From the NCBI GenBank assembly GCA_022376515.1, contig WTXI01000004.1, positions 372,001 through 436,000 of the forward strand: DNA of 64,000 nucleotides, given 5' to 3'. Source of the DNA: Lactifluus volemus. Taxonomy: Eukaryota > Basidiomycota > Agaricomycetes > Russulales > Russulaceae. Below, piece by piece: positions 1 through 64,000 of this stretch (position 1 is its first letter; each line of letters begins with the position of its first letter). The position numbers were made by a program, and so were the translations under genes. A model generated the notes under the pieces. That model had not been told where the DNA came from. It worked only from the letters and a program-made list of their open reading frames with translations, and did not search any database.

Positions 1-831
1 CTTTCAACGTCACGGTTGGGAAGAGGGGATTTGAATGCAATGGCTAGCTCCTCCAGCTGGGCCATAAGCGAAAGTCGGGTAAGTATATAACTTGGAGGGA
101 AGTAGGCGGATGCCGGGATACTGAGAAGATATAGAGTGACGAGGCTAGCAGTAGTTGTGAGTAAGGGTGACCGAATAGGAAGGGAAGCTGTCGACAGCAA
201 GAGATGGCGTAGATTGGGGGCTTGAAACGTTACAGGAAGGACCATCTCAGCCCGAGAATGGATAACCATGCGTTCCAGAACTGGGAACTGATCCTCCATA
301 ACCATCAAAATGTTCCCTAAATTTGTGGGCAGCCATAGCCAAATGCGACGCGCGCGATCACGGTGCGAGAGGGCAAGGAGTATACCCGATTCATCTTCTG
401 CTGTTATCTCTCCATTCAGGTCATAATAAATGGTGAGTGGCAGAGGTGGTGAATGTGCGAGCATGTCCGCTACAGGCACACCTTGGGTACAGAAGAGACT
501 AAGGTCCAACTGGGATGGTGATTCAAGAATAATGTTTCGCCATTGTCGACAAACATGCGCCAATTTGTACCACCAACGCTGGCGGGACCAATTAATAGTC
601 AATCCGTCAATTTCGTCTTCATATTCATCCGGGTGTGCCAGTCGATAGTGTTCAAATACATTGAGAAGCACATCATGGTTGAGCGTATAGATAGGTGAGT
701 GCCAGTGTCGTCTAGGCTCTATTTCATATTCGAGTTGGTGAAAAGATCAGGGTCACAGAGTTTGGCGACTTACAACTCGAGGAAATTTGGACTAGCCCTC
801 CTTTAAGGGGGAGAGAAGTGATGGCAGGCAT
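1..831 (-). pseudogene. F-box gene copy A, 3' truncated by window edge, probably broken
   Basis: Minus-strand member of the F-box array. Exon 2 (718 down to the window edge) is open and carries the F-box core (LNHDVLLNVF, then WWYKLAHVCRQWRNIILES) followed by the family's leucine-rich body. The leader exon would be 831-774 (ATG at 831), with a 55-bp intron 719-773 starting GTAAGT and ending ATAG. Joining these exons gives codon T+AG, a stop exactly at the junction. The related leader exons at 7.4 and 11.4 kb have G where this copy has T and would read through. Reading into the intron also ends in a stop. F-box proteins of this kind are normally substrate adaptors of SCF ubiquitin ligases. The domain call is secure; pseudogene status is inferred from one base. 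Confidence 0.7.
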
Positions 832-1652
832 ATAATCGGGGGTGCGGTTGAAGCATCGGTCCCGCGGCGGTGTCTTTGGGCGCTTCGCGCTAAGCGTTGA
901 ACCACTTTCTTTATCACCGTCGTCGTCACCATCGTCGTAAGCCTCACCCCATTTTTCCACATCTTCACACATTTACCTACGTTCATACGTGCACGTGTAC
1001 AGCACTGACGGGCCAGGTAAGTATTTCACTGCAGCCCACCGACGCCGCTCAGTCGCGTACGCTGGTCAAGGTGTAGGAACATTGGAATAGGAGCAGAAGC
1101 GGGAGGCTGTGGTAAGTCGAAACTCTCTCGACAGAGCACTAGCTTCGTTCCATGGAAGGAAGGTATACCTTGTTACGCAACGTTGACAGCTACTTCATTG
1201 AGTGCCAGATTATGTTCAATGTCATCATTTCTCAAACACACGAATCCGAGTCGGAGCAGCTAAGGTGCAAGCATTACTTGTACTGTCAACGAGTGATATG
1301 AGGGGAAGAGAAATGATAGTTTGCGATTCCGCAGAAACAACAAACCGCTCGACTATCGCCTCGCCAAATTCTGCGCTTTACGCGCGGTGCCCACCTCCAC
1401 AGCCAAGCTACGTAACTGTCCTCACCGCCATCCTGCCACTCTCATGGAGATACGCCGCCACTGCAACCACGACCGCGCTTCTGTTAGATGCCGCGCGTTC
1501 TGCCGACCCATGTGCAATTGAGGTGACCTAAGTTATGTTCGAGTGGCGGAGGCAAAGCGACGGAAAGGTACATGTAGATGTGAGCATGCCAAACCTCATA
1601 CCATGTACATTCTCTAGGACGTCTGTAGTCTCTGCCCCGGAGATATGCTTGA
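832..1652 (+). other. Repeat spacer with plus-strand gene remnants
   Basis: This spacer recurs at 7.45-8.4 kb and 25.8-26.7 kb. Near 985-1050 it contains a diverged form of the first exon of the plus-strand gene best seen at 4447, recognisable by a CTALTGQ-like stretch followed by a GTAAGT donor. About 1330-1530 matches an exon-like segment also present at 8.06-8.27, 26.4-26.6 and 59.7-59.85 kb that reads roughly TTALLLDA..SADPCAIEVT. Frames are interrupted and the copies disagree, so I treat it as degenerate coding sequence rather than a working gene. Confidence 0.4.
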
Positions 1653-2121
1653 TCATCGATGCGAGATGTTACACAAGCACAAACTTAAGCGGAGGATGTG
1701 GTCTTCGATCCCTGTAAGGTCTTTCTTCTTGAGTCCAATGACAGCCAGCCGATTGCCGACATTCTCATCATTCGGAATCCCTGCGTTCTCGTAGGCCATA
1801 TCCTTGCCCACAGTATCATCTGGGGGAGTCGCTCTCGCCTGAACACCCGTGGAAGAAGCTGTTTCGATGCATCTGCATACACGTGAGCTGTCCGGATCGC
1901 GTCGGTTAGACACGTTCACTAGCAAACGAGTTTGCTCACCCCTCGTGATATAAAACGTTCCACCTGACAGGGTCATCAACAGCTTTGAGCTGATCATCCA
2001 TGTCAATGGGAACCTGAACCACACCAGCCAGTATACGGAGATTTGCCGAATCTGGTTGATCACTCAGAGTTACCACTGGGCCATGAATCCGCACCGGGTC
2101 TACCAACCGAAGAAAGCTCAA
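1653..2121 (-). CDS. Unknown minus-strand repeated gene, copy 1 (3' exons)
   Basis: Two consecutive exons are visible. The upstream exon (down to 1940) reads ...[38 protein letters not shown]. The downstream exon (1872-1653) reads CIETASSTGV...NRLAVIGLKKKDL, then HILRLSL, and ends ISHR-stop. They join in frame across a 67-bp intron with a GTGAGC donor and a TATGCAG acceptor. Copies near 8.4 and 26.7 kb keep the same intron and frame with mostly conservative replacements, which argues for past or present coding. The 5' end is not resolved: an LYRHASPLELEAAMN-like exon lies near 2200-2240 but does not join in frame by a canonical site. I do not recognise the family. Confidence 0.45.
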
Positions 2122-2661
2122 GCTAGTTGAAAACGAAAAGGTACCTATCTATGAGGGCGACGGAGTATCGGTAGCTGATCGCAGTAAAGACTCACATTCA
2201 TAGCAGCTTCAAGTTCAAGTGGAGACGCATGTCGATAAAGAACGAAGAAACGAAGGGTACCTGACTTGAAGGAAATTGCGTACTGTACTGCAAGTGTACT
2301 ACTGGTAGAAGTGCGTAAAGTGGGCTCCGAAAAAATGACTTAGTCAGCATGTCATACACTTTAACATAAAAGTCGTCAAGGAAATGTGACCGAGATGCGA
2401 ATAACGATGGGGAACAGATATGTATGCAGGGAGAGACAAATCTGAGGAAGGATACGTGTAATCATCAAGATGCGCTGACATACGCCTACGTTGATTAAGA
2501 TAAGCTAGTTGGGCCGCTTCGTTGCGATCATCTGGCAGTCGTCATGAACGGGCCAGTAGTACGTGGGTGGGTGAGCATGAGCAAGATATGGGTAGTTGTG
2601 CCGAGACGTACTTCGATCCACCAATAAGCTCTGCCAAGATCGCCGCACAGAACCTAGAACT
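2122..2661. other. Intergenic, repeated spacer
   Basis: This stretch holds the unresolved 5' part of the preceding minus-strand gene and the downstream flank of F-box copy B. The same sequence recurs, with small indels, at about 8870-9420 and 27200-27850. I see no independent gene in it. Confidence 0.5.
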
Positions 2662-4209
2662 TCAGTTGAACATCGAAGGCTCCACCAAACGCAAGCTGAC
2701 GGGATGGCCTGCTACTTGTCGTTCATTGAGAAATGCGGTAAATGCGTCCTGAGCATCGCCTCCTCCAGAATATCCAACCTCCTCAAGGTTCGGAAGGAGC
2801 TCCAGCGGTGGCTCTCCATCGTCAGATGGTAACGAACGAAAGATTTTGCTGACGAGATTATCTTGTACATGAATAGTCTTCGCGTTGGTGAATGGCCTAA
2901 GGAGTTCACGCCACTGGCTTCGATCGACATTGTTGTAGAATTCCGATGATTGATTGTGTTCTTCGTAGCTGAATGTGACTTGCTCGACAACAGAAAGTAC
3001 GGGTGAAAGGGAATCAAATAATTGCGCCACAGACGCAACCTGGAAGTCGAGATATCCGCCCCTGATCTGCAATATCAAGGGAGTGTCCCACTTCTGAGGG
3101 ACCGTATGTAAGGTCACGGCAAACGCATCGAAAGCTACCTGGACAGCGGTAAATCTGAGGTTTTCGGATGTTTTCATGAACTGCAAGAGGTGCGAAAAAG
3201 TAAACGGGAGCTGATTAAAGAGATCGATATGAAGGATGCTAAGGGAAGGGGCGCTGATCCGAGAAACGAGGCCTTCCAAATAGGCGCTCACGCCAGTGAA
3301 CATTAACCAGCGTAGGTTGGGAAGTGGGATCTGGTGCAACTGCCTTTCAACATCACAGTTGGGGGCAGGGAAAGGGAAATCAATGACGAGCTTCTCTAGC
3401 TGGAGCATAATAGAAAGTGGGGAGAGTATATTACTAGGAGGGAAAGATGCCGGGATACTGATAAGCGTAAGAGTGACGAGTCGTGTGGCAGTTGTGAGTA
3501 AGGGTGATCCAATTGGAAGGGAAGCTGTAAATAGCCTGAGACTGCGTAGATTGGGGGCCTGAAACATTTCAGGAAGGACCACTTCGGTCCGAGAATTGAC
3601 ATACAGGCGTTCCAGAATTGGGAATTGATCATCCATAACCGTGATGAACTTCCCCATATTGGGCAGCTCGAAAAGGTCAATGCAACGAACGCGGTCACGG
3701 TGTGAAAGTGCGAGCAATATACCCGATTCATCTTCTGCTGTCATCTCCCGATTCAAGATGTGATAATCGATCGTGAGTGGTAGTGGTGGTGAATGTGCAA
3801 GCATGTCCGCTACAGGGACACCATTAGTGCAGTAGAGATGAAGGTCGAGCCAAGATGGTGATTCAAGAATAATATTTCGCCAGTGTCGACAAACTTGTGC
3901 CAGTTTGTACCACCAACGTTGACGGTCCCATCTGTAGTTCAACAAGCCATTCTCATCCTCGTATTCGTCCGGTTCTGCCAACCGATAAAGATGAAATATA
4001 TTGAGAAGCACGTCATCGTTGAGGATGTGGATAGGTGAGCGTCGTTTATTGCTGGCATCATGATTGCTGTCGAGCCCTATTGATTCGCAAATTTGTGATC
4101 AGGAACAGATCAGCGACACAAGGATCATGATTTGGAACTGCGTACTAGTACGTCGGCCGAGCCTTCTAATGAGGGGAGGATAAATTATGGTAGAGGAGCA
4201 ACAAGGCAT
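2662..4209 (-). CDS. F-box domain protein, copy B
   Basis: Predicted join(2662..4076, 4146..4209), about 492 residues. The leader exon starts at ATG 4209 (MPCCSSTIIYPPLIRRLGRR). A second in-frame donor 6 bp upstream (GTACTA at 4151) is possible. Exon 2 opens with HILNDDVLLNIF, the F-box core, followed by WWYKLAQVCRHWRNIILES and DLHLYCTNGVPVADMLAHS. This is the usual Agaricomycete F-box-like layout, with a long leucine-rich C-terminal region ending LRLVEPSMFN. The family is thought to recruit substrates to SCF ubiquitin ligase; the leucine-rich part would be the recognition surface. The frame is open throughout. Substrate and expression are unknown. Confidence 0.82.
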
Positions 4210-4446
4210 TTTCAGGGAGACGTGTAAAGATGTGGACGCGATTAGCAGTGTAGGCCTCTTGGATGACTAATGCCTCATCCTGTGGCGGCGGGCGGCGGTG
4301 TCCTTGGCCGGGGAGGGCGCTGACCTATATCCAGGGTTGGACGTTGGACGCTAGCGTTCACCCTCCTCGTCATCATCATCGTCGCCGTCGTCACCTCATT
4401 ATGAATAACTTTTTCACACTTTTACCTACACCTACATTTATATAAT
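4210..4446. promoter_or_regulatory. Shared divergent upstream region
   Basis: This spacer of about 240 bp separates the F-box start (4209, minus) from the plus-strand gene start (4447). Its core, around a GCCTCTTGGATGA motif near 4253, recurs upstream of copies C, D, E, F and H (near 7077, 11027, 29455, 32615 and 51447). Conservation at the same place before several paralogues fits a bidirectional promoter, but no specific factor site is identifiable. Confidence 0.35.
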
Positions 4447-4857
4447 ATGCGTGCGGATACAGCGCAGACAGGTCAACCTCCACCACCTTCGACAGGTCCA
4501 AGTGCTGTCAGTCCACCAACGCCACGTCATGCCGAACACAGGCACATACCGCACAAAGCGTCAAGGATATGGGACGTACTACGGTCCTGCTAGATGAATC
4601 TTTTTGGCGTGCGTTGTTTCTTCTCCCGATGATAACCAACGAAACCACCGTTACACACGCGGTAATGAGCGACTGACTGATTCTTTCAGGATGACCCCGC
4701 GCAGGTGTATGCCGCCAAGTGGGCGACAATACGACCTTCTTGTTTCATTCTACACGACGTCATCATTCCGTACTCCCACGAACACAAGTGGAAACGAGCA
4801 GTGAGTAAGCTATGGGAGATCGAGTTAGAGTGGGAAGTTGAGAGTGGACGACCGTGA
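4447..4857 (+). CDS. Small unknown gene, head-to-head with F-box copy B
   Basis: Best-preserved member of a plus-strand family repeated through the array. Predicted join(4447..4575, 4690..4857), 98 residues. Exon 1 reads MRADTAQTGQPPPPSTG, then a proline/histidine-rich stretch ending ASRIWD. The intron runs GTACTA to TTTCAG and has a CTGAC-type branch site. Exon 2 begins DDPAQVYAAKWATIRP and ends ELEWEVESGRP. A GTGAGTAAG at 4801 could be another donor, so the true C terminus may lie further on. Related exon-2 sequence at 55.9, 59.1 and 63.2 kb conserves the LW.IEF/ELEW pattern. No domain is recognised and there is no signal peptide or membrane segment. It could equally be the 5' part of a longer gene. 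Confidence 0.5.
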
Positions 4858-5453
4858 CGGTCGTTGACTAGCGGTGATCCCCATACGTACCACAAATGAT
4901 GATATATTTGTATGTATCCGTGCCTCTACATCAGTCAGATGGGTAGAGCATATGAATGGGTATACTTTGAATACATCATGACAAATTCTCTTCTTACGAA
5001 GTCGTATATACCCCGGGTTCATCATTCACAATGGGTCCCCCTCCCTCCACCTTCCTTAATCCCCGCAACGACCCCTTCTTAACCAAGAATGAATACAAGG
5101 ATTATAACCACAGACGATGGCAATGGCAGCCTGAGCGGGAGGCTGCGGTGGCATGTCATGCAACACTTTGATTAGCGGTAAACGAGGAAATGATACCGTG
5201 CCCGAGATGCGAATAGCGATGGCCAACGGATATGCACGATGTGTGCATCAAAGAATGAAGGAAGATACAAATTATACTTAGACAATAGGCTACATGTAGT
5301 CATCAAGATGCATACGCCTACGTTGATGAAGATAAGAGGGTGTGAGCACGAGTAAGATATGGGAAGTTGTGTCGAGACGTTCGATCCACCAATTAGCTCC
5401 ATTGCTACCAAGATTGCCGCAACACTCACATGCTACATACAGTACCTGAGGTT
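4858..5453. other. Intergenic spacer
   Basis: Contains a GTACGTACCACAAAT-type motif near 4885 that recurs downstream of the other plus-strand gene copies (for example 33375 and 55207), then unique sequence and the downstream flank of F-box copy C. No gene is supported. Confidence 0.5.
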
Positions 5454-7014
5454 TCAGTCGAACACCGAAGGATCCACCAAACGCAGGCTGACAGGATGGC
5501 CTTCTACTTCTCGTTCATTGAGAAATACTGTAAACGCGTCCCGAGTATCGCTTCCTCCAGAATATCCAACCTCCTCAAGGTTAGGAAGGACCTCCAGTGG
5601 TGGCTCTCCATCGTCAGGCGGTAAGGAACGGAAGATATTGTTGACGAGGTTATCTTGTACATGAATAGTCTTCACGTTGGTGAATGGCCTAAGAAGTTCA
5701 CACCACTGGCTTCGATCGACATTGTTGTGGAATTCCGATGATTGACTGTTTTCTCCGTAGCTGAATGCGACTTGCTCGACAACAGAAAGTACGGGTGAAA
5801 GGGAATCAAATAATTGCGCCGCAGACGCAACCTGCAAGTCGAGATGTCCACACATGATCTGCAACATCAAGGGAGTGTCCCACCTCCAAGGCACCGTATT
5901 TAAGGTCACGGACTCGGAAAACCCATCGAAAACTACCTGGGCAGCAGTAAATCTGAGGTTTTTGGATGTTTGCATGAACTGCAAGAGGTGCGGAAAAGTA
6001 AAGGGGAGCTGATTAAACAGGCTGACATGAAGGAGGTTAAGGGAAGGGGCGCTGATCCGAGCAACGAGACCTTCCAAATAGGCGCTCACTGCAGTGAGCG
6101 AGAAACAGCGTAGGTTGGGAAGTGTGGCTATATCCGGGGTCTGGTGCAACTGGCTTTCAACATCACTGTTGGGAATAGGGGAAATAAAACCAATGGTGAG
6201 CCTCTCTAGCTGGAGCATAAGCGAAAGTCGGGTACGTATATCACTCGGAGGGAAATAGGCCGATGCCGGGATTTTGACAAGCGTGAGATTGACAAGTCCC
6301 GTGACAGTAGTTGTGAAAAAGGGTGATCGGGTTGGAAGGGAAGCCGCTGACAGTCTGAGATGGCATAGATTGGGGGCTTGAAACATGAAAGGAAGGACCA
6401 CTTCGGTCCGAGAGGAGATATACATGCGTTCCAGAATTGGAAATTGATCGTCCATAACAGTGACGAACTTCCCCATATTTGGGAGCTTTGAAAAGAAAAT
6501 GCGACGCACGCGATCGCGGTGAGAAAGTGCAAGCAATATACCCGATTCATCTTCTGCTCTCATCTCCCGATCCATAGCGTCATAATTGACGGTGAGTGGT
6601 AGAGGTGGTGAATGTGCAAGCATGTCCGCTACCGGTACACCATTAGTGCAGTAGAGATGAAGGTCGAGCTGGGATGGTGATTCAAGGATAATATATCGCC
6701 ATTGTCGACAAACGTGTGCCAGTTTGTACCACCAACGTTGGTGGAACCAATTAATGATGGCCCTCCCAGTTTCGTCGTCATATTCGTCTGGATATGTCAG
6801 ACGATAGAGATTAAATATATTGAGAAGCACATCATAGTTGAGGATATGGATAGGCGACTCGGAGTGTTGTCCATTGCTCTTGAGCCCTATTAATTTCGCA
6901 AGTTTGAGAAAGGGTCAAGGGTACAAAGATCATGACTTGGAACTGCGTACCGTGACGTCGGCAGAGCCGTCGAATGAGGGGAGGATAAATTATGGTAGAG
7001 CAACAACCAAGCAT
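5454..7014 (-). CDS. F-box domain protein, copy C
   Basis: Predicted join(5454..6886, 6951..7014), about 498 residues. The leader exon is MLGCCSTIIYPPLIRRLCRR (ATG 7014). The 64-bp intron has donor GTACGC, a CTTGAC branch-like site and acceptor AATAG. The F-box reads HILNYDVLLNIF, where the usual acidic residue is Tyr, then WWYKLAHVCRQWRYIILES. The remainder is leucine-rich and ends LRLVDPSVFD. Copies C and D share leader, intron and downstream flank closely, marking a recent tandem duplication of this segment. Role inferred from the family: SCF-type substrate adaptor. Confidence 0.82.
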
Positions 7015-7334
7015 TTTCAGAGGTAAGTCACGGTAACGACGTGGATGCGATTGAAAAGCGTACTGTAGTGTGTAGGCCTCTTGGATGACCTATGCCTCAT
7101 TCCCGTGGCGGTGGCGGTGTCCTTGGCCAAAGTGGGCGCAGACCTATATCCAGAATTGGACACTGCCAGTGGTGTCCACCTTCCACTTCATATTGTTCAG
7201 GGAAATTGCCATAGACTTCGATGAGCTGCTTGGACGCTATTATGATGTAGGATGATCGCGCTGGTTCAGTTGGACTTTAGCAAACGAGGTTGCTCACACC
7301 TGTCCCCTCGTCATAATTAAGCTCAGCTATTCAT
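7015..7334. other. Upstream spacer of copy C with a fragment of the 30.5-kb module
   Basis: The proximal part matches other F-box upstream regions (GCCTCTTGGATGACC near 7076). About 7195-7310 matches the exon-like module better preserved at 30.52 and 52.48 kb (it starts near an ATAGACTTCGATGAGCTG motif), but only a short piece is left. The segment is repeated at 10975-11285. Confidence 0.45.
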
Positions 7335-7452
7335 GAGGCTCTATTGATATCCGAGTCGGTGAACGGATCAGGGTCACAGAGTTTGGCGACTTACCACTCG
7401 AGGAAATTTGGACTAGCCCTCCATTAAAGGGGAGAGAAGTGATTGCAGGCAT
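7335..7452 (-). pseudogene. Orphan F-box leader exon and intron
   Basis: On the minus strand, ATG at 7452 opens MPAITSLPFNGGLVQISSS, then a GTAAGT donor at 7394 and an ATAG acceptor at 7341. This is the same leader type as copy A. Only a few bases of exon 2 follow and there is no F-box body to the left, so this is a 5' remnant left after deletion or partial duplication. An almost identical remnant lies at 11285-11403. Confidence 0.55.
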
Positions 7453-7587
7453 CGGTCACGGGGTGCAGTTGAAGCATCGGTCTTTGGGCGCTTATTAAGC
7501 GTCGATCCATTTCGTCAACATCGTCGTAGCCTCATCGTGAGTCTCACCCCCTTTTCCACATCTTCCTACACTTACCTACGTTCATAT

Positions 7588-8272
7588 GTGGACGTGTACG
7601 GCACAGACAGGGCAGGTAAGTATTTCACTGCAGCCCACCAACACCGCTCAGTCGCGTGTACGCCGTACATAAAATGCCAGATGGGCTTCCGCACACAACG
7701 CCGACAAGCATGCCAGAGAGATGGACCCCTGCGGTACGTTGTTATTTCTCCCAATAATAATGTACATGGTGATGACTGACTGACTGATTCTGCGAGGATC
7801 GCAAAAGCGGACGCTTCGACGCTTTCCGGGTTTTCACCCGAGAGACGCATGAATCAAAGAGGATTTTTTCTCGTACTCAGTCAACTTGTAAGTTATTAAA
7901 AGTACTGCTGTGTCCCGGCACCTGCACCCGCAACTGCAAGCGAACAAACCACAGATGAGCCGCTGGGCAAGGTGTAAGATTATTGCAATTGGAGCTGGAG
8001 CGGGAGGCTGTGCTAAGTCGACTTTCATCGAGTGCCAGATTAACTTAGGGGAAGAGAAATGATTGTTGGCGATTCCGCAGAAACAACAAACAGCTCGACT
8101 ACCGCCTCGCCAAATCTGCCGCCGCGGGTGCCCATCTCCACGGCCAAGCTACCTAACTGTCCTCACCGCCATCCTGCCACCCTCGTGGAGATACGTCACC
8201 ACTGCGACCACGACCGCGCTTTTGTTAGATGCTGTGCGTTCTGCTGATCCGTGTGCAATCGAGGTGACCTAA
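7588..8272 (+). pseudogene. Remnant of plus-strand partner gene, copy near C/D
   Basis: Begins MWTCTAQTGQ at 7588, followed by an 18-bp GTAAGT..CTGCAG stretch that may be a degenerate intron. The continuation reads SRVRRT then stops in frame where the copy at 55.7 kb reads on. Exon-like pieces NARWASAHNADKHAREMD (7676-7730) and a further segment at 8063-8272 ending DPCAIEVT follow. The premature stop and frame changes make a working product unlikely. The antisense frame is also long here, but it is conserved only because the DNA is. Confidence 0.45.
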
Positions 8273-8394
8273 GTTAGGTTTGAGTGGCGGAGGCACAAGC
8301 GACGGAAAGGTACATGTAGATGTGAGCATGCCAGACCTCATACTATGTACATTCTCTAGGACGTCTGCAGTCTCTGCCCCGGAGATATGCTTGA

Positions 8395-8810
8395 TCATCG
8401 ATGCGAGATGTTAGACAAACACAAACTTAAGCGGAGGATGTGGTCTTCGATCCCTGTAAAGTCTTTCTTCTTGAATCCAATGACATCCAGCCGATTGCCG
8501 ACATTCTCACCATTCTGAATCCCTGCGTTCTCGTAGGCCATATCCTTGCCCACAGTATCATCTGGGGGAGTCGCTCTCGCCTGAACACCCGTGGAAGAAG
8601 CTGTTTCGATGCATCTGCATACACGTGAGCTGTCCGGATCGCGTCGGTTAGACATGTTGACTAGCAAACGAGTTTGCTCACCCCTCGTGATATAAAATGT
8701 TCCACCTGACAGAGTCATCAATAGCATTGAGCCGATCATCCATATCAATGGGAACCTGAACCACAGCAGCCAGTATACGGAGATTTGCCGAATCTGGTTG
8801 ATCACTCAGA
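8395..8810 (-). CDS. Unknown minus-strand repeated gene, copy 2 (3' exons)
   Basis: Same two-exon structure as the gene at 1653-2121. The upstream exon ends VRWNILYHEG (to 8682). A 67-bp intron follows (GTGAGC to TATGCAG), then exon 8614-8395 with GNRLDVIGFKKKDF and the ending LSNISHR. Differences from copy 1 are mostly replacement-conservative, and the splice sites are kept. An extra 15-bp stretch near 8835-8850 relative to copy 1 lies in the unresolved 5' part. Function unknown. Confidence 0.42.
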
Positions 8811-9421
8811 GTTACCATGAATCCGCACCGGGTCTACAAACATTCATTTCGAAGAAAGCTCAAGCTAGTTGAAAACGAAAAGGTACCTATCTATGAGGGC
8901 GACGGAGTATCGGCAGCTGATCGCAGTAAAGACTCACATTCATAGCAGCTTTAAGTTCAAGTGGAGACGCATGTCGACAAAGAACGAAAGGAAGGGTAAC
9001 TGACTTGAAGGAAATTGCGTACTGTACTGCAAGTGTACTACTAGTAGAAGTGCGTAAAGTGGAAAAATGACTCAGTCAGCATATCATACACTTTGATCAG
9101 CGGTAAACATAAAAGTCGTCAAGAAAATGTGACCGAGATGCGAATAACGATGGGCAACAGATATGTATGCAAGGAGAGACAAATTATACTTAGAAGATCT
9201 GAGGAAGGATACGTGTAATCATCAAGATGCACTGACATACGCCTACGTTGACTAAGATAAGCTAGTTGGGCCGCCTCGTTGCGATCATCTGGCAGTCGTC
9301 ATGGACGGGACAGTACCTGGGTGGGTGAGCATGAGTAAGATATGGGTAGTTGTGTCGAGACGTACTTCAATCCACCAATAAGCTCTATATCTGCCAAGAT
9401 CGCTGCACAGAACCTAAAACT
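8811..9421. other. Intergenic, repeated spacer
   Basis: Copy of the 2122-2661 spacer with indels. No independent gene seen. Confidence 0.5.
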
Positions 9422-10961
9422 TCAGTTGAACATCGAATGGTCCATCAAACACAAGCTGACGGGATGGCCTGCTACTTGTCGTTCATTGAGAAATGCGGTA
9501 AATGCGTCCCGAGCATCGCTTCCTCCAGAATATCCAACCTCCTCAAGGTTCGGAAGGAGCTCCAGCGGTGGCTCTCCATCGTCAGATGGTAAGGAATGAA
9601 AGATTTTGCTGACGAGATTATCTTGTACGTGAATAGTCTTCGCGTTGGTGAATGGCCTAAGGAGTTCACGCCACTGACTTCGATCGACATTGTTATGCAA
9701 TTCCGAAGATTCGTCGTAGCTGAATGTGACTTGCTCGACAACAGAAAGTACGGGTGAAATGGAGTCAAATAATTGCGCCGCAGACGCAACCTGCAAGTCG
9801 AGATGTCCGCACATGATCTGCAACTGCAAGGGAGTGTCCCACTTCCAAGGCACCGTATTTAAGGTCACGGAAAACCCGTCGAAAATTACCTGGACAGCGG
9901 TAAAACTGAGGTTGTTGGATGTTTGCATGAACTGCAAGAAGTGCGGAAAAGTAAAAGGGAGCTGATCAAACAGACTGACATAAAGGAGGTTAAGGGAAGG
10001 GGCGCTGATCCGAGAAACGAGGCCTTCCAAATAGGCGCTCACGCCAGTGAACGAGAACCAGCGTAGGTTGGGAAGTGTGGTTATATCCGGGGTCTGGTGT
10101 AACTGGCTTTCAACATCGCGGTTGGGGGTAGGGAAACAAAACTCAATGACGAGCCTCTCTAGCTGGAGCATAAACGAAAGTCGGGTAAGTATATAACTAG
10201 GAGGGAAATAGGCCGATGCCGGGATTTTAACAAGCGTGAGATTGACAAGTCCCGTGGCAGTAGTTGTGAATAAGGGTGATCGAGTTGGAAGGGAAGCCGC
10301 CGACAGTCTGAAATGGCGTATATTGGGGGCTTGAAACGTGACAGGAAGGACCACTTCGGTCCGAGAGTAGATATACATGCGCTCCAGAATTGGGAATTCA
10401 TCGTCCATAACAGTGACGAACTTCCCCATATTTGGGAGCTTCGAAAAGAAAATGTGACGCACGCGATCGCGGTGAGAAAGTGCGAGCAATATACCCGATT
10501 CATCTTCTCCTGTTATCCCCTGCCCCCGATAATCGATGGTGAGTGGTAGAGGTGGTGAATGTGCAAGCATGTTCGCTACAGGCACACCTTTAGCGCAGTA
10601 GAGATGAAGGTCGAGCTGGGATGGTGATTCAAGGATAGTATATCGCCACAGGCGACAAACGTGTGCCAGGTTGTACCACCAACATTGGTGGAACCAATTA
10701 ATGATGGTCTTCCCATTTTCGTCCTCATATTCGTCTGGATCTGTCAGGCGATAGAGATGAAATATATTGAGAAGCACATCATAGTTGAGGATATGGATAG
10801 GCGACTCGGAGTGTTGTCCATTGCTCTTGAGCCCTATTAATTTCGCAAGTTTGAGAAAGGGTCAAGGGCAAAAAGATCATGACTTGGAACTGCGTACCGT
10901 GACGTCGGCCGAGTCTTCGAATGAGGGGAGGATAAATTATGGTAGAGCAACAACCAAGCAT
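9422..10961 (-). CDS. F-box domain protein, copy D
   Basis: Predicted join(9422..10833, 10898..10961), 491 residues. The leader MLGCCSTIIYPPLIRRLGRR, the 64-bp intron and the Tyr-containing F-box (HILNYDVLLNIF) match copy C, its closest relative. The body differs by scattered replacements and short in-frame indels (for example a shorter NYDAMDREM-equivalent loop), and the C terminus reads LCLMDHSMFN. The frame is open from ATG to stop. Role by family: SCF substrate adaptor, target unknown. Confidence 0.82.
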
Positions 10962-11284
10962 TTTCAGAGGTAAGTCACGGTAACGACGTGGATGCGATTG
11001 AAAAGCGTACTGTAGTGTGTAGGCCTCTTGGATGACCTATGCCTCATTCACGTGGGGGTGGCGGTGTCCTTGGCCAAAGTGGGCGCAGCCTATATCCAGA
11101 ATTGGACACTGCCAGTGGTGTCCACCTTCCTCGTCATATTGTTCAGGGAGATGTTCAGCAATTGCCATAGACTTCGATGAGCTGCTTGGATGCTATTATG
11201 ATGTAGGATGATCGCGCTGGTTGGACTTTAGCAAACGAGGTTGCTCACACCTGTCCCCTCGTCATAATTAAGCTCAGCTATTCA
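10962..11284. other. Upstream spacer of copy D
   Basis: Nearly identical to 7015-7334, including the GCCTCTTGGATGACC motif near 11027 and the short ATAGACTTCGATGAGCTG piece near 11168. No gene. Confidence 0.5.
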
Positions 11285-11403
11285 CGAGGCTCTATTGATA
11301 TCCGAGTCGGTGAACGGATCAGGGTCACAGAGTTTGGCGACTTACCACTCGAGGAAATTTGGACTAGCCCTCCATTAAAGGGGAGAGAAGTGATTGCAGG
11401 CAT
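11285..11403 (-). pseudogene. Second orphan F-box leader exon
   Basis: Duplicate of the remnant at 7335-7452: ATG 11403, donor at 11345, acceptor at 11292, no F-box body. It lies 68 bp left of the Helitron-like insertion. Confidence 0.55.
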
Positions 11404-11470
11404 CGGTCACGGGGTGCGGTTGAAGCATCGGTCTTTGGGCGCTTATTAAGCGTCGATCCACTTCGTCAAC

Positions 11471-12178
11471 TAGAAAAGGCCACCGATGCTGGCTTTAACC
11501 TTGCTTAAAGGGGTCAGTAGGGGACTGATGAGATGAGAATCAGACATGTATATGGAGTGTCAGCTGCTCAGTGAGGTCCAGGCAGGATGGAGCTGGTGAT
11601 TACATCCTACTTCCATGCTGTACATCTCAGTGGGGCTTTTCAAAGCAACCTCAGAGGCAGAGAGACAAGGTCTTTGATAGATTATCTGGTCTACACATTG
11701 TATAATACAATTTTATGGGAGGGTAACAGCTTAAAACACTCTGTACACCATTTTTTCCCTATCAGTTTGTTGGTGTATTTTGGCACATCCATGGCAATAA
11801 TGATGGCACACACAACATTCTTTTACTGAGTGATTTTGTTAAAAAAAGGCATAGGCATGATCAGATTGGTGATACATACCTTTAGATGTATTTCACATGC
11901 TGGTGAGCCAACATTTTCTTTCGATGACGCTGCAGTTCTTTCTTTGCCAACTGTTTGTTTGACAAAGGCGTGTAGAGTACACGTGGGAGAAGTACGACGG
12001 GGGATTCGAGAATCACGAGCGACCTAAGTATTGCAGTGAAGCGCAGGCCTCCATGGGACATCACACACGAGAGGGTGAATGACACATGGATTGACACCCC
12101 TGGCCGGTATTTACTTGTCATACCATTGTGAAAATTGTTATCTGGTTGAGTATGTTGTGCAGAGTGGTGAGCGCAGAG
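11471..12178 (+). other. AT-richer left arm of the Helitron-like element
   Basis: Noticeably more AT-rich than the flanks. A weak CCTT..AAGG stem sits near 11495-11508. An 80-codon frame at 11587-11829 has no supporting features. I see no convincing gene. Confidence 0.4.
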
Positions 12179-12742
12179 TTATACAGTGTCATCATTTAAC
12201 ACCTTACCATCGTGACAATTTTTCAGGACATTATTGGGCTTGTTGTGTTTTGTGAGACAAATCATAAATAGGTGTATTAGTGTGCGTACCTCAGCTGATA
12301 TTGTAGTTAGTTTGATAGATCTGTCACCATCAATTATACTCCGCGAGATTCTTCTTTCACCATAGGTACAACAAGCGAGCAGCATGATGGTGCGCAGTTT
12401 GAAAATGTAAGAGGACCAGGAGTCGGAGAGGAAGATGTGTCGTGGACGCAGGAGGTTTAGAGGTACACACACCATACTTGCACCATATTTTCGGATGCGG
12501 GAACAGAGATCGACATCCCCGATGAGTTCGATGATAGCTGGAACGCTGTCGTCACCCTTCTTTCTCAGTGACCATGTGAGCGAATCGGCCGGACGGGTCC
12601 ACTGAATGTCGTCTAGGCAGTCGATAGTGGCGAGGTGGTTGGGGTTGTCTCCCAGCGTGTTGACGACCTGGATAGCGTCGACGGTAATCCCGGGCACGTA
12701 AGAGATCATCGTTTGTTCTCCTTCGAGGTGGTGGGTGGTCAT
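12179..12742 (-). CDS. Unknown Helitron-carried protein, distant relative of the 14.3-15.3 kb gene
   Basis: Single open frame, ATG at 12742, 187 residues. Residues 20-90 (ITVDAIQVVNTLGDNPNHL...LDDIQWTRPAD...IIELIGDVDL) align by eye with residues 25-95 of the neighbouring product starting at 15315 (LTQDTRDVLKQLDG..YHL...LDHVQWAPSG...QLECVAEI). The shared pattern is D..xV..L....HL.....LD.(I/V)QW. The second half is less similar and richer in Leu/Ile/Arg, so an unrecognised intron or degeneration may follow residue 90. No known domain. Confidence 0.45.
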   Translation of the reverse strand: MTTHHLEGEQTMISYVPGITVDAIQVVNTLGDNPNHLATIDCLDDIQWTRPADSLTWSLRKKGDDSVPAIIELIGDVDLCSRIRKYGASMVCVPLNLLRPRHIFLSDSWSSYIFKLRTIMLLACCTYGERRISRSIIDGDRSIKLTTISAEVRTLIHLFMICLTKHNKPNNVLKNCHDGKVLNDDTV

Positions 12743-12749
12743 CGTGTAC

Positions 12750-13920
12750 TAGGGGGGCACAGTATGGGAAGCCAAAGGGGTCTGTTGGGCAGTAGATAAA
12801 CATGTTTAGGAGGTGAATGGTACTGCGGACATAGGAACAAGAACACGATCTCAGACGGGTGGGTATTTGTATCTCCGGCGCGCAAGACGGGAGGCCGGAA
12901 GTTGTGGGGAGATTGGTACGGGAAGCGGGACGGAAGCTGTTGTGCAAATCCGTCGGGAGCGTGAGGGTCTCTCCTGTGTTAACCGAGTGCGCTGATACAG
13001 ATTCAGTGCTCTTTGTGTTGTCTAGCATCCCGCGCGATATGAAGCAGGCACCGTTGCGCGCCGACGAACGACACCGAGACTTGGCAGATTTCCAGGATTG
13101 ACGGCAAGAAGCGTACCCCGCTCTCAAAACCTGGAGAAGCAGATTGAGGACGCTGAAAGGCTCAATCCTGTCGGGAGTAGCCTGAACGACGGATCGCAAC
13201 ATCAAGACGGTGCCACGAAGAGCAGTCGCGTTTTGCAATCCATCATCGACAGACCTGTACACAGACTTGCGAAACCCAGACATCTGTGTTTGTACTTCGT
13301 CGTCTTCTTTGGGGAGGGAAACCAGGCGGATGACGCGATCAAACACGGGGTGGAGGGCATCGTGAAGAGCGGAATCCTCTGTGACCATTCCTTTACGAAC
13401 AAGTCTCTGTAACGTAGTTGCGTTTTTGGCATCGGTGAACCGTGTATCTGGTTTCTCTGCGAAAACCACTTGGAGGACGTTCGCTGTACACAGAGCTTGG
13501 GCGAGTGTGCCATCGTTGCTTAAATCAGCCTGCTCCTGCCGGGAGGCCTTTGCTCTTTGGGCGAAGCGGAAGATTGACGCTATCGAGGGTCGGCGAGGGG
13601 GAACTCGGACAGATGGGAGGAGTACCTTCGATTGGTCATCGTACGATGACGATGCGCTCGTCGATGCAGAAGACGTAGGGCGGAAAAATGTGGGAGGATG
13701 CTGATTGCCACGGGTGAGCGATCTCAGCAAGTCCGCGCCAGGTCTTGTTGATAGACCCCTCCTCGGGAATCTGCAGATCGGCAAGCATGGTAGGCGATGA
13801 GTCGGACCTATCGAGCCTATCACGGAGGAGCCACAATTGCCTCTGACTGAGGTCATTGCGACCTGTAGACGCACGCCAATCCCCTGGCGGGCCAGCCACA
13901 GAGGAACCAGAGAATGACAT
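12750..13920 (-). CDS. Unknown Helitron-carried gene, exon structure unresolved
   Basis: Minus-strand coding signal in at least two frames. Upstream part from ATG 13920: MSFSGSSVAGPPGDWRAS, then RQLWLLRDRLDR and INKTWRGLAEIAHPW. Central part about 13640-13110, in another frame: PSIASIFRFAQRAKASRQEQ, DGTLAQALCTANVLQVVF, MVTEDSALHDALHPVFDR and EPFSVLNLLLQV. An intron is needed between them but I could not fix its borders. Downstream of about 13110 the frame turns Ser/Arg/Pro-rich and is probably not coding. The TLAQALC block recurs on the other strand at 25.48 kb. The family is unrecognised; the open upstream frame extends to about 14130 without another ATG. Confidence 0.4.
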
Positions 13921-14346
13921 GGGGAGCGGGGGCACGGACTCATCGCCCGCTAATGTTATCGCACGTTCAGGACTTTTTCTGCCGCTGATTGAGTCAAGAG
14001 GATAAATAAATTGCTGAGTGGAAGCCGGGGAATACGTGTGTGACTGAGATGTGGGAGCTGGTGGCCCGCCCCCGACCTCGCTGAGAAGAGTCAGTGGCAC
14101 CGGACGCGCGTTCAGTGTTGGGGGGCACGGTCACATGTTCAGAAAAAAGATAGTTTCGTTGGACGTTGTGTCGGACGAGGCAGTGTCAATACATCATTCA
14201 AAACCTATGATTCGCCGTCGCCCCGCAGTCTTTTAATGACTACAATAGAAAATGAAGGTAGTCATGGCGTAACAGTAACCAATCACGAATGTTTTCAATC
14301 AGCACGTTCTCAAGTACCATAACCTTTCCCATCCTTATCAGAGTTT

Positions 14347-15315
14347 CTAATCACCCCGTCTTGCCCTTTTCCTTGCTACCTCGGGCACCTCAAACTTGGA
14401 ACCCATCGTCATAGTCGTTGATGACAGCTGCTCTACAAACGAAGGCGGCTCACACAAGACCGTCAGTGCTTGCACGTCAGCATAAAACTGCCATCCTCTC
14501 TGCCAGCGCTCGCAGCTTAGCGTGAAGGTGGCAAGCACGGTCGCACCGGAGAGTTCCGACTCGTATTGACTAGGCGGTATCGGATCCCTTTCTGTGTCAG
14601 TCGCAGGAAGAGGGTTGAAGTCGTACACATTCCGGCGCACTATCTCCGCCAACGCCTCCTTTGCCGCTTTCGTCTTGCAAGGCATGGCTTTGGTGGTGAA
14701 TTCATCGTCCAGATCGTTCTTGGAACCATCTTTTTTCTCCTGTTTAGTGTTGGGTGAGTTAAGTCACTGGTAAATGGAGGCACGCACCAGAAATATAGAG
14801 TGTCGTATCTTTATCTCCTTGTTCTCGACAACTTTGTGATCCATCCTAGTGTCCTTCGACGTCGACGTAGCCAAAGTTACGATTGCGTCGAGGTTGGCCA
14901 TGTAGTTGGGCCACAGGTGATGGAGATCAGGGTGTTGCGGACGACGCAGGTGTCCTCTTGCCTTTGCCTTTTCAAATGGCGTCGGAGTCGACCAGTTACC
15001 TGTAGGCCCTTTCTCCCCACTCCACCCTCCGCACGCATACAACCAGAACTTTTCTGGGTTGATCTCGGCGACGCATTCGAGTTGCACGGGGCTGAACTTG
15101 TTGTGAGTCTTGTCCTTCGTCACCAAGATGTACCTCCGACCAGAGGGCGCCCACTGTACGTGATCAAGCAGAGACGCACTGGACAGGTGGTAGGTGCTGC
15201 CGTCGAGTTGCTTCAGAACGTCACGAGTGTCCTGGGTGAGAAGGGGGGGAGCGAAAGGAGTTGAGTCATCACCGTTGTTGACGTCTGAAGTGCAATGGTT
15301 CTTGGAGGCGTCCAT
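14347..15315 (-). CDS. Unknown two-exon Helitron-carried protein
   Basis: Predicted join(14347..14739, 14788..15315), 306 residues, fully in frame. The start is ATG 15315, with a GGTATAAGAA element about 45 bp upstream. Exon 1 includes DVLKQLDGSTYHLSS, LLDHVQWAPSGRRYILVTKD and FWLYACGGWSGEKGPTG. The 48-bp intron has donor GTGCGT and acceptor AACAG. Exon 2 starts EKKDGSKNDLDDEF, has a Trp-rich stretch (CERWQRGWQFYADVQALT) and ends in a basic ARKRARRGD tail that could serve as a nuclear signal. A short out-of-frame upstream ATG (15340) makes a small overlapping ORF. No catalytic motif seen. Probably cargo or an accessory gene of the element. Confidence 0.6.
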
Positions 15316-15435
15316 GTGGTAGAGGAGTTGGGCATTTTTGGTAGAATTGCCTGCCGTTCTTATACCTCTTCTTGTACTAGTATGGCGGCAGTCGAAGATC
15401 GAGAATGCAAAAATTTCTCATTTCCGGGTAGGTGT

Positions 15436-15472
15436 CCGGTAGCGCTTGCGGTCCGCTGGTCTCCGCTACCGG
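15436..15472. repeat. Inverted repeat (9-bp arms)
   Basis: CCGGTAGCG and CGCTACCGG flank a 19-base spacer just upstream of the plus-strand ORF at 15499. Significance unknown. Confidence 0.4.
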
Positions 15473-15498
15473 ATGTGGAATCAAAATAGTAGGTTGCG

Positions 15499-15711
15499 GT
15501 GGGTTCTGTCAGAGCCCCTGTCAACTTATATGGCCGTTATGGTCCACAGCCCTACAGGAAACGGACAGAGGTATTTCGCTTCAAACCACAGGTGATAATC
15601 ACACAGAGGTACTCAGTGCCAGTGAAGTTTGTACGGCATGCAGCACGGTACCAAGACGTCTATGCACGACCCCTTCCGGCTGGGAGCGATTTCCGAGGGC
15701 CGCCGTCATAG
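15499..15711 (+). CDS. Short exon-like ORF upstream of Rep-helicase
   Basis: The plus-strand frame reads RAPVNLYGRYGPQPYRKRTE, then FRFKPQ and KFVRHAARYQDVYARPLP before stopping. Composition (Tyr/Arg/Pro) looks coding, but the ATG context is poor and no domain is recognised. It may be a captured exon fragment or an unannotated 5' exon region. Confidence 0.25.
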   Translation: MGSVRAPVNLYGRYGPQPYRKRTEVFRFKPQVIITQRYSVPVKFVRHAARYQDVYARPLPAGSDFRGPPS

Positions 15712-16102
15712 GATACGCAGGAGACTGTTGTCAGCAGATGCGGAGCTAATATCATATCGTGGTAAACCGATGAAAATGTCCGCGAAATGCAGAAGCTATC
15801 ACATGTCTACATGTTCCACTTCATCTTCGGTATTTGGATCGCCATGCCCTCTGCACTGAACACATACATGAGGGAATTATGATCTGTGCGCAATTGTGGC
15901 CTTTCATTCGGCAGGAGGTCATGTGGGAAAACGACGTGTTATTAGTATCGAGCCGATACTTGTAGACCGCACTTCGACTTGCCCTCGGCTAAATTGTTGC
16001 TTTAGGAGTCTTGCATTCACCGGGACTTTTCTGTCCGGCACTCCTTTTTTGTTCTAGAAGTCGCTTGTGCATCTCATTGAAATTTTTCAACATGCAGAAC
16101 GT
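15712..16102. promoter_or_regulatory. Upstream region of the Rep-helicase gene
   Basis: Roughly 390 bp between the short ORF and the chosen start of the helicase gene. A pyrimidine-rich tract (16034-16052) lies about 50-70 bp before the ATG at 16103. I see no clear TATA box. Confidence 0.3.
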
Positions 16103-19100
16103 ATGGTGGATGCTCCTGGGGTGAAAAAAAAACCATTAGCGGCGTCGGACACTACCTCCATGGTTGAAAATCATCGTGTCATCCTCTCCCAGTTGTCTTT
16201 CGATGAGCTGGAAATATTGTACCGCCAATATGTCCCAAGAAACACACAGCAATTTTTGTCTAAGACAGATCTCGTGGAGTCGTTCTGCACACTCGCGAGC
16301 CCAGAGGTTCTACAAACGGTCGTTGCCATTACACTCGTCTCTCAAGCCGGCGGTGTCAGAATCACTCCGTTTAACTATACAGACGATCCACGCTATTCAG
16401 TCATATCTCAGATGCCAAATACCGACTTAGCTGCGATAATCAGTCGCTACTTCCGCGATGTTGCTCTTCCATCGGAGACCACGGCACTACTTGACTTCTT
16501 GTTCCGTAATGCGCCATCTGCAACCATCCAAACCATTCATGATGTTGCTCTTATTATGTCTCGAACAGCCGATGAAACAGGGCAGCGTGCGGATACAATG
16601 CGACGCAAAAGACAGCGGCATGAAAACTGGAATGTGTCAGGCATTCCAGACTCGGACGTGGAAAGCCAGTTTGAAACACGCCACATGGTCTCTCCAGATG
16701 ACGATGAAGATGCCCGTGAAAAGGACTTCTTTCAGCTACCGTCCAGCGAGCAAGTGAAGCAGTGTTATCGAGCATATTATGAAGCAACCCACCCCAACTC
16801 TCTCAAGAAAGGCACCTGCGCAGTATGTGCAAGAGAAGTAGATATGTTAAGAGATCAACTAAAACAAATCAACCTTGATGAAGTCCCAAACCTTCGTCGC
16901 TTGCGACCCCACCTAGAACACGAGGCGCACGATACCTACAGAGGTGCTTTACTGGAGCCTTCCGGTGTTTCAGCACGTGAAAACACCACACTTGTTTCAA
17001 TTTGCTCGGAGTGTCTCAAGGAGCTATCTAAACCTGGGGATCTCCCTCCTCGCCACTCTCTTGCCAACAACCTCTGGATCGGCCGGATACCATGGGAGTT
17101 GGCACGGCTGACGGTTCCTGAACAGCTACTGATCGCATTGGTATATCCTCGCGTATTTGTGTATAAACTACACAACAAAACCTGGGTTGAGAACGACACA
17201 TCTAGACTACAGCGTGGTATGCGAGGTACAGTATGCACATACGAGCTAAACATAGACAGTGTTTCATCGATGCTCCACGGCGATCTAATGCCAAGACCAC
17301 CTGCGATTCTGTCCACAACAATCATGATCACATTTATTGGTCGTGAAAAGTTGTCTCTACAACGTGTACACAACATGTTCCGGGTCCGGCGGCATGCGGT
17401 GCTGTCTGCTTTGATCTGGCTGAAGCGTAATAATCCGGGATATTATGGGGATGTCGTGATCGATGCGAGTCGTCTAGACAAACTTCCTGACGATGGTATA
17501 CCGGAGGAGATTGTGTCTACAATGCGACACGATGACGACGAAGCGCTAATAGAACAAGAAAGTTCTCCATATGTACCCTCAGAGAGTGATCAGCTGACCG
17601 GGACGGTCAGCGGTGTTGGGGAAGACGGAACAGGTGAGTTGTAAAGTACTCAGGCGCACCGCAGAACAGATTTATGACTATGTGTTTTGAGTAGATGCAC
17701 AACTTGAAGCCGAAGTGATACCGGTGACGGCCAATGGAGTGATCGATATAGACAATTCGAGAATCACAGCGACAGAAGCCAGTGTACGTGCGATGATCAA
17801 TTTGTGGAACCAAAACTCCGAGGGCCCGTATGGCATTCGTCATGGCTATCGTCCAGTATCAGACTTTCCGTCTGCTGCTCATTCTGGAGAAGGCGAGAAG
17901 TCGTCCAAACTGTTTGAGAGAGCTTTTCCATGTCTCTACCCTTACGGCCGTGGGGGAGTCGAAGCAGCACGACCCGTTCCAATCGCGTTAAAAACTCATG
18001 TTCAGTGGTCATTACGGTATTTCGATCGGAGGTTTCGGAAGCATGAGACTTTTCCATTTCTCGCCTTCGGTATCTTACAGCGCCGCGAGGCCCTACTGTC
18101 CGCCAGGCTACAGATGAACAGGCGTACATTCGATCACGATGCCAGCGTTCTGTCCACACTGACCCGCGACAGATTACTCCTGGCTCAGAGAGAGGAGGAA
18201 CGCAACCTGCCAATCAGCGACCCTGTTATACGTCTGTTGCGCAAAAGCGTCCGTGGAACACTCAGCCGGGTTACAGGATCTAATGAGAATCGCTGTCAAT
18301 TGCGCTCTCAGATTTGGTCGACGACAGTCTATCTAGGACCTCCTAGTCTCTGGCTCACCATCAACCCATCTGATATAAATAACCCGATTGCCCAACTATT
18401 TGCCGGAGAAGAAATCGACGTGGAAGCTATAGCTTGTTTGGCAGATGATCATCATCGTTCTAAGGTTATTGCCGATGACCCCTATGCAGCAGCGGCTTTT
18501 TTTCATTTCATCATTCAAACGATCCTGGACAAGTTGTTCCAGGTGAGAGTCGTTGGCCATCAAGTTAAGAGTGGAGAAGGAATCCTTGGACACGTTGCAA
18601 GCTACTTTGGTCTCGTCGAAAGCCAGGGTCGTGGCACACTTCATCTTCACCTTCTCTTGTGGTTGCAGGGAACACCAAGTCCGGAAAGAATTCAGGAGAA
18701 ACTCAAAACGGCCGATTTCCGTGACCGCGTTGCGGCATACATTCGGGAGAATGTACATGCCTATGTCCCAGGACTGGAGAGTGCAGAGTCAATAAAAGCG
18801 ATTACACTCGACAAAGATGTCACCTCTCGTGGACCCCCAAGTCCGGATAGCTTGAACTATGAACAGACACTGCAGAAAGAGGAATTCATGCTTGCCCGTA
18901 CGGAACAAATACACGTGTGTAAGTTGAGACGATGTTTGGTGCTTGATGCACAAGGCAAGACACGTTGCAAACGTCGAGCTCCGTTTCCGTGTTCGGATGA
19001 AGCTTATGTCTTGGAAACGGGGGAATGGGGACCTAAGCGGTTACATGGCTATGTTAACGGCTGGCTTCCTGGGGTCTTGGTCAATGCACGGTGCAACAAT

Positions 19101-22100
19101 GATATAAAGCTGCTCACCAACGGAGGCGATACGAAGAACATCACGTATTACGTGACAACATACGCGGCCAAGAAGCAGAGTCAATCATATAACCTTTCCG
19201 CCGTATTTGCACAGGGATATAACTACCACCAATCTCACCCAATATCCGAGTACACCAACCAACTAAAAGAGAATTCGCGCTTACTCCTTTTTCGTCTGGT
19301 GCATGCCATTAACCGGAATCAGGAGCTGGCTGCCCCGATGGTCATATCTTATCTCATGGGCTGGGGAGATGTGTATAAATCACACACCTATACCAGTATA
19401 TTCTGGACCTCATTTGTTGCTGAAATATTACGTGTATTCCCTTCCCTCGCCAGCCAGGCGTCGTAAGTCGTAGTTTCTTCTCAGCGAGGACTCTATGCAA
19501 GCTGATCATCTGTGAACACAGTGTAGAATGCTACAAAGTCACTAAGGACACGGGAGGAGCTGGATTTGAAGCGTCGGTGTCAACGACAGCAATAAACCAA
19601 AATGATGTGGAAGTGACACAGGTGAGTGTTAGGTCTCAAAGCCACTACTATGGCATTGATGCCTTGAAACATGACTAGGCAACTCAACACGTTGACGTTG
19701 AAATCTCACGTCAGGGTGGAGTAGCACGAGTCTACGCTACAAGTCAAATTGTGGACTATGTCCAGCGCGGAGAACACATGGGAGAATTCAACGTGCTAAA
19801 GTTTTTCGTTGACAGCTATGAAGAGACTATAAATCTAGGACAGCGTGGATCTCCTGAAGCAAATGTCACTGAAGATGATGTCTCACAACGATCAGGTAGA
19901 TCCAGAAATGCACGCGTGCGGTATCTCCAAGAGCACCCGAAGGCAGAAACTCATCAACGGGTGATACGCTCAGAGGGACATAGAAACCTCCCAAATTTTA
20001 TCGGACGCTATTTTCCAAGACAGGATGATGGCGGTATTGAGGACTTCTACTGTGCATGCATATTGACTCTTCTGAAGCCCTGGCGAAACTTGGCAATTGA
20101 CCTCAAGAGGGATGATGAAACGTGGCGGTCAGCGTACGAAAGGTTTCTTCTCTTGGCGCCTGCAGAGATACCGCGCATCATTGGTGGTCTGCAATACTTT
20201 CACGAGTGTGAATCCAGTGCGAAGCAAAGAGCCACAGAAAATGGAACCAATCATGAAACACGTGCCATGTCGGAAGACCGTGACCTTATGTCTATGGACG
20301 ATGAGCAAAGGATTGGAGGAGGACAGGAAGACGAAGAGGAATCGCCGCTGACGGAACCCGCTGCAACCGAACTGCTGGTAACTCAAACGTCTTTTGCTGA
20401 GCGGAGACACGGCGAACTGGCTGTCGAAACTGCACAGAAAGTGGGGCTCTTTCCTTCAACATCTGCGAGCGCATCATGGGCAGTTCGCAATACCACCGGT
20501 TATCGAAATGCAAACTTAAATGACGACGACCACTTGAAAGCGTGGAAGGCACAGATGAAGAAGGATATTGAGGATCAGAATGAACGTGAGATCCAAGCTG
20601 CCTTAGGAGGCGAACCAACGGGCACAACAGCAATTGTAGACACGGTCCAACCAATGGTGTGTGGCGATTCGGACGCTGCCCTAGCAAGTGACATTCAGGC
20701 GACGGCGGGAGTGACAGTCATCCAGGAAGAACATGAACTATCGTCAATCGACGTAACCCTTCTAAACGATCGTCAACATCGCGCGTTTGAAACAATAATA
20801 TCACACCTGCGCAACCGTTTGGCCGGAACCCCACAGGAACCGTTACGCATGATTCTGTATGGCGAAGGCGGAACAGGAAAATCGAAGGTGATTCAAACAG
20901 TGACAGCAGCCTTCGCAGAAGCAGGTAGGTGACGCGGGCCACTGTGAACGATCGCAATGGTCTCACAAGCTACAAATATTTGTCTAGGAGCTAGCCACTT
21001 GCTGGTAAAAGCTGCATACACCGGAGTTGCAGCTTCTCTGATTGGGGGAAAAACCACGCACACTATCGCTGGCTTGAACGGGCACAACACAAACAACGGC
21101 CAACCAAGTCAATCAGCAAAAGCCAAATTACAGCGTTTCTGGCAAACCAAAGCATATCTCATCATTGACGAGTTCTCAATGATATCGAAGAGTTTTCTCC
21201 AAAGGTTGTCAACAAACATTTCTATTGGTAAAGAGGGTTCAGATGATAGACGGAATATGACGTTTGGAGGAATCAGCGTCGTTCTGTGTGGTGATTTACA
21301 CCAGTTTCCCCCTGTGACGGGATCACATCTATTCCGCCCCATCAACACTACCAGAGACAGCGATTTGTGCAAGTCCGGACACATGGTGTACCAGGAGTTT
21401 CAGACAGTGGTCATTCTTAAAGAACAGAAGCGTATCACGGATCCGATCTGGCACACAATGTTGACAAACCTGAGGAAAGGCAAGGTAGAAGAAGCAGACG
21501 TTCAAATGTTGCGGAAGCTGATCATTGGTCGTCCAACATCTGATCAAGACCAAAACGATATTGCACAATGGCGGTATGCGTCACTGGTGACACCTCGGCA
21601 TGGCGTTCGAATAGCATGGAACAAGTGTATGGCGCGCAACTGGTGTCGTGACACGAACCAGCAGCTTTTTGTTTGCCATGCTACAGACACCATTGAGAAC
21701 AAACCGTTAACCATCAAAGAACGCATCAGTTATGTGGATCACATGCAGAAGAATGCAAAGAGAAAGAAGACAGTCCTACCAGACGAGGTGGAATTGGCAA
21801 TCGGGATGGAGGTCATTGTAACTAACAATATAGCTGTCGACCTCGACATCACAAACGGTGCACGTGGACACATCACAGAAATAATTCTGGACAAGAGGGA
21901 ACCACCATTGGGCAATGAGCCAATTGTCCATCTAGTGAAGATGCCGTTGTGCATCATGGTAAAATTTCATAGCACACGCGCAAGCACACTAGCGGGACTG
22001 GAAGAGAAAGTTGTCCCAATAGAACCTATGGTGACCCGCACAGACGTAAGGATGGACATCGGCGGAAAGAAGACAAAAGCTAGACCAGTAATACGTCACC

Positions 22101-22482
22101 AATTTCCCATCACCCCTGCATATGCTTTCACCGATTACCGATCACAGGGTCAGACGATATCTCGCGCACTTGTCGATTTGGCCAAACCACCCAGTGGTAA
22201 ACTGACACACTTCAGCGTATATGTCGCCCTGTCTCGCAGTGCCGGCCGAGACACGATTCGTTTGCTACGTGAGTTTGACGAGACCGTGATTCGGAATAGC
22301 TTCGATGCAGAGCTCGCACTAGAGGACGAACGCTTGGAAAGACTCGACCAGCTAGGGGAAACAGCATGGGCCCAAAGTCGGAGTAAGTGGTGCACTCGCT
22401 CTCATCGTGTGCCACGTTCGTTATAGTGTGCTTAACAGATTCACGTATTGAGCAGTTTTCCAGAGCTAAGTCGAACGCATAA
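16103..22482 (+). CDS. Helitron RepHel (HUH endonuclease plus PIF1-type helicase)
   Basis: Predicted join(16103..17633, 17695..19462, 19522..19621, 19679..20924, 20988..22382, 22439..22482), 2027 residues; all five introns are GT..AG and keep frame. The start is ATG 16103. Order of parts: an N-terminal region with a Cys pair (CAVCAR) and WIGRIPWELARLTVPEQLL near residue 325; a Helitron-like N domain around 570-640 (ERAFPCLYPYGRGG); the Rep domain with HLH (His827, His829) and the YYVTTY tyrosines (995, 996, 1000); and an SF1 helicase with Walker A GEGGTGKS (Lys1534), Walker B IIDEF (Asp1609), GDLHQFPP and a C-terminal YVALSRSAGRD. Rep nicks and joins single-stranded ends; the helicase unwinds during rolling-circle transposition. 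No stop or frameshift is seen, so it may be active. The last small exon is the least certain. Confidence 0.9.
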
Positions 22483-22690
22483 CAGGTGAAACAGAAAGAT
22501 TGCAAAACAGGGAAGTAAGAAGCGAGACTGTTGCGGACAAGCGGGGAGGTATACATAGGAGATATTCTTTAGTTTACCACATGCAATGACCATAAAAAAA
22601 CACCTTTTTTTTTTACTCAGTCCACTGATGCTCCACCGGGCAAAGATAGGGGTGTACCGGAGAAAACGAGCCGACGATTGGATTCAGGTT
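22483..22690. other. Convergent intergenic region
   Basis: About 200 bp between the 3' ends of the Rep-helicase gene (plus) and the next gene (minus), with an A-run and a T-run (22592-22614). Nothing else is seen. Confidence 0.4.
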
Positions 22691-23752
22691 TCATACTGTG
22701 GGTGGTGGTGCGGGAATCAACCTCTCCGGTTGTCGAAACGGCGGATCCTCATTCTCGCAGATCTCACCCTCTTCCCGCATGGAGGCATCATCGTCTAGAG
22801 GGGTTTGAGGAGCAGGTCCGCCAAAACTAGGAGGCTGAATAATACTGCGAGGTGGAGATCTACGTGCTATTAACGGTGGAGTCGTCGTCGTCATCGGAGC
22901 AGTCGGTTGTTCAGATGAGGTCGGAGCTGATGGGGACGAATCTTCTTGACCGTAATCAAGAGAAATGGAAGACGAGGAAGCATAACATGGCGATGAAGGT
23001 CTGGAAAATGAGGCGATGGAAGAAGCGGTTGTAGCATCGAGCCTTCGACGTTTGAGCTTGCGGGTGGAGAGGGCGGCTTGCCTAAGAAACTGGGCGAACA
23101 TCGAGCTGCCAGCTGCTTGAATGTGCTTCTCCATCTGTGCCCTTGTTTTCGGGCAACCATCTCCGTGAGAGCCCGGGGCAGCTGGGGGTGATGACGCATC
23201 GGAAGGTTCAAATGAAGGACTTGCACTTGAACTCGGGCCATTGGAAGAGCTAGGAACGGACTGGTGGGCCACGGGACTCATTGCCGACGTGACGGGTGAT
23301 GTCACTGAGTTTTTCATCAAGGCATTGAAATTTATTAGAGCCTGGGTACCGAACATATATCCGCCAAGGAGCTCGTCCAGAGAACCGGTAGATGTCTGTC
23401 CTGTCCACTGCCCGAATGTCACATCATAAGGGTTGCCAGCGTTCTGATTTGGTGACTGAGCAGAGCTCTTGGACGCGAGCGCGGTCTCCGTTGTGCTCGG
23501 GTCCGCGAAGGACATGAACATCGGGTTGCTGGTGATGGTCTTGTACGGCGTCTTTGCTGGAGGAAAAAATTGGCCATAGCCAAAGTCGTAGGCCATGATA
23601 GCATCCGAGTCATCAAGCAGGGTCAATGAAGCGTCTAGACGAGTGAGAGAACCGAAATCGATATCTCCGGGGAAAAGCGGAAGGTGTTGGGACGGTAACA
23701 CCCCGAATGCCGACGCAAAAGTGGCTACGAGTGTACTGGGAAGGAAAGGCAT
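22691..23752 (-). CDS. Unknown low-complexity protein carried by the Helitron-like element
   Basis: Open frame from ATG 23752, 353 residues; the frame stays open upstream without another ATG to beyond 23830, so an upstream exon is possible. The N-terminal third has moderately hydrophobic and aromatic sequence (DAIMAYDFGYGQFFPPAKT). The middle has GCPKTRAQMEKHIQAAGSSM followed by a basic LSTRKLKRRRLDA stretch. The C terminus is Ser/Pro/Thr-rich and disordered. The CPKT..ME.HI pattern and basic cluster hint at a nuclear regulatory protein, but I cannot name a family. It is convergent with the Rep-helicase gene. Confidence 0.45.
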   Translation of the reverse strand: MPFLPSTLVATFASAFGVLPSQHLPLFPGDIDFGSLTRLDASLTLLDDSDAIMAYDFGYGQFFPPAKTPYKTITSNPMFMSFADPSTTETALASKSSAQSPNQNAGNPYDVTFGQWTGQTSTGSLDELLGGYMFGTQALINFNALMKNSVTSPVTSAMSPVAHQSVPSSSNGPSSSASPSFEPSDASSPPAAPGSHGDGCPKTRAQMEKHIQAAGSSMFAQFLRQAALSTRKLKRRRLDATTASSIASFSRPSSPCYASSSSISLDYGQEDSSPSAPTSSEQPTAPMTTTTPPLIARRSPPRSIIQPPSFGGPAPQTPLDDDASMREEGEICENEDPPFRQPERLIPAPPPTV

Positions 23753-24047
23753 GGCGAGCGCGTTTGAGACGCCGAGAAAAGATATCCCGGCGGCATTCCG
23801 CGTCTTCCAGAAAATGGTTGATATCCACAAAGGTAGTGCAGACGGTGGGAGGGTCTCACAGAGAAGGCGGCACGGAAGGACGGCGCGAGCGAAGGGTTCA
23901 TAAGTTCATGAAGCAGGAGGCACAGGGTGTGGGAGTGCTCACCTCTACGCAAGAACCGCAGGTCATACCCTCTATGCGCAACTCGCATTTCCCCGAATCC
24001 ATAGTAAAGTTGTTGCCTACGAAGGCGAGCTCGTTAAGGGGCTGTCG

Positions 24048-24785
24048 TCAGGGGCAAGCCAAACAACCAAACAAGTTGAATCCGAACGCCAAATTAGGCA
24101 GTTGGGGACAGCAAAGTGCGCGACCGATGATGTCATTAGCAAGGAACTGTTCCCCCAACTGCCATTCCGGGAAGGCCCAGGCAAGCAGCAAAGAGGGGTG
24201 AACATCGAAGGGGGAGCGATCGCGGATCGGATGGCGGTGGCTAGGTGTCAGGTGGGGACGTTGGCGTGGAGGACCGAATAGACACCATTGGCGGCGAGCC
24301 ATGTTTTGAGGTGCGAGGCGAGTGAGCGAGCTTTCCGAACGCGTGCATGTCAAACAGTGATGTCCAAGGAACAGATCTCCTTTCGCGGTAAACGACGGGT
24401 ACGCCGTGGACGGTTGATCGAGCGGTGACGTATCAACTCGAAGAGAACCTGTTCGTGGACGCGATGGAGGTGGGTAGGTACTTTCCGCATTGGCCGTGGC
24501 GACTTCTTGGTTGCGCTTGGCAGAGATACGCTGCAGCAGAGATACAGGTGCATCGTTCGGATCGCTGTCAGAACGACCGCGCGTTTGATTGATTTGCGGT
24601 GGAGGAATACCATCAGCTCCTGGAGCGGTGCCGTTTGCTGGTACTAGTTCTCTGTGTATGAAGCACAAACGTTGTTTGCTGGTACTAGTTCTGTGTGTAC
24701 GAAGCAACAACGTTTTCCATACGGGTCGTGACAGTCGGGAAGAGTCAACCGGTATCCATGGGAGTGAGTCAGTATTTAAGCACAT
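24048..24785 (-). CDS. Unknown ORF carried by the Helitron-like element
   Basis: 245-codon frame from ATG 24785. A coding-like patch is GIPPPQINQTRGRSDSDPND followed by APVSLLQRISAKRNQEVATA. The rest is Arg/Ser/Pro/His-rich and may be spurious. The 41-bp tandem repeat at 24633-24714 lies inside its 5' part. Possibly only one exon of a larger gene. No domain recognised. Confidence 0.28.
   Translation of the reverse strand: MCLNTDSLPWIPVDSSRLSRPVWKTLLLRTHRTSTSKQRLCFIHRELVPANGTAPGADGIPPPQINQTRGRSDSDPNDAPVSLLQRISAKRNQEVATANAESTYPPPSRPRTGSLRVDTSPLDQPSTAYPSFTAKGDLFLGHHCLTCTRSESSLTRLAPQNMARRQWCLFGPPRQRPHLTPSHRHPIRDRSPFDVHPSLLLAWAFPEWQLGEQFLANDIIGRALCCPQLPNLAFGFNLFGCLACP
24633..24714. repeat. Two-unit 41-bp tandem repeat
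   Basis: Units 24633-24673 and 24674-24714 both begin GTTTGCTGGTACTAGTTCT and end ACGTT, with a few differences in the middle. Confidence 0.85.
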
Positions 24786-24892
24786 GCGATGACCATCTAA
24801 AAAAAAAGGGGCAACACGCACACCCACCTGGAGCCCCTAACCTGGTGCGCGCACAGGGGTGCATTGTATGAGTCAGAGGAAGGAGGAACGCG

Positions 24893-24902
24893 GGGATATA
24901 AA
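24893..24902 (+). promoter_or_regulatory. TATA-like element
   Basis: GGATATAAAA lies about 55 bp before the ATG at 24949, a normal distance for a fungal TATA box. Confidence 0.45.
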
Positions 24903-24948
24903 ACGCATACGGTCGCGTTTCAACCTCATACTCCATCGCACAAATCAA

Positions 24949-25233
24949 ATGTCTTCCCGCGTCGGTGCTAGTACGCAGCCAGGTCTCGCGTCTCGAATTG
25001 ATGACCCCGACGAGAGTGATAATAACGCGGAAGTATTGCCGAGCAAAACCAAAACGATAAACAAAAGCAAACTACGTACCGGAAACCAGCTCCCGTACGC
25101 TACCACGAAGGTCCAGACGGGATATCGGGCACAAGCCATGACAACTCCTGTGCAGATTCTGGACACGGCGTATCCGTACTGCACATTAGCAACCTCTCTT
25201 GGCGGTCAGCATGTGCAGCCGCAAAACAATTAG
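24949..25233 (+). CDS. Small unknown protein or 5' exon at right end of Helitron-like element
   Basis: 94-residue frame starting MSSRVGASTQPGLASRIDD, acidic then Lys/Thr-rich (PSKTKTINKSKLRTG), ending GGQHVQPQNN. A TATA-like box and a pyrimidine-rich leader precede it. About 200 bp further on, 25430-25563 encodes a block related to the minus-strand gene at 13 kb, so this ORF may be the first exon of a now-degraded paralogue transcribed outward in the opposite direction. Confidence 0.4.
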   Translation: MSSRVGASTQPGLASRIDDPDESDNNAEVLPSKTKTINKSKLRTGNQLPYATTKVQTGYRAQAMTTPVQILDTAYPYCTLATSLGGQHVQPQNN

Positions 25234-25429
25234 ACGAAGGCGGATCGGGCACAGGCGATGGCAGTGTCATTGGGGTGGAGTGAAGAAGAAAACGAAAACA
25301 GGTTAAAAGGTGCAGTTATTGAATGTTTAGGACGGGGGCGTTGATGGGATGCGTTTATGTTGAATGAAATAGAGTTGGCTATGTCGAATGTAGTATGGTT
25401 GGTTTTTTCTGACGGGGAGAGGGTAAAGC

Positions 25430-25563
25430 AAATCAATTCGGGCACGACGTCTGAATGCTCGTCCGGGGCGACGGAGCAGTGACACACTCGCCCAAGCTCT
25501 GTGTGCGTATAGACATTGTGATATAAGGTTGTCACAAAACATACCCGTTAGGGCGAGAGTGTA
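25430..25563 (+). pseudogene. Fragment related to the 13-kb Helitron gene
   Basis: Plus-strand frame ...NARPGRRSSDTLAQALCAYR..., ending RARV-stop. The nucleotides encoding the TLAQALC block (around 25483-25504) match the reverse strand near 13485-13510 exactly over about 22 bases. Homology is short and the downstream frame ends soon after, so this is a remnant. Confidence 0.45.
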
Positions 25564-25589
25564 ACCAGAAGAGGTCACAAAACATACTT
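25533..25589. repeat. Short direct repeat near right end
   Basis: GTCACAAAACATAC occurs twice about 43 bp apart, inside the last 260 bp of the Helitron-like element. Confidence 0.6.
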
Positions 25590-25742
25590 CTTAAGGCGAC
25601 TGCACATGATTTTCTTTGACTCGGAACACTCACAAAAGGCAGGTTAACGTAACAGTACTGCGCGGGACGAACCAAAAAGGAGTGTCGGATGACCACCAAA
25701 GGCAGAAAATCACGTGAAAACTCATGGGAAACGTTACGTGTA

Positions 25743-25787
25743 CGGGCGTGATTACGCCCGCATTGATACCTTGCAAAGCAAGGTAAC
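25743..25787. other. Twin terminal hairpins of the Helitron-like element
   Basis: Stem 1: CGGGCGT/ACGCCCG with loop GATT (25743-25760). Stem 2: TACCTTGC/GCAAGGTA with loop AAA (25767-25785), ending 2 bp before the border. Helitrons carry a hairpin near the 3' end that marks termination; two here, with the last one almost at the border, is unlike the canonical spacing. Confidence 0.75.
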
Positions 25788-26734
25788 ATCGTCGTAGCCT
25801 CATCGTGAGTCTCACCCCCTTTTCCACATCTTCCTACACTTACCTACGTTCATACGTGGACGTGTACGGCACAGACGTGGCAGATAAGTATTTCACTGCA
25901 GCCCACTGACGCCGCTCAGTCGCGTATACGTCGTACATAAAATGCCAGATGGGCTTCCGCACACAACGCCGACAAGCATGCCAGAGAGATGGACCCCTGC
26001 GGTACGTTATCCCTTCTCCCAATAATGATGTACATGGTGATGACTGACTGACTGATTCTGCGAGGATCGCAAAAGCGGACGCTTTGACGCTTTCCGGGTT
26101 TTCACCCGAGAGACGCATGAATCAAAGAGGATCTTTTCTCGTACTCAATCAACTAGTAAGTTATTAAGAGTACTGCTGTGTCCCGGCACCTGCACCCGCA
26201 ACTGCAAGCGAACAAACCACAGATGAGCCGCTGGGAAAGGTAAAGGGTTATTGCAATAGGAGCTGAAGCGGGAACGTATACAGCCAATTCATTGAGTGCC
26301 AGATTACGTTCTGTGTCATTATGTCTCAAACTCGAATCCGAGTCGGAGTGGCTACGGTGCAAGCATTACTTGTACTGTCAACAAGTGATATGAGGGGAAG
26401 AGAAATGATAGTTTGCGATTCCGCAGAAACAACAAACCGCTCGATTATCGCCTCGCCAAATTCTGCCACTGGCGCGGTACCCATCTCCACGGCCAAGCTA
26501 CGTAACTGTCCTCACCGCCATCTTGCCACCCTCGTTGAGATACACCGCCACTGCAACCACGACTGCGCTTCTGTTAGTTGTCGCGCGTTCTGCTGATCCA
26601 TGTGCAATCGAGGTGACCTAAGTTATGTTTGAGTGGCGGAGGCACAAGCAGCGGAAAGGTACATGTAGATGTGAGCATGCCAGACCTCATACCATGTACG
26701 GCGTCTGCAGTCTCTTCCCCGGAGATGTGCTCGA
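25788..26734 (+). pseudogene. Remnant of plus-strand partner gene, copy right of the Helitron
   Basis: Continuation of the repeat unit interrupted at 11470. It holds the CTAQT(W/G)Q-like first exon near 25850-25890 (AGATAAGT where other copies have AGGTAAGT, so the donor is probably lost), NARWASAHNADKHAREMD near 25940, and the exon-like segment at about 26430-26600. Frames are broken. Confidence 0.42.
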
Positions 26735-27178
26735 TCATCGATGCGACATGTTCGACAAGCGCAAACTTAAGCGGAGGACGTGGTCTTCAATCCCTGTAAG
26801 GTCTTTCTTCTTGAGTCCAGTGACAACCAGCCGATTGCCGACATTCTCACCATTCTGAATCCCTGCGTTCTCGTGGGCCGTATCCTTGCCCACAGTATCA
26901 TCTGTGGCAGTGCCTCTCACATGAACGCCTGTGGAAGATAAACAGGCACATTTTCCAAGTTGTTTTGATACATCTGCATACAGGTGAGCTGTCCGGATCG
27001 CGTCTGTTAGACGTTTTCACTAGCAAACGAGTTTGCTTACCCCTCGTAATATAAAACCTTCCACCTAACAAAGTCATCAACAGCTTTGAGCCGATCATCC
27101 ATGTCAATGGGAACCTGAACCACAGCAGCCAGTATACGGAGATTTGCCGAATCCGGTTGACCACTCCGAGTTGCTGTA
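26735..27178 (-). pseudogene. Unknown minus-strand repeated gene, copy 3
   Basis: The same exon pair as at 1653 and 8395: upstream exon ending [10 protein letters not shown] (to 27041, donor GTAAGC), acceptor TATGCAG at 26974, and final exon ending RLSLRLSNMSHR. Compared with the other copies the last exon has an insertion of about 20 bp around 26945-26965, which changes the frame unless an additional intron ending CCACAG is removed. Likely decaying. Confidence 0.4.
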
Positions 27179-27849
27179 TAAGCATTCATTTAGAAGAAAT
27201 CTCAAGCTAGTTGAAAAATAAAAGGTACCTATAGATGAGGGTTGGCGGAGTATCGTCAGCTGACTCAGATCGCAGTAAAGACATCACATCCATCCACAGC
27301 AGCTTCAAGTTCAAGTGCAGACGCATTTCGAGAAAAAACGAAGAAACGAAGGGCGACTGACTGGAGGGATTGAGTACTGTACAGTACTACTACTATTAGA
27401 AGTGCGTAATAAAGCGACCGTCGAGAAATGTCTTAGTCAGCATGCCATGGGATTGCAACACTTTGATTAGCGGTAAACATAAAAGTCGTCGAGGAAATGA
27501 CACCGTGCCAGAGATGCGAATAACTACGGCCAACGGGTATGCATGGTGTGTGCATCAATGAATGCGGGGAGAGACAAATTATGCTTAGACAATCTGAAGA
27601 ACGGTGCTACGTGTAGTCATCAAGATGCATACGCCTACGTTGACTAAGATAAGCTAGTTGGGCCGTTTTCCTTGCAATCTCATCGATGAGTATCAGCTAG
27701 AAGTAGGCGTGAATAGGAGAGTAGGTGGGTCTGTGAGCGCGAGTAAGATATGGGTAGTTGAGTCCGAGTCGAGACATACCTCGGTCCACCAATCAACTCC
27801 ATTGCTGCTATGATTGCCGCAGCGCTCACACGCGACAGAACCTGAGGCT
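27179..27849. other. Intergenic, repeated spacer
   Basis: Third copy of the 2122-2661 type spacer, more diverged. No gene seen. Confidence 0.5.
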
Positions 27850-29388
27850 TCAGTCGAATATCGAAGGATCCACCAAACGCAGGCTCACGGGATGGCCCGA
27901 TACTTGTCGTTCATTGAGAAATCTTGTAAATGCATCCCGAGTATCGCTTCTTCCAGAATATCCAACCTCCTCAAGGTTCGGAAGGACCTCCAGCGGTGGC
28001 TCTCCATCGTCGGATGGTAAGGAATGGAAGATTTTGTTGGCGAGATCATCTTGTACATGAATAGTCTTCACATTGGTGAATGGCCTAAGGAGTTCACACC
28101 ACTGGCTTCGATCGACATCGTTGCGCCATTCTGATAATCGGTTATGTTCATAGCTGAATGTGACTTGCTCTACAACCGAAAGTACGGGTGAAATGGAATC
28201 AAATAATTGCGCCGCAGACGCAACCCGCCAGTCGAGATCACCCCGATCAAGATATATGGACCTGATCTGCAACTTCAAGGGAGTGTCCCACTTCCAAGGG
28301 GCCGTATGTAACGTCACGGCCAACGCATCGAAAGTTACCCGGACAGCGGTAAATCTGAGGTTTTCGGATGTTTTCATGAACTGGAAGAGGTGCGGAAAAG
28401 TAAAGGGGAGCTGATTAAACAGACTGACATGAAGGATGCTAAGGGAAGGGGCACTGATCCGAGCAACGAGGCCTTCCAAATAGGCGCTCACGCCAGTGAG
28501 CGAGAAATAGCGTAGGTTGGGAAGTGTGGTTATTTCCGGGGTCTGGTGTACCTGGCTTTCAACATCGCGGTTGGGGATAGGGAAACAAAAGTCAATGATG
28601 AGCCTCTCTAGCTGGGGCATAAGCGAAAGTCGGGTACGTATATAACTAGGAGGGAAATAGCTGGATGCCGGGCCCGGAGTACTGAGAAGCGTGAGAGTGA
28701 CGAGTCGCGTGGCAGTTGTGAGTAAGGGCGATCCCATCGGGATGGAGGCCGTCCCCAGTGAGAGATTGCGTAGATTGGGGGCCTGAAACGTTTCAGGCAG
28801 GGCCACTTCGGTCTGTAAACTGAGATACAGGCGTTCCAGAATTGGGAACTGATCATCCATAGCAGTGACGAACTTCCCCAGATTTGGCAGCTCGACAAAT
28901 TTAATGCGACGAACGCGATCACGGTGCGAAAGTGCGAGCAATATACCTGATTCATCTTCTGCTGTTATCTTCTGAGCATTGTGATAATAGATGGTGAGTG
29001 GTAGAGGTGGTGAATGTGTGAGCATGTCCGCTACAGGCACGCCATTGGTGCAGTAGAGATGAAGGTCGAGCCGGGATGGTGATTCAAGAATAAGACTTCG
29101 CCATTGTCGACAAACATGTGCCAGTCTGTACCACCAACGTTGGCGGGACCAAGCAAAGACCTTCCCAGTTTTTTCACGGTCATATTCGTCTGGATCTGTC
29201 AGCCGATAGAGATGAAATATATTGAGAAGGATGTCGTCGTTGAGGATATGGTGTCGTCTATTGAGGACTATTAATTCGCAAGTTTGTGAACAGATCAGGG
29301 ACACGAAGATCATGATTTGGAATTGCTTACGTCGGCCAAGCCTCCTAATGAGAGGAGGATAAATTATGGTAGAGCAACAACCAGGCAT
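27850..29388 (-). CDS. F-box domain protein, copy E
   Basis: Predicted join(27850..29267, 29331..29388), 491 residues, leader MPGCCSTIIYPPLIRRLGRR, F-box HHILNDDILLNIF and WWYRLAHVCRQWRSLILES, C terminus LRLVDPSIFD. The 63-bp intron (GTAAGC to AATAG) is a multiple of three and has no in-frame stop, so a retained-intron mRNA would also encode a full protein with 21 extra residues. In other copies retention would shift frame or stop. The body includes a longer NLRYFSLTGVSAYLEGL region typical of the family. Role by family: SCF adaptor. Confidence 0.82.
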   Translation of the reverse strand: MPGCCSTIIYPPLIRRLGRRKQFQIMIFVSLICSQTCELIVLNRRHHILNDDILLNIFHLYRLTDPDEYDREKTGKVFAWSRQRWWYRLAHVCRQWRSLILESPSRLDLHLYCTNGVPVADMLTHSPPLPLTIYYHNAQKITAEDESGILLALSHRDRVRRIKFVELPNLGKFVTAMDDQFPILERLYLSLQTEVALPETFQAPNLRNLSLGTASIPMGSPLLTTATRLVTLTLLSTPGPASSYFPPSYIRTRLSLMPQLERLIIDFCFPIPNRDVESQVHQTPEITTLPNLRYFSLTGVSAYLEGLVARISAPSLSILHVSLFNQLPFTFPHLFQFMKTSENLRFTAVRVTFDALAVTLHTAPWKWDTPLKLQIRSIYLDRGDLDWRVASAAQLFDSISPVLSVVEQVTFSYEHNRLSEWRNDVDRSQWCELLRPFTNVKTIHVQDDLANKIFHSLPSDDGEPPLEVLPNLEEVGYSGRSDTRDAFTRFLNERQVSGHPVSLRLVDPSIFD

Positions 29389-29639
29389 TTTCACAGAGGT
29401 GAGTCACGGTACTAATGACGTGGATGCGATTGAAAAGCGTACTGTAGTGTGTAGGCCTCTTGGATGACCAATGCCTCATTTCCGTGGCGGTGGCGGTGTC
29501 CTTGGCCAAAGTGGGCGCAGACCTATATCCAGAATTGGACACTGCCAGTGGTGTCCACCTTTCTCGTCATCATCACCGCCATCGTCACCTCATTATGACC
29601 TACACCTCCATTCCCTCACATTTACGCACTCACCTACAG

Positions 29640-30110
29640 TAGGCGCCTGGATACGGCGCAGACAGGTCAATCTCGCCACCTTCAAACAGTTCACTTGCAA
29701 GTGCTCAGGCTGTCCACCAAAGGACCAAACCGCACAAAACGCCACAAATACGGACGTACAACCCTGCTAGATGAAAAATTTTGCGTGCGTTGTTTCTTCT
29801 CCCGATGATAACCAGCGAAAAGTACTGTTATACACGGAGTTGGCTGCAAGGAGGTCGCAAACTGTTTTCACATTAGCATTACGACTTCGCCCCGTACTTC
29901 CATGGCGCCCCTGCAGCGCCCGCACCCACGTACGCAAGTGAAAAGAAAAACTACAGACAGAAGAGCGCTGAGAGTGGCGCAAATATCCGGTCCACGACCA
30001 AGAAACGTTTGCAAGCATGTGGACAGCGGTCGCTGGCTAGTAGTGGCCCCCGTCCGTACCGTAAATCGTGATATATTTGGTGTGTATACCTTATATATGT
30101 GTGAAATACA
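29640..30110 (+). pseudogene. Plus-strand partner gene, copy upstream of E (start codon lost)
   Basis: Matches the 51631 copy closely, but the start codon reads AGG instead of ATG (29640-29642). The following frame has RLDTAQTGQ and a Gln/His-rich stretch, and an exon-2-like region with GTGAAAAG in place of the donor lies near 29940. Divergent from F-box E with about 250 bp between starts. Confidence 0.42.
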
Positions 30111-30519
30111 TTATGACGGAATTTTCTTTTCAGGAAGTGATATTACTTGGCGTACCGATCGCCTCTAACCTTTGCCATTCTGCGATCCCCTATTTCTCCT
30201 GGGCCTTGGCCCTTACCCGCAACATCGGAAGTAGAAGCGCCTCTTTCTTGAATGCCCATGGACGATAACTTGGTCTTTCTATTCGAATTTGAGGAGGGAG
30301 ATTCGGGTGGCTCATGAATATCCGGCCGTACTAGGACAGCTTGATGAGAAAGGCGACGAGAGGGCCGAACTGGTCGCGCACGCGCAGGCTTTGCGGTGTC
30401 ATGTGCGACAATCTTACGCTTAGTGGGATTTGGGGGAGGAGGTAAAGGATTGAGAGACGCCCGCAGGCTGGATCGCCATGGCGAGTTGGGCGTTAGATGG
30501 GGTTATATCGTTTAGCAAT
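30111..30519 (-). other. Repeated region with Arg/Pro-rich minus-strand frame
   Basis: Nearly the same sequence as 52075-52475. On the minus strand it can be read as SPWRSSLRASLNPLPPPPNP followed by TKRKIVAHDT, which looks exon-like, but there are stops in this copy and no clear start. Unresolved. Confidence 0.25.
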
Positions 30520-30960
30520 TGTCATAGACTTCGATGAGCTGCTTGGACGCTATCGTTATGTAGGATGATCGCGCTGGTTGGACTTTAGCAAACGAGGTTG
30601 CTCACACAGTGGTTCGATGACGACATTTGTTTTACAACAGAAGCCCCCTCTTTACTTGATCTCGTCGAGTTCCAGACCGCATTGGCACGCTACAACGACA
30701 CAAAAAACACAGGCACAAGTTATCTTAGTCTCACTGTATGTCACGGGATCTCAAGTTGATTCAGTTACTGCCGCAGTAAACGTGAATGGTATAGTGACCG
30801 TACAGTATCGCACAGTATATGCACATACATCACGGAGAAATGACATCACGCCCAGAAATTATAGTCAGGGAATTCGATGAAACGTGTGCGCTTACAGAAT
30901 TAAACTGAAAGGCGTCTCAAAGGGCTATGTCGATTATGATAAGCTAGTCGGGTTCCTTAA
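30520..30960 (+). pseudogene. Exon-like fragment of unknown gene, copy 1
   Basis: Plus-strand AIVIDFDELLGRYRYVG at 30517-30570. Then, after a CACACAG acceptor at 30608, WFDDDICFTTEAPSLLDLVE followed by FQTALARYNDTKNTGTSYLS before the frame ends. An almost identical copy lies at 52480-52960 and shorter pieces at 7.2 and 11.16 kb. Amino-acid composition is convincingly coding, but no start or complete gene is visible. Probably an exon carried along by segmental duplication. Confidence 0.4.
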
Positions 30961-31067
30961 TGTTGCAATATCGAGGTTCTAGCGGTCGCCATGAGCACGA
31001 GAGTTGGTCAGTGTGAAAAACGAGCAAGACCTACTTTGCTCCACGATCAAGTCCATTCTTGCAGCGC

Positions 31068-32575
31068 TCACAAGTACCTAGGATTATAGTTCAGTTTCAC
31101 GGGCTGGCCTGCCACCTGTCGTTCATAGACGAAGGCGGTAAGTACGTCCTGATTAACGCCTCCTCCAGAATATTCAACCTCTTCAAGGTTCGGCAAGAGC
31201 TCCAGCGGTGGCTCTCCATCGTGAGATAGTAAGGAATGGAAGATTTTGCCGATGAGATCATGTTGTACACGAATGGTCTTCGCGTTGGTGAACGGCTTGA
31301 GAAGTTCACGCCACTGTCTTTGGTCGACATTGTTGTGCGTTACCGATGAATGTTTGTGAAGTTGGTGGTTGAATGTGACTTGCTCGACAGCAGAAAGGAC
31401 TGGTGAAAGTGTACCACATAATTGCGCCGCGGACGCAACCTGCCAGTCGAGATGGCTGCAAGTGACCCGCAACCAGAAGGGAGAGTCCTGCAGACTCGGA
31501 GTGACCGCAAGTAAGGAAATGGAAAGCTCGTTGAAAGCTACCTGAAAAACAGTAAATCTGAGGTTCTCGGATGTTTGCATGAACTGCAAGAGGTGTGGAA
31601 CAGTAAAGGAGAGCTGGTTAAAAAGATAGACTCCGAGTTGATTTAGGGAAGGAGTGCTGATCCGAGCAACAAGACCGTCCAAATATCTGGCGGTACATTG
31701 CAAATAAAAATGGCGTAAATTAGGAAGTGTGATCATGTCTGGGGCCTGGTGCAACGGCCTTTCAACATCACGGTTGGGGATAGGGGATAGAAATGAAATG
31801 TTCAGTTTCTCCAGCTGGAGCATAAGTGAAAGCCGGGTTCGTAGATAACTTGGAGGGAAATAGGCGGATGCCGGGATATCGATAAGCTCGAGAGTGACGA
31901 GTCCAAAGGCATTTGTGAGTAATGGAGATCCAATTGGAAGGGAAGCAGTCGACAGAAAGAGATTGCGTAGATTGGGGGCTTGAAACGTCACAGGAAGGAC
32001 AACCTCGGTCCGAGAACGAATAAGCATGTCTTCCAGAATGGGGAATTGATCATCCATAACCGTGATAAACCTCTCCACATTTGGGAACCTCCAAAAATCA
32101 ATTTTACGAACGCGATCGCGGTGCGAAAGTGCAAGCAATATACCCGATTCATCTTCGGCTGTTAACCCGAGGCTATAACTGGGGACATAATTGATGGTGA
32201 GTGGTAGAGGTGGTGAATGTGCGATCATATCAGCTACAGGCACACCACTGGTGCACAGGAGATGAAGGTCGAGCCGAGATGGTGATTCAAAAATAAGATT
32301 TCGCCATTGTCGGCAAACATGTACCAGGTTGTACCACCAACGTTCGTGGTGCCAAAAAACGAACGGTACATTTGTACCGACATATTCCGAATATGCAAGC
32401 CGATAAAGATCAAATATATTGAGAAGGATGTCGTCGTTGAGAATATGGTGTCGTCTATTGAGGACTATTAATTCGCAAGTTTGTGAACAGATCAGATCAT
32501 GATTTGGAATTGCTTACGTCGGCCAAGCCTCCTAATGAGAGGAGGACAAATCATGGTAGAGCAGCAACCAGGCAT
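31068..32575 (-). CDS. F-box domain protein, copy F
   Basis: Predicted join(31068..32464, 32518..32575), 484 residues; leader MPGCCSTMICPPLIRRLGRR, 53-bp intron (GTAAGC to AATAG). F-box HHILNDDILLNIF, then WWYNLVHVCRQWRNLIFES. It is shorter at the C terminus than most copies, ending VKLNYNPRYL. Its nearest relative is copy I (53-54.6 kb), with the whole neighbourhood duplicated. There are several distinctive replacements in otherwise invariant positions (for example FPNVERF for LPNMGKF). The frame is open. Confidence 0.82.
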
Positions 32576-33976
32576 TTTCAGGGAAGTGACGTAGAGACGA
32601 TTGACGAGCGTATGTAGGCCTCTTGGACGATTCCCGTGGCGGTGGCGGTTGTATTTGGTCAAGATGGGCGCTGACCTATATCCAGAATTGGACGCCGGCC
32701 CGGGAGTCAACCTTCTCCTCACCATGATTGTCATCGTCGCCGTCATCATCTCATTCCACTTTCACACACATACCTCCATTTAAACAGTATGTGCTCGAAT
32801 ACAGCGCAGACGGGTAAATACCTTACCACCTTCAAGTGCTGTCCACCAATGCCACGTCACGAACTCATCCCGCACAAAGCGTCATGAATATGGACGTACA
32901 GCACTATTAGATGGACGTTTTTGGCGTGCGTTATTTCTTCTCCCAATAGTAACCAACACACGACGCCGTTACACATGTGGTGATACTGACCGACTGCCAG
33001 TGGTTCTTGGAGGATCATCGATCGCGCAGGCGGCAGAGGTCGCATGCCAGTGGATCAAATACGATGTTTTTTTTTTTTTTTTTTTCATTCTAGCATGACG
33101 TATTCTCTCCGTACTGCGATGGCGCCGTGCCGTGCCGTTGCCGTTGCCATGCACACACCCACTGGCAACACCCACGAACGGAATTGAAAAAAAACAACAC
33201 TACAGACAGAAGAGCGCTGAATAAGCTATGGGATACTGCGTAAACTGGATTCGTTTTAATCTCGATTCGCCTTCCCCCAGAACGTGGAGTGGCAAGAACA
33301 TCTGGTCCAGGGCCAAGAAAAGTTGCAAGGGCAGCTAGAGTGTGTGGACAACGGTTACTGCCAGTGGGTAGTACTAGTCGTACGTACCACAAATCATAAT
33401 ATATTGGATAGCTACCTCAAGTAAGATGCAAGCTTGACTTGTGCAGCCACCGTAGAATGCGGCAGTAAAGAGAATTATAGCCCAGGGAAGCAACGAGTCG
33501 TGTGATTGTTGTTGCATTGTCGATCTCTGCCGCTGTGCGCACGTCACTGTCATTGACTCCTACCCCACCTTTCCGCGTCGCATCGGGCCGCCACAGCGAT
33601 CACAACCATGCTTCTGTGAGCCGCAATCGCACCGCTGATACACGTGCAGTCGATATCCGCATCGTTGGTACTGGAGCTGGACAGGTATGCGTCAAACATG
33701 GGTGTGATAGTGGTGAGATGGATGCGCGGGGAGTGTGGAGATCTCCACACAAGCGACGGAGAAGTGGAAGGTCACGAGTTGCAAAATTCGATAAGCGATA
33801 GGCATACGAGTAACCTAACTGTAGCAGCAGTCACGGAGCTAGATATACTCAAGCTGTGCGTAGATATATCGCTAGGAAATGACACAGTGCTCAAAACGCA
33901 AATAACGATGGGAACTTGAAGGGAACGTTATAGTCATCATAACGCAACCAGAGGCATATCGAATATCGAGCGATCC
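32576..33976 (+). pseudogene. Upstream region of F with plus-strand partner-gene remnants
   Basis: From 32789 the start region MCSNTAQTG is recognisable but soon frameshifted. Exon-2-like and GTACGTACCACAAAT motifs follow (to about 33390), then a segment (33500-33800) whose plus frame contains DTRAVDIRIVGTGAGQVCVK and which recurs at 55.37-55.6 kb. A T-run of about 20 bases lies at 33066-33086. Overall degenerate. Confidence 0.38.
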
Positions 33977-34296
33977 ACCAAAGGCAGACTGACGGGACGG
34001 CCTTCTACTTTACGTTCATTAAGAAATCTGGTAAACTAGTCCCAAAGATCGCTTTCTCCTGAAGAAATAATCTCCTCAAGGTTCGGAAGGAGTTCCAGTG
34101 GTGGCTCTCCATCGTCAGATGGTAAGGAACCGAAGATTTCGCTGACGAGACCATCTTGCACATGGATAGTCTTCGCGTTGGTGAACGACCTATCACACCA
34201 CTGACTTCGGTCGACACGTTTTTTCTATTTTGGTACTGGGTGGTGGTACTTGTCGTAGTAGCTGAATGTGACGTTCTCGACAATAGAAAGTACTGT
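33977..34296 (-). pseudogene. F-box fragment G (C-terminal scrap)
   Basis: Only about 320 bp matching the 3' end of the F-box genes is present (RPVSL.., PPLELLPNLEE and NAKTIHVQD equivalents), with frameshifts between them. It ends abruptly near 34296, where unrelated spacer resumes. No F-box or leader. Confidence 0.6.
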
Positions 34297-34379
34297 ATGT
34301 GACTAACTGGCACTGGCAAGGGTCAAAGGCGAGCGCGCTTGAATTAATCAGCACATCACGTGATCTAAAGATGATAACG

Positions 34380-34915
34380 GAGGCGGCGTACAACTTTTCG
34401 ATAGAAACGTCACTGTCCTTGGCTCCCACCCCACCTTGCCACATCGCATCGTGCCGCAACGGCGATCACAACCACGCTTCTATGAGCCCCTGACATGTGA
34501 AGTCGATATCCGTTGGAGGGTCGGGTGCTGCCTCGAGGATGTAGTGGTTGGGGATGAAGCTGAAGCCGCGTTGTTTCTGTGCTTATCTCAGCGTCGGGTA
34601 ACTGTACAATGTCTGCTACGCTGTCATCCTGACCCCGCTGTCCCTAATCCCCACTCCACCGTATTCTTGGTACTAGTTTGCGTCAAAGAGGAGCGTGCCA
34701 GTGGGGAGATGGATGCGCGGGGAGTGCTAAGGCGGGTGAAGATCTCCACGCAAGCGACGGAGAAGTGGAAGGTTACGTGTTTGCAAAGACTCGATAAGCG
34801 GTAGGCATACTAGTAACCTAACTGTAGCAGCAGTCATGGAGCTAGGTATACTCAAGCTGTACGTAGATACATCGCAAGGAAATGACACGGTGCTCGAAAC
34901 GCGAATAACGATGGG
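34380..34915. repeat. 535-bp spacer duplicated at 56540-57085
   Basis: Long near-identical match to 56540-57085 with small indels. Both copies lie immediately downstream of the 3' end of a closely related F-box gene (H and J). No gene is supported. Confidence 0.75.
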
Positions 34916-34939
34916 AAATTGAAGGGAACATTATAGTCA

Positions 34940-35639
34940 TTATAACACATCAGGTATATAGAACATCGAGCGATCCACCAAACGCAGGCTGACGGGACGG
35001 CCTGCTTCTTGACGTTCATTAATAAATCGGGTAAACTTGTCCAGAACATAGATTCCTCCACAATATCCAATCTCCTCAAGGTTCGGAAGGAACTGCCCTC
35101 GTAGCTGTCCATAGTCAGATGGTAAGGAATGGAAAATATTGCCGGCGAGATTATCTTTCACATAGATAGTCTTCGCGTTGGTGAATGGCTCAAGAAGTTC
35201 ACACCACTGACTTCTGTCGACACTGTTGTCAGTGTGCCACCGCGATGACGATCGACCTTTGTCTTGTAAGCTAAGTGTGAGATCCTCGACGACGGAAAGT
35301 ACGGGTGAAAGTACACGGAAGAATTCCACCGCAGACGCTACCTGCTGGTTGAGACGCATGCGGCTGATCCTTAACAGCAAGGGAGTGTCCCACTTGAAAG
35401 GGACTGCGTGTAATGAGACGCCACGATTTCCAAACATTATCTGTACAGCGGTGAATCTAAGGTTCTTGGATGTTTGCACGAATTGCAAGAGGGGTGGAAT
35501 TATAAAGGGGGGCTGATCAAAGAGATGGACATGAAGTTTGTTGAGGGAAGGGGCCCTGATCCGAGCAACAAGGAGTTCCAAATAGATGCTCGGACCACTG
35601 AAACAAAACCAGCGTAGGTTGGGAAGTGTGATCATGTTA
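34940..35639 (-). pseudogene. F-box gene H, C-terminal half
   Basis: Minus-strand sequence continuing the F-box body (MITLPNLRWFCFSGPS to SMFYIPDVL). The N-terminal half of the same gene lies 14.7 kb away at 50323-51190. Together they match copy J almost residue for residue, showing a single gene split by the transposon at 35640-50322. Confidence 0.85.
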
Positions 35640-35820
35640 TTGTATTTTGCAAATGAGTTGTCACAACCCTAAAAATAAAAAAATAAAAAACTAAAAAAAT
35701 TGAAACACATATATCTCCCTGAATTCTCAATGTATGAAGCTCGGAGGGGTACCAAATTGATCGGAAGAATTAGTAGAATAGAACTATTATGGACCGAGGA
35801 AGGAATAGAGAGAATTACAA
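35640..35820 (+). repeat. Left terminal inverted repeat of the Tc1-type element
   Basis: Matches the reverse complement of about 50140-50322. The outer 35 bp are identical; further in, ATATATCTCCC, AAGCTCGGAGGGG and GAAGAATTAGTAGAATAG blocks are shared. Confidence 0.85.
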
Positions 35821-35899
35821 AAAAATGGTTTTTTGAGTTCGGTGTAACCATTTGCCATACTCGGAGCAACACGTGCATCATTTTCTTCACCCTTTTACC

Positions 35900-38172
35900 A
35901 TGACCACGGGGAGAAAGAGGCCGAGGAATAGTGCTCCAAAGGGTTCTGCTCATTCCGTTGGCAAAAAACCAAGGCCAAGTAAGTTGTCCTCTGTTCTTAT
36001 ATATATATCCACATAACATACCCTTTTTCCTTAGGTCCTTCGGACACACCTGAGTCATCCAAGCGTTGCACGTGCACACAATGCAAGAGTCGCAAGGTCA
36101 AGTGTGTATACAAGGATGACTCCTCCGAGTGCCAGAAGTGCATTAGTTCTGGACTGGAGGGCACCTGTACATCGAGTGCTGGTGTCCTGACACCTGGGCC
36201 AGATACATCAATCCCTCAACGGCCACTGCGATCCTCTCGCCGATCTGCTTCTTCACATCACCCCCCTAAGGCCTCAGAAGATACCCATCAGCCTACAAAA
36301 CGTCAGAGCAATGATAGGATCAGGAAAAGTCCATCTGAGGGTCGAGGTGCTTCAATTTATGTTCTCACATTTACGTATGGATTTACTCAAATTTTTCTCA
36401 TTTTCAGATCACTACGTGTTACCAACAATTGCTGAGGAACCCATATCTAATGCTTCTGACCCTATAATCTCATTCCAATCCTTTATTGATCTTGAAAAGG
36501 CACAACCTCAGGCGCCCTCTGATGACGATGACGATGACTTGGATGATCTAGGCTTGGCATCAGATGACGACAATGGCTCTATTCAATCTGGATCTGAGAC
36601 AGATGGCGATAGTGTTCTAGAACCAATATCGCGACAATCTGATAGCGCTCCAAGGCGCTCAAAGTCAGGTGGTAAACATCCGACAGCCCACCACTCCCGT
36701 TCTGACTCTCAGGCACCCCAGGATCCCACTGATGATCCACGCACATGTAGTACATATTTCATTTCTTGTCCTTTTTCATTTTCCATAGCAGCTAATTTTT
36801 TTTGAAACAGAATTTGATATCTCTGCTGTCGTGACAAAAGACGATGGTAGCAATTGCCCTTTTACGATCATCTCATTCACATCACTCAAACGCTTGACGG
36901 ATACTGTTAGCCAGAAGCTTGGATGTTACCCTGGGTCCCTGAAGCTACGCTACCGCCTCGACACTGACAAGCCAAAGACCCCAGCAACATCAATTCAAAG
37001 CGTGGATGAACTCAAGATTTTCAAGGACCGTTTGCGTCTTCTCATTGTCCCCCAGCGCCTTTCAAATGGCAAACTGTCATCTCGTGTCCTCAAACCAGTG
37101 ACTGTGTGTTTCGAGAATGGATCTAACACAGATCAAAGTTCAGCTCATACAAGTCAGAGCAATAGCCGTCACAGTACCACATCAGGGGAGAAGCAGGTAT
37201 GCGATTCCATTTATGTCTATTTTTCTTTTGTTGAAAGTGCCACTGGCAGAAAGCGCGGCCATCATCAAAGCAGCCAAGTGCCCTGGGAGCTGGCACCGGC
37301 ACGTCATCCAATTCTAACCCAGTATCTAATCATACCCAGATGTCGCAGAAGGCAGTGGTTGCTGACCTGCAGCAACACTGGAAGTGCCTCCTCCACTCTA
37401 AGACCAAGGATACATTTTGCTGGCAGTCACCACAATCCAATCGCGTCTGCTATGAGCTCACTTTTACGCACCTTGGGCTATGGGCAATGGAAATAGTCTG
37501 TCCATATTTACCATCCCCCGTCAATCAATGCCATGACTAACTAGATCACAGGGCAGAGGCAATGCGACTGTTGATGACAAGCCCGAAAACTTGCATCTCC
37601 ATATCGCTCGGCCACATGCACGTGCTGGAAGCACGCCACCACAACACCACCCTGATCATGGGAACGCCCCAATAGCACCCAATGCTGCCACTACCACTGG
37701 CATGGGCTACCAAGCCGGCCCCACGCCTGCACCCCAGGCTGTTGCCGCTGTTCTTCCTCAGGCTCCTGGGCCATATGGCGGCCCATACATGACCCAACCC
37801 ATGATAGGCCAGTACTTCATGCCATATCCAGGATATCCTCAGCTTCCCATCATCAATCCTAGCATGCCATTCCCTCAGTCACCTGCTCCAAGGGCTGAAA
37901 AGAACCCGCGCGACTACCCAAATATTTGTACATGGTTTCGATACCTTGATAAGCACGAAGGACGAAACATGGATGGCATAACTTTCGAACCATTTGGCCC
38001 ATTGCTTGCAGCGCAGGGATTTGTTCGCATTACGCAACTGGTATCTGAGCATGTAGGCTTGAATGACTTGCAGCAGTGGCTTAGTATTGGGCCTGGGACG
38101 GCAGTTTTGATCAAGGAATATGCTCAAGCTGATGTGCGGGCCATAGAAATGGGGAGGTTATTCATTGGGTGA
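35900..38172 (+). CDS. Zn2Cys6-like DNA-binding protein carried by the Tc1-type element
   Basis: Predicted exons 35900-35978, 36035-36346, 36408-about 36746, about 36811-37196, 37250-37495 and 37552-38172. The N terminus is basic (MTTGRKRPRNSAPKG). Exon 2 has a fungal binuclear zinc cluster (CTQCKSRKVKC, then CQKCISSGLEGTC). An acidic Ser/Asp stretch follows, then SCPFT-like and VADLQQHWKCLLHSK..DTFCW..CYELTFTHLGLWAMEI with ordered Cys/His, a Pro/Gly-rich linker and a conserved-looking end (ICTWFRYLDKHEGRN). The splice between exons 3 and 4 is unresolved: the obvious sites would create TAA. All other joins keep frame. Likely binds DNA, perhaps the element's ends; this is inference. Confidence 0.65.
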
Positions 38173-38254
38173 TCCCCAAGGCATTTACTGACATGCTTCA
38201 TCATAAACACTTGTATCTATCACTAGCATGGACCCATGCATCAGGAAAACGTCA

Positions 38255-38450
38255 TATTTGCTTAATGTGCTTAAAGTGTGATTAGTGTGCTTAATTTCGT
38301 CATTAAGCAGGTTAAGCAAGCATTAAGAAGAATTAAGCACAAGTTAAGCAACCCTTGATTAAGCACAGTAAGCGCACCCCTGTGCTGAATTAAGCACATT
38401 TGCTGAATTAAGCGCATTCTGCTTAATTAAGCTAATTAAGCAAGATCTAA
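38255..38450. repeat. Left TTAAGC array of element 1
   Basis: More than a dozen TTAAGC or GCTTAA motifs in under 200 bp, both orientations, often as palindromic GCTTAATTAAGC. Confidence 0.85.
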
Positions 38451-38589
38451 GTAACAAGCATCTTTCACATTTTTAACTAATTTGAAATTTTCATCACAAT
38501 TTGAAATTTTCAATCACACAATTTTATAGGCATCAAAATTATATATTGGAGTAAAACTACAACATGAATATCTAAGACTAGTAATCTAC

Positions 38590-39480
38590 AGGCCTTGGTG
38601 CAACAGCCCTGGGGGGGTGGGACTGCAGGGCCACGAGGAGGCGGCGGCGGAGGCGGAGGCGGAGGCGGAGGCGCGGGAGGCACAGGAGGAGGTGCGGGAG
38701 CGCGGGAGGTGCGGGAAGCGCGGGAGGCGCGGGAGGAGGCGAGGGACAAAGGAAGAGGCACGGGGCGCGGGAAGCCCAGGAAATGCCGCGGGAGGGCAGG
38801 AGAAGCCGCGGGAGGCGCGGGACGCACAGGAGGTGCGGGGACGGCGGAGGGGACGGCGGAGGAGACGGAAGTGCGCAGGAGGCGCAGGAGGGGGGTGCAG
38901 GCAGGGGAGGCAGCGGCACAGGAGGAGGCAGAGGTGGAGGTGGAGGCGAACGAAAAAAAAAAAACGGTCAGGAAGCGTTGGGGCGAGGTAGCGTACAACA
39001 TACCGAGGAGGTGGCGCAGAAGGCGCGGCGCAGACAGCGTGCGCCGTGGACCCCTCGCAGCCCAGTGGTTCCAGGAGGATGCGAAGGAGGCGAGGGCGTG
39101 GACGCGGCGCAGGCGCAGGAGGCAGAGGATAACGTGGTGGAGGCAGAGGCAGAGGCAGAGGCAGAGGCAGAGGAGGGAGGAAGTAACAGTGAGACGCGTT
39201 TGCGCGGGGGAAGTCAAAAAAAAAGAGGGGGGGGGAATGCGGTGGCAAGGAGAACGCGGGGACGCTGAGACGTGTGGCGGCGCAAAGCGGCGAGCGGTGG
39301 CGACAGAGGCCACGAAGACGGCGGTAGAAGGAGAATATTGAGACTTGTGGCGGCGCCAGACAGCGAGCCCGCCGTGGTGGCGACAGCGGAGGGCCGAACA
39401 CAGAGACGACGGCAATAGAGGGGACAGAGGGGAAGCACGAAAACGATGGACGAAAATCAACATCGTGCAAATAAGAACAA
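38590..39480. repeat. GC-rich, purine-skewed low-complexity core of element 1
   Basis: The plus strand is about all G/A with C, including runs of GGAGGC (38640-38680) and GCAGAG (39146-39178). Very long frames in several phases (Gly/Arg/Glu-rich one way, Pro/Arg/Ser-rich the other) result from the skew and are not evidence of genes. Confidence 0.7.
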
Positions 39481-39740
39481 GCAAAAGATGCACGTGGTCG
39501 GTGCACGGGAACGACTTAGTGAAATTTTCATGACTTTGCATATTTTTCGGACTTTAATTAAATTACATAAATTACTTCCATTTGCTTAGAGTCCGTTCGG
39601 CCACACTTGTCAGCCGAAATTGTGAAAATTTCGGTAACTTCGGAGACCGGTCCGGGGGTGTCCGTTTCTTTTTCGTTTCGTCAAACTTCAGTCAAAAAGT
39701 CCTTTTTCCACTTGTTTCTTCGCTTTACTCGACTTTATTT

Positions 39741-41068
39741 ATGGCCAAGAAGTCGGATAAAGCACGGGGGATATGTTATAAACCATTTCCGAATGTAACC
39801 CAGGGCTCCCTGCATACCTACCTCGATCCCGGCCCCATCCAAGACAAAACCCAGGCGGTGTGGACCATTCAGTGCATCCTCAACTTGATATCCTTCGCAG
39901 TTCCACACCTTTCAAGTGCGGGAGATGGCCACAAGCTCACTGTTGCCAACCAGAAACTGGTAGCCACACAACTCAACAAGAAAATCGTTGTTGGGGGGAA
40001 GAAGAAGCCATCATCGGTGCAGAACAAACTCAATGATGTAAGTAGCCATTCATTTATTCTATACATGTTCTGATCTGGTATTAGCTGCTCTCCGTCTTCC
40101 AGACCGTTGATTTTCTGGAGAACAGGGCATCAGGTGTTTCGTACACACAGAGTTCTGGGTGTAACATCATGACACCGGAGGAGGATGTGACATGGGAGGC
40201 TTTGTGCCTGCAGTACCCGAATGCGTTGCCCTTCAGAAACTGCGGGTGGGAGATCTACGAGGACGTCAAGAAGCTTTGTCCAAACAAGGCAAAAGGCACC
40301 CACTCGTTTTATCCATCAAATGGGACACAAGGCACGCGTGATCCAACAACCACTGAGGCATCACAAGGTGGTGAGGAATCATCAACGTTACACCAGTTCT
40401 CACCAGAATGGGATGAAACGGCACTCAACACTGCCTTTCAGGAGAGCCAATCTGATGACGAGGTGCCATCAAACTCGATCGACACAGAAGCGGGCGATGA
40501 CTCACCGCACTGCAATAGCCCCCTGCCCCCCATCGGAGACACTTCCTCAGGAGATGATGGCATGCAGGTTGATCTAACAAAGGTGACTTCTTACCATACG
40601 TGGCATACGACTTGATGTTTTACTCATCTATTCCAGGGTGTTATCCCGATGCCCGAGAAGACCCCAAAGCCAACAAGCCGAAAAAGGAAGGACCCGCCCA
40701 CTTCTGCGCGTTCCTCAGCTCCAACGAAGCGTGCCATGCACACAGCTGAAGCACTTGCCCGTGTGGGTGACTCAGTCCTTGATTTCGGTCGTCGTTTCGA
40801 GGCCTCCACGGACAAGCTGATTGGGGCCATCAAACCAACTTATGATGCCAGTCCCATTCGACGAACCACTGCTATGTGCTTGGCTGAAAAGGAGGAGGCA
40901 TGGTTGACGTTACCTCAGCAAATCCAGTTCTCACAGCACCTCGAGACAACAACAAAGGCCGACACCTATATTGTGTGGTGTGCGAAGCCATCTCCACAAC
41001 GTAAAGTGTATGTAGCTACCATTCTGGGCATCCCCCCTCCTTCCGACTATGACAATCCATTCTTTTAA
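39741..41068 (+). CDS. Harbinger accessory DNA-binding (Myb/SANT-like) protein
   Basis: Predicted join(39741..40037, 40103..40582, 40637..41068), 402 residues, all in frame. No Myb signature is beyond doubt by eye, but position and organisation fit: Harbinger elements encode a second protein that takes the transposase into the nucleus and binds the ends. Visible: MAKKSDKARGICYKPFPN at the start, a Trp-containing helical stretch DVTWEALCLQYPNALPF followed by GWEIYEDVKKLCPN, acidic/Ser linkers, a basic TSRKRKDPP cluster, and a C-terminal EKEEAWLTLPQQIQF helix. It overlaps the transposase 3' end by 4 bp, tail to tail. Confidence 0.75.
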
Positions 41069-42524
41069 TTATCCAACTCGTTGTCACTCCCTGGGTCTAT
41101 CCCGTCTATGTCCATCTCATCTTCGTTTCCCACTCCATTCTCATCATCAGTTATATCTAGGTCATTGTCCACCATAATACCTCTATCAGATAATGTTTTC
41201 TCATACTGTTCCCACATTGCTTGTGCAATCAAAGCTCGGAGCTGTCGGCCTTCCTCTGTCTCCTCCTCTGTGAGGCGGGCATCTGCTATGGTTCCCTGTG
41301 ACTGTGACAGTTCCTCGGGATTAAGGTGCTCTCCAGGAGATGGATCATATATGTCGTTATTGACATGAACTTGTGTTGGATCTCTGTCAAGAATGAAGTT
41401 GTGGAGTGCAGCTAATGCTGCAGGAATGCGTGCTTGTAGTGCCATGTCAAACTTTGATGGGAGGACCAGTATGACCCAGCGCTTTTTGATAACACCAAAA
41501 ATACGCTCAATGACATTCCGTGCTTGTGCATGACGTAGATTGAAGAGTTCCTCTTTGTTCCTTGGTCTGAGGATATGTTAGCCGAAATGCTATATAACAA
41601 GATAAAAAATGGTACTACCGTTGACGAGCTCGACCCCATTCCTGCAGATGATAACGGACACCACGATATGGAATGAGGACACAGTCACATAGAGGAAATC
41701 CAGCATCACCAAGGTAAAAATACCCAGGTGGAACACAGAGATCGTTGATGCGAGCATCAGAATAGAGGAATGAGTCATTAACAGAACCCTCCCATCCAGT
41801 CAACAGATACAAGAACTGCATGGAGAATGTACAGATGGCAAGGATGTTTTGAGAAAGTAATCCTTTCCGATCACGTGCATTGGCTCGATCCTTCGTAGAT
41901 GGAGATGCTGCAATATGAGATCCATCTATAGCTCCAAGACATTTTTCAAAGAATGGCCAGAACTTCTGGCTGCGTTGGAGATATTGAGGAGGGGAATCCA
42001 ATGTGGATGGGAGCTTTACATATTTTGTATAGAATTCTTGTGATGAAAAGGCCATGCACATCTTTCGAAAATATCTGATATGATTTGGGGGATGAGACAG
42101 TTCAGGCTGTGAGTTGGATCTGAACTTACTACCTTGCAATGGTCTCATTTGATCGCTGGAAACGCTCACCAGCATGTCTGACACCAAGGCCAGTAACACA
42201 TATGTAGAGGAAGATAGCAAGCTGCTCCTCAACTGTAACACCATTTTTTGAATCTCCATACCCCATCCCTCGTAGCTCAATGACAAGGTCAGTAAAAACA
42301 TATAATCGAACACCAAGCTCTGTATATATACGGTTTGGATGGCCACGGATAAGCTCCCATACCCATTCTTTGCCAGTGAGCCTTGAGGTATGATATGGTT
42401 GTGACCAGTATTCAGCTGAGGTATAGAGAGCTATTGCAGTTTGAACTAGATGGACAACAGCAGCAGCACTCTGATGCCATTGTTGTATATGCTGCTGGAT
42501 GGCTGTATTCAATGGCAAGGGCAT
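41065..42524 (-). CDS. PIF/Harbinger transposase (DDE_Tnp_4, HARBI1-like)
   Basis: Predicted join(41065..41566, 41619..42074, 42133..42524), 449 residues, both introns in frame. Features in order: an N-terminal region with VRLYVFTDLVIELRGMG and a helix-turn-helix-like segment (VTVEEQLAIFLY...GERFQRS); CLGAIDGSHI with the first catalytic Asp; GWEGSVNDSFLYSD; YLGDAGFPL with the second Asp; NLRHAQARNVIERIFGVIKK with the catalytic Glu. An acidic C-terminal tail (DEMDIDGIDPGSD) follows. This is the usual length and motif order for an active HARBI1-type nuclease. Confidence 0.92.
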
Positions 42525-42689
42525 GTTGCACAGTTTAACAGATTATCATTAAGGCTCGCGATGACCTCGATTAGGCTCGATATGTGACGGATGGCCCCGG
42601 ACCGGTCTCCGAAGTTACCGAAATTTTCACAATTTTGGCTGACAAGTGTGGCCGAACGGACTCTTAGCATGACTAAAAGCCTCTTAAAA

Positions 42690-42915
42690 TTCTCTTAGTT
42701 TGCTTAAACTACTTGTTTGCTTAGTGTGATTAAAGTTTGCTTAATTTTCATTATTGGTCATAATAAAATTTGCTTAGTTGTGCTGAGTGTGGATTAATGT
42801 GATTAATGTGCTTAATGTGCTTAAGCCAAAAAAAAGAAAACTTTTATTAAGCAGAAGACAGTAATTAAGACCATTAAGCAAAGTAAGCACCATTAATTAG
42901 CGTAAGCAAATATGA
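42690..42915. repeat. Right TTAAGC array of element 1
   Basis: Counterpart of the left array, with GCTTAA, TTAAGC and variants CTTAGT/GATTAA at short, irregular spacing. Confidence 0.8.
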
Positions 42916-42928
42916 CGTTTTCCTGATG

Positions 42929-43743
42929 TGCTCCGCACGGGACCTGGGTTATCCACAGTCATTCACGTGCACCTGTTTACAATTTTGAAGCGGAGAGTGA
43001 ATTGTAAAATTTTACTGGCTCTGCTTTCTTTCGTTCTTTGTTTTCATCAGCATGAGCATCAATGAATTTTTGCTAGACGCGTTGTGGATCCTCGTCGCAT
43101 GGGACTCCGAGTGTGTGTGGTGGTCTTTCATGGGTCTCATTCTGGGTGGATTAGTTTGATGGTTGCGTTCTCATCGAGAACGCAACCATCAAACTTCTTG
43201 TGCATCTCCGGCAGGTGTAATCATTGTTGTTACCGGTGAGTGTCATTATCAATCATGTTACGTCCGACTGTCTCAGATTTGAATCTTTCTGTTCTCTGAT
43301 GCTAGGTGTAGTGGTGTCGAATTGTCGTTATCGAGGACGCCGACTGTCGCTCTGTAGGGAAGTAGAAGATTGGGGCACCGCCTGCTACAATCGGCATGTG
43401 GCCTGCTGTCGACCAATCACATTGGTTTCATTGATTTGTTGCAAGTTTGTCTGCAGAAGCCTTCCCACTACACAGCAGCCGAACATGGGATATGTTATGG
43501 TTCAAGGGCAGGTTGGTCAACCGCTGGTCATGATCATCCCAGCCCGAGCTCCACAGGCCTCCACAAAGGAGCTCTGGGAGCGACAGCACTACACCAATCT
43601 GTAAGCGCTATCCAGAACCTCAAAGAAATATATGTAAATAAAATAAAAAGTCAACGGGGAGGCGTGCTCGGTCGAATGAGACTGCGGCCTCGGGAAATGC
43701 GTGACTCAGCGTGAGCAAGCCTCAAGTAGCTACAGTTTGAAAC
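42929..43743 (+). other. Unresolved plus-strand exons inside the Tc1-type element
   Basis: A 35-residue frame at 43052-43159 (MSINEFLLDALWILVAW..., strongly hydrophobic with many Trp) ends right before the perfect hairpin. Several possible introns follow. A frame ending 43604 reads MGYVMVQGQVGQPLVMII followed by PARAPQAS and looks coding. I could not join these into one gene with confidence. No homologue recognised. Confidence 0.3.
43153..43195. other. Perfect 20-bp hairpin with 3-nt loop
   Basis: AGTTTGATGGTTGCGTTCTC, loop ATC, then the exact complement. No mismatch in 20 bp. Confidence 0.95.
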
Positions 43744-44087
43744 ATGAATGGGTCTGGGCGTCCGCCCCAACGGGGCCAGTCCGGGTCGCCCTCAGGCGAT
43801 CTCGCGGCCAAATCTCCTCCCTCCTCGGCATCCAACATCACCTCCCAAAGCGTCAATATATTCCAACACTCCCCCGTGACCACGACCGTCGAGTCTTGCA
43901 AATCAAGGTCCGCAGCATGCCTGGCAACCTTCCGGTGTCGGTTCTAAAGATGTCAGCGGAGAGCGTGGCATGTCTTCGTCATCCCTCGCCCGCTGCCCCA
44001 CCATCCTCTGGCATCTCACGTTTCTTTCGTTCGCCGACTGATAACGCTCGTTCTGGGCCTTCGCAGTACACAGAGAGTCGCGTATAG
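43744..44087 (+). other. Two overlapping Ser/Pro-rich frames, possible gag-like remnant
   Basis: 43744-43947 reads MNGSGRPPQRGQSGSPSGDL...; the continuation in another frame reads SAESVACLRHPSPAAPP and SGISRFFRSPTDNARSGPSQ, ending at 44087. Composition resembles disordered N termini of fungal retroelement gag proteins, and an integrase remnant lies nearby, but on the other strand. Unproven. Confidence 0.22.
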
Positions 44088-44239
44088 TACAGCCTGAGAC
44101 AAAGGAACACGAGAAACAAAACAAAGCCACAAAAAGATACCAAACTGGGCAGACAATAAGAAAGCGAGGCAAACTAAGACGAAACAGGAGACAAGGAGAC
44201 ACGAGATGAGTCAGAAACGAGAGAGAAGAAAGAGACACG

Positions 44240-45060
44240 CCGTGCAGCACGAGGCCGCAGAGGACGGTTCTAGGGCTGAGGCGTAAAAGCACTGTGGCCG
44301 AGGGAAATCGTGGCCCTTTCATCACGTTGATTTGGGGCGAGACGACAAGTCAGGAGCCTTGAGAATTAGCCAGGAATCACAGCGAGACAGAGGAAACGGG
44401 GGAGGAATCGCGAGAGTGGCGGGAGATGCGTACGAGTCGAGATTTCGAGGCCAGCCACGTGGTTACATCTCTTTGGGGCTTTTAGATATCGACTGTCCCC
44501 AGTCGATGCGCGTCGTCGTTGTCTTCGGAATGGTAGTCTTTGTCAACAACTATGGCAAGGTTGTTGAGGTCGAGGACACAGGTGACAGGGATGAAGGCGC
44601 GAGAGCGGGCGTGATAAGGGACAAGTCGAAAGGTGGCGTACCGAAGCTTTGAGACAGCTCCATTGATTTCGGCAAGACGATAAGAACCAGAGTGAACGAT
44701 TTTTTGCAGCCTAAGTCGGTCTCGATGGCTGAATTCCGAATGAGGACGAGGTTGCCTGGGTGAAAGGAGTGGTCACGGATGGTGTTTTGATACTGTCATT
44801 CAATGAGTCAGAACATGAAAGAAACCAAGGAAAAATGTCATGCAACGTGAGGCCACAGAGGGCGGGTCAAAGGCTGAGGCATGGTCGCATCATGGCCGAG
44901 GGCGATCGGGGCCCTTATCGTCGATAAGACGCGGTTGTAGCGATTTGGAAGCCTCAGAAAAACAGATAGAGTCACAGAGATCGATGGTAAGAGATCGAGA
45001 AGGGATCATGAGAGCGGGGAGGAAGTGTGTATGAATTGAGACTTCAAGGCCAGCCACATG
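44240..45060. repeat. Diverged direct repeat flanking a retroelement remnant
   Basis: About 225 bp at 44240-44465 (ending CCAGCCACGTG) resembles 44838-45060 (ending CCAGCCACATG), around 70% by eye. The second copy is cut at 45060 by TTAAGC-type element 2. Could be LTR-derived or a duplicated spacer. Confidence 0.4.
44482..44795 (-). pseudogene. Ty3/gypsy-type integrase C-terminal remnant
   Basis: The minus strand reads HSFHPGNLVLIRNSAIE, the characteristic segment after the integrase core in fungal Ty3/gypsy polyproteins. After a frameshift it reads SYRLAEINGAVSKLRYATFR and LVPYHARSRAFIPVTCVLDL, ending at 44482. The link between the blocks is partly deleted. No reverse transcriptase or LTR pair is visible. 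Relic of an old insertion. Confidence 0.65.
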
Positions 45061-45074
45061 CATCAGCAATTGTC

Positions 45075-45330
45075 CATGTTGCTTAATGTGTGCTTAACGT
45101 GCTTATTAAGCACGTTAAGCACAAATTAAGCACAAAACGATTAAGCAGGTTAACGCCACCCCGGTGCTTAATTAAGCACCATTCTGCTTAATTAAGCACA
45201 TGTTGTGCTTAATTGTGCTTAATTAAGCACAATATTAAGCAAAATTCCAAGAAGTTCAATTACCTTTTAAAGCAGCACTAAGCATCAAATTAAGCACATG
45301 TAAGCAATCTAAGCACAACATTAAGCAGTT
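45075..45330. repeat. Left TTAAGC array of element 2
   Basis: Very dense GCTTAA/TTAAGC motifs including GCTTAATTAAGCAC repeated three times within 70 bp. Confidence 0.85.
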
Positions 45331-45419
45331 TCAAGCACACAGAAGTATCAGGTAAAATTCAATCAATGATGAGCATAAAATAGTATATTCAGTCAACTAT
45401 ACTACAACATTAGTACACT

Positions 45420-47640
45420 ATCTATACTCTATCTGAGTGTGCATATGGCCTCTTCTAATCCACCAGCACCACCAGGCAATTGACAATGGAGGAGCAGTTG
45501 GCCACAGAGGCACTGCAGAGTCCCATGCAGGACCACCATGGGGAGGGGGGGGGATGGTATGCATGCCACCAACTGATGCCTCCTGGGCTGTGCTGCCGCC
45601 TTTGGCTTGTTCCTACTATGCATGTGGAGGTACCCCTCGAGGAGGGCTGTGTTGCGCACCTATACAGATGGATCAGGAGGTATGGATTCATGTTCCTCTT
45701 CAGAAACCACGGAACGAGCAATCGGGACAAGTGATGAGGAGCCAGGTGAATGCAAGCGATTCTGCGGAGCGTCATGAGGAAGGAGAGGATCGTCGAGACC
45801 AGATGATCTAGGTCAGGAATCTACACCAAACGGATTAGAGAACCCGGCAGGGTATCACTCCACTGGAGAAGTGTTGTGATCCCCAGGAGCGATCGGAGGT
45901 AAATCTAAATTGTAAAGGAAGTTCATTTTAGAAGGATCGACGGCGATCATACCAAGGAAAGGTGCGCACCTTGGGTTGGCAGCACCCCCGTTACTTCTTG
46001 TAACGACTCTGCACGAGTGTCCCACTGCTCCCAACAAGAAGAACTAGCTGCAGAACCAGCGGTACTCGGTCTTCGATCGGCTGAAAATGAGGCAGAGCTC
46101 GGGGAGGGTAAGACGGAAGGGAGACCATACTGGAAGCTCTGACGGTGGGATTGCCGCCACTGTGGGTAGCGCCGTTTGGCTGGATTTGTCAAGGCATAGT
46201 GAGAGGGGGGTTGTGCTGCTACGGCTGATCGTATGTTGGGATCGGAAAGATGGCGGCTAAGCGAACCGGGGTGTTGCTGGACAGGGAACGACTGTCGGGA
46301 CGAAGGGCTACCGCTGGGAGGGTGAAGGAAGCGTGCATGACGCGTCGGATCGTTGAGGGTCCCGGTATGAGATGGGGAAAATGTCGACCTAGAGATAGTG
46401 CTCGGAGCCGCGAGGCTAGAGGAAGCATCGCCGGGCTGAGAGACATCGGCGGAGGTAGTGGGGTTGGCTAGCCAAGGCTCTACGAGAGGGTCCTCGCGCT
46501 GATCCTGCGAACGACGTCCCCAGGCATGAGGCTAAACAGTAGTCCCTAATGACTAAGTGTGAACCGGCGTACACGACATGAGTCAGCTGAGCCCAGCGTG
46601 CTTCTGTGGTCTGCGGAAATTACCTTCGTCTTTACGAGGCCGGGATCAACGAAAGACAGTGTCCAGGTGAGTACCTACGATTAAAGATAGCAATGTAAAG
46701 TCCGATTATGTGGTTTCAACGACGCACGCGAGTAATGCATAAGTGGATAATATAAAACATACCTGACATACCAAAGCTTTTCCTTGATCTCCGGAATGGC
46801 CTCAAAGGGCCGTGCGGTTGAATGCGCACCCGCGCATGAGCAGGAGCTTGATTAGATACTGCGTGACGTCCCGCCCAGCAATATCGAGTCGCCTCATGAG
46901 ATGGAGTAACGCAAAGCCGTCATATACCGCAACGATATACATCATGCTGTCGACGACAACGCCGGCCGTCAAGCCTGCAGAAGTTAATCCTCAACATTGG
47001 CGCTGCTCTCCTTTCTTTTTGCGAGCCCTCCTCCTGCCGGCATCTCCATGACAGCCTCTGCCAAAAGCGAGGCAGCAACGGAAAAGACTCCGACGAAAGC
47101 CCTTTCTGTATGCACATGGTGACGCGGCCGAGGTAGGAATGGGGAGGACGGGGAGAAAAAGGTAGTCGAACGCACCTTGCGCATAAAGCGTCAGCACTGG
47201 GGAACCATCGCACCGAGACGGCGCCCTACGTGATCATGTGAAAGTAACCGAACGGAAGAAGATTGCGCCCGATCCATGCTGTCTCCGCGTGCAGTCCGAA
47301 CAGACATAGTGTAGCAGAACGATCGACGAGGCTCAGTTTGCAGTTTGTTATCTGAGCCCACAGGATTTCACAGAGGCAAACTTACCTTGAGGCCATCGGT
47401 GCCAGTGAGTCAGTGACCCCCCCCCCCTTCTTCCCTTCTTTACCAAGCTCGTCTTCAACGGCACGTCGGAGAGCATAGGCAATTCTGTCCCTGGCTGGTG
47501 CGAGAACGTCAGTAGGCAATAGTTGAGTCTGGAGAAGCCAAAGGGCAAGTGCGCAAGTCGAGTGGTCAACAGAGTGGCGGCGCAGGAGGAGTTGGGGCCG
47601 GCACCGTGACAGTGTGAACCCTCAGTGCCAGTGGGTAAAG
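45420..47640. other. Interior of TTAAGC-type element 2, no confident gene
   Basis: GC-balanced sequence with frames of 60-140 codons on both strands, none with a recognisable domain, good start context and splice pattern together. A C-run of 11 occurs at 47416-47426. Confidence 0.4.
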
Positions 47641-48029
47641 TGAGGAATACAAAAAAGTTAGTATAAGAAGTCAAAAGAAAAAGAAAAAACGCACCAAGGA
47701 CTAGACAAAGGCAGTCGCGGCGACAAGGGGAAGGCGGGAACGCTAAGACATTGCACGTGGTGCTAGGCACTTCAGGCCAAAACAGAAACCTGAGGTGGTG
47801 CCAGACAGCGAGAGATGGTAGAGACAGATGAGGCTAGGACATGGAGAAGGCGACACGGAGACGGAGGGGAGACAGGAGGCAACAGGTGGTTGAAGATAAA
47901 TGAGGCACGAAAATGCTAAGGCACGAAAGTCAACACCGGCATCATGCCAACAAGAATAAACAAACAACTTAGCAAAATTTTCACAAGTTGCAACATTTTC
48001 GGATTAGTTAAATTATGTAAATTACATTT

Positions 48030-48275
48030 GTTTGCTTAGCACAATTAAAAAACCCTTAAAATTTCATTACTTGCTTAAATATCTTAAGTGTGCTTAATGT
48101 CAGTCTTAATTGTGCTGTTCATACTGAGCATGCTTAATGCCAGTCTTAATTGTGCTGAGCATGTTGAGCCTGCTTAAGTTGCTTAATTGTGCTTAAACAA
48201 AAATTTCATCAAGCAAAATTAAGCAAAAAGGTAAATTTAAGACCATTAAGACTACTAATCACCATTAAGCAACAG
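48030..48275. repeat. Right TTAAGC array of element 2
   Basis: GCTTAA/TTAAGC motifs, including two tandem-like ATGTCAGTCTTAATTGTGCT-type units about 45 bp apart (near 48100 and 48140). Confidence 0.8.
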
Positions 48276-48290
48276 GGACAATTGCTGATG

Positions 48291-48766
48291 TGGCCGTCCT
48301 TACACCAGCAGTGTACGCAGGGCAGAAGCGCCACTTCACTCTGTGCATCCCATCTGCACTGTCCGCGGCCACACCTGTGTCAGCAGCAACATCCAGCAAC
48401 TCTATGTCATCACCATCAGCGGCGCACCTACTGTCCTTTGTTCCCCTTGAGGTGTTACCGTTCCTGCCACTCGGATCCAGAATCTGGCTTTGACCTTCCT
48501 CTTCCTTGGGGACCACACTGAGCATGAGCATTGGAGGGACACAGGGGTGTTCATGAGGTGCCTCCGGTCATGACCGGTCAGGTGCACAACCCCACGCCGA
48601 CCGATGAGAGCCACCCGACGGTGGCTGCAACAAAAAGCCAAGATAATAGATAGATGACATCACCTTTGGCCAGGAACCGGAGCGCAAACTGCCATATTGG
48701 GTAGGGTAAGTGTGGGTCCTGGAACAACAACTCATATTACATCTGCAAGCATTTACATACTAGTCA
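48291..48766. other. Spacer downstream of Tc1-type transposase
   Basis: Open for 67 codons on plus and 88 on minus, with no recognisable motif. Probably part of the original Tc1-type element body. Confidence 0.4.
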
Positions 48767-49939
48767 CTAGATATAACCACAATGCCTGTACCAGCCATGA
48801 ATGTCGGTGAGCGTGATGGTGTACAGAGTTCCAAGAAGGCAATAGTATATGTCAGCAAATGACATGGTTGTCAAGGTGAGGCGAGTGTAGTCCCCTTGGC
48901 GGCGAAGTTTATACTTCATACAAGAGAATGCAAGCTCAATGGGGTTGTAATCAGGAGAATATGGTGGCAAGAATTCACACCGCATACCCCTTACTTGGCC
49001 ATCAGCATGAATACAAGGGATAGCTATACTTGTGCACGCACCAAGAATGAATCAATTCTTGAATAAAAGAGGTCTTGTGAATGCGGCAATTGTCCATGAC
49101 AATGACTGAGTTTGGTCCAGGGAAGGGTTGCATGTGGTCAAGAAGGTTCTGGATGAACAACGCAAATGTGTCAGAGCGAAAGGATCCTTCTACTATTTCA
49201 CAGTGTAGGAATCCATCCAGTGAGATGGCTGGGAGCACTGAAAATCTAAAAAAGGGTGAGTAGTAGAGTTGTGTAAACAGCATGTCACTCACCGCTTTCC
49301 ACGTACAAAGAATGCCTTTCGTTGTGCTGGTAACCCCCGAATGGCCCACGCATGCCCACGATATGTTGTCCTGCGATCAACTGAGCTTTCATCAACAAAC
49401 ACCAGCTGGTTAGCATGGTATTTGCTTATGCGTGTGACATAGTCTACACGCTTCTCTGCAGAGCGTTCTGCTGCGATGCGTGTTATCTACAAGAGGAATT
49501 AGTCATTTTCTTCATCTGATACAGGGTACTATACTCACCTTCTTCATTGTAAATCCTCCACGACAAAGCATGCGCCAGATAGTGGATTTTGAAACATCCT
49601 TGCCACATGTGATAGACAGCATCTCCTGGAGTTCGTCAAGGTACATGTCTGGGTTATTTCGGATGGCACCAAAGAGAAACTAAATAACCATTAGTCCCTG
49701 GATGTAATAGAGAAGGTGTAATTACTTACCTCCAAGTCCACATCACGTAGGTGAACGCCCTTCTTTTGATGCTCCTTCTCTTCTTCAATTGTGCCATACT
49801 GGTTAAAATAGTTGAGTATTTGGCATACAGACCGCTTTGAAATCCCAGTATAAGTTGCAATAGCTTCTGGCTTCATGTCTAATGAGAGTCGAATAACAAT
49901 GTACCGGACATCAGGGGAGATTGTGTTGCCGCGTGTCAT
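48767..49939 (-). CDS. Tc1/mariner transposase, DD34E
   Basis: Predicted join(48767..48989, 49042..49245, 49293..49486, 49539..49679, 49730..49939), 323 residues; four introns of 46-52 bp all keep frame. The start is ATG 49939 (MTRGNTISPDVRYIVIRLSL). The N-terminal helix-turn-helix region (MKPEAIATYTGISKRSVCQI) binds the repeats. Catalytic triad: VFVDESS, VIVMDNCRIHK and SPDYNPIE, with 34 residues between the second Asp and the Glu, the Tc1-type spacing. The length is normal and no stop is seen, so it may be functional. It starts about 380 bp inside the right terminal repeat. Confidence 0.92.
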
Positions 49940-50139
49940 GGGAGAGGAGAACAAAGGGGTTTGAGCGCCAATTGCCTCATGGGTCGAAAAATGATCACAC
50001 AATGTAACAAGGCTCCATCGGTACCTTCAGTTACAGAAAAGGGATATTATCTTTACATGGTTATGACATATTAGGGGTGTTATTGTCAAATATGAAGGAG
50101 TAGAGGAGGTCTGTATTCTGACATCCACTCCAAAAATCA

Positions 50140-50322
50140 GAAAATTTCAACTCTCATTTCCCTTCCTCGGTCCATGTTAGATCTATTCTACTAATTCTTC
50201 CGATCAATTTGGCACCCCTCCGAGCTTCATATGTTGAGAATTCGGGGAGATATATGCATTTCAAAATTTATGATTTATTTTTTTATTTTTTAGGGTTGTG
50301 ACAACTCATTTGCAAAATACAA
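50140..50322 (-). repeat. Right terminal inverted repeat of the Tc1-type element
   Basis: Reverse complement of the left repeat; the outer 35 bp are exact. Confidence 0.85.
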
Positions 50323-51190
50323 TAAGGGTCTGGTGACGCTGCCTTTCAATATCATGAATGGAAAAGGGGGGACAAAATTCAATGAACAGATCCTCCAGCT
50401 GGGAAAGAAGCGAAAGTCCAAGTATATAACTCGGAGTGAAATGGGCGGACTCGGATGCCTCGAGTGAGCGAAGGGAGAGAGTAACGAGTCCCGTAGGAGT
50501 AGTTGTGAGTAAGGGCGATCCAATTGGAAGGGAAACCATCACTAGTGTGATATGGCGTAGATTGGGGGCTTGAAACGTTACAGGAAGGGCCACCTCGGCC
50601 CGGGGAGAAGAATCGATATACATGCGCTCCAGAACGGGGAATTGATCATCCATAACCCTGAAGAACTTCTCCATATTGTCATGGCAAAGGTAGATATGAC
50701 GCACGCGATCACGATGTGAAAGTGCGAGAAATATACCCGATTCATCTTCTGGTTTTATATCCCAACCAACTTCATAAGAGATGGTGAGTGGTAGTGGTGG
50801 TGAATGTGCGAGCATGTCTGCTACAGGCACACCAACGGTGCAGAACAGATGAAGATCGAGCCGGCATGGTGATTCAAGAATAAGATTTCGCCATAGTCGA
50901 CAAACATGTGCCAGTTTGTACCACCATTGGCGGTACGAAATAGCGACCGCTCCATTTTCATCGTAATAGTCGTCCGGATCTGGCAGCCGATAAAGGTCAA
51001 ATATGTTGAGAAGCACGTCATCATTCAGGATATGGATAGATGGAGGTGATCTATTGCCACGGAGCCCTTTTAATTTGCAAGTTTGTCAACAGAATGAACA
51101 GATCAGGGACACAAATATTTGGAACTCACGACCGGCGGCGAGCCTTCTAATGAAGGAAGGATAACTTGGGGTCAAGCAGAAAGCAGGCAT
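50323..51190 (-). pseudogene. F-box gene H, N-terminal half
   Basis: Join(50323..51066, 51130..51190): leader MPAFCLTPSYPSFIRRLAAG, intron GTGAGT to AAAAG, F-box HILNDDVLLNIFDLYRLPDP and WWYKLAHVCRLWRNLILES. The body breaks at the Tc1-type insertion, after ...ERQRHQTL. It is nearly identical to copy J over this part, so the gene was probably whole until a recent insertion. As it stands it could encode a truncated F-box protein of about 250 residues ending in element sequence. Confidence 0.85.
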
Positions 51191-51630
51191 TTTCAGAATT
51201 AGCGATGGCGTGGGTGAGGTTGAAGAATTCACGGGTTACACTGGCACTGGCAGTAGTGTGTAGGTCGCTCGCGGCGATGTTCAATCCTCGTATATTGGTG
51301 TATTTGGGCGCTGAATGATATCCAGATCGGACGCTGGCGCCTATTTTCGGGGTGTTTGGTCACGACTCAACCAGGCATTTTCACAGAGGTGAGCCACGGT
51401 ACTAATGACGTGGATGCGATTGAAAAGCGTACTGTAGTGTGTAGACCTCTTGGATGACCAATGCCTCGTTCCCGTGGTGGTGGCGGTGTCCTTGGCCAAA
51501 AGTGGGCGCAGACCTTTATCCAGAATTGGACACTGCCAGTAGTGTCCACCTTTCTCGTCATCATCACCGCCGTCGTCACCTCATTATGACCCACATCTCC
51601 ATTCCCTCACATTTACGCACTCACCTACAG
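51191..51630. promoter_or_regulatory. Upstream region of H
   Basis: The first 170 bp match the J upstream region at 58.66-58.83 kb. From about 51365 the sequence switches to the E-type upstream module (GCATTTTCACAGAGGTGAG, then GACCTCTTGGATGACC near 51447). The abrupt change at about 51365 marks a duplication breakpoint. Confidence 0.45.
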
Positions 51631-52080
51631 TATGCGCCTGGATATGGCGCAGACAGGTCAATCTCACCACCTTCAAACAGTTCAGGCTGTCCACCAAAGG
51701 ACCGAACCGCACAAAACGCCACGAATACGGAGCCCTGCTAGATAAAAAGTTTTGCGTTGTTTCTTCTCCCGATGATATCCAGCGAGGAATACTGTTATAC
51801 ATGGCTGCAAGGAGGTCGCAAACTGTTTTCACATTAGCATCACGACTTCGCCCCGTACTTCCATGGCGCCCCTGCAGCGCTCGCACCCACGAACGCAAGT
51901 GAAAAGAAAAACCACAGACAGAAGAGCGCTGAGAGTGGCGCAAATATCCGGTCCACGGCCAAGAAATGTTTGCAAGCATGTGGACAGCGGTCGCTGGCTA
52001 ACAGTGGCCCCCGTCCGTACCGTAAATCATGATATATTTGGTATGTATACTTTATATATGTGTGAAATACGTCATGACGA
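51631..52080 (+). CDS. Plus-strand partner gene, copy upstream of H
   Basis: ATG 51631 opens MRLDMAQTGQSHHLQTVQAV, then HQRTEPHKTPRIRSPAR and stop (about 37 residues), unless an intron is removed as in the 4447 copy. An exon-2-like stretch with the GTGAAAAG junction lies near 51900. Start codon intact here, unlike the E copy. Probably non-functional or truncated; family unknown. Confidence 0.33.
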
Positions 52081-52479
52081 ATCTTCTTTTCACGAAGTGA
52101 GATTACCTGGCGTACCGTACCGATCGCCGCTATCCTTGCCATTCTGCGTTCCCCTGCTTCTCCTGGGCCTTGGCCCTTACCCGCGACATCGGAAGTAGAA
52201 GGGCCTCTTTCTTGAATGCCCATGGACAATAACTTGGTCTTTTGAGGAGGGAGATTCGGGTGACTCATGAATATGCGGCCGTACCAGGACAGCTTGATGA
52301 GAAAGGCGACAAGATTGTTGACAAAGCCGAACTCGTCGCGCACGCGCAGGCTTTGCGGTGTCATGTGCGACAATCTTACGCTTTGTGGGATTTGGAGGAG
52401 GAGGTAAAGGATTGAGAGACGCCCGCAGGCTGGATCGCCATGGCGAGTTGGGCGTTAGATGTGGTCGCATCGTTCAGCA
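52081..52479 (-). other. Repeated region, second copy of 30111-30519
   Basis: Minus-strand frame open from 52470 to 52177 (MRPHLTPNSPWRSSLRASLN, Pro/Arg-rich). In this copy it has no internal stop, in contrast to the 30-kb copy. No domain recognised; possibly an exon of an unknown gene. Confidence 0.28.
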
Positions 52480-52960
52480 ATTGTCATAGACTTCGATGAG
52501 CTGCTTAGACGCTATCATTATGTAGGATGATCGCGCTGGTTGGACTGTAGTAAACGAGGTTGCTCACACAGTGGTTCGGTGACGACATTTGTTTTACAAC
52601 AGAAGCCCCCTCTTTACTTGATCTCGTCGAGTTCCAGACCGCATTGGCACGCTACAACGACACAAAAAACACAGGCACAAGTTATCTTAGTCTCACTGTA
52701 TGTCACGGGATCTCAAGTTGATTCAGTTACTGCCGCAGTAAACGTAAATGGCATAGTAATCGTACAGTAATCGTACAGTATATGCACATACATCACGGAG
52801 AAATGACATCACGCCCAGAAATTATAGTCAGGGAATCCGATGAAATGACTGCCCTTACAGATTAAACTGAAAGGCGTCTCACAGGGCTATGTCGATTAGG
52901 ATAAGCTAGTCGGGTTCCTTAATGTTGCAATATTGAGGATCTAGCGATCGCCATGAACAC
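52480..52960 (+). pseudogene. Exon-like fragment of unknown gene, copy 2
   Basis: Near-identical to 30520-30960, including DELLRRYHYVG-type sequence and, after the CACACAG acceptor, WFGDDICFTTEAPSLLDLVE. Same frame ends. Confidence 0.4.
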
Positions 52961-53057
52961 GAGAGTTGGTCAGTGTGAAAAACGAGCAGTTGAATTAAGA
53001 CCTACTTTTCTCCACGATCAAGTCCGTTCTCGCAGCGCTCACAAGTAGTACCTAGGA

Positions 53058-54574
53058 TTATAGATCCACCAAGCTCAGGTTCACGGGATGGCCTGCCACC
53101 TGTCGTTCATCGACGAACGCGGTAAGTACGTCCTGATTATCGCCTCCTCCAGAATATTCAACCTCTTCAAGGTTCGGCAGGAGCTCCAGCGGTGGCTCTC
53201 CATCGTGAGATAGTAAGGAATCTAAGATTTTGCCAATGAGATCATCTTGTACACGAATAGTCTTTGCGTTGGTGAACGGCCTAAGAAGTTCACGCCACTG
53301 TCTTCGGTCGACATTGTCGTGCCTTTCTGACGAATATTTGTGCAGTTGGAGACTGAATGTGACTTGCTCGACAGCAGAAAGGACTGGTGAAAGTGTACCA
53401 AATAATTGCGCCGCAGACGCAACTTGCCAGTCGAGATGTCTGCAAGTGACCCGCAACCATAAGGGAGAGTCCTTCTGAGGGACCGCACGTAAGGAAATGG
53501 TAAGCTCGCCGAAAGCTACGTGGACAACAGTAAATCTGAGGTTCTCGGATGTTTGCATGAACTGCAAGAGGTGCGGGGAAGTAAAGGAGAGCTGATTAAA
53601 AAGAAAGACATGAAGTCTGTTGAGGGAAGGGGCACTGATCCGAGCCATAAGACCCTCCAAATATCCAACCGTACATTGCAACACAAACAAGCGTAAGTTA
53701 GGAAGGTTGGTCATGTCCGAGGTCTGGCGCAACTGCCTTTCCACATCACGGTTGGGAACAGGGCATTTAAATTCAATGCAAAGTTTCTCCAGCTGAGCCA
53801 TAAGTGAAAGCCGGGTAAGTATATAACTTGGAGGGAAATAGGCGGATGCCGGGATATCAATAAGCAAGAGAGTGACAAGCCATGTGGCAGAAGTTGTGAG
53901 TAAGGGTGATCCAATCGGAAGGGAAGCCGTCCACAGTATGAGATGACGTAGATTGGGGGCTTGAAACGTTACAGGAAGGTCCACTTCGGTCCCAGAATGG
54001 ATATACATGTGTTCCAGAATTGGGAATTGATCGTCCATAACCGCGACGAACTTCTCCACATTTGGGAGCTTCCAAAAGTAAATGTGACGAACTCGATCAC
54101 GGTGCGAAAGTGCGAGCGATATACCCGATTCATCTTCAGCTGATAACCTGCGAGTAATGGTGTCATAATCGATGGTGAGTGGTAGAGGTGGTGAATGTGC
54201 GATCATGTCCGCTACAGGCACATCATTGGTGCAAAATAGATGAAGGTCGAGCCGAGATGGTGATTCAAGAATAAGATTTCGCCATTGTCGGCAAACATGT
54301 GCCAGTTTGTACCACCAACGTTGGTGGTGCCGAACAGTGACCGGCCCAATTTCACTGTCATATTCGCCCGGATAGTATGCAAGCCGATAAAGATCAAAGA
54401 TGTTGAGAAGGACGTCATCGTTAAGGATATGGTGTCGTCTATTGCAGTTGAGCCCTATTAATTAGCCAGTTTGTGAACAGATCAGGAACAGAAAGATCGT
54501 GATTGGTATTGCTTACGCCGGCCGAGCCTCCTAATGAGGGGAGGATAAATTATGGTAGAGCAGCAACCAGGCAT
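53058..54574 (-). CDS. F-box domain protein, copy I
   Basis: Predicted join(53058..54454, 54517..54574), 484 residues. Leader MPGCCSTIIYPPLIRRLGR, 62-bp intron (GTAAGC to AATAG), F-box HHILNDDVLLNIFDLYRLA and WWYKLAHVCRQWRNLILES. Ends PVNLSLVDL. It is the duplicate of copy F within a larger segmental repeat. Open throughout. It has CTNDVPVADM where others have CTNGVPVADM. Confidence 0.82.
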
Positions 54575-55620
54575 TTTCAGGGAGGTGAGTAATGACGTAG
54601 ATGCGATTGAAGAGTGTTTTGGACGATTCCCGTGGCGGTGGCGGTGTCTTCGGTCAACATGGCTGACCTATCCGGAATTGGACGCGGGCCCGGGCGTCTA
54701 CCTTCTCGTCCATCATCAACGTCGCCGTCATCATCTCATTCCGAGCCACATCTCCTTTTCCCACCCACTCACCTACATTTAAACAGTATGTGCTCGAATA
54801 CAGCGCAGACAGGTAAATTCTTTACCACCTTCAAGTGCTGTCCACAAACGCCACGTCACGGTCACGAACACATCCCGCACAAAGTGTCATGAATATGGAC
54901 GTACAGCCCTACTAGATGGACGTTTTTGGCGTGCGTCGTTCCTTCTCCCAGTAGTACCCAACAAAACACACTCTTACACATGTGATAATACTGGCTGACT
55001 GCCAGTAGTTCTTGGAGGATCATCGATCGCGCAGGCGGACACCACCTTTGGCACGCGAGAGGTCGCATGGATCAAATACGATCTTGTTTTATACTAGCAT
55101 GACGTCTTCTCTCTGTACTTCCATGGCGCCCTGGAGTAGCAAATATCCAAGACGAGTTGCAAGGGCAGCTAGAGCGTGGACAACTGTTACTGGGTAGTCC
55201 TAGTCGTACGTACCACAAATCATACATATCTGATATCTACGTCAAGTAAGATGCAAGCTTAACTTGTGAAGCCACCGAGGAATGCGGCAGGAAGAGAATT
55301 ATAGCTGGAAAGTCCAAGGAAGCAACGAGTCGTGTGATTATTGTTGCATTGTAGATTTCTTCCGCTGTGCGCACGTCACTCAGTCTGTCCTTGACTCCCA
55401 CCCCACCTTTCCGCATCGCGTCGTGCCACCACAGCAATCACAATCACGCTTCTGTGAGCCGCAATCGCACCGCTGATACACGTGCAGTCGATATCCGTAT
55501 CGTTGGTACTGGAGCTGGACGGGTATGCGTCAAACATGGATGTGCCAGTGGTGAGATGGATGCGCGGGGAGACCGATCTCTATCAGAGAGGTCCAAGAGT
55601 TGGTTAACTTACAAGTAAGT
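54575..55620 (+). pseudogene. Upstream region of I with partner-gene remnants
   Basis: Copy of 32576-33800: MCSNTAQTGKFFTTFKCC at 54788 then stop, the GTACGTACCACAAAT motif near 55207, and the DTRAVDIRIVGTGAGRVCVK segment at 55480-55540. Short and broken frames. Confidence 0.38.
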
Positions 55621-55639
55621 ATCACAGCTCATGATACGT

Positions 55640-56334
55640 ACGTATCATGAAACAGCGCGGATGGGGCAGGCCAATATCCTCGTCGTCTATAAACAGTTCA
55701 AGAGCTGCCTACTAACACTCAGTCGTTAACCCGTACTACAAGAAACGCCAAGCGCGCAACTCTGCGCAGCGCCGACGAGCATTCCATGAGGATTGACGTT
55801 CATACCCTGCTACAGTAGATAGTCTTCTTCTGGTGTGCGTTTTTTTTTTTCTCCCAATCGTGATGACCAATGAAGCACACGTGAGGATGACTCGCTGACT
55901 CTTAGGGAGATTGCATAGGTGGGCGCAGCGCAGCTATCCAGAGATTTTTGCCCGAGAGATTCGATCGCTAGCGTGGAGAGTCTGTTGTTCCCATTGTCAC
56001 CTCTGCCTTCAGCCTCGAGTGCTGTCACGGCGCCCGCGCGCACGCAAGTGAAGACTTGGACGAGCTGGTGAAATAAGCTGTGGGTTATCGAATTCGATCT
56101 CGATTTCCGAACCCAAATATCGGGACCAATAGCTGCCAGTGCTGGAGTTGGAGGCTTTGGCGGGTGCTCCAAGTGCGTGGGTAAGGAGAGCATTCCGTCT
56201 TTGGATATGGTGCTGTACGACATGGTGGATCTGTCGTTAATTTCGGCAATCAACACCCTCTGTGCGTCAGGTGGTGCCATGCCTGAACTAGGATGAGAGG
56301 AGAATAGTTGGGTGGTAACAACTGAATTCCCCAC
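55640..56334 (+). pseudogene. Plus-strand partner-gene relative (second subtype), copy 1
   Basis: Two exon-like pieces. The first, after a textbook CTACTAACACTCAG branch/acceptor at 55710-55723, reads SLTRTTRNAKRATLRSADEH then IDVHTLLQ, aligning with the NARWASAHNADKHARE piece at 7.7 kb. The second, after a CTCTTAG acceptor near 55910, is related to exon 2 of the 4447 gene. The T-rich intron has a CTGACT branch site. Related copies at 58.87 and 62.93 kb. A product is not certain. Confidence 0.38.
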
Positions 56335-57110
56335 ACATACAAGATGATGAAAATGTCATGATATATAGGTAGAGTAAATGAAAAGCTATACTTTTAGAAA
56401 TTATCATGACGGATTCTCTCTTCTCCAATAGTCTCTTCATCCGCTATGAAGAGAGCATCACATCAAACCATCTGACAAGGGCGATATATACTGTGAGACA
56501 CTACATTGATGGCGGAGTGACGGGGTGCTAGCCAACGGAGGCGGCGTACAACTTATCGATAGAAACGTCACTGTCCTTGGCTCCCACCCCACCTTGCCAC
56601 ATCGCATCGTGCCGCAACGGCGATTACAACCACACTTCTGTGAGCCCCTGATACGTGAAGTCGATATCCATTGGAGGGTCGGGTAGACCGTTGGAGGGTC
56701 GGGTGCTGCTTCGAGGATGTAGTGGTTGGGGATGAAGCCGCGTTGTCTGTGCTTATCTCAGCGTCGGGTAACTGTACAATGTCCGCTACGCTGTCATCCT
56801 GACCCCGCTGTCCCTAATCCCCACTCCACCGTATTCTTGGTACTAGTTTGCGTCAAAGACGAGCGTGCCAGTTGGGAGGTGGATGCGCGGGGAGTGCTAA
56901 GGCGAGTGAAGATCTCCACACAAGCGACGGAAGAAGTGGAAGGTCACGTGTTTGCAAAGACTCGATAAGCGGTAGATATACTAGTAACCTAACTGTAGCA
57001 GCAGTCATGGAGCTAGGTATACTCAAGCTGTACGTAGATACATCGCAAGGAAATGACACGGTTCTCGAAACGCGAATAACGATGGGAAATTGAAGGGAAC
57101 ATTATAGTCA
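56335..57110. repeat. Spacer including second copy of the 535-bp repeat
   Basis: 56540-57085 duplicates 34380-34915. 56335-56540 recurs near 63600-63850. No gene supported. Confidence 0.6.
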
Positions 57111-58658
57111 TCATAACGCACCCAGAGGTATATAGAACATCGAGGGATCCACCAAACGCAGGCTGACGGGACGGCCTTGTAATTGACGTTCCTTAAGAAA
57201 TATGGTAAACGAGTGCCGAACATCTCTTCCTCCAGAATATCCAATCTCCTCAAGGTTCGGAAGGAACTGCCCTGGTAGCTCTCCATAGCCAGATGGGAAA
57301 ATTTTGCAGGCGAGATCATCTTTCACATGGATAGCCTTCGCGTTGGTGAACAGCCCAAGAAGTTCACACCACTGACTTCGGTCGACGTTGTGCCACTGCG
57401 ATGACGATCGACATTTGTCTTGGTAGCTAAGTGTGAGATCCTCGACGACGGAAAGTACGGGTGAAAGTACACGGAAGAATTCCACCGCAGACGCTATCTG
57501 CCGGTTGAGATGCATGCAGTTGATATTGGACACAAAGGGAGTGTCCCACTTCAAAGGGACCGCGTGTAATAAGACGCCATGCACTCCAAACGTTATCTGT
57601 ACAGCGGTGAATCTAAAGTTCTTGAATGTTTGCACGAATTGCAAGAGGGGTGGAATTATGAAGGGGGGCTGTCTAAAGAGATGGACATGAAGTCTGTTGA
57701 GGGAAGGGGCGCTGATCCGAGCAACAAGGACTTCTAAATCGATGCTCGGACCACTGAACCAAAACCAGCGTAGGTTGGGAAGTGTGATCATGTCAAGGGT
57801 CTGGTGAGGCTGCCTTTCAATATCATGGTTGGGAAAAGGGGGATGAAATCCAATGAACAGATTCTCCAGCTGGGAAATAAGCGAAAGTCGAAGTATATAA
57901 TTCGGAGTGAAATAGGCGGACTTGGATGCCTCGACATTGTGAAGCGAGAGTGTAACGAGTCCCGTAGGAGTAGTTGTGAGTAAGGGTGATCCAATTGGAA
58001 GGGAAACCATCGTCAGTTTGAGATGGCGTAGATTGGGGGCTTGAAACGTTACAGGAAGGGCCACCTCGGCCCGGGGATTAGATTCGATATACATGCGCTC
58101 CAGAACGGGGAATTGATCATCCATAACCCTGACGAACTCCCCCATATTGTAATTGCGAAGGTAAATGTGACGCACGCGATCACGATGTGAAAGTGCAAGT
58201 AATATACCCGATCTATCTTCTGCTGTAATAATCCAATCGGTATAATAGATGGCGAGTGGTAAAGGTGGTGAATGTGCGAGCATGTCCGCTACAGGCACAC
58301 CAACGGTGCAGAACAGATGAAGGTCGAGCCGGCATGGTGATTCAAGAATAAGATTTCGCCATAGTCGACAAACATGTGCCAGTTTGTACCACCATTGGCG
58401 GTACGAAATAGCGACCGCCCCATTTTCATCGTAATAGTCGTCTGGATCTGGCAGCCGATAAAGGTCAAATATGTTGAGAAGCACGTCATCATTCAGGATA
58501 TGGATAGATGGAGGTGATCTATTGCCATGTGGCCCTATTAATTTGCAAGTTTGTCAACAGAATGAACAGATCAGGGACACAAATATTTGGAACTCACGAC
58601 CGCCGGCGAGCCTTCTAATAAAGGAAGGATAACTTGGGGTCAAGCAGAAAGCAGGCAT
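57111..58658 (-). CDS. F-box domain protein, copy J
   Basis: Predicted join(57111..58534, 58598..58658), 494 residues; leader MPAFCLTPSYPSFIRRLAGG, 63-bp intron (GTGAGT to AATAG), F-box HILNDDVLLNIFDLYRLPDP and WWYKLAHVCRLWRNLILES. The body differs from the A-F group (MLAHSPPLPLAIYY, LEVLVARISAPSLNRLHVHL), and the C terminus SMFYIPLGAL is extended. It serves as the uninterrupted reference for split copy H. Open frame; SCF adaptor by family. Confidence 0.83.
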
Positions 58659-58860
58659 TTTCAGAATTAGCGATGGCGTGGGTGAGGTTGAAGAATTCAC
58701 GGGTTACACTTGCACTGGCTGTAGTGTGTAGGTCGCTCGCAGCGATGTTCAATCCTCGTATATTGGTGTATTTGGGCGCTGAGTGATATCCAGAATCGGA
58801 CGCTGGCGTCTATTTTCGGGGTGCTTCGTCACGAGCCGCACTCCGCAGATTCCCACTGCC
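58659..58860. promoter_or_regulatory. Upstream region of J
   Basis: Shares about 170 bp with the H upstream region (51.19-51.36 kb) and resembles that of K. No defined elements. Confidence 0.35.
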
Positions 58861-58869
58861 TCTGTCATG

Positions 58870-59490
58870 AAACAGCCGCGGATGGCATGCCAATTACCAC
58901 CTATAAAAGAGCTGCCTACTAACACTCTGTCGTTAACCCGTACTACACAAAACACCAAGCGTGCGTCTCTGCGCAGCGCCGACGAGCGTTCCATGAAGGT
59001 TGACGTTCACACCCTGCTATAGTATATAGACTTCTTTTGGTGTGCGTTTTTTTTTCACCTAATAATGATGACTAACGACGCACACGTGACTCTTCGTAGG
59101 TGGGCGCTACGCAGCTATCCAGAGATTTTTGCCCGAGAGATTCGATCGTTGGCGTGGAGTCTGCTGTTCCCATTGTCGCCGTCGCTGCCTTCCGCCTCGA
59201 GTACTGCCATGGCCCCCCCGCACTCGCGCCTGTAAGTGAAGACTTGGAAGAGCTGGTGAATGAGCTGTGGGTTATCGAATTCGATCTCGATTTGCCTTTC
59301 CCCAGAGTGTGGAGTCGGGACCAGGTCGAGACCAATAGCTGCTGGAGTTGGAGGCTGTGGCGGGTCCTCCAATTGCGTGCGTGCGTGAAAAGAGCGTTCC
59401 GTCCTTGAATATGGGGCTGTACCGCATGGCGGACCCGTAGTTAGTTTTGGCATTAAACACGCACTTTGCGTCAAGCGGTGCCATGCCTGA
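58870..59490 (+). pseudogene. Plus-strand partner-gene relative (second subtype), copy 2
   Basis: The CTACTAACACT branch motif (58917) and RSADERSMKVDVHTLL exon piece are present, followed by the T-rich intron. The downstream part reads LSRDFCPRDSIVGVES then EDLEELVNELWVIEFDLDLP (59100-59408) with one extra base relative to the 63.2-kb copy. The LWVIEFDLDLP block aligns with LWEIELEWEVE of the 4447 gene. Confidence 0.4.
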
Positions 59491-60396
59491 CTAGGTTGAG
59501 ATGAGAATGGTCGATAGTCGCTGGGTAGACACAACTGAATCCCCACATATGCCAGACGATAAAAGGTTCAGTCATCGAGGTAGAGTACATGAAAAGTTTA
59601 GAAATTATCGTGACAGATTCTCTCTTCTCATCCGCTATGAAGAGAGCATCACATCAAGACATCTCACAAGATCCCTGAAGGACAATACTGACACCTTGCC
59701 AATTACTGCCGGTGCCAGGTGCGGTCCCCAACTTCGCCACATCTTGTTGCGTCGGGCGGCAGGCCGACCACGATCATGTTTCTGCGAGATGCCATCGACG
59801 CCGCCGATACGTGTGCAGTCGATGTATCCTGCGCACCAGAGCTGGATGATGTACGTGTCTGATGTGAGTTGTGGGGAATAGAGCGTGAGGAGGGAGTCCC
59901 AGTAGTGTTGACGGGCGGAGGCACAAAGCGACGGAGAATCGCATGTAAATCCACTGTTCGAGAACATCGGGCTTCGCTTCCACACGAGCGGGAGTAAATA
60001 ATAACGGGAAACTCGACGTGAGGTTGGGGAAAAAGAAAAGATGCCACGGAAAGAAAGCCGGTCTGTTTCATAAGATAAGTACGCGAGCCAGGCTCCATTC
60101 CGACATCCCCTAGAATGTGAGTTACCCTCGTACACCTACGTATATGTGAGCCGCTCGAACCTCCTCTCCTACAAGCTTGAACACAATCGCGACGAGCGCC
60201 GCCACTGCCAGAACGAGCTAACCTGGCGGAACAATGGGGCGCAACCTCAAGCTCCGCGGGATTCGTAAGAAACTTACAGACGGCATCAGAAAGTGGGTCA
60301 CAAGGCGGGATTCTTTATCACAGAGCTTAGAAAGATGAGTAAAAATATCGGATAGGCAGGATGAGCTCAAAGTACGAAAAAAAAAGGATGACAGAC
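59491..60396. other. Spacer with an exon-like partner-gene segment
   Basis: 59695-59860 reads PTTIMFLRDAIDAADTCAVD on the plus strand, the best-preserved form of the segment seen degenerate at 1.45, 8.2, 26.55 and 33.6 kb. The rest is unique; an A-run of 9-10 lies at 60379-60388. Confidence 0.4.
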
Positions 60397-60663
60397 TCAA
60401 CACGGGTAGTGTATCGATGTTATTGGTGGCACCAGTTCGATAGGTGAGAGGGAAGGGTAGTATCGGTGCAAATATGAATAGCATGGAGCGCGAGAAGGGC
60501 ATCCATACATTCGTCTCAGCGCCAGCGGTGGTAAGTGTCGATTTTCTATATGGGCAGACGGGCCGATGTTGCGGTATTGAACTTTGACCGGTAACGGTCG
60601 GCCGAGAGTGAGAGTGTAGAGGTATTGAGCTTTAAGTTTCACATCCGTAGCAGCTACGAGCAT
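60397..60663 (-). CDS. Relative of the repeated minus-strand gene, unknown
   Basis: 88-residue frame from ATG 60663: MLVAATDVKLKAQYLYTLTL, then GRPLPVKVQYRNIGPSAHIE and a Pro/Tyr/Ser-rich tail. The sequence just upstream and around the start (CTTCGTTTCTTCG..., GTAGCTGCTACGGATGTG) aligns with the unresolved 5' exon at 2200-2250 and 27330-27370. It may therefore be the 5' part of the same family in another state. No domain. Confidence 0.35.
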   Translation of the reverse strand: MLVAATDVKLKAQYLYTLTLGRPLPVKVQYRNIGPSAHIENRHLPPLALRRMYGCPSRAPCYSYLHRYYPSLSPIELVPPITSIHYPC

Positions 60664-61162
60664 GGAGGCACGGCGACGGAAAACGAAGAAACGAAGGTGT
60701 GACTAAGTGACTGTGACTGACATTATCAGCAACTCACTGGCACGTGATCGAAAGACGCTACCGAGGCCTGGATCCGAGTCTGCTCTCTGATCCATCTGCG
60801 CTTCGAGGCTGTGGCGCCTCTGCCTCTGCCTCTAGTTCTAATGGGTTGGATATAGCACTGTCATACAGTAGCAGTCATTATACGTAACTTCAAATACATC
60901 GCAAGGAACTGACACTGCGCTCAGAATGAAAATAAAGATGGTCAACAAATATGTGATACCCATCAAGGCGCGTACATCTATGTTGACTAAGATAAGCTAG
61001 TAGAGCTGCCCAGTGTTACAGTCTCATCAATGACTAGGACATGGTGGTCATCATGAGCAAGAGAGTAAATGGGCGTCACGACGTGAGCACGACTAAGATG
61101 CATACATGTGTTGAGGACGTACTTCGATCCACCAATTAGTCCCATTGCTGCAGCGCCCACAC
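60664..61162. other. Intergenic spacer
   Basis: Includes a CTCTGCCTCTGCC repeat (60818-60832) and the downstream flank of F-box copy K, which resembles 2122-2661 only near its right end. No gene seen. Confidence 0.45.
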
Positions 61163-62717
61163 CTAGAGGCCCAGAGGCATCCAGAACATCCAGCGATCCA
61201 CCAAACGCAAGCTGACGGGACGGCCTGCTACTTGACGTTCATTAACAAATCTGGTAAACGAGTCCCGAATATCGCTTCCTCCAGAATATCTAATCTCCTC
61301 AAGGTTCGGAAGGACCTCCAGTGGTGGCTCTCCATCGCCAGATAGTAAGGAACCGAAGGTTTTGCTGACGAGGTCATCTTGCACATAGATAGTCTTCGCG
61401 TTGGAAAACGGCCTAAGAAGTTCACACCACTGACTTCGGTCGACAGTGTTGTGCCACTCCGATGACGATTGACGGTGCTCTTGGTAGCCAAGTGTGAGAT
61501 GCTCGACGACGGAAAGTAAGGGTGAAAGTGTACGAAAGAATTCCACCGCAGACGCTACCTGCCGGTTGGGATGTAAGCAGCTGATCCTTGACAGCAAGGG
61601 AGTCGCACGTAATGAGACGTCACGCCGACCAAACATTACCTGGACAGCGGTGAATCTAAGGTTCTTGGATGATTGCACAAACTGCAAGAGGCGTGGAATT
61701 ATAAAGGAGGGCTGATGAAAAAGACGGACGTGAAGTTTGTTGAGGGAAGGGGCGCTGATCCGAGCAACAAGGCCTTCCAAATAGGTGCTCGCACCATCGA
61801 ACGCAAACCAGCGTAGGTTGGGAAGTGTGATCATGTCCAGGGTCTGGTGTGGCTGCCTTTCATCATCACGGATGCGGAAAGGGATTTGAAATTCAATGGA
61901 AAGTTTCTCCAGCTGGGCCATGAGCGAAAGCCGGTTAAGTATATAACTCGGAGGGAAATAAGCGGAGAAAGGGATATTGAGAAGCTCGAGAGTGACGAGT
62001 CCCGCGGCAGTAGTTGTGAGTAAGGGTGATCCAATTGTAAGGGAAGCCGTCGACAGTCTGAGATGGCGTAGATTGGGGGCTTGAAACGTTTCAGGAAGGA
62101 CCACTTCGGTCCGAGAATGGATATACATGCGCTCCAGAACGGGGAATTGATCATCCATGACCGTGACGAACTTCGTCACATCGGGATAGATGCGAAAGTC
62201 AATGTGACGGATGCGATCCCGGTGAGAAAGTGCGAGAAATAGACCCGATTCCTCTTCTGCTATCCTCCCACCGCTAGAGAGATAACCGATGGCGAGTGGT
62301 AGAGGTGGTGAATGTGCGAGCATGTCCGCTACGGGCACACCATTGGTGCAGTAGAGATGAAGGTCGAGCCGGGATGGTGATTCAAGAATAATATTTCGCC
62401 ATTGTCGACAAACATGTGCCAGTTTGTACCACCAACAGTGGCGGTGCAGAACAGCGACCGTCCCAACTTCGTGATCTTCGTCCGGATCATCTGGCAGTCG
62501 ATAAAGCTCAAATATATTGAGAAGCACGTCATCGTTCAGGATATGGATAGGTGAGTGGCGTCTATAACCGTTGAGCCCTTATTAATTTGCAAGTTTGTCA
62601 ACAGGATCAACAGATTAGGGACACAAATATTTGGAACTCACAACTTGGTTCACGTCTGCCGCCGGCGAGTCTTCTAATGAAGGAAGGATAACTTGGCGTC
62701 AAGCAGCAACCAGGCAT
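61163..62717 (-). CDS. F-box domain protein, copy K
   Basis: Predicted join(61163..62577, 62642..62717), 496 residues. The leader is the longest (MPGCCLTPSYPSFIRRLAGG plus REPS); the intron is 64 bp, GTGAGT to AATAAG. F-box HILNDDVLLNIFELYRLP and WWYKLAHVCRQWRNIILES. Body and C terminus (SLRLVDRWMFWMPLGL) are closest to J and H. It has EEESGLFLALSHRDRIRHI where others have EDESGILLALSHRDRVR. Open frame. Confidence 0.83.
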
Positions 62718-62925
62718 TTTCAGGGTTAGCAACGGCGTGGGTGAGATTGAAGAATTCACGGTTAGACTGGCACTGGCAGTAGTGTGTAGGCTTTATGTGG
62801 GCGATGTTCAATCCTCGTGGTGAGTGGTGTCTTTGGGTGCTGAGTGATATCCAGAATCGGACGATAGCAACGCGTCGTCACGAGCCGCACTCCGCACATT
62901 CCCACGGCCTCCCATGGTTCATATG
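62718..62925. promoter_or_regulatory. Upstream region of K
   Basis: Resembles 58.66-58.83 kb with indels. No defined elements. Confidence 0.3.
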
Positions 62926-62929
62926 CGTG

Positions 62930-63595
62930 TGTATCATGAAACAGCGCGGATGGGGCAGGCCAATACCCTCGTCCTCTATAAACAGTTCAAGAGCTGCCTA
63001 CTAACGCTCGGTCGTTAATACGTACTACACAAAACGCCAAGCGCGCGTCTCTGCGCAGCGCCGACGAGCATTCCATGAAGATTGACATTCACACTCTGCT
63101 ACAGTAGATAGACTTCTTTTGGTGTGCGTTATTTTTTCTCCCAATGACGACCAACTTGAACGAAGCACACGTGGGGATGACTCGCTGACTCTTAGGAAGA
63201 TCGTATAGATGAGCGCTGCGCAGCTATCCAGAGATTTTTGCCCGAAAGATTCGATCGCTGGCGTGGAGAGTCTGCTGTTCCGATTGTCGCCTCTGCCTTC
63301 AGCCTCGAGTACTGTCACGGCGCCCGCACTCGCGCACGCAAGTGAAGACTTGGAAGAGCTGGTGAAAAAGCTGTGGGTTATCAAATTTAATCTCGATTTG
63401 CTTTCCCCAGTGCGTGGAGCCGCCCAAATATCGGGATTAATGACTGCTGGAGTTGGTGGCTGTAGCGGGTCCTCCAAGTGCGTGCGTAAGGAGAGCAGTC
63501 CGTCTTTGGATATGGGGCTGTGCGACATGGTGGACCTGTCGTTAGTTTCGGCATTCAACACGCACTGTGCGTCAAGTGGTGCCGTGCTTGACTAG
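62930..63595 (+). CDS. Plus-strand partner-gene relative (second subtype), copy 3, longest frame
   Basis: The downstream part (63209-63595) is open for 128 residues: MSAAQLSRDFCPKDSIAGVE, a Ser/Ala-rich stretch, EDLEELVKKLWVIKFNLDL, then MGLCDMVDLSLVSAFNTHCA near the end. Upstream, 63000-63110 holds the RSADEHSMKIDIHTLLQ-like exon piece after a CTACTAACGCT branch motif. Whether the two parts are spliced together is unproven. Divergent from F-box K. Family unknown. Confidence 0.4.
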
Positions 63596-64000
63596 GCTGA
63601 GATGAGAATGGTCGGGTGGTAACAACTGAACCCCCCAACACATGCCAGACGATGAAAATATCATGATATATTCAGATATATAGGTAGAGTACATGAAAAG
63701 CTATACTTTGGAAATTATCGTGATGGATTCTCTCTTCTCCAAACGTCTCATCATCCGCTATGAAGAGGGCATCACATCAAAACATCTCACAAGATCCTTG
63801 AAATGACATATACTGTGAGACACCACATTGATAGCGGAGTAACGGGGTGCTAGCCAGGTTCTGTAAAGGACGAACAAGAACGGCTACGATACCAATGAAC
63901 CACACCATAGCCACCTCGCCAATTTCTGCAGGTGCCAGGTGCGGTCCCCATCACCACACCTTGTTGCGTCACACCGCCCGCCGACCACGATCATGCGGTA
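63596..64000. other. Right-edge spacer
   Basis: Repeats 56335-56540 sequence (CATCACATCAAAACATCTCA, GGAGTAACGGGGTGCTAGCC), and from about 63900 the start of the exon-like segment seen at 59.7 kb (GGTGCCAGGTGCGGTCCCCA), cut by the window end. Confidence 0.5.

Follow-up and report, generated by a model that had tools for sequence, protein, structure and literature searches.

A Tc1-type transposon of Lactifluus volemus that encodes a Zn2Cys6 protein beside its DD34E transposase

Transposition by a single protein has its textbook example in the Tc1/mariner elements, whose simplicity is thought to underlie both their moves between species and their use as gene tools. A locus of the basidiomycete Lactifluus volemus raises the question of whether such an element can acquire, and put to use, a second gene of DNA-binding type. 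The DNA studied (GCA_022376515.1, contig WTXI01000004.1, positions 372,001-436,000 of the forward strand) is a stretch of 64,000 nt, referred to here as the window, in whose coordinates all positions are given. At 35640-50322 it contains a TA-flanked Tc1-type (DD34E) transposon with two convergent genes inside its ends, one a five-exon transposase and the other a six-exon gene for a Zn2Cys6 protein, which we designate ZC. A first-pass annotation had described a spliced, intact-looking DD34E transposase convergent with a multi-exon zinc-cluster gene, and closer analysis bore this out: in the window copy, neither gene model contains a stop or a frameshift. The features of the locus are as follows.

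34943..35637, - strand: interrupted F-box-like host gene, 3' part
35638..35639: target-site duplication TA, left
35640..35812, + strand: left terminal inverted repeat
35742..35796, + strand: inner block of the left end (CGG 35742-35744, CGG 35762-35764, CCG 35794-35796)
35900..38172, + strand: ZC gene, 661 aa (exons 35900-35978, 36035-36346, 36408-36749, 36811-37196, 37250-37495, 37552-38172)
38240..42928: nested insertion 1, a TTAAGC-rich element absent from close copies (TIR CATCAGGAAAACGTCAT; apparent 2-bp TG duplication)
39583..42669: PIF/Harbinger-type element within nested insertion 1 (DDE_Tnp_4 transposase on the - strand)
42929..45060: middle of the element, common to close copies (44090-45060 matches dispersed repeats)
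45061..48290: nested insertion 2, a TTAAGC-rich element absent from close copies
48767..49939, - strand: DD34E Tc1-type transposase, 323 aa (exons 49939-49730, 49679-49539, 49486-49293, 49245-49042, 48989-48767)
50150..50322, - strand: right terminal inverted repeat
50168..50222, - strand: inner block of the right end (CGG 50222-50220, CGG 50202-50200, CCG 50170-50168)
50323..50324: target-site duplication TA, right
50325..51085, - strand: interrupted F-box-like host gene, 5' part (F-box-like PF12937, E 0.0033, below the cut-off)

Insertion of the window copy into an F-box-like gene is shown by the element-free reading frame: when the flanks are joined without the element, a single open F-box-like frame runs across the insertion site. 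The total span of 14.7 kb is swollen by nested insertions. The close copies C5 and C134a lack both 38240-42928 and 45061-48290, and the unit common to close copies (35637-38239, 42929-45060 and 48291-50325) amounts to 6770 bp (~6.8 kb). A third gene in the middle was considered but is not supported: Pfam finds nothing in the ORF at 43221-43601, and dispersed repeat makes up much of 44090-45060. Within the nested PIF/Harbinger-type element, open frames on the + strand, likewise unmatched in Pfam, may represent a second gene of that element. No RNA family reached its gathering score in 35000-51000.

The outer transposase matches DDE_3 (Pfam E 1.9e-28) and not DDE_Tnp_4, the latter belonging to the transposase of the nested element. 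Its catalytic residues are D149, assigned by motif, and D233 and E268, which are separated by 34 residues; its N-terminal helix-turn-helix is recognized by HTH_23 above the cut-off (E 9.8e-08) and by HTH_Tnp_Tc3_2 below it (E 2.1e-05). The element thus combines the features that define a Tc1/mariner (DD34E) transposon, namely a DDE_3 transposase, an N-terminal helix-turn-helix, terminal inverted repeats and a duplication of TA, the general target of Tc1. It departs from the typical, though not strictly defining, single-gene state in that ZC is present as a second gene. The terminal repeats had been reported as perfect and TA-flanked; the TA duplication stands, but the left and right repeats agree perfectly only over their first 36 bp, are about 84-88% identical overall, and match at 220 of 261 aligned positions when the longer repeat is considered.

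ZC carries its Zn2Cys6 cluster in exon 2, a PB1-like domain in exon 4 and a conserved Cys/His region in exon 5. The gene model is a 99% match to the deposited L. volemus protein BGW80DRAFT_1248676 (665 aa), the sole difference being four residues at the exon 4/5 junction. The cysteines of the window protein are spaced C-x2-C-x6-C-x8-C-x2-C-x8-C, within the pattern used for Zn2Cys6 clusters (C-x2-C-x6-C-x5-12-C-x2-C-x6-8-C), which is also found in L021, L023 and L027 and, with one Cys replaced, in C134b. The Pfam Zn_clus score of the window protein is 16 bits against a cut-off of 21, and 4 of the 14 members of alignment A2 match Zn_clus at E up to 1 (best E 6.1e-05). A PB1 fold is predicted for ZC, although Pfam PB1 does not match the protein at E up to 1 and the best Foldseek match, at 2.1e-03, fell short of E 0.001. 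A SAM-like fold of the C-terminus was suspected by eye and dropped; the model of this piece has a mean pLDDT of 46. Searches for ZC in other named fungi (7985 and 7988 candidates scored) gave only 3 L. volemus proteins and 11 fragments, and none of 26 pattern matches in viral contigs was confirmed as a relative.

Beyond the window copy, this family (family A) recurs at five places with unrelated flanks (C5, C134a, C134b, C118 and C379). C5, C134b, C118 and C379 are flanked by TA on both sides, and C134a is so at the sole end that it has; a short copy, C207, has TG at its right end. In this one L. volemus genome, to which the link between transposase and ZC refers, ZC is present in 8/8 of the copies detected whose transposase gene is full-length. 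Two of these eight belong to a diverged family B, whose proteins are 50-57% (transposase) and 34-35% (ZC) identical to those of family A, and whose two genes share one strand instead of being convergent. In family B the zinc cluster is represented by its first half alone, which means that the cluster is not found throughout, and the family-B end is devoid of the CGG sites described below. Partial one-gene copies do break the pairing: in C589 the transposase ends after codon 284 and no ZC was found, C599, at a contig start, retains ZC and the middle with no transposase found, and C390 consists of a transposase fragment only. There are also seven weaker matches to the transposase, presumably from other Tc1 families, on contigs where nothing matches ZC. 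Full-length copies with the transposase alone, one of the outcomes that the first-pass annotation had set against a two-gene element, were not encountered; nor was the other, a stand-alone ZC gene at a non-transposon locus, as all nine places in this genome with the PB1 exon are element copies or C599, and no host copy was found outside element copies or fragments.

The dN/dS ratio of ZC is 0.35-0.40 and that of its two most conserved regions 0.08-0.19. Within subfamily A2, where ZC contains stops, the ratio is 0.83-0.95, and within subfamily A1 it is 0.38-0.75, with few changes underlying the estimate. Judged by these ratios, ZC is under purifying selection, visible between subfamilies while the A2 copies drift. 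Together with the presence of both genes in every full-length-transposase copy of two families, this gives strong support to the proposal of a two-gene Tc1-type element, and the joint retention suggests that ZC probably helps the element to move or to be expressed.

The ends of family A share an inner block of the form CGG-N17-CGG-N29-CCG, situated ~103-157 bp inside each end and upstream of the start codons of ZC (35900) and the transposase (49939). All three triplets are intact in 23 of 29 ends, and each individually is present in 26 of the 29; this set comprises 28 of 33 family-A ends plus the second end of C24, one of the two C207 copies (two ends; the copies are 99.97% alike) and the single ends C126, C120 and C180 being left out. 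The block is kept even in 0.75-kb copies without genes (C613, C93, C611 and C24). CGG-type triplets are what Zn2Cys6 proteins bind, though conservation of the block could reflect transposase binding instead, and the stretch adjoining it on the outer side (70-100) is similarly conserved (19/31). Sleeping Beauty has an inner transposase-binding repeat; a repeat of this kind was tried here and rejected, the likeness of inner to terminal block being no better than that of shuffles in a weak test on three ends.

We favor, with confidence evenly balanced between belief and doubt, a two-gene Tc1/mariner element in which ZC acts as an accessory protein that would bind the ends and aid transposition, transcription or both. 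The DD34E transposase, judging from its motif and the TA duplications, would cut and paste at TA. ZC, encoded by the element and retained for the element's own benefit, would most likely contact the CGG-N17-CGG-N29-CCG sites through its zinc cluster; the PB1-like domain would link ZC across both ends, either to itself or to some other partner, and ZC might thereby help in pairing the ends or in loading the transposase. Given that CGG sites lie upstream of both start codons, it may in addition activate the two genes. The joint loss of zinc cluster and CGG sites in family B fits this end-binding model. A bolder version, in which an obligate two-protein fungal Tc1/mariner relies on a Zn2Cys6-PB1 protein to read the block and bridge the ends, with ends and cluster co-evolving and both lost in family B, can be offered only tentatively.

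ZC might instead be the element's own transcriptional regulator, whether activator, repressor or anti-silencing factor, that acts outside cut-and-paste and binds CGG because the ends serve as promoters of the two genes. Zn2Cys6 proteins are transcription factors as a rule, and the inner blocks lie ahead of both starts; however, the gene-less 0.75-kb copies keep the block with no promoter to control, as expected of a site for movement, unless these copies are young and simply inherited it. We regard a purely regulatory ZC as possible but rather unlikely. ZC might also be a gene that the element took from the host and carries as cargo, useful to the host or neutral to the element; this reading finds precedent in cargo capture by other DNA transposons and some encouragement in the persistence of ZC without the transposase in C599. 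It is nonetheless improbable in view of the missing host source in this genome, the retention of ZC across two families at ~35% identity and through a change of gene orientation, and purifying selection between subfamilies set against the drift of stop-bearing A2 copies. The related suggestion of a transposon mobilizing a transcription factor is likewise disfavored, there being no host ZC in this genome and no fungal transcription-factor middle domain found in ZC by Pfam. Finally, a window so rich in nested insertions might juxtapose two unrelated repeats that mimic one element, yet at several sites, bordered by TA and by flanks that are unrelated, one kind of end encloses this same gene pair, and family B shows the pair once more, which makes a chance pairing scarcely credible.

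The first-pass view that one gene is the norm for Tc1/mariner elements needs qualifying by a published exception, the ciliate TBE and Tec elements, which are Tc1/mariner elements with more than one gene (PMC7325037, PMC4724952). As described there, the Oxytricha TBE carries three ORFs in total within its terminal repeats: a DD34E transposase, a zinc-finger ORF with a kinase domain as well, and a 22 kD ORF, the extra ORFs being under purifying selection and the zinc-finger ORF said to evolve rapidly (PMC4724952, PMC7325037); the function of the latter is given as unknown (PMC4724952). The L. volemus element resembles TBE in joining a DD34E transposase to an extra zinc-cluster-type gene under purifying selection inside terminal repeats. 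It differs, as far as descriptions can be compared, in having two identified genes, with Zn2Cys6 and PB1-like domains in the accessory protein; ZC matched no Pfam kinase model, and no third gene was identified. With TBE already published as a multi-gene Tc1/mariner with a zinc finger, the L. volemus element represents a new variant, presumably of independent origin.

In PIF/Harbinger elements, a Myb-like accessory protein helps the transposase, and a Harbinger-style role for ZC as a transposition helper is plausible. Both systems unite, within a single element, a transposase gene with an accessory gene of DNA-binding type, but PIF/Harbinger belongs to the DDE_Tnp_4 superfamily and has another target duplication and another accessory fold. 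The closest functional model for the proposed role is En/Spm (TnpA, TnpD), in which an accessory protein recognizes motifs close to the ends and functions in both transposition and regulation; as generally described, however, En/Spm is of the CACTA superfamily, with unrelated proteins and ends. Fungal single-gene Tc1 elements share with the L. volemus element a Tc1 transposase and terminal repeats, as does Tc1-OP1 of yeast, an element of 5,659 bp that PMC9977792 describes as the largest Tc1/mariner so far reported. These have one ORF, in contrast to the two genes of the 6.8-kb shared unit in L. volemus. No fungal two-gene Tc1 was recognized in the literature by title and abstract start, a survey in which subscription journals are mostly uncovered, and no literature was found on L. 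volemus together with transposable elements.

Thanks to the conserved end block, the role of ZC can be tested by means of short DNA probes and an excision assay in yeast, and the element offers a comparison with the ciliate TBE. That a second gene of DNA-binding type has been kept through deep divergence suggests that Tc1/mariner elements can turn two-component, as Harbinger and En/Spm have.

Judged on its transposase, ends and target, the element at window 35640-50322 (assembly G000, 62.4 Mb, C334:372001-436000; Lactifluus volemus, a basidiomycete of the Russulales) belongs to the Tc1/mariner group, and its transposase gene is accompanied by a second gene, designated ZC, for a Zn2Cys6 protein with a PB1-like domain. 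Its landmarks are as follows.

35638-35639 and 50323-50324: TA dinucleotides bounding the element
35900-38172 (+): ZC gene, 661 aa
39583-42669: PIF/Harbinger-type element inside the first insertion (DDE_Tnp_4, E 4.4e-09 and 8.5e-07)
48767-49939 (-): DD34E transposase gene, 323 aa, convergent to ZC

The first-pass annotation described perfect terminal repeats with a TA duplication; TA is indeed found on both sides, but the inverted repeats agree perfectly along 36 bp only, and across their longer extent 220 of 261 positions are identical. When joined without the element, the host flanks read through the junction as a single open F-box-like frame, and the window site therefore represents a real insertion. 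Segments 38240-42928 and 45061-48290 are missing from the copies on contigs C5 (L021) and C134a (L032), which bear other insertions of their own, and the unit common to all three copies measures 6770 bp. The middle of this unit, 44090-45060, shows matches to dispersed repeats as well, and the original element may therefore have been even shorter. Nesting in the window is triple, with the PIF/Harbinger element inside a TTAAGC-rich element (38240-42928) inside the two-gene Tc1 element; the innermost has open frames on its other strand that may represent a second gene. In the C5 copy, a GC-rich 1.5-kb insertion with an apparent 8-bp duplication (L021:5931-7469) lies right at the 3' end of the transposase gene.

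A genome search with the transposase exon returned 16 matches: seven in the family of the window element (family A), two in a diverged family B (at C168 and C614) and seven others that were weaker (C246, C179, C35, C624, C390, C212, C244), the last presumably other Tc1-type families, on whose contigs no ZC match was found. Searching with the C-terminal exon of ZC yielded 12 matches spread over nine places, and the nine matches of the PB1 exon (exon 4) fell at these same nine. Both genes occur at eight places (C334, C5, C134a, C134b, C118, C379, C168, C614), so that the pairing, which the first-pass annotation had proposed to check in other copies, holds for 8/8 copies with a full-length transposase gene in this genome; ZC alone at non-transposon loci, the outcome that would have marked it as a chance passenger, was not seen here, the gene having been found only in element copies or fragments. 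Two ends enclose both genes at six of the eight places; in C134a the contig stops short of the left end, and the C614 copy has been rearranged. The C168 transposase matches over residues 7-293 of 323, and its DNA matches that of C614 at 96% over the whole gene. Exceptions to the pairing are C589 (transposase stopping after codon 284, no ZC found), C599 (ZC and middle present, no transposase match despite a contig of 165,731 bp) and C390 (a transposase fragment only, residues 1-52, beside another insertion).

Among individual copies, the C134a transposase (L032) has Asn in place of the second catalytic Asp. A copy at C175:35775-43696 (L026), with no ZC or transposase match, holds an open frame of 1502 aa that by eye resembles a Copia-type retrotransposon. 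Two short 1.8-kb copies on C207 (L024, L025) lie ~10 kb apart within 3-kb stretches 99.97% alike, reflecting either a tandem duplication or an assembly duplicate.

In matched parts, family B is 50-57% identical to family A in the transposase, 34-35% in the ZC C-terminal exon and 40-43% in the PB1 exon. Its ends start TTGTTGTTTTCAYGTGACC following TA. With up to three mismatches allowed, this pattern matched five times, no excess over the backward control (5); all five show 0 or 1 mismatch, and their surrounding sequences are alike over 258 to 339 bp at 88-100%.

C168, 225527 (+) and 240350 (-): family-B ends, both genes enclosed
C614, 79685 and 87961: family-B ends, the second within an inverted segment
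C614, 83151-83532 (-) and 93136-93665 (+): halves of the split ZC gene

ZC and transposase share one strand in C168, so the two families differ in the relative orientation of their genes. C168 carries a nested insertion missing from C614, both family-B transposases contain stops inside the match, and the zinc cluster retains C-x2-C-x6-C with its second half missing. The C614 inversion (83151-93665; L051, L055) has one break in ZC, whose halves share 12 bp of the query. Some 3 kb between the left end and ZC in C168 (225527-228600), seen in part, could hold another gene.

The predicted ZC protein is 99% identical to one deposited L. volemus protein, and two further L. volemus ZC proteins are deposited, on contigs corresponding to C134 and C118. 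Eleven unnamed ZC-matching fragments (source tags jgi, lgn, ena) are probably metagenomic; seven of them (P0127-P0132 and P0134) add new members to the family of PB1 exons known from L. volemus, and the ZC gene is therefore probably not confined to this genome. Synonymous divergence between subfamilies is higher for ZC (0.55-0.63) than for the transposase (0.31-0.34; window 35900-38172 vs 48767-49939); the element halves may have recombined between lineages, or codon constraint may differ.

The literature searched yielded no account of a Tc1 element with two genes in fungi. A close likeness is the ciliate TBE, also a Tc1/mariner transposon combining its transposase (42 kD) with an accessory zinc-finger-type gene: it carries a 22 kD ORF and a 57 kD zinc-finger/kinase ORF, with dN/dS well below 1 in all three and rapid evolution stated for the 57 kD gene (PMC4724952, PMC7325037). 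A 2023 paper terms Tc1-OP1, with 5,659 bp and one ORF, the largest Tc1/mariner reported (PMC9977792). TET/JBP dioxygenases carried by fungal transposons are another accessory-gene case, in a paper whose main text lacks the terms mariner and Tc1 (PMC12730594).

Comparison of 29 family-A ends, gene-less 0.75-kb and 1.8-kb copies included, revealed an inner block in which CGG is followed after 20 bp by a second CGG and after another 32 bp by CCG; each triplet is present in 26 ends and all three in 23. Across seven representative ends, 21/28 positions are identical in the CGG-CGG segment, 9/13 in the CCG segment, 19/30 in the terminal 30 bp, 19/31 at positions 70-100, 11/39 in the A-rich spacer and 8/39 past the block. 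Zn2Cys6 proteins are known to recognise CGG triplets as half-sites. In the single family-B end that was aligned, these triplets are missing from the corresponding place, a correlation resting on two families.

We infer that ZC is an element-encoded accessory protein that would bind the inner block, with its PB1-like domain serving to link the ends or recruit the transposase; DNA binding, oligomerisation and a need for ZC in transposition are all parts of this inference. The main rival reading draws on those same inner-block sites, from which ZC would instead control transcription of both genes. An accessory role in transposition and a transcriptional one can nevertheless coexist, by analogy with TnpA of En/Spm, in which both kinds of role are combined.
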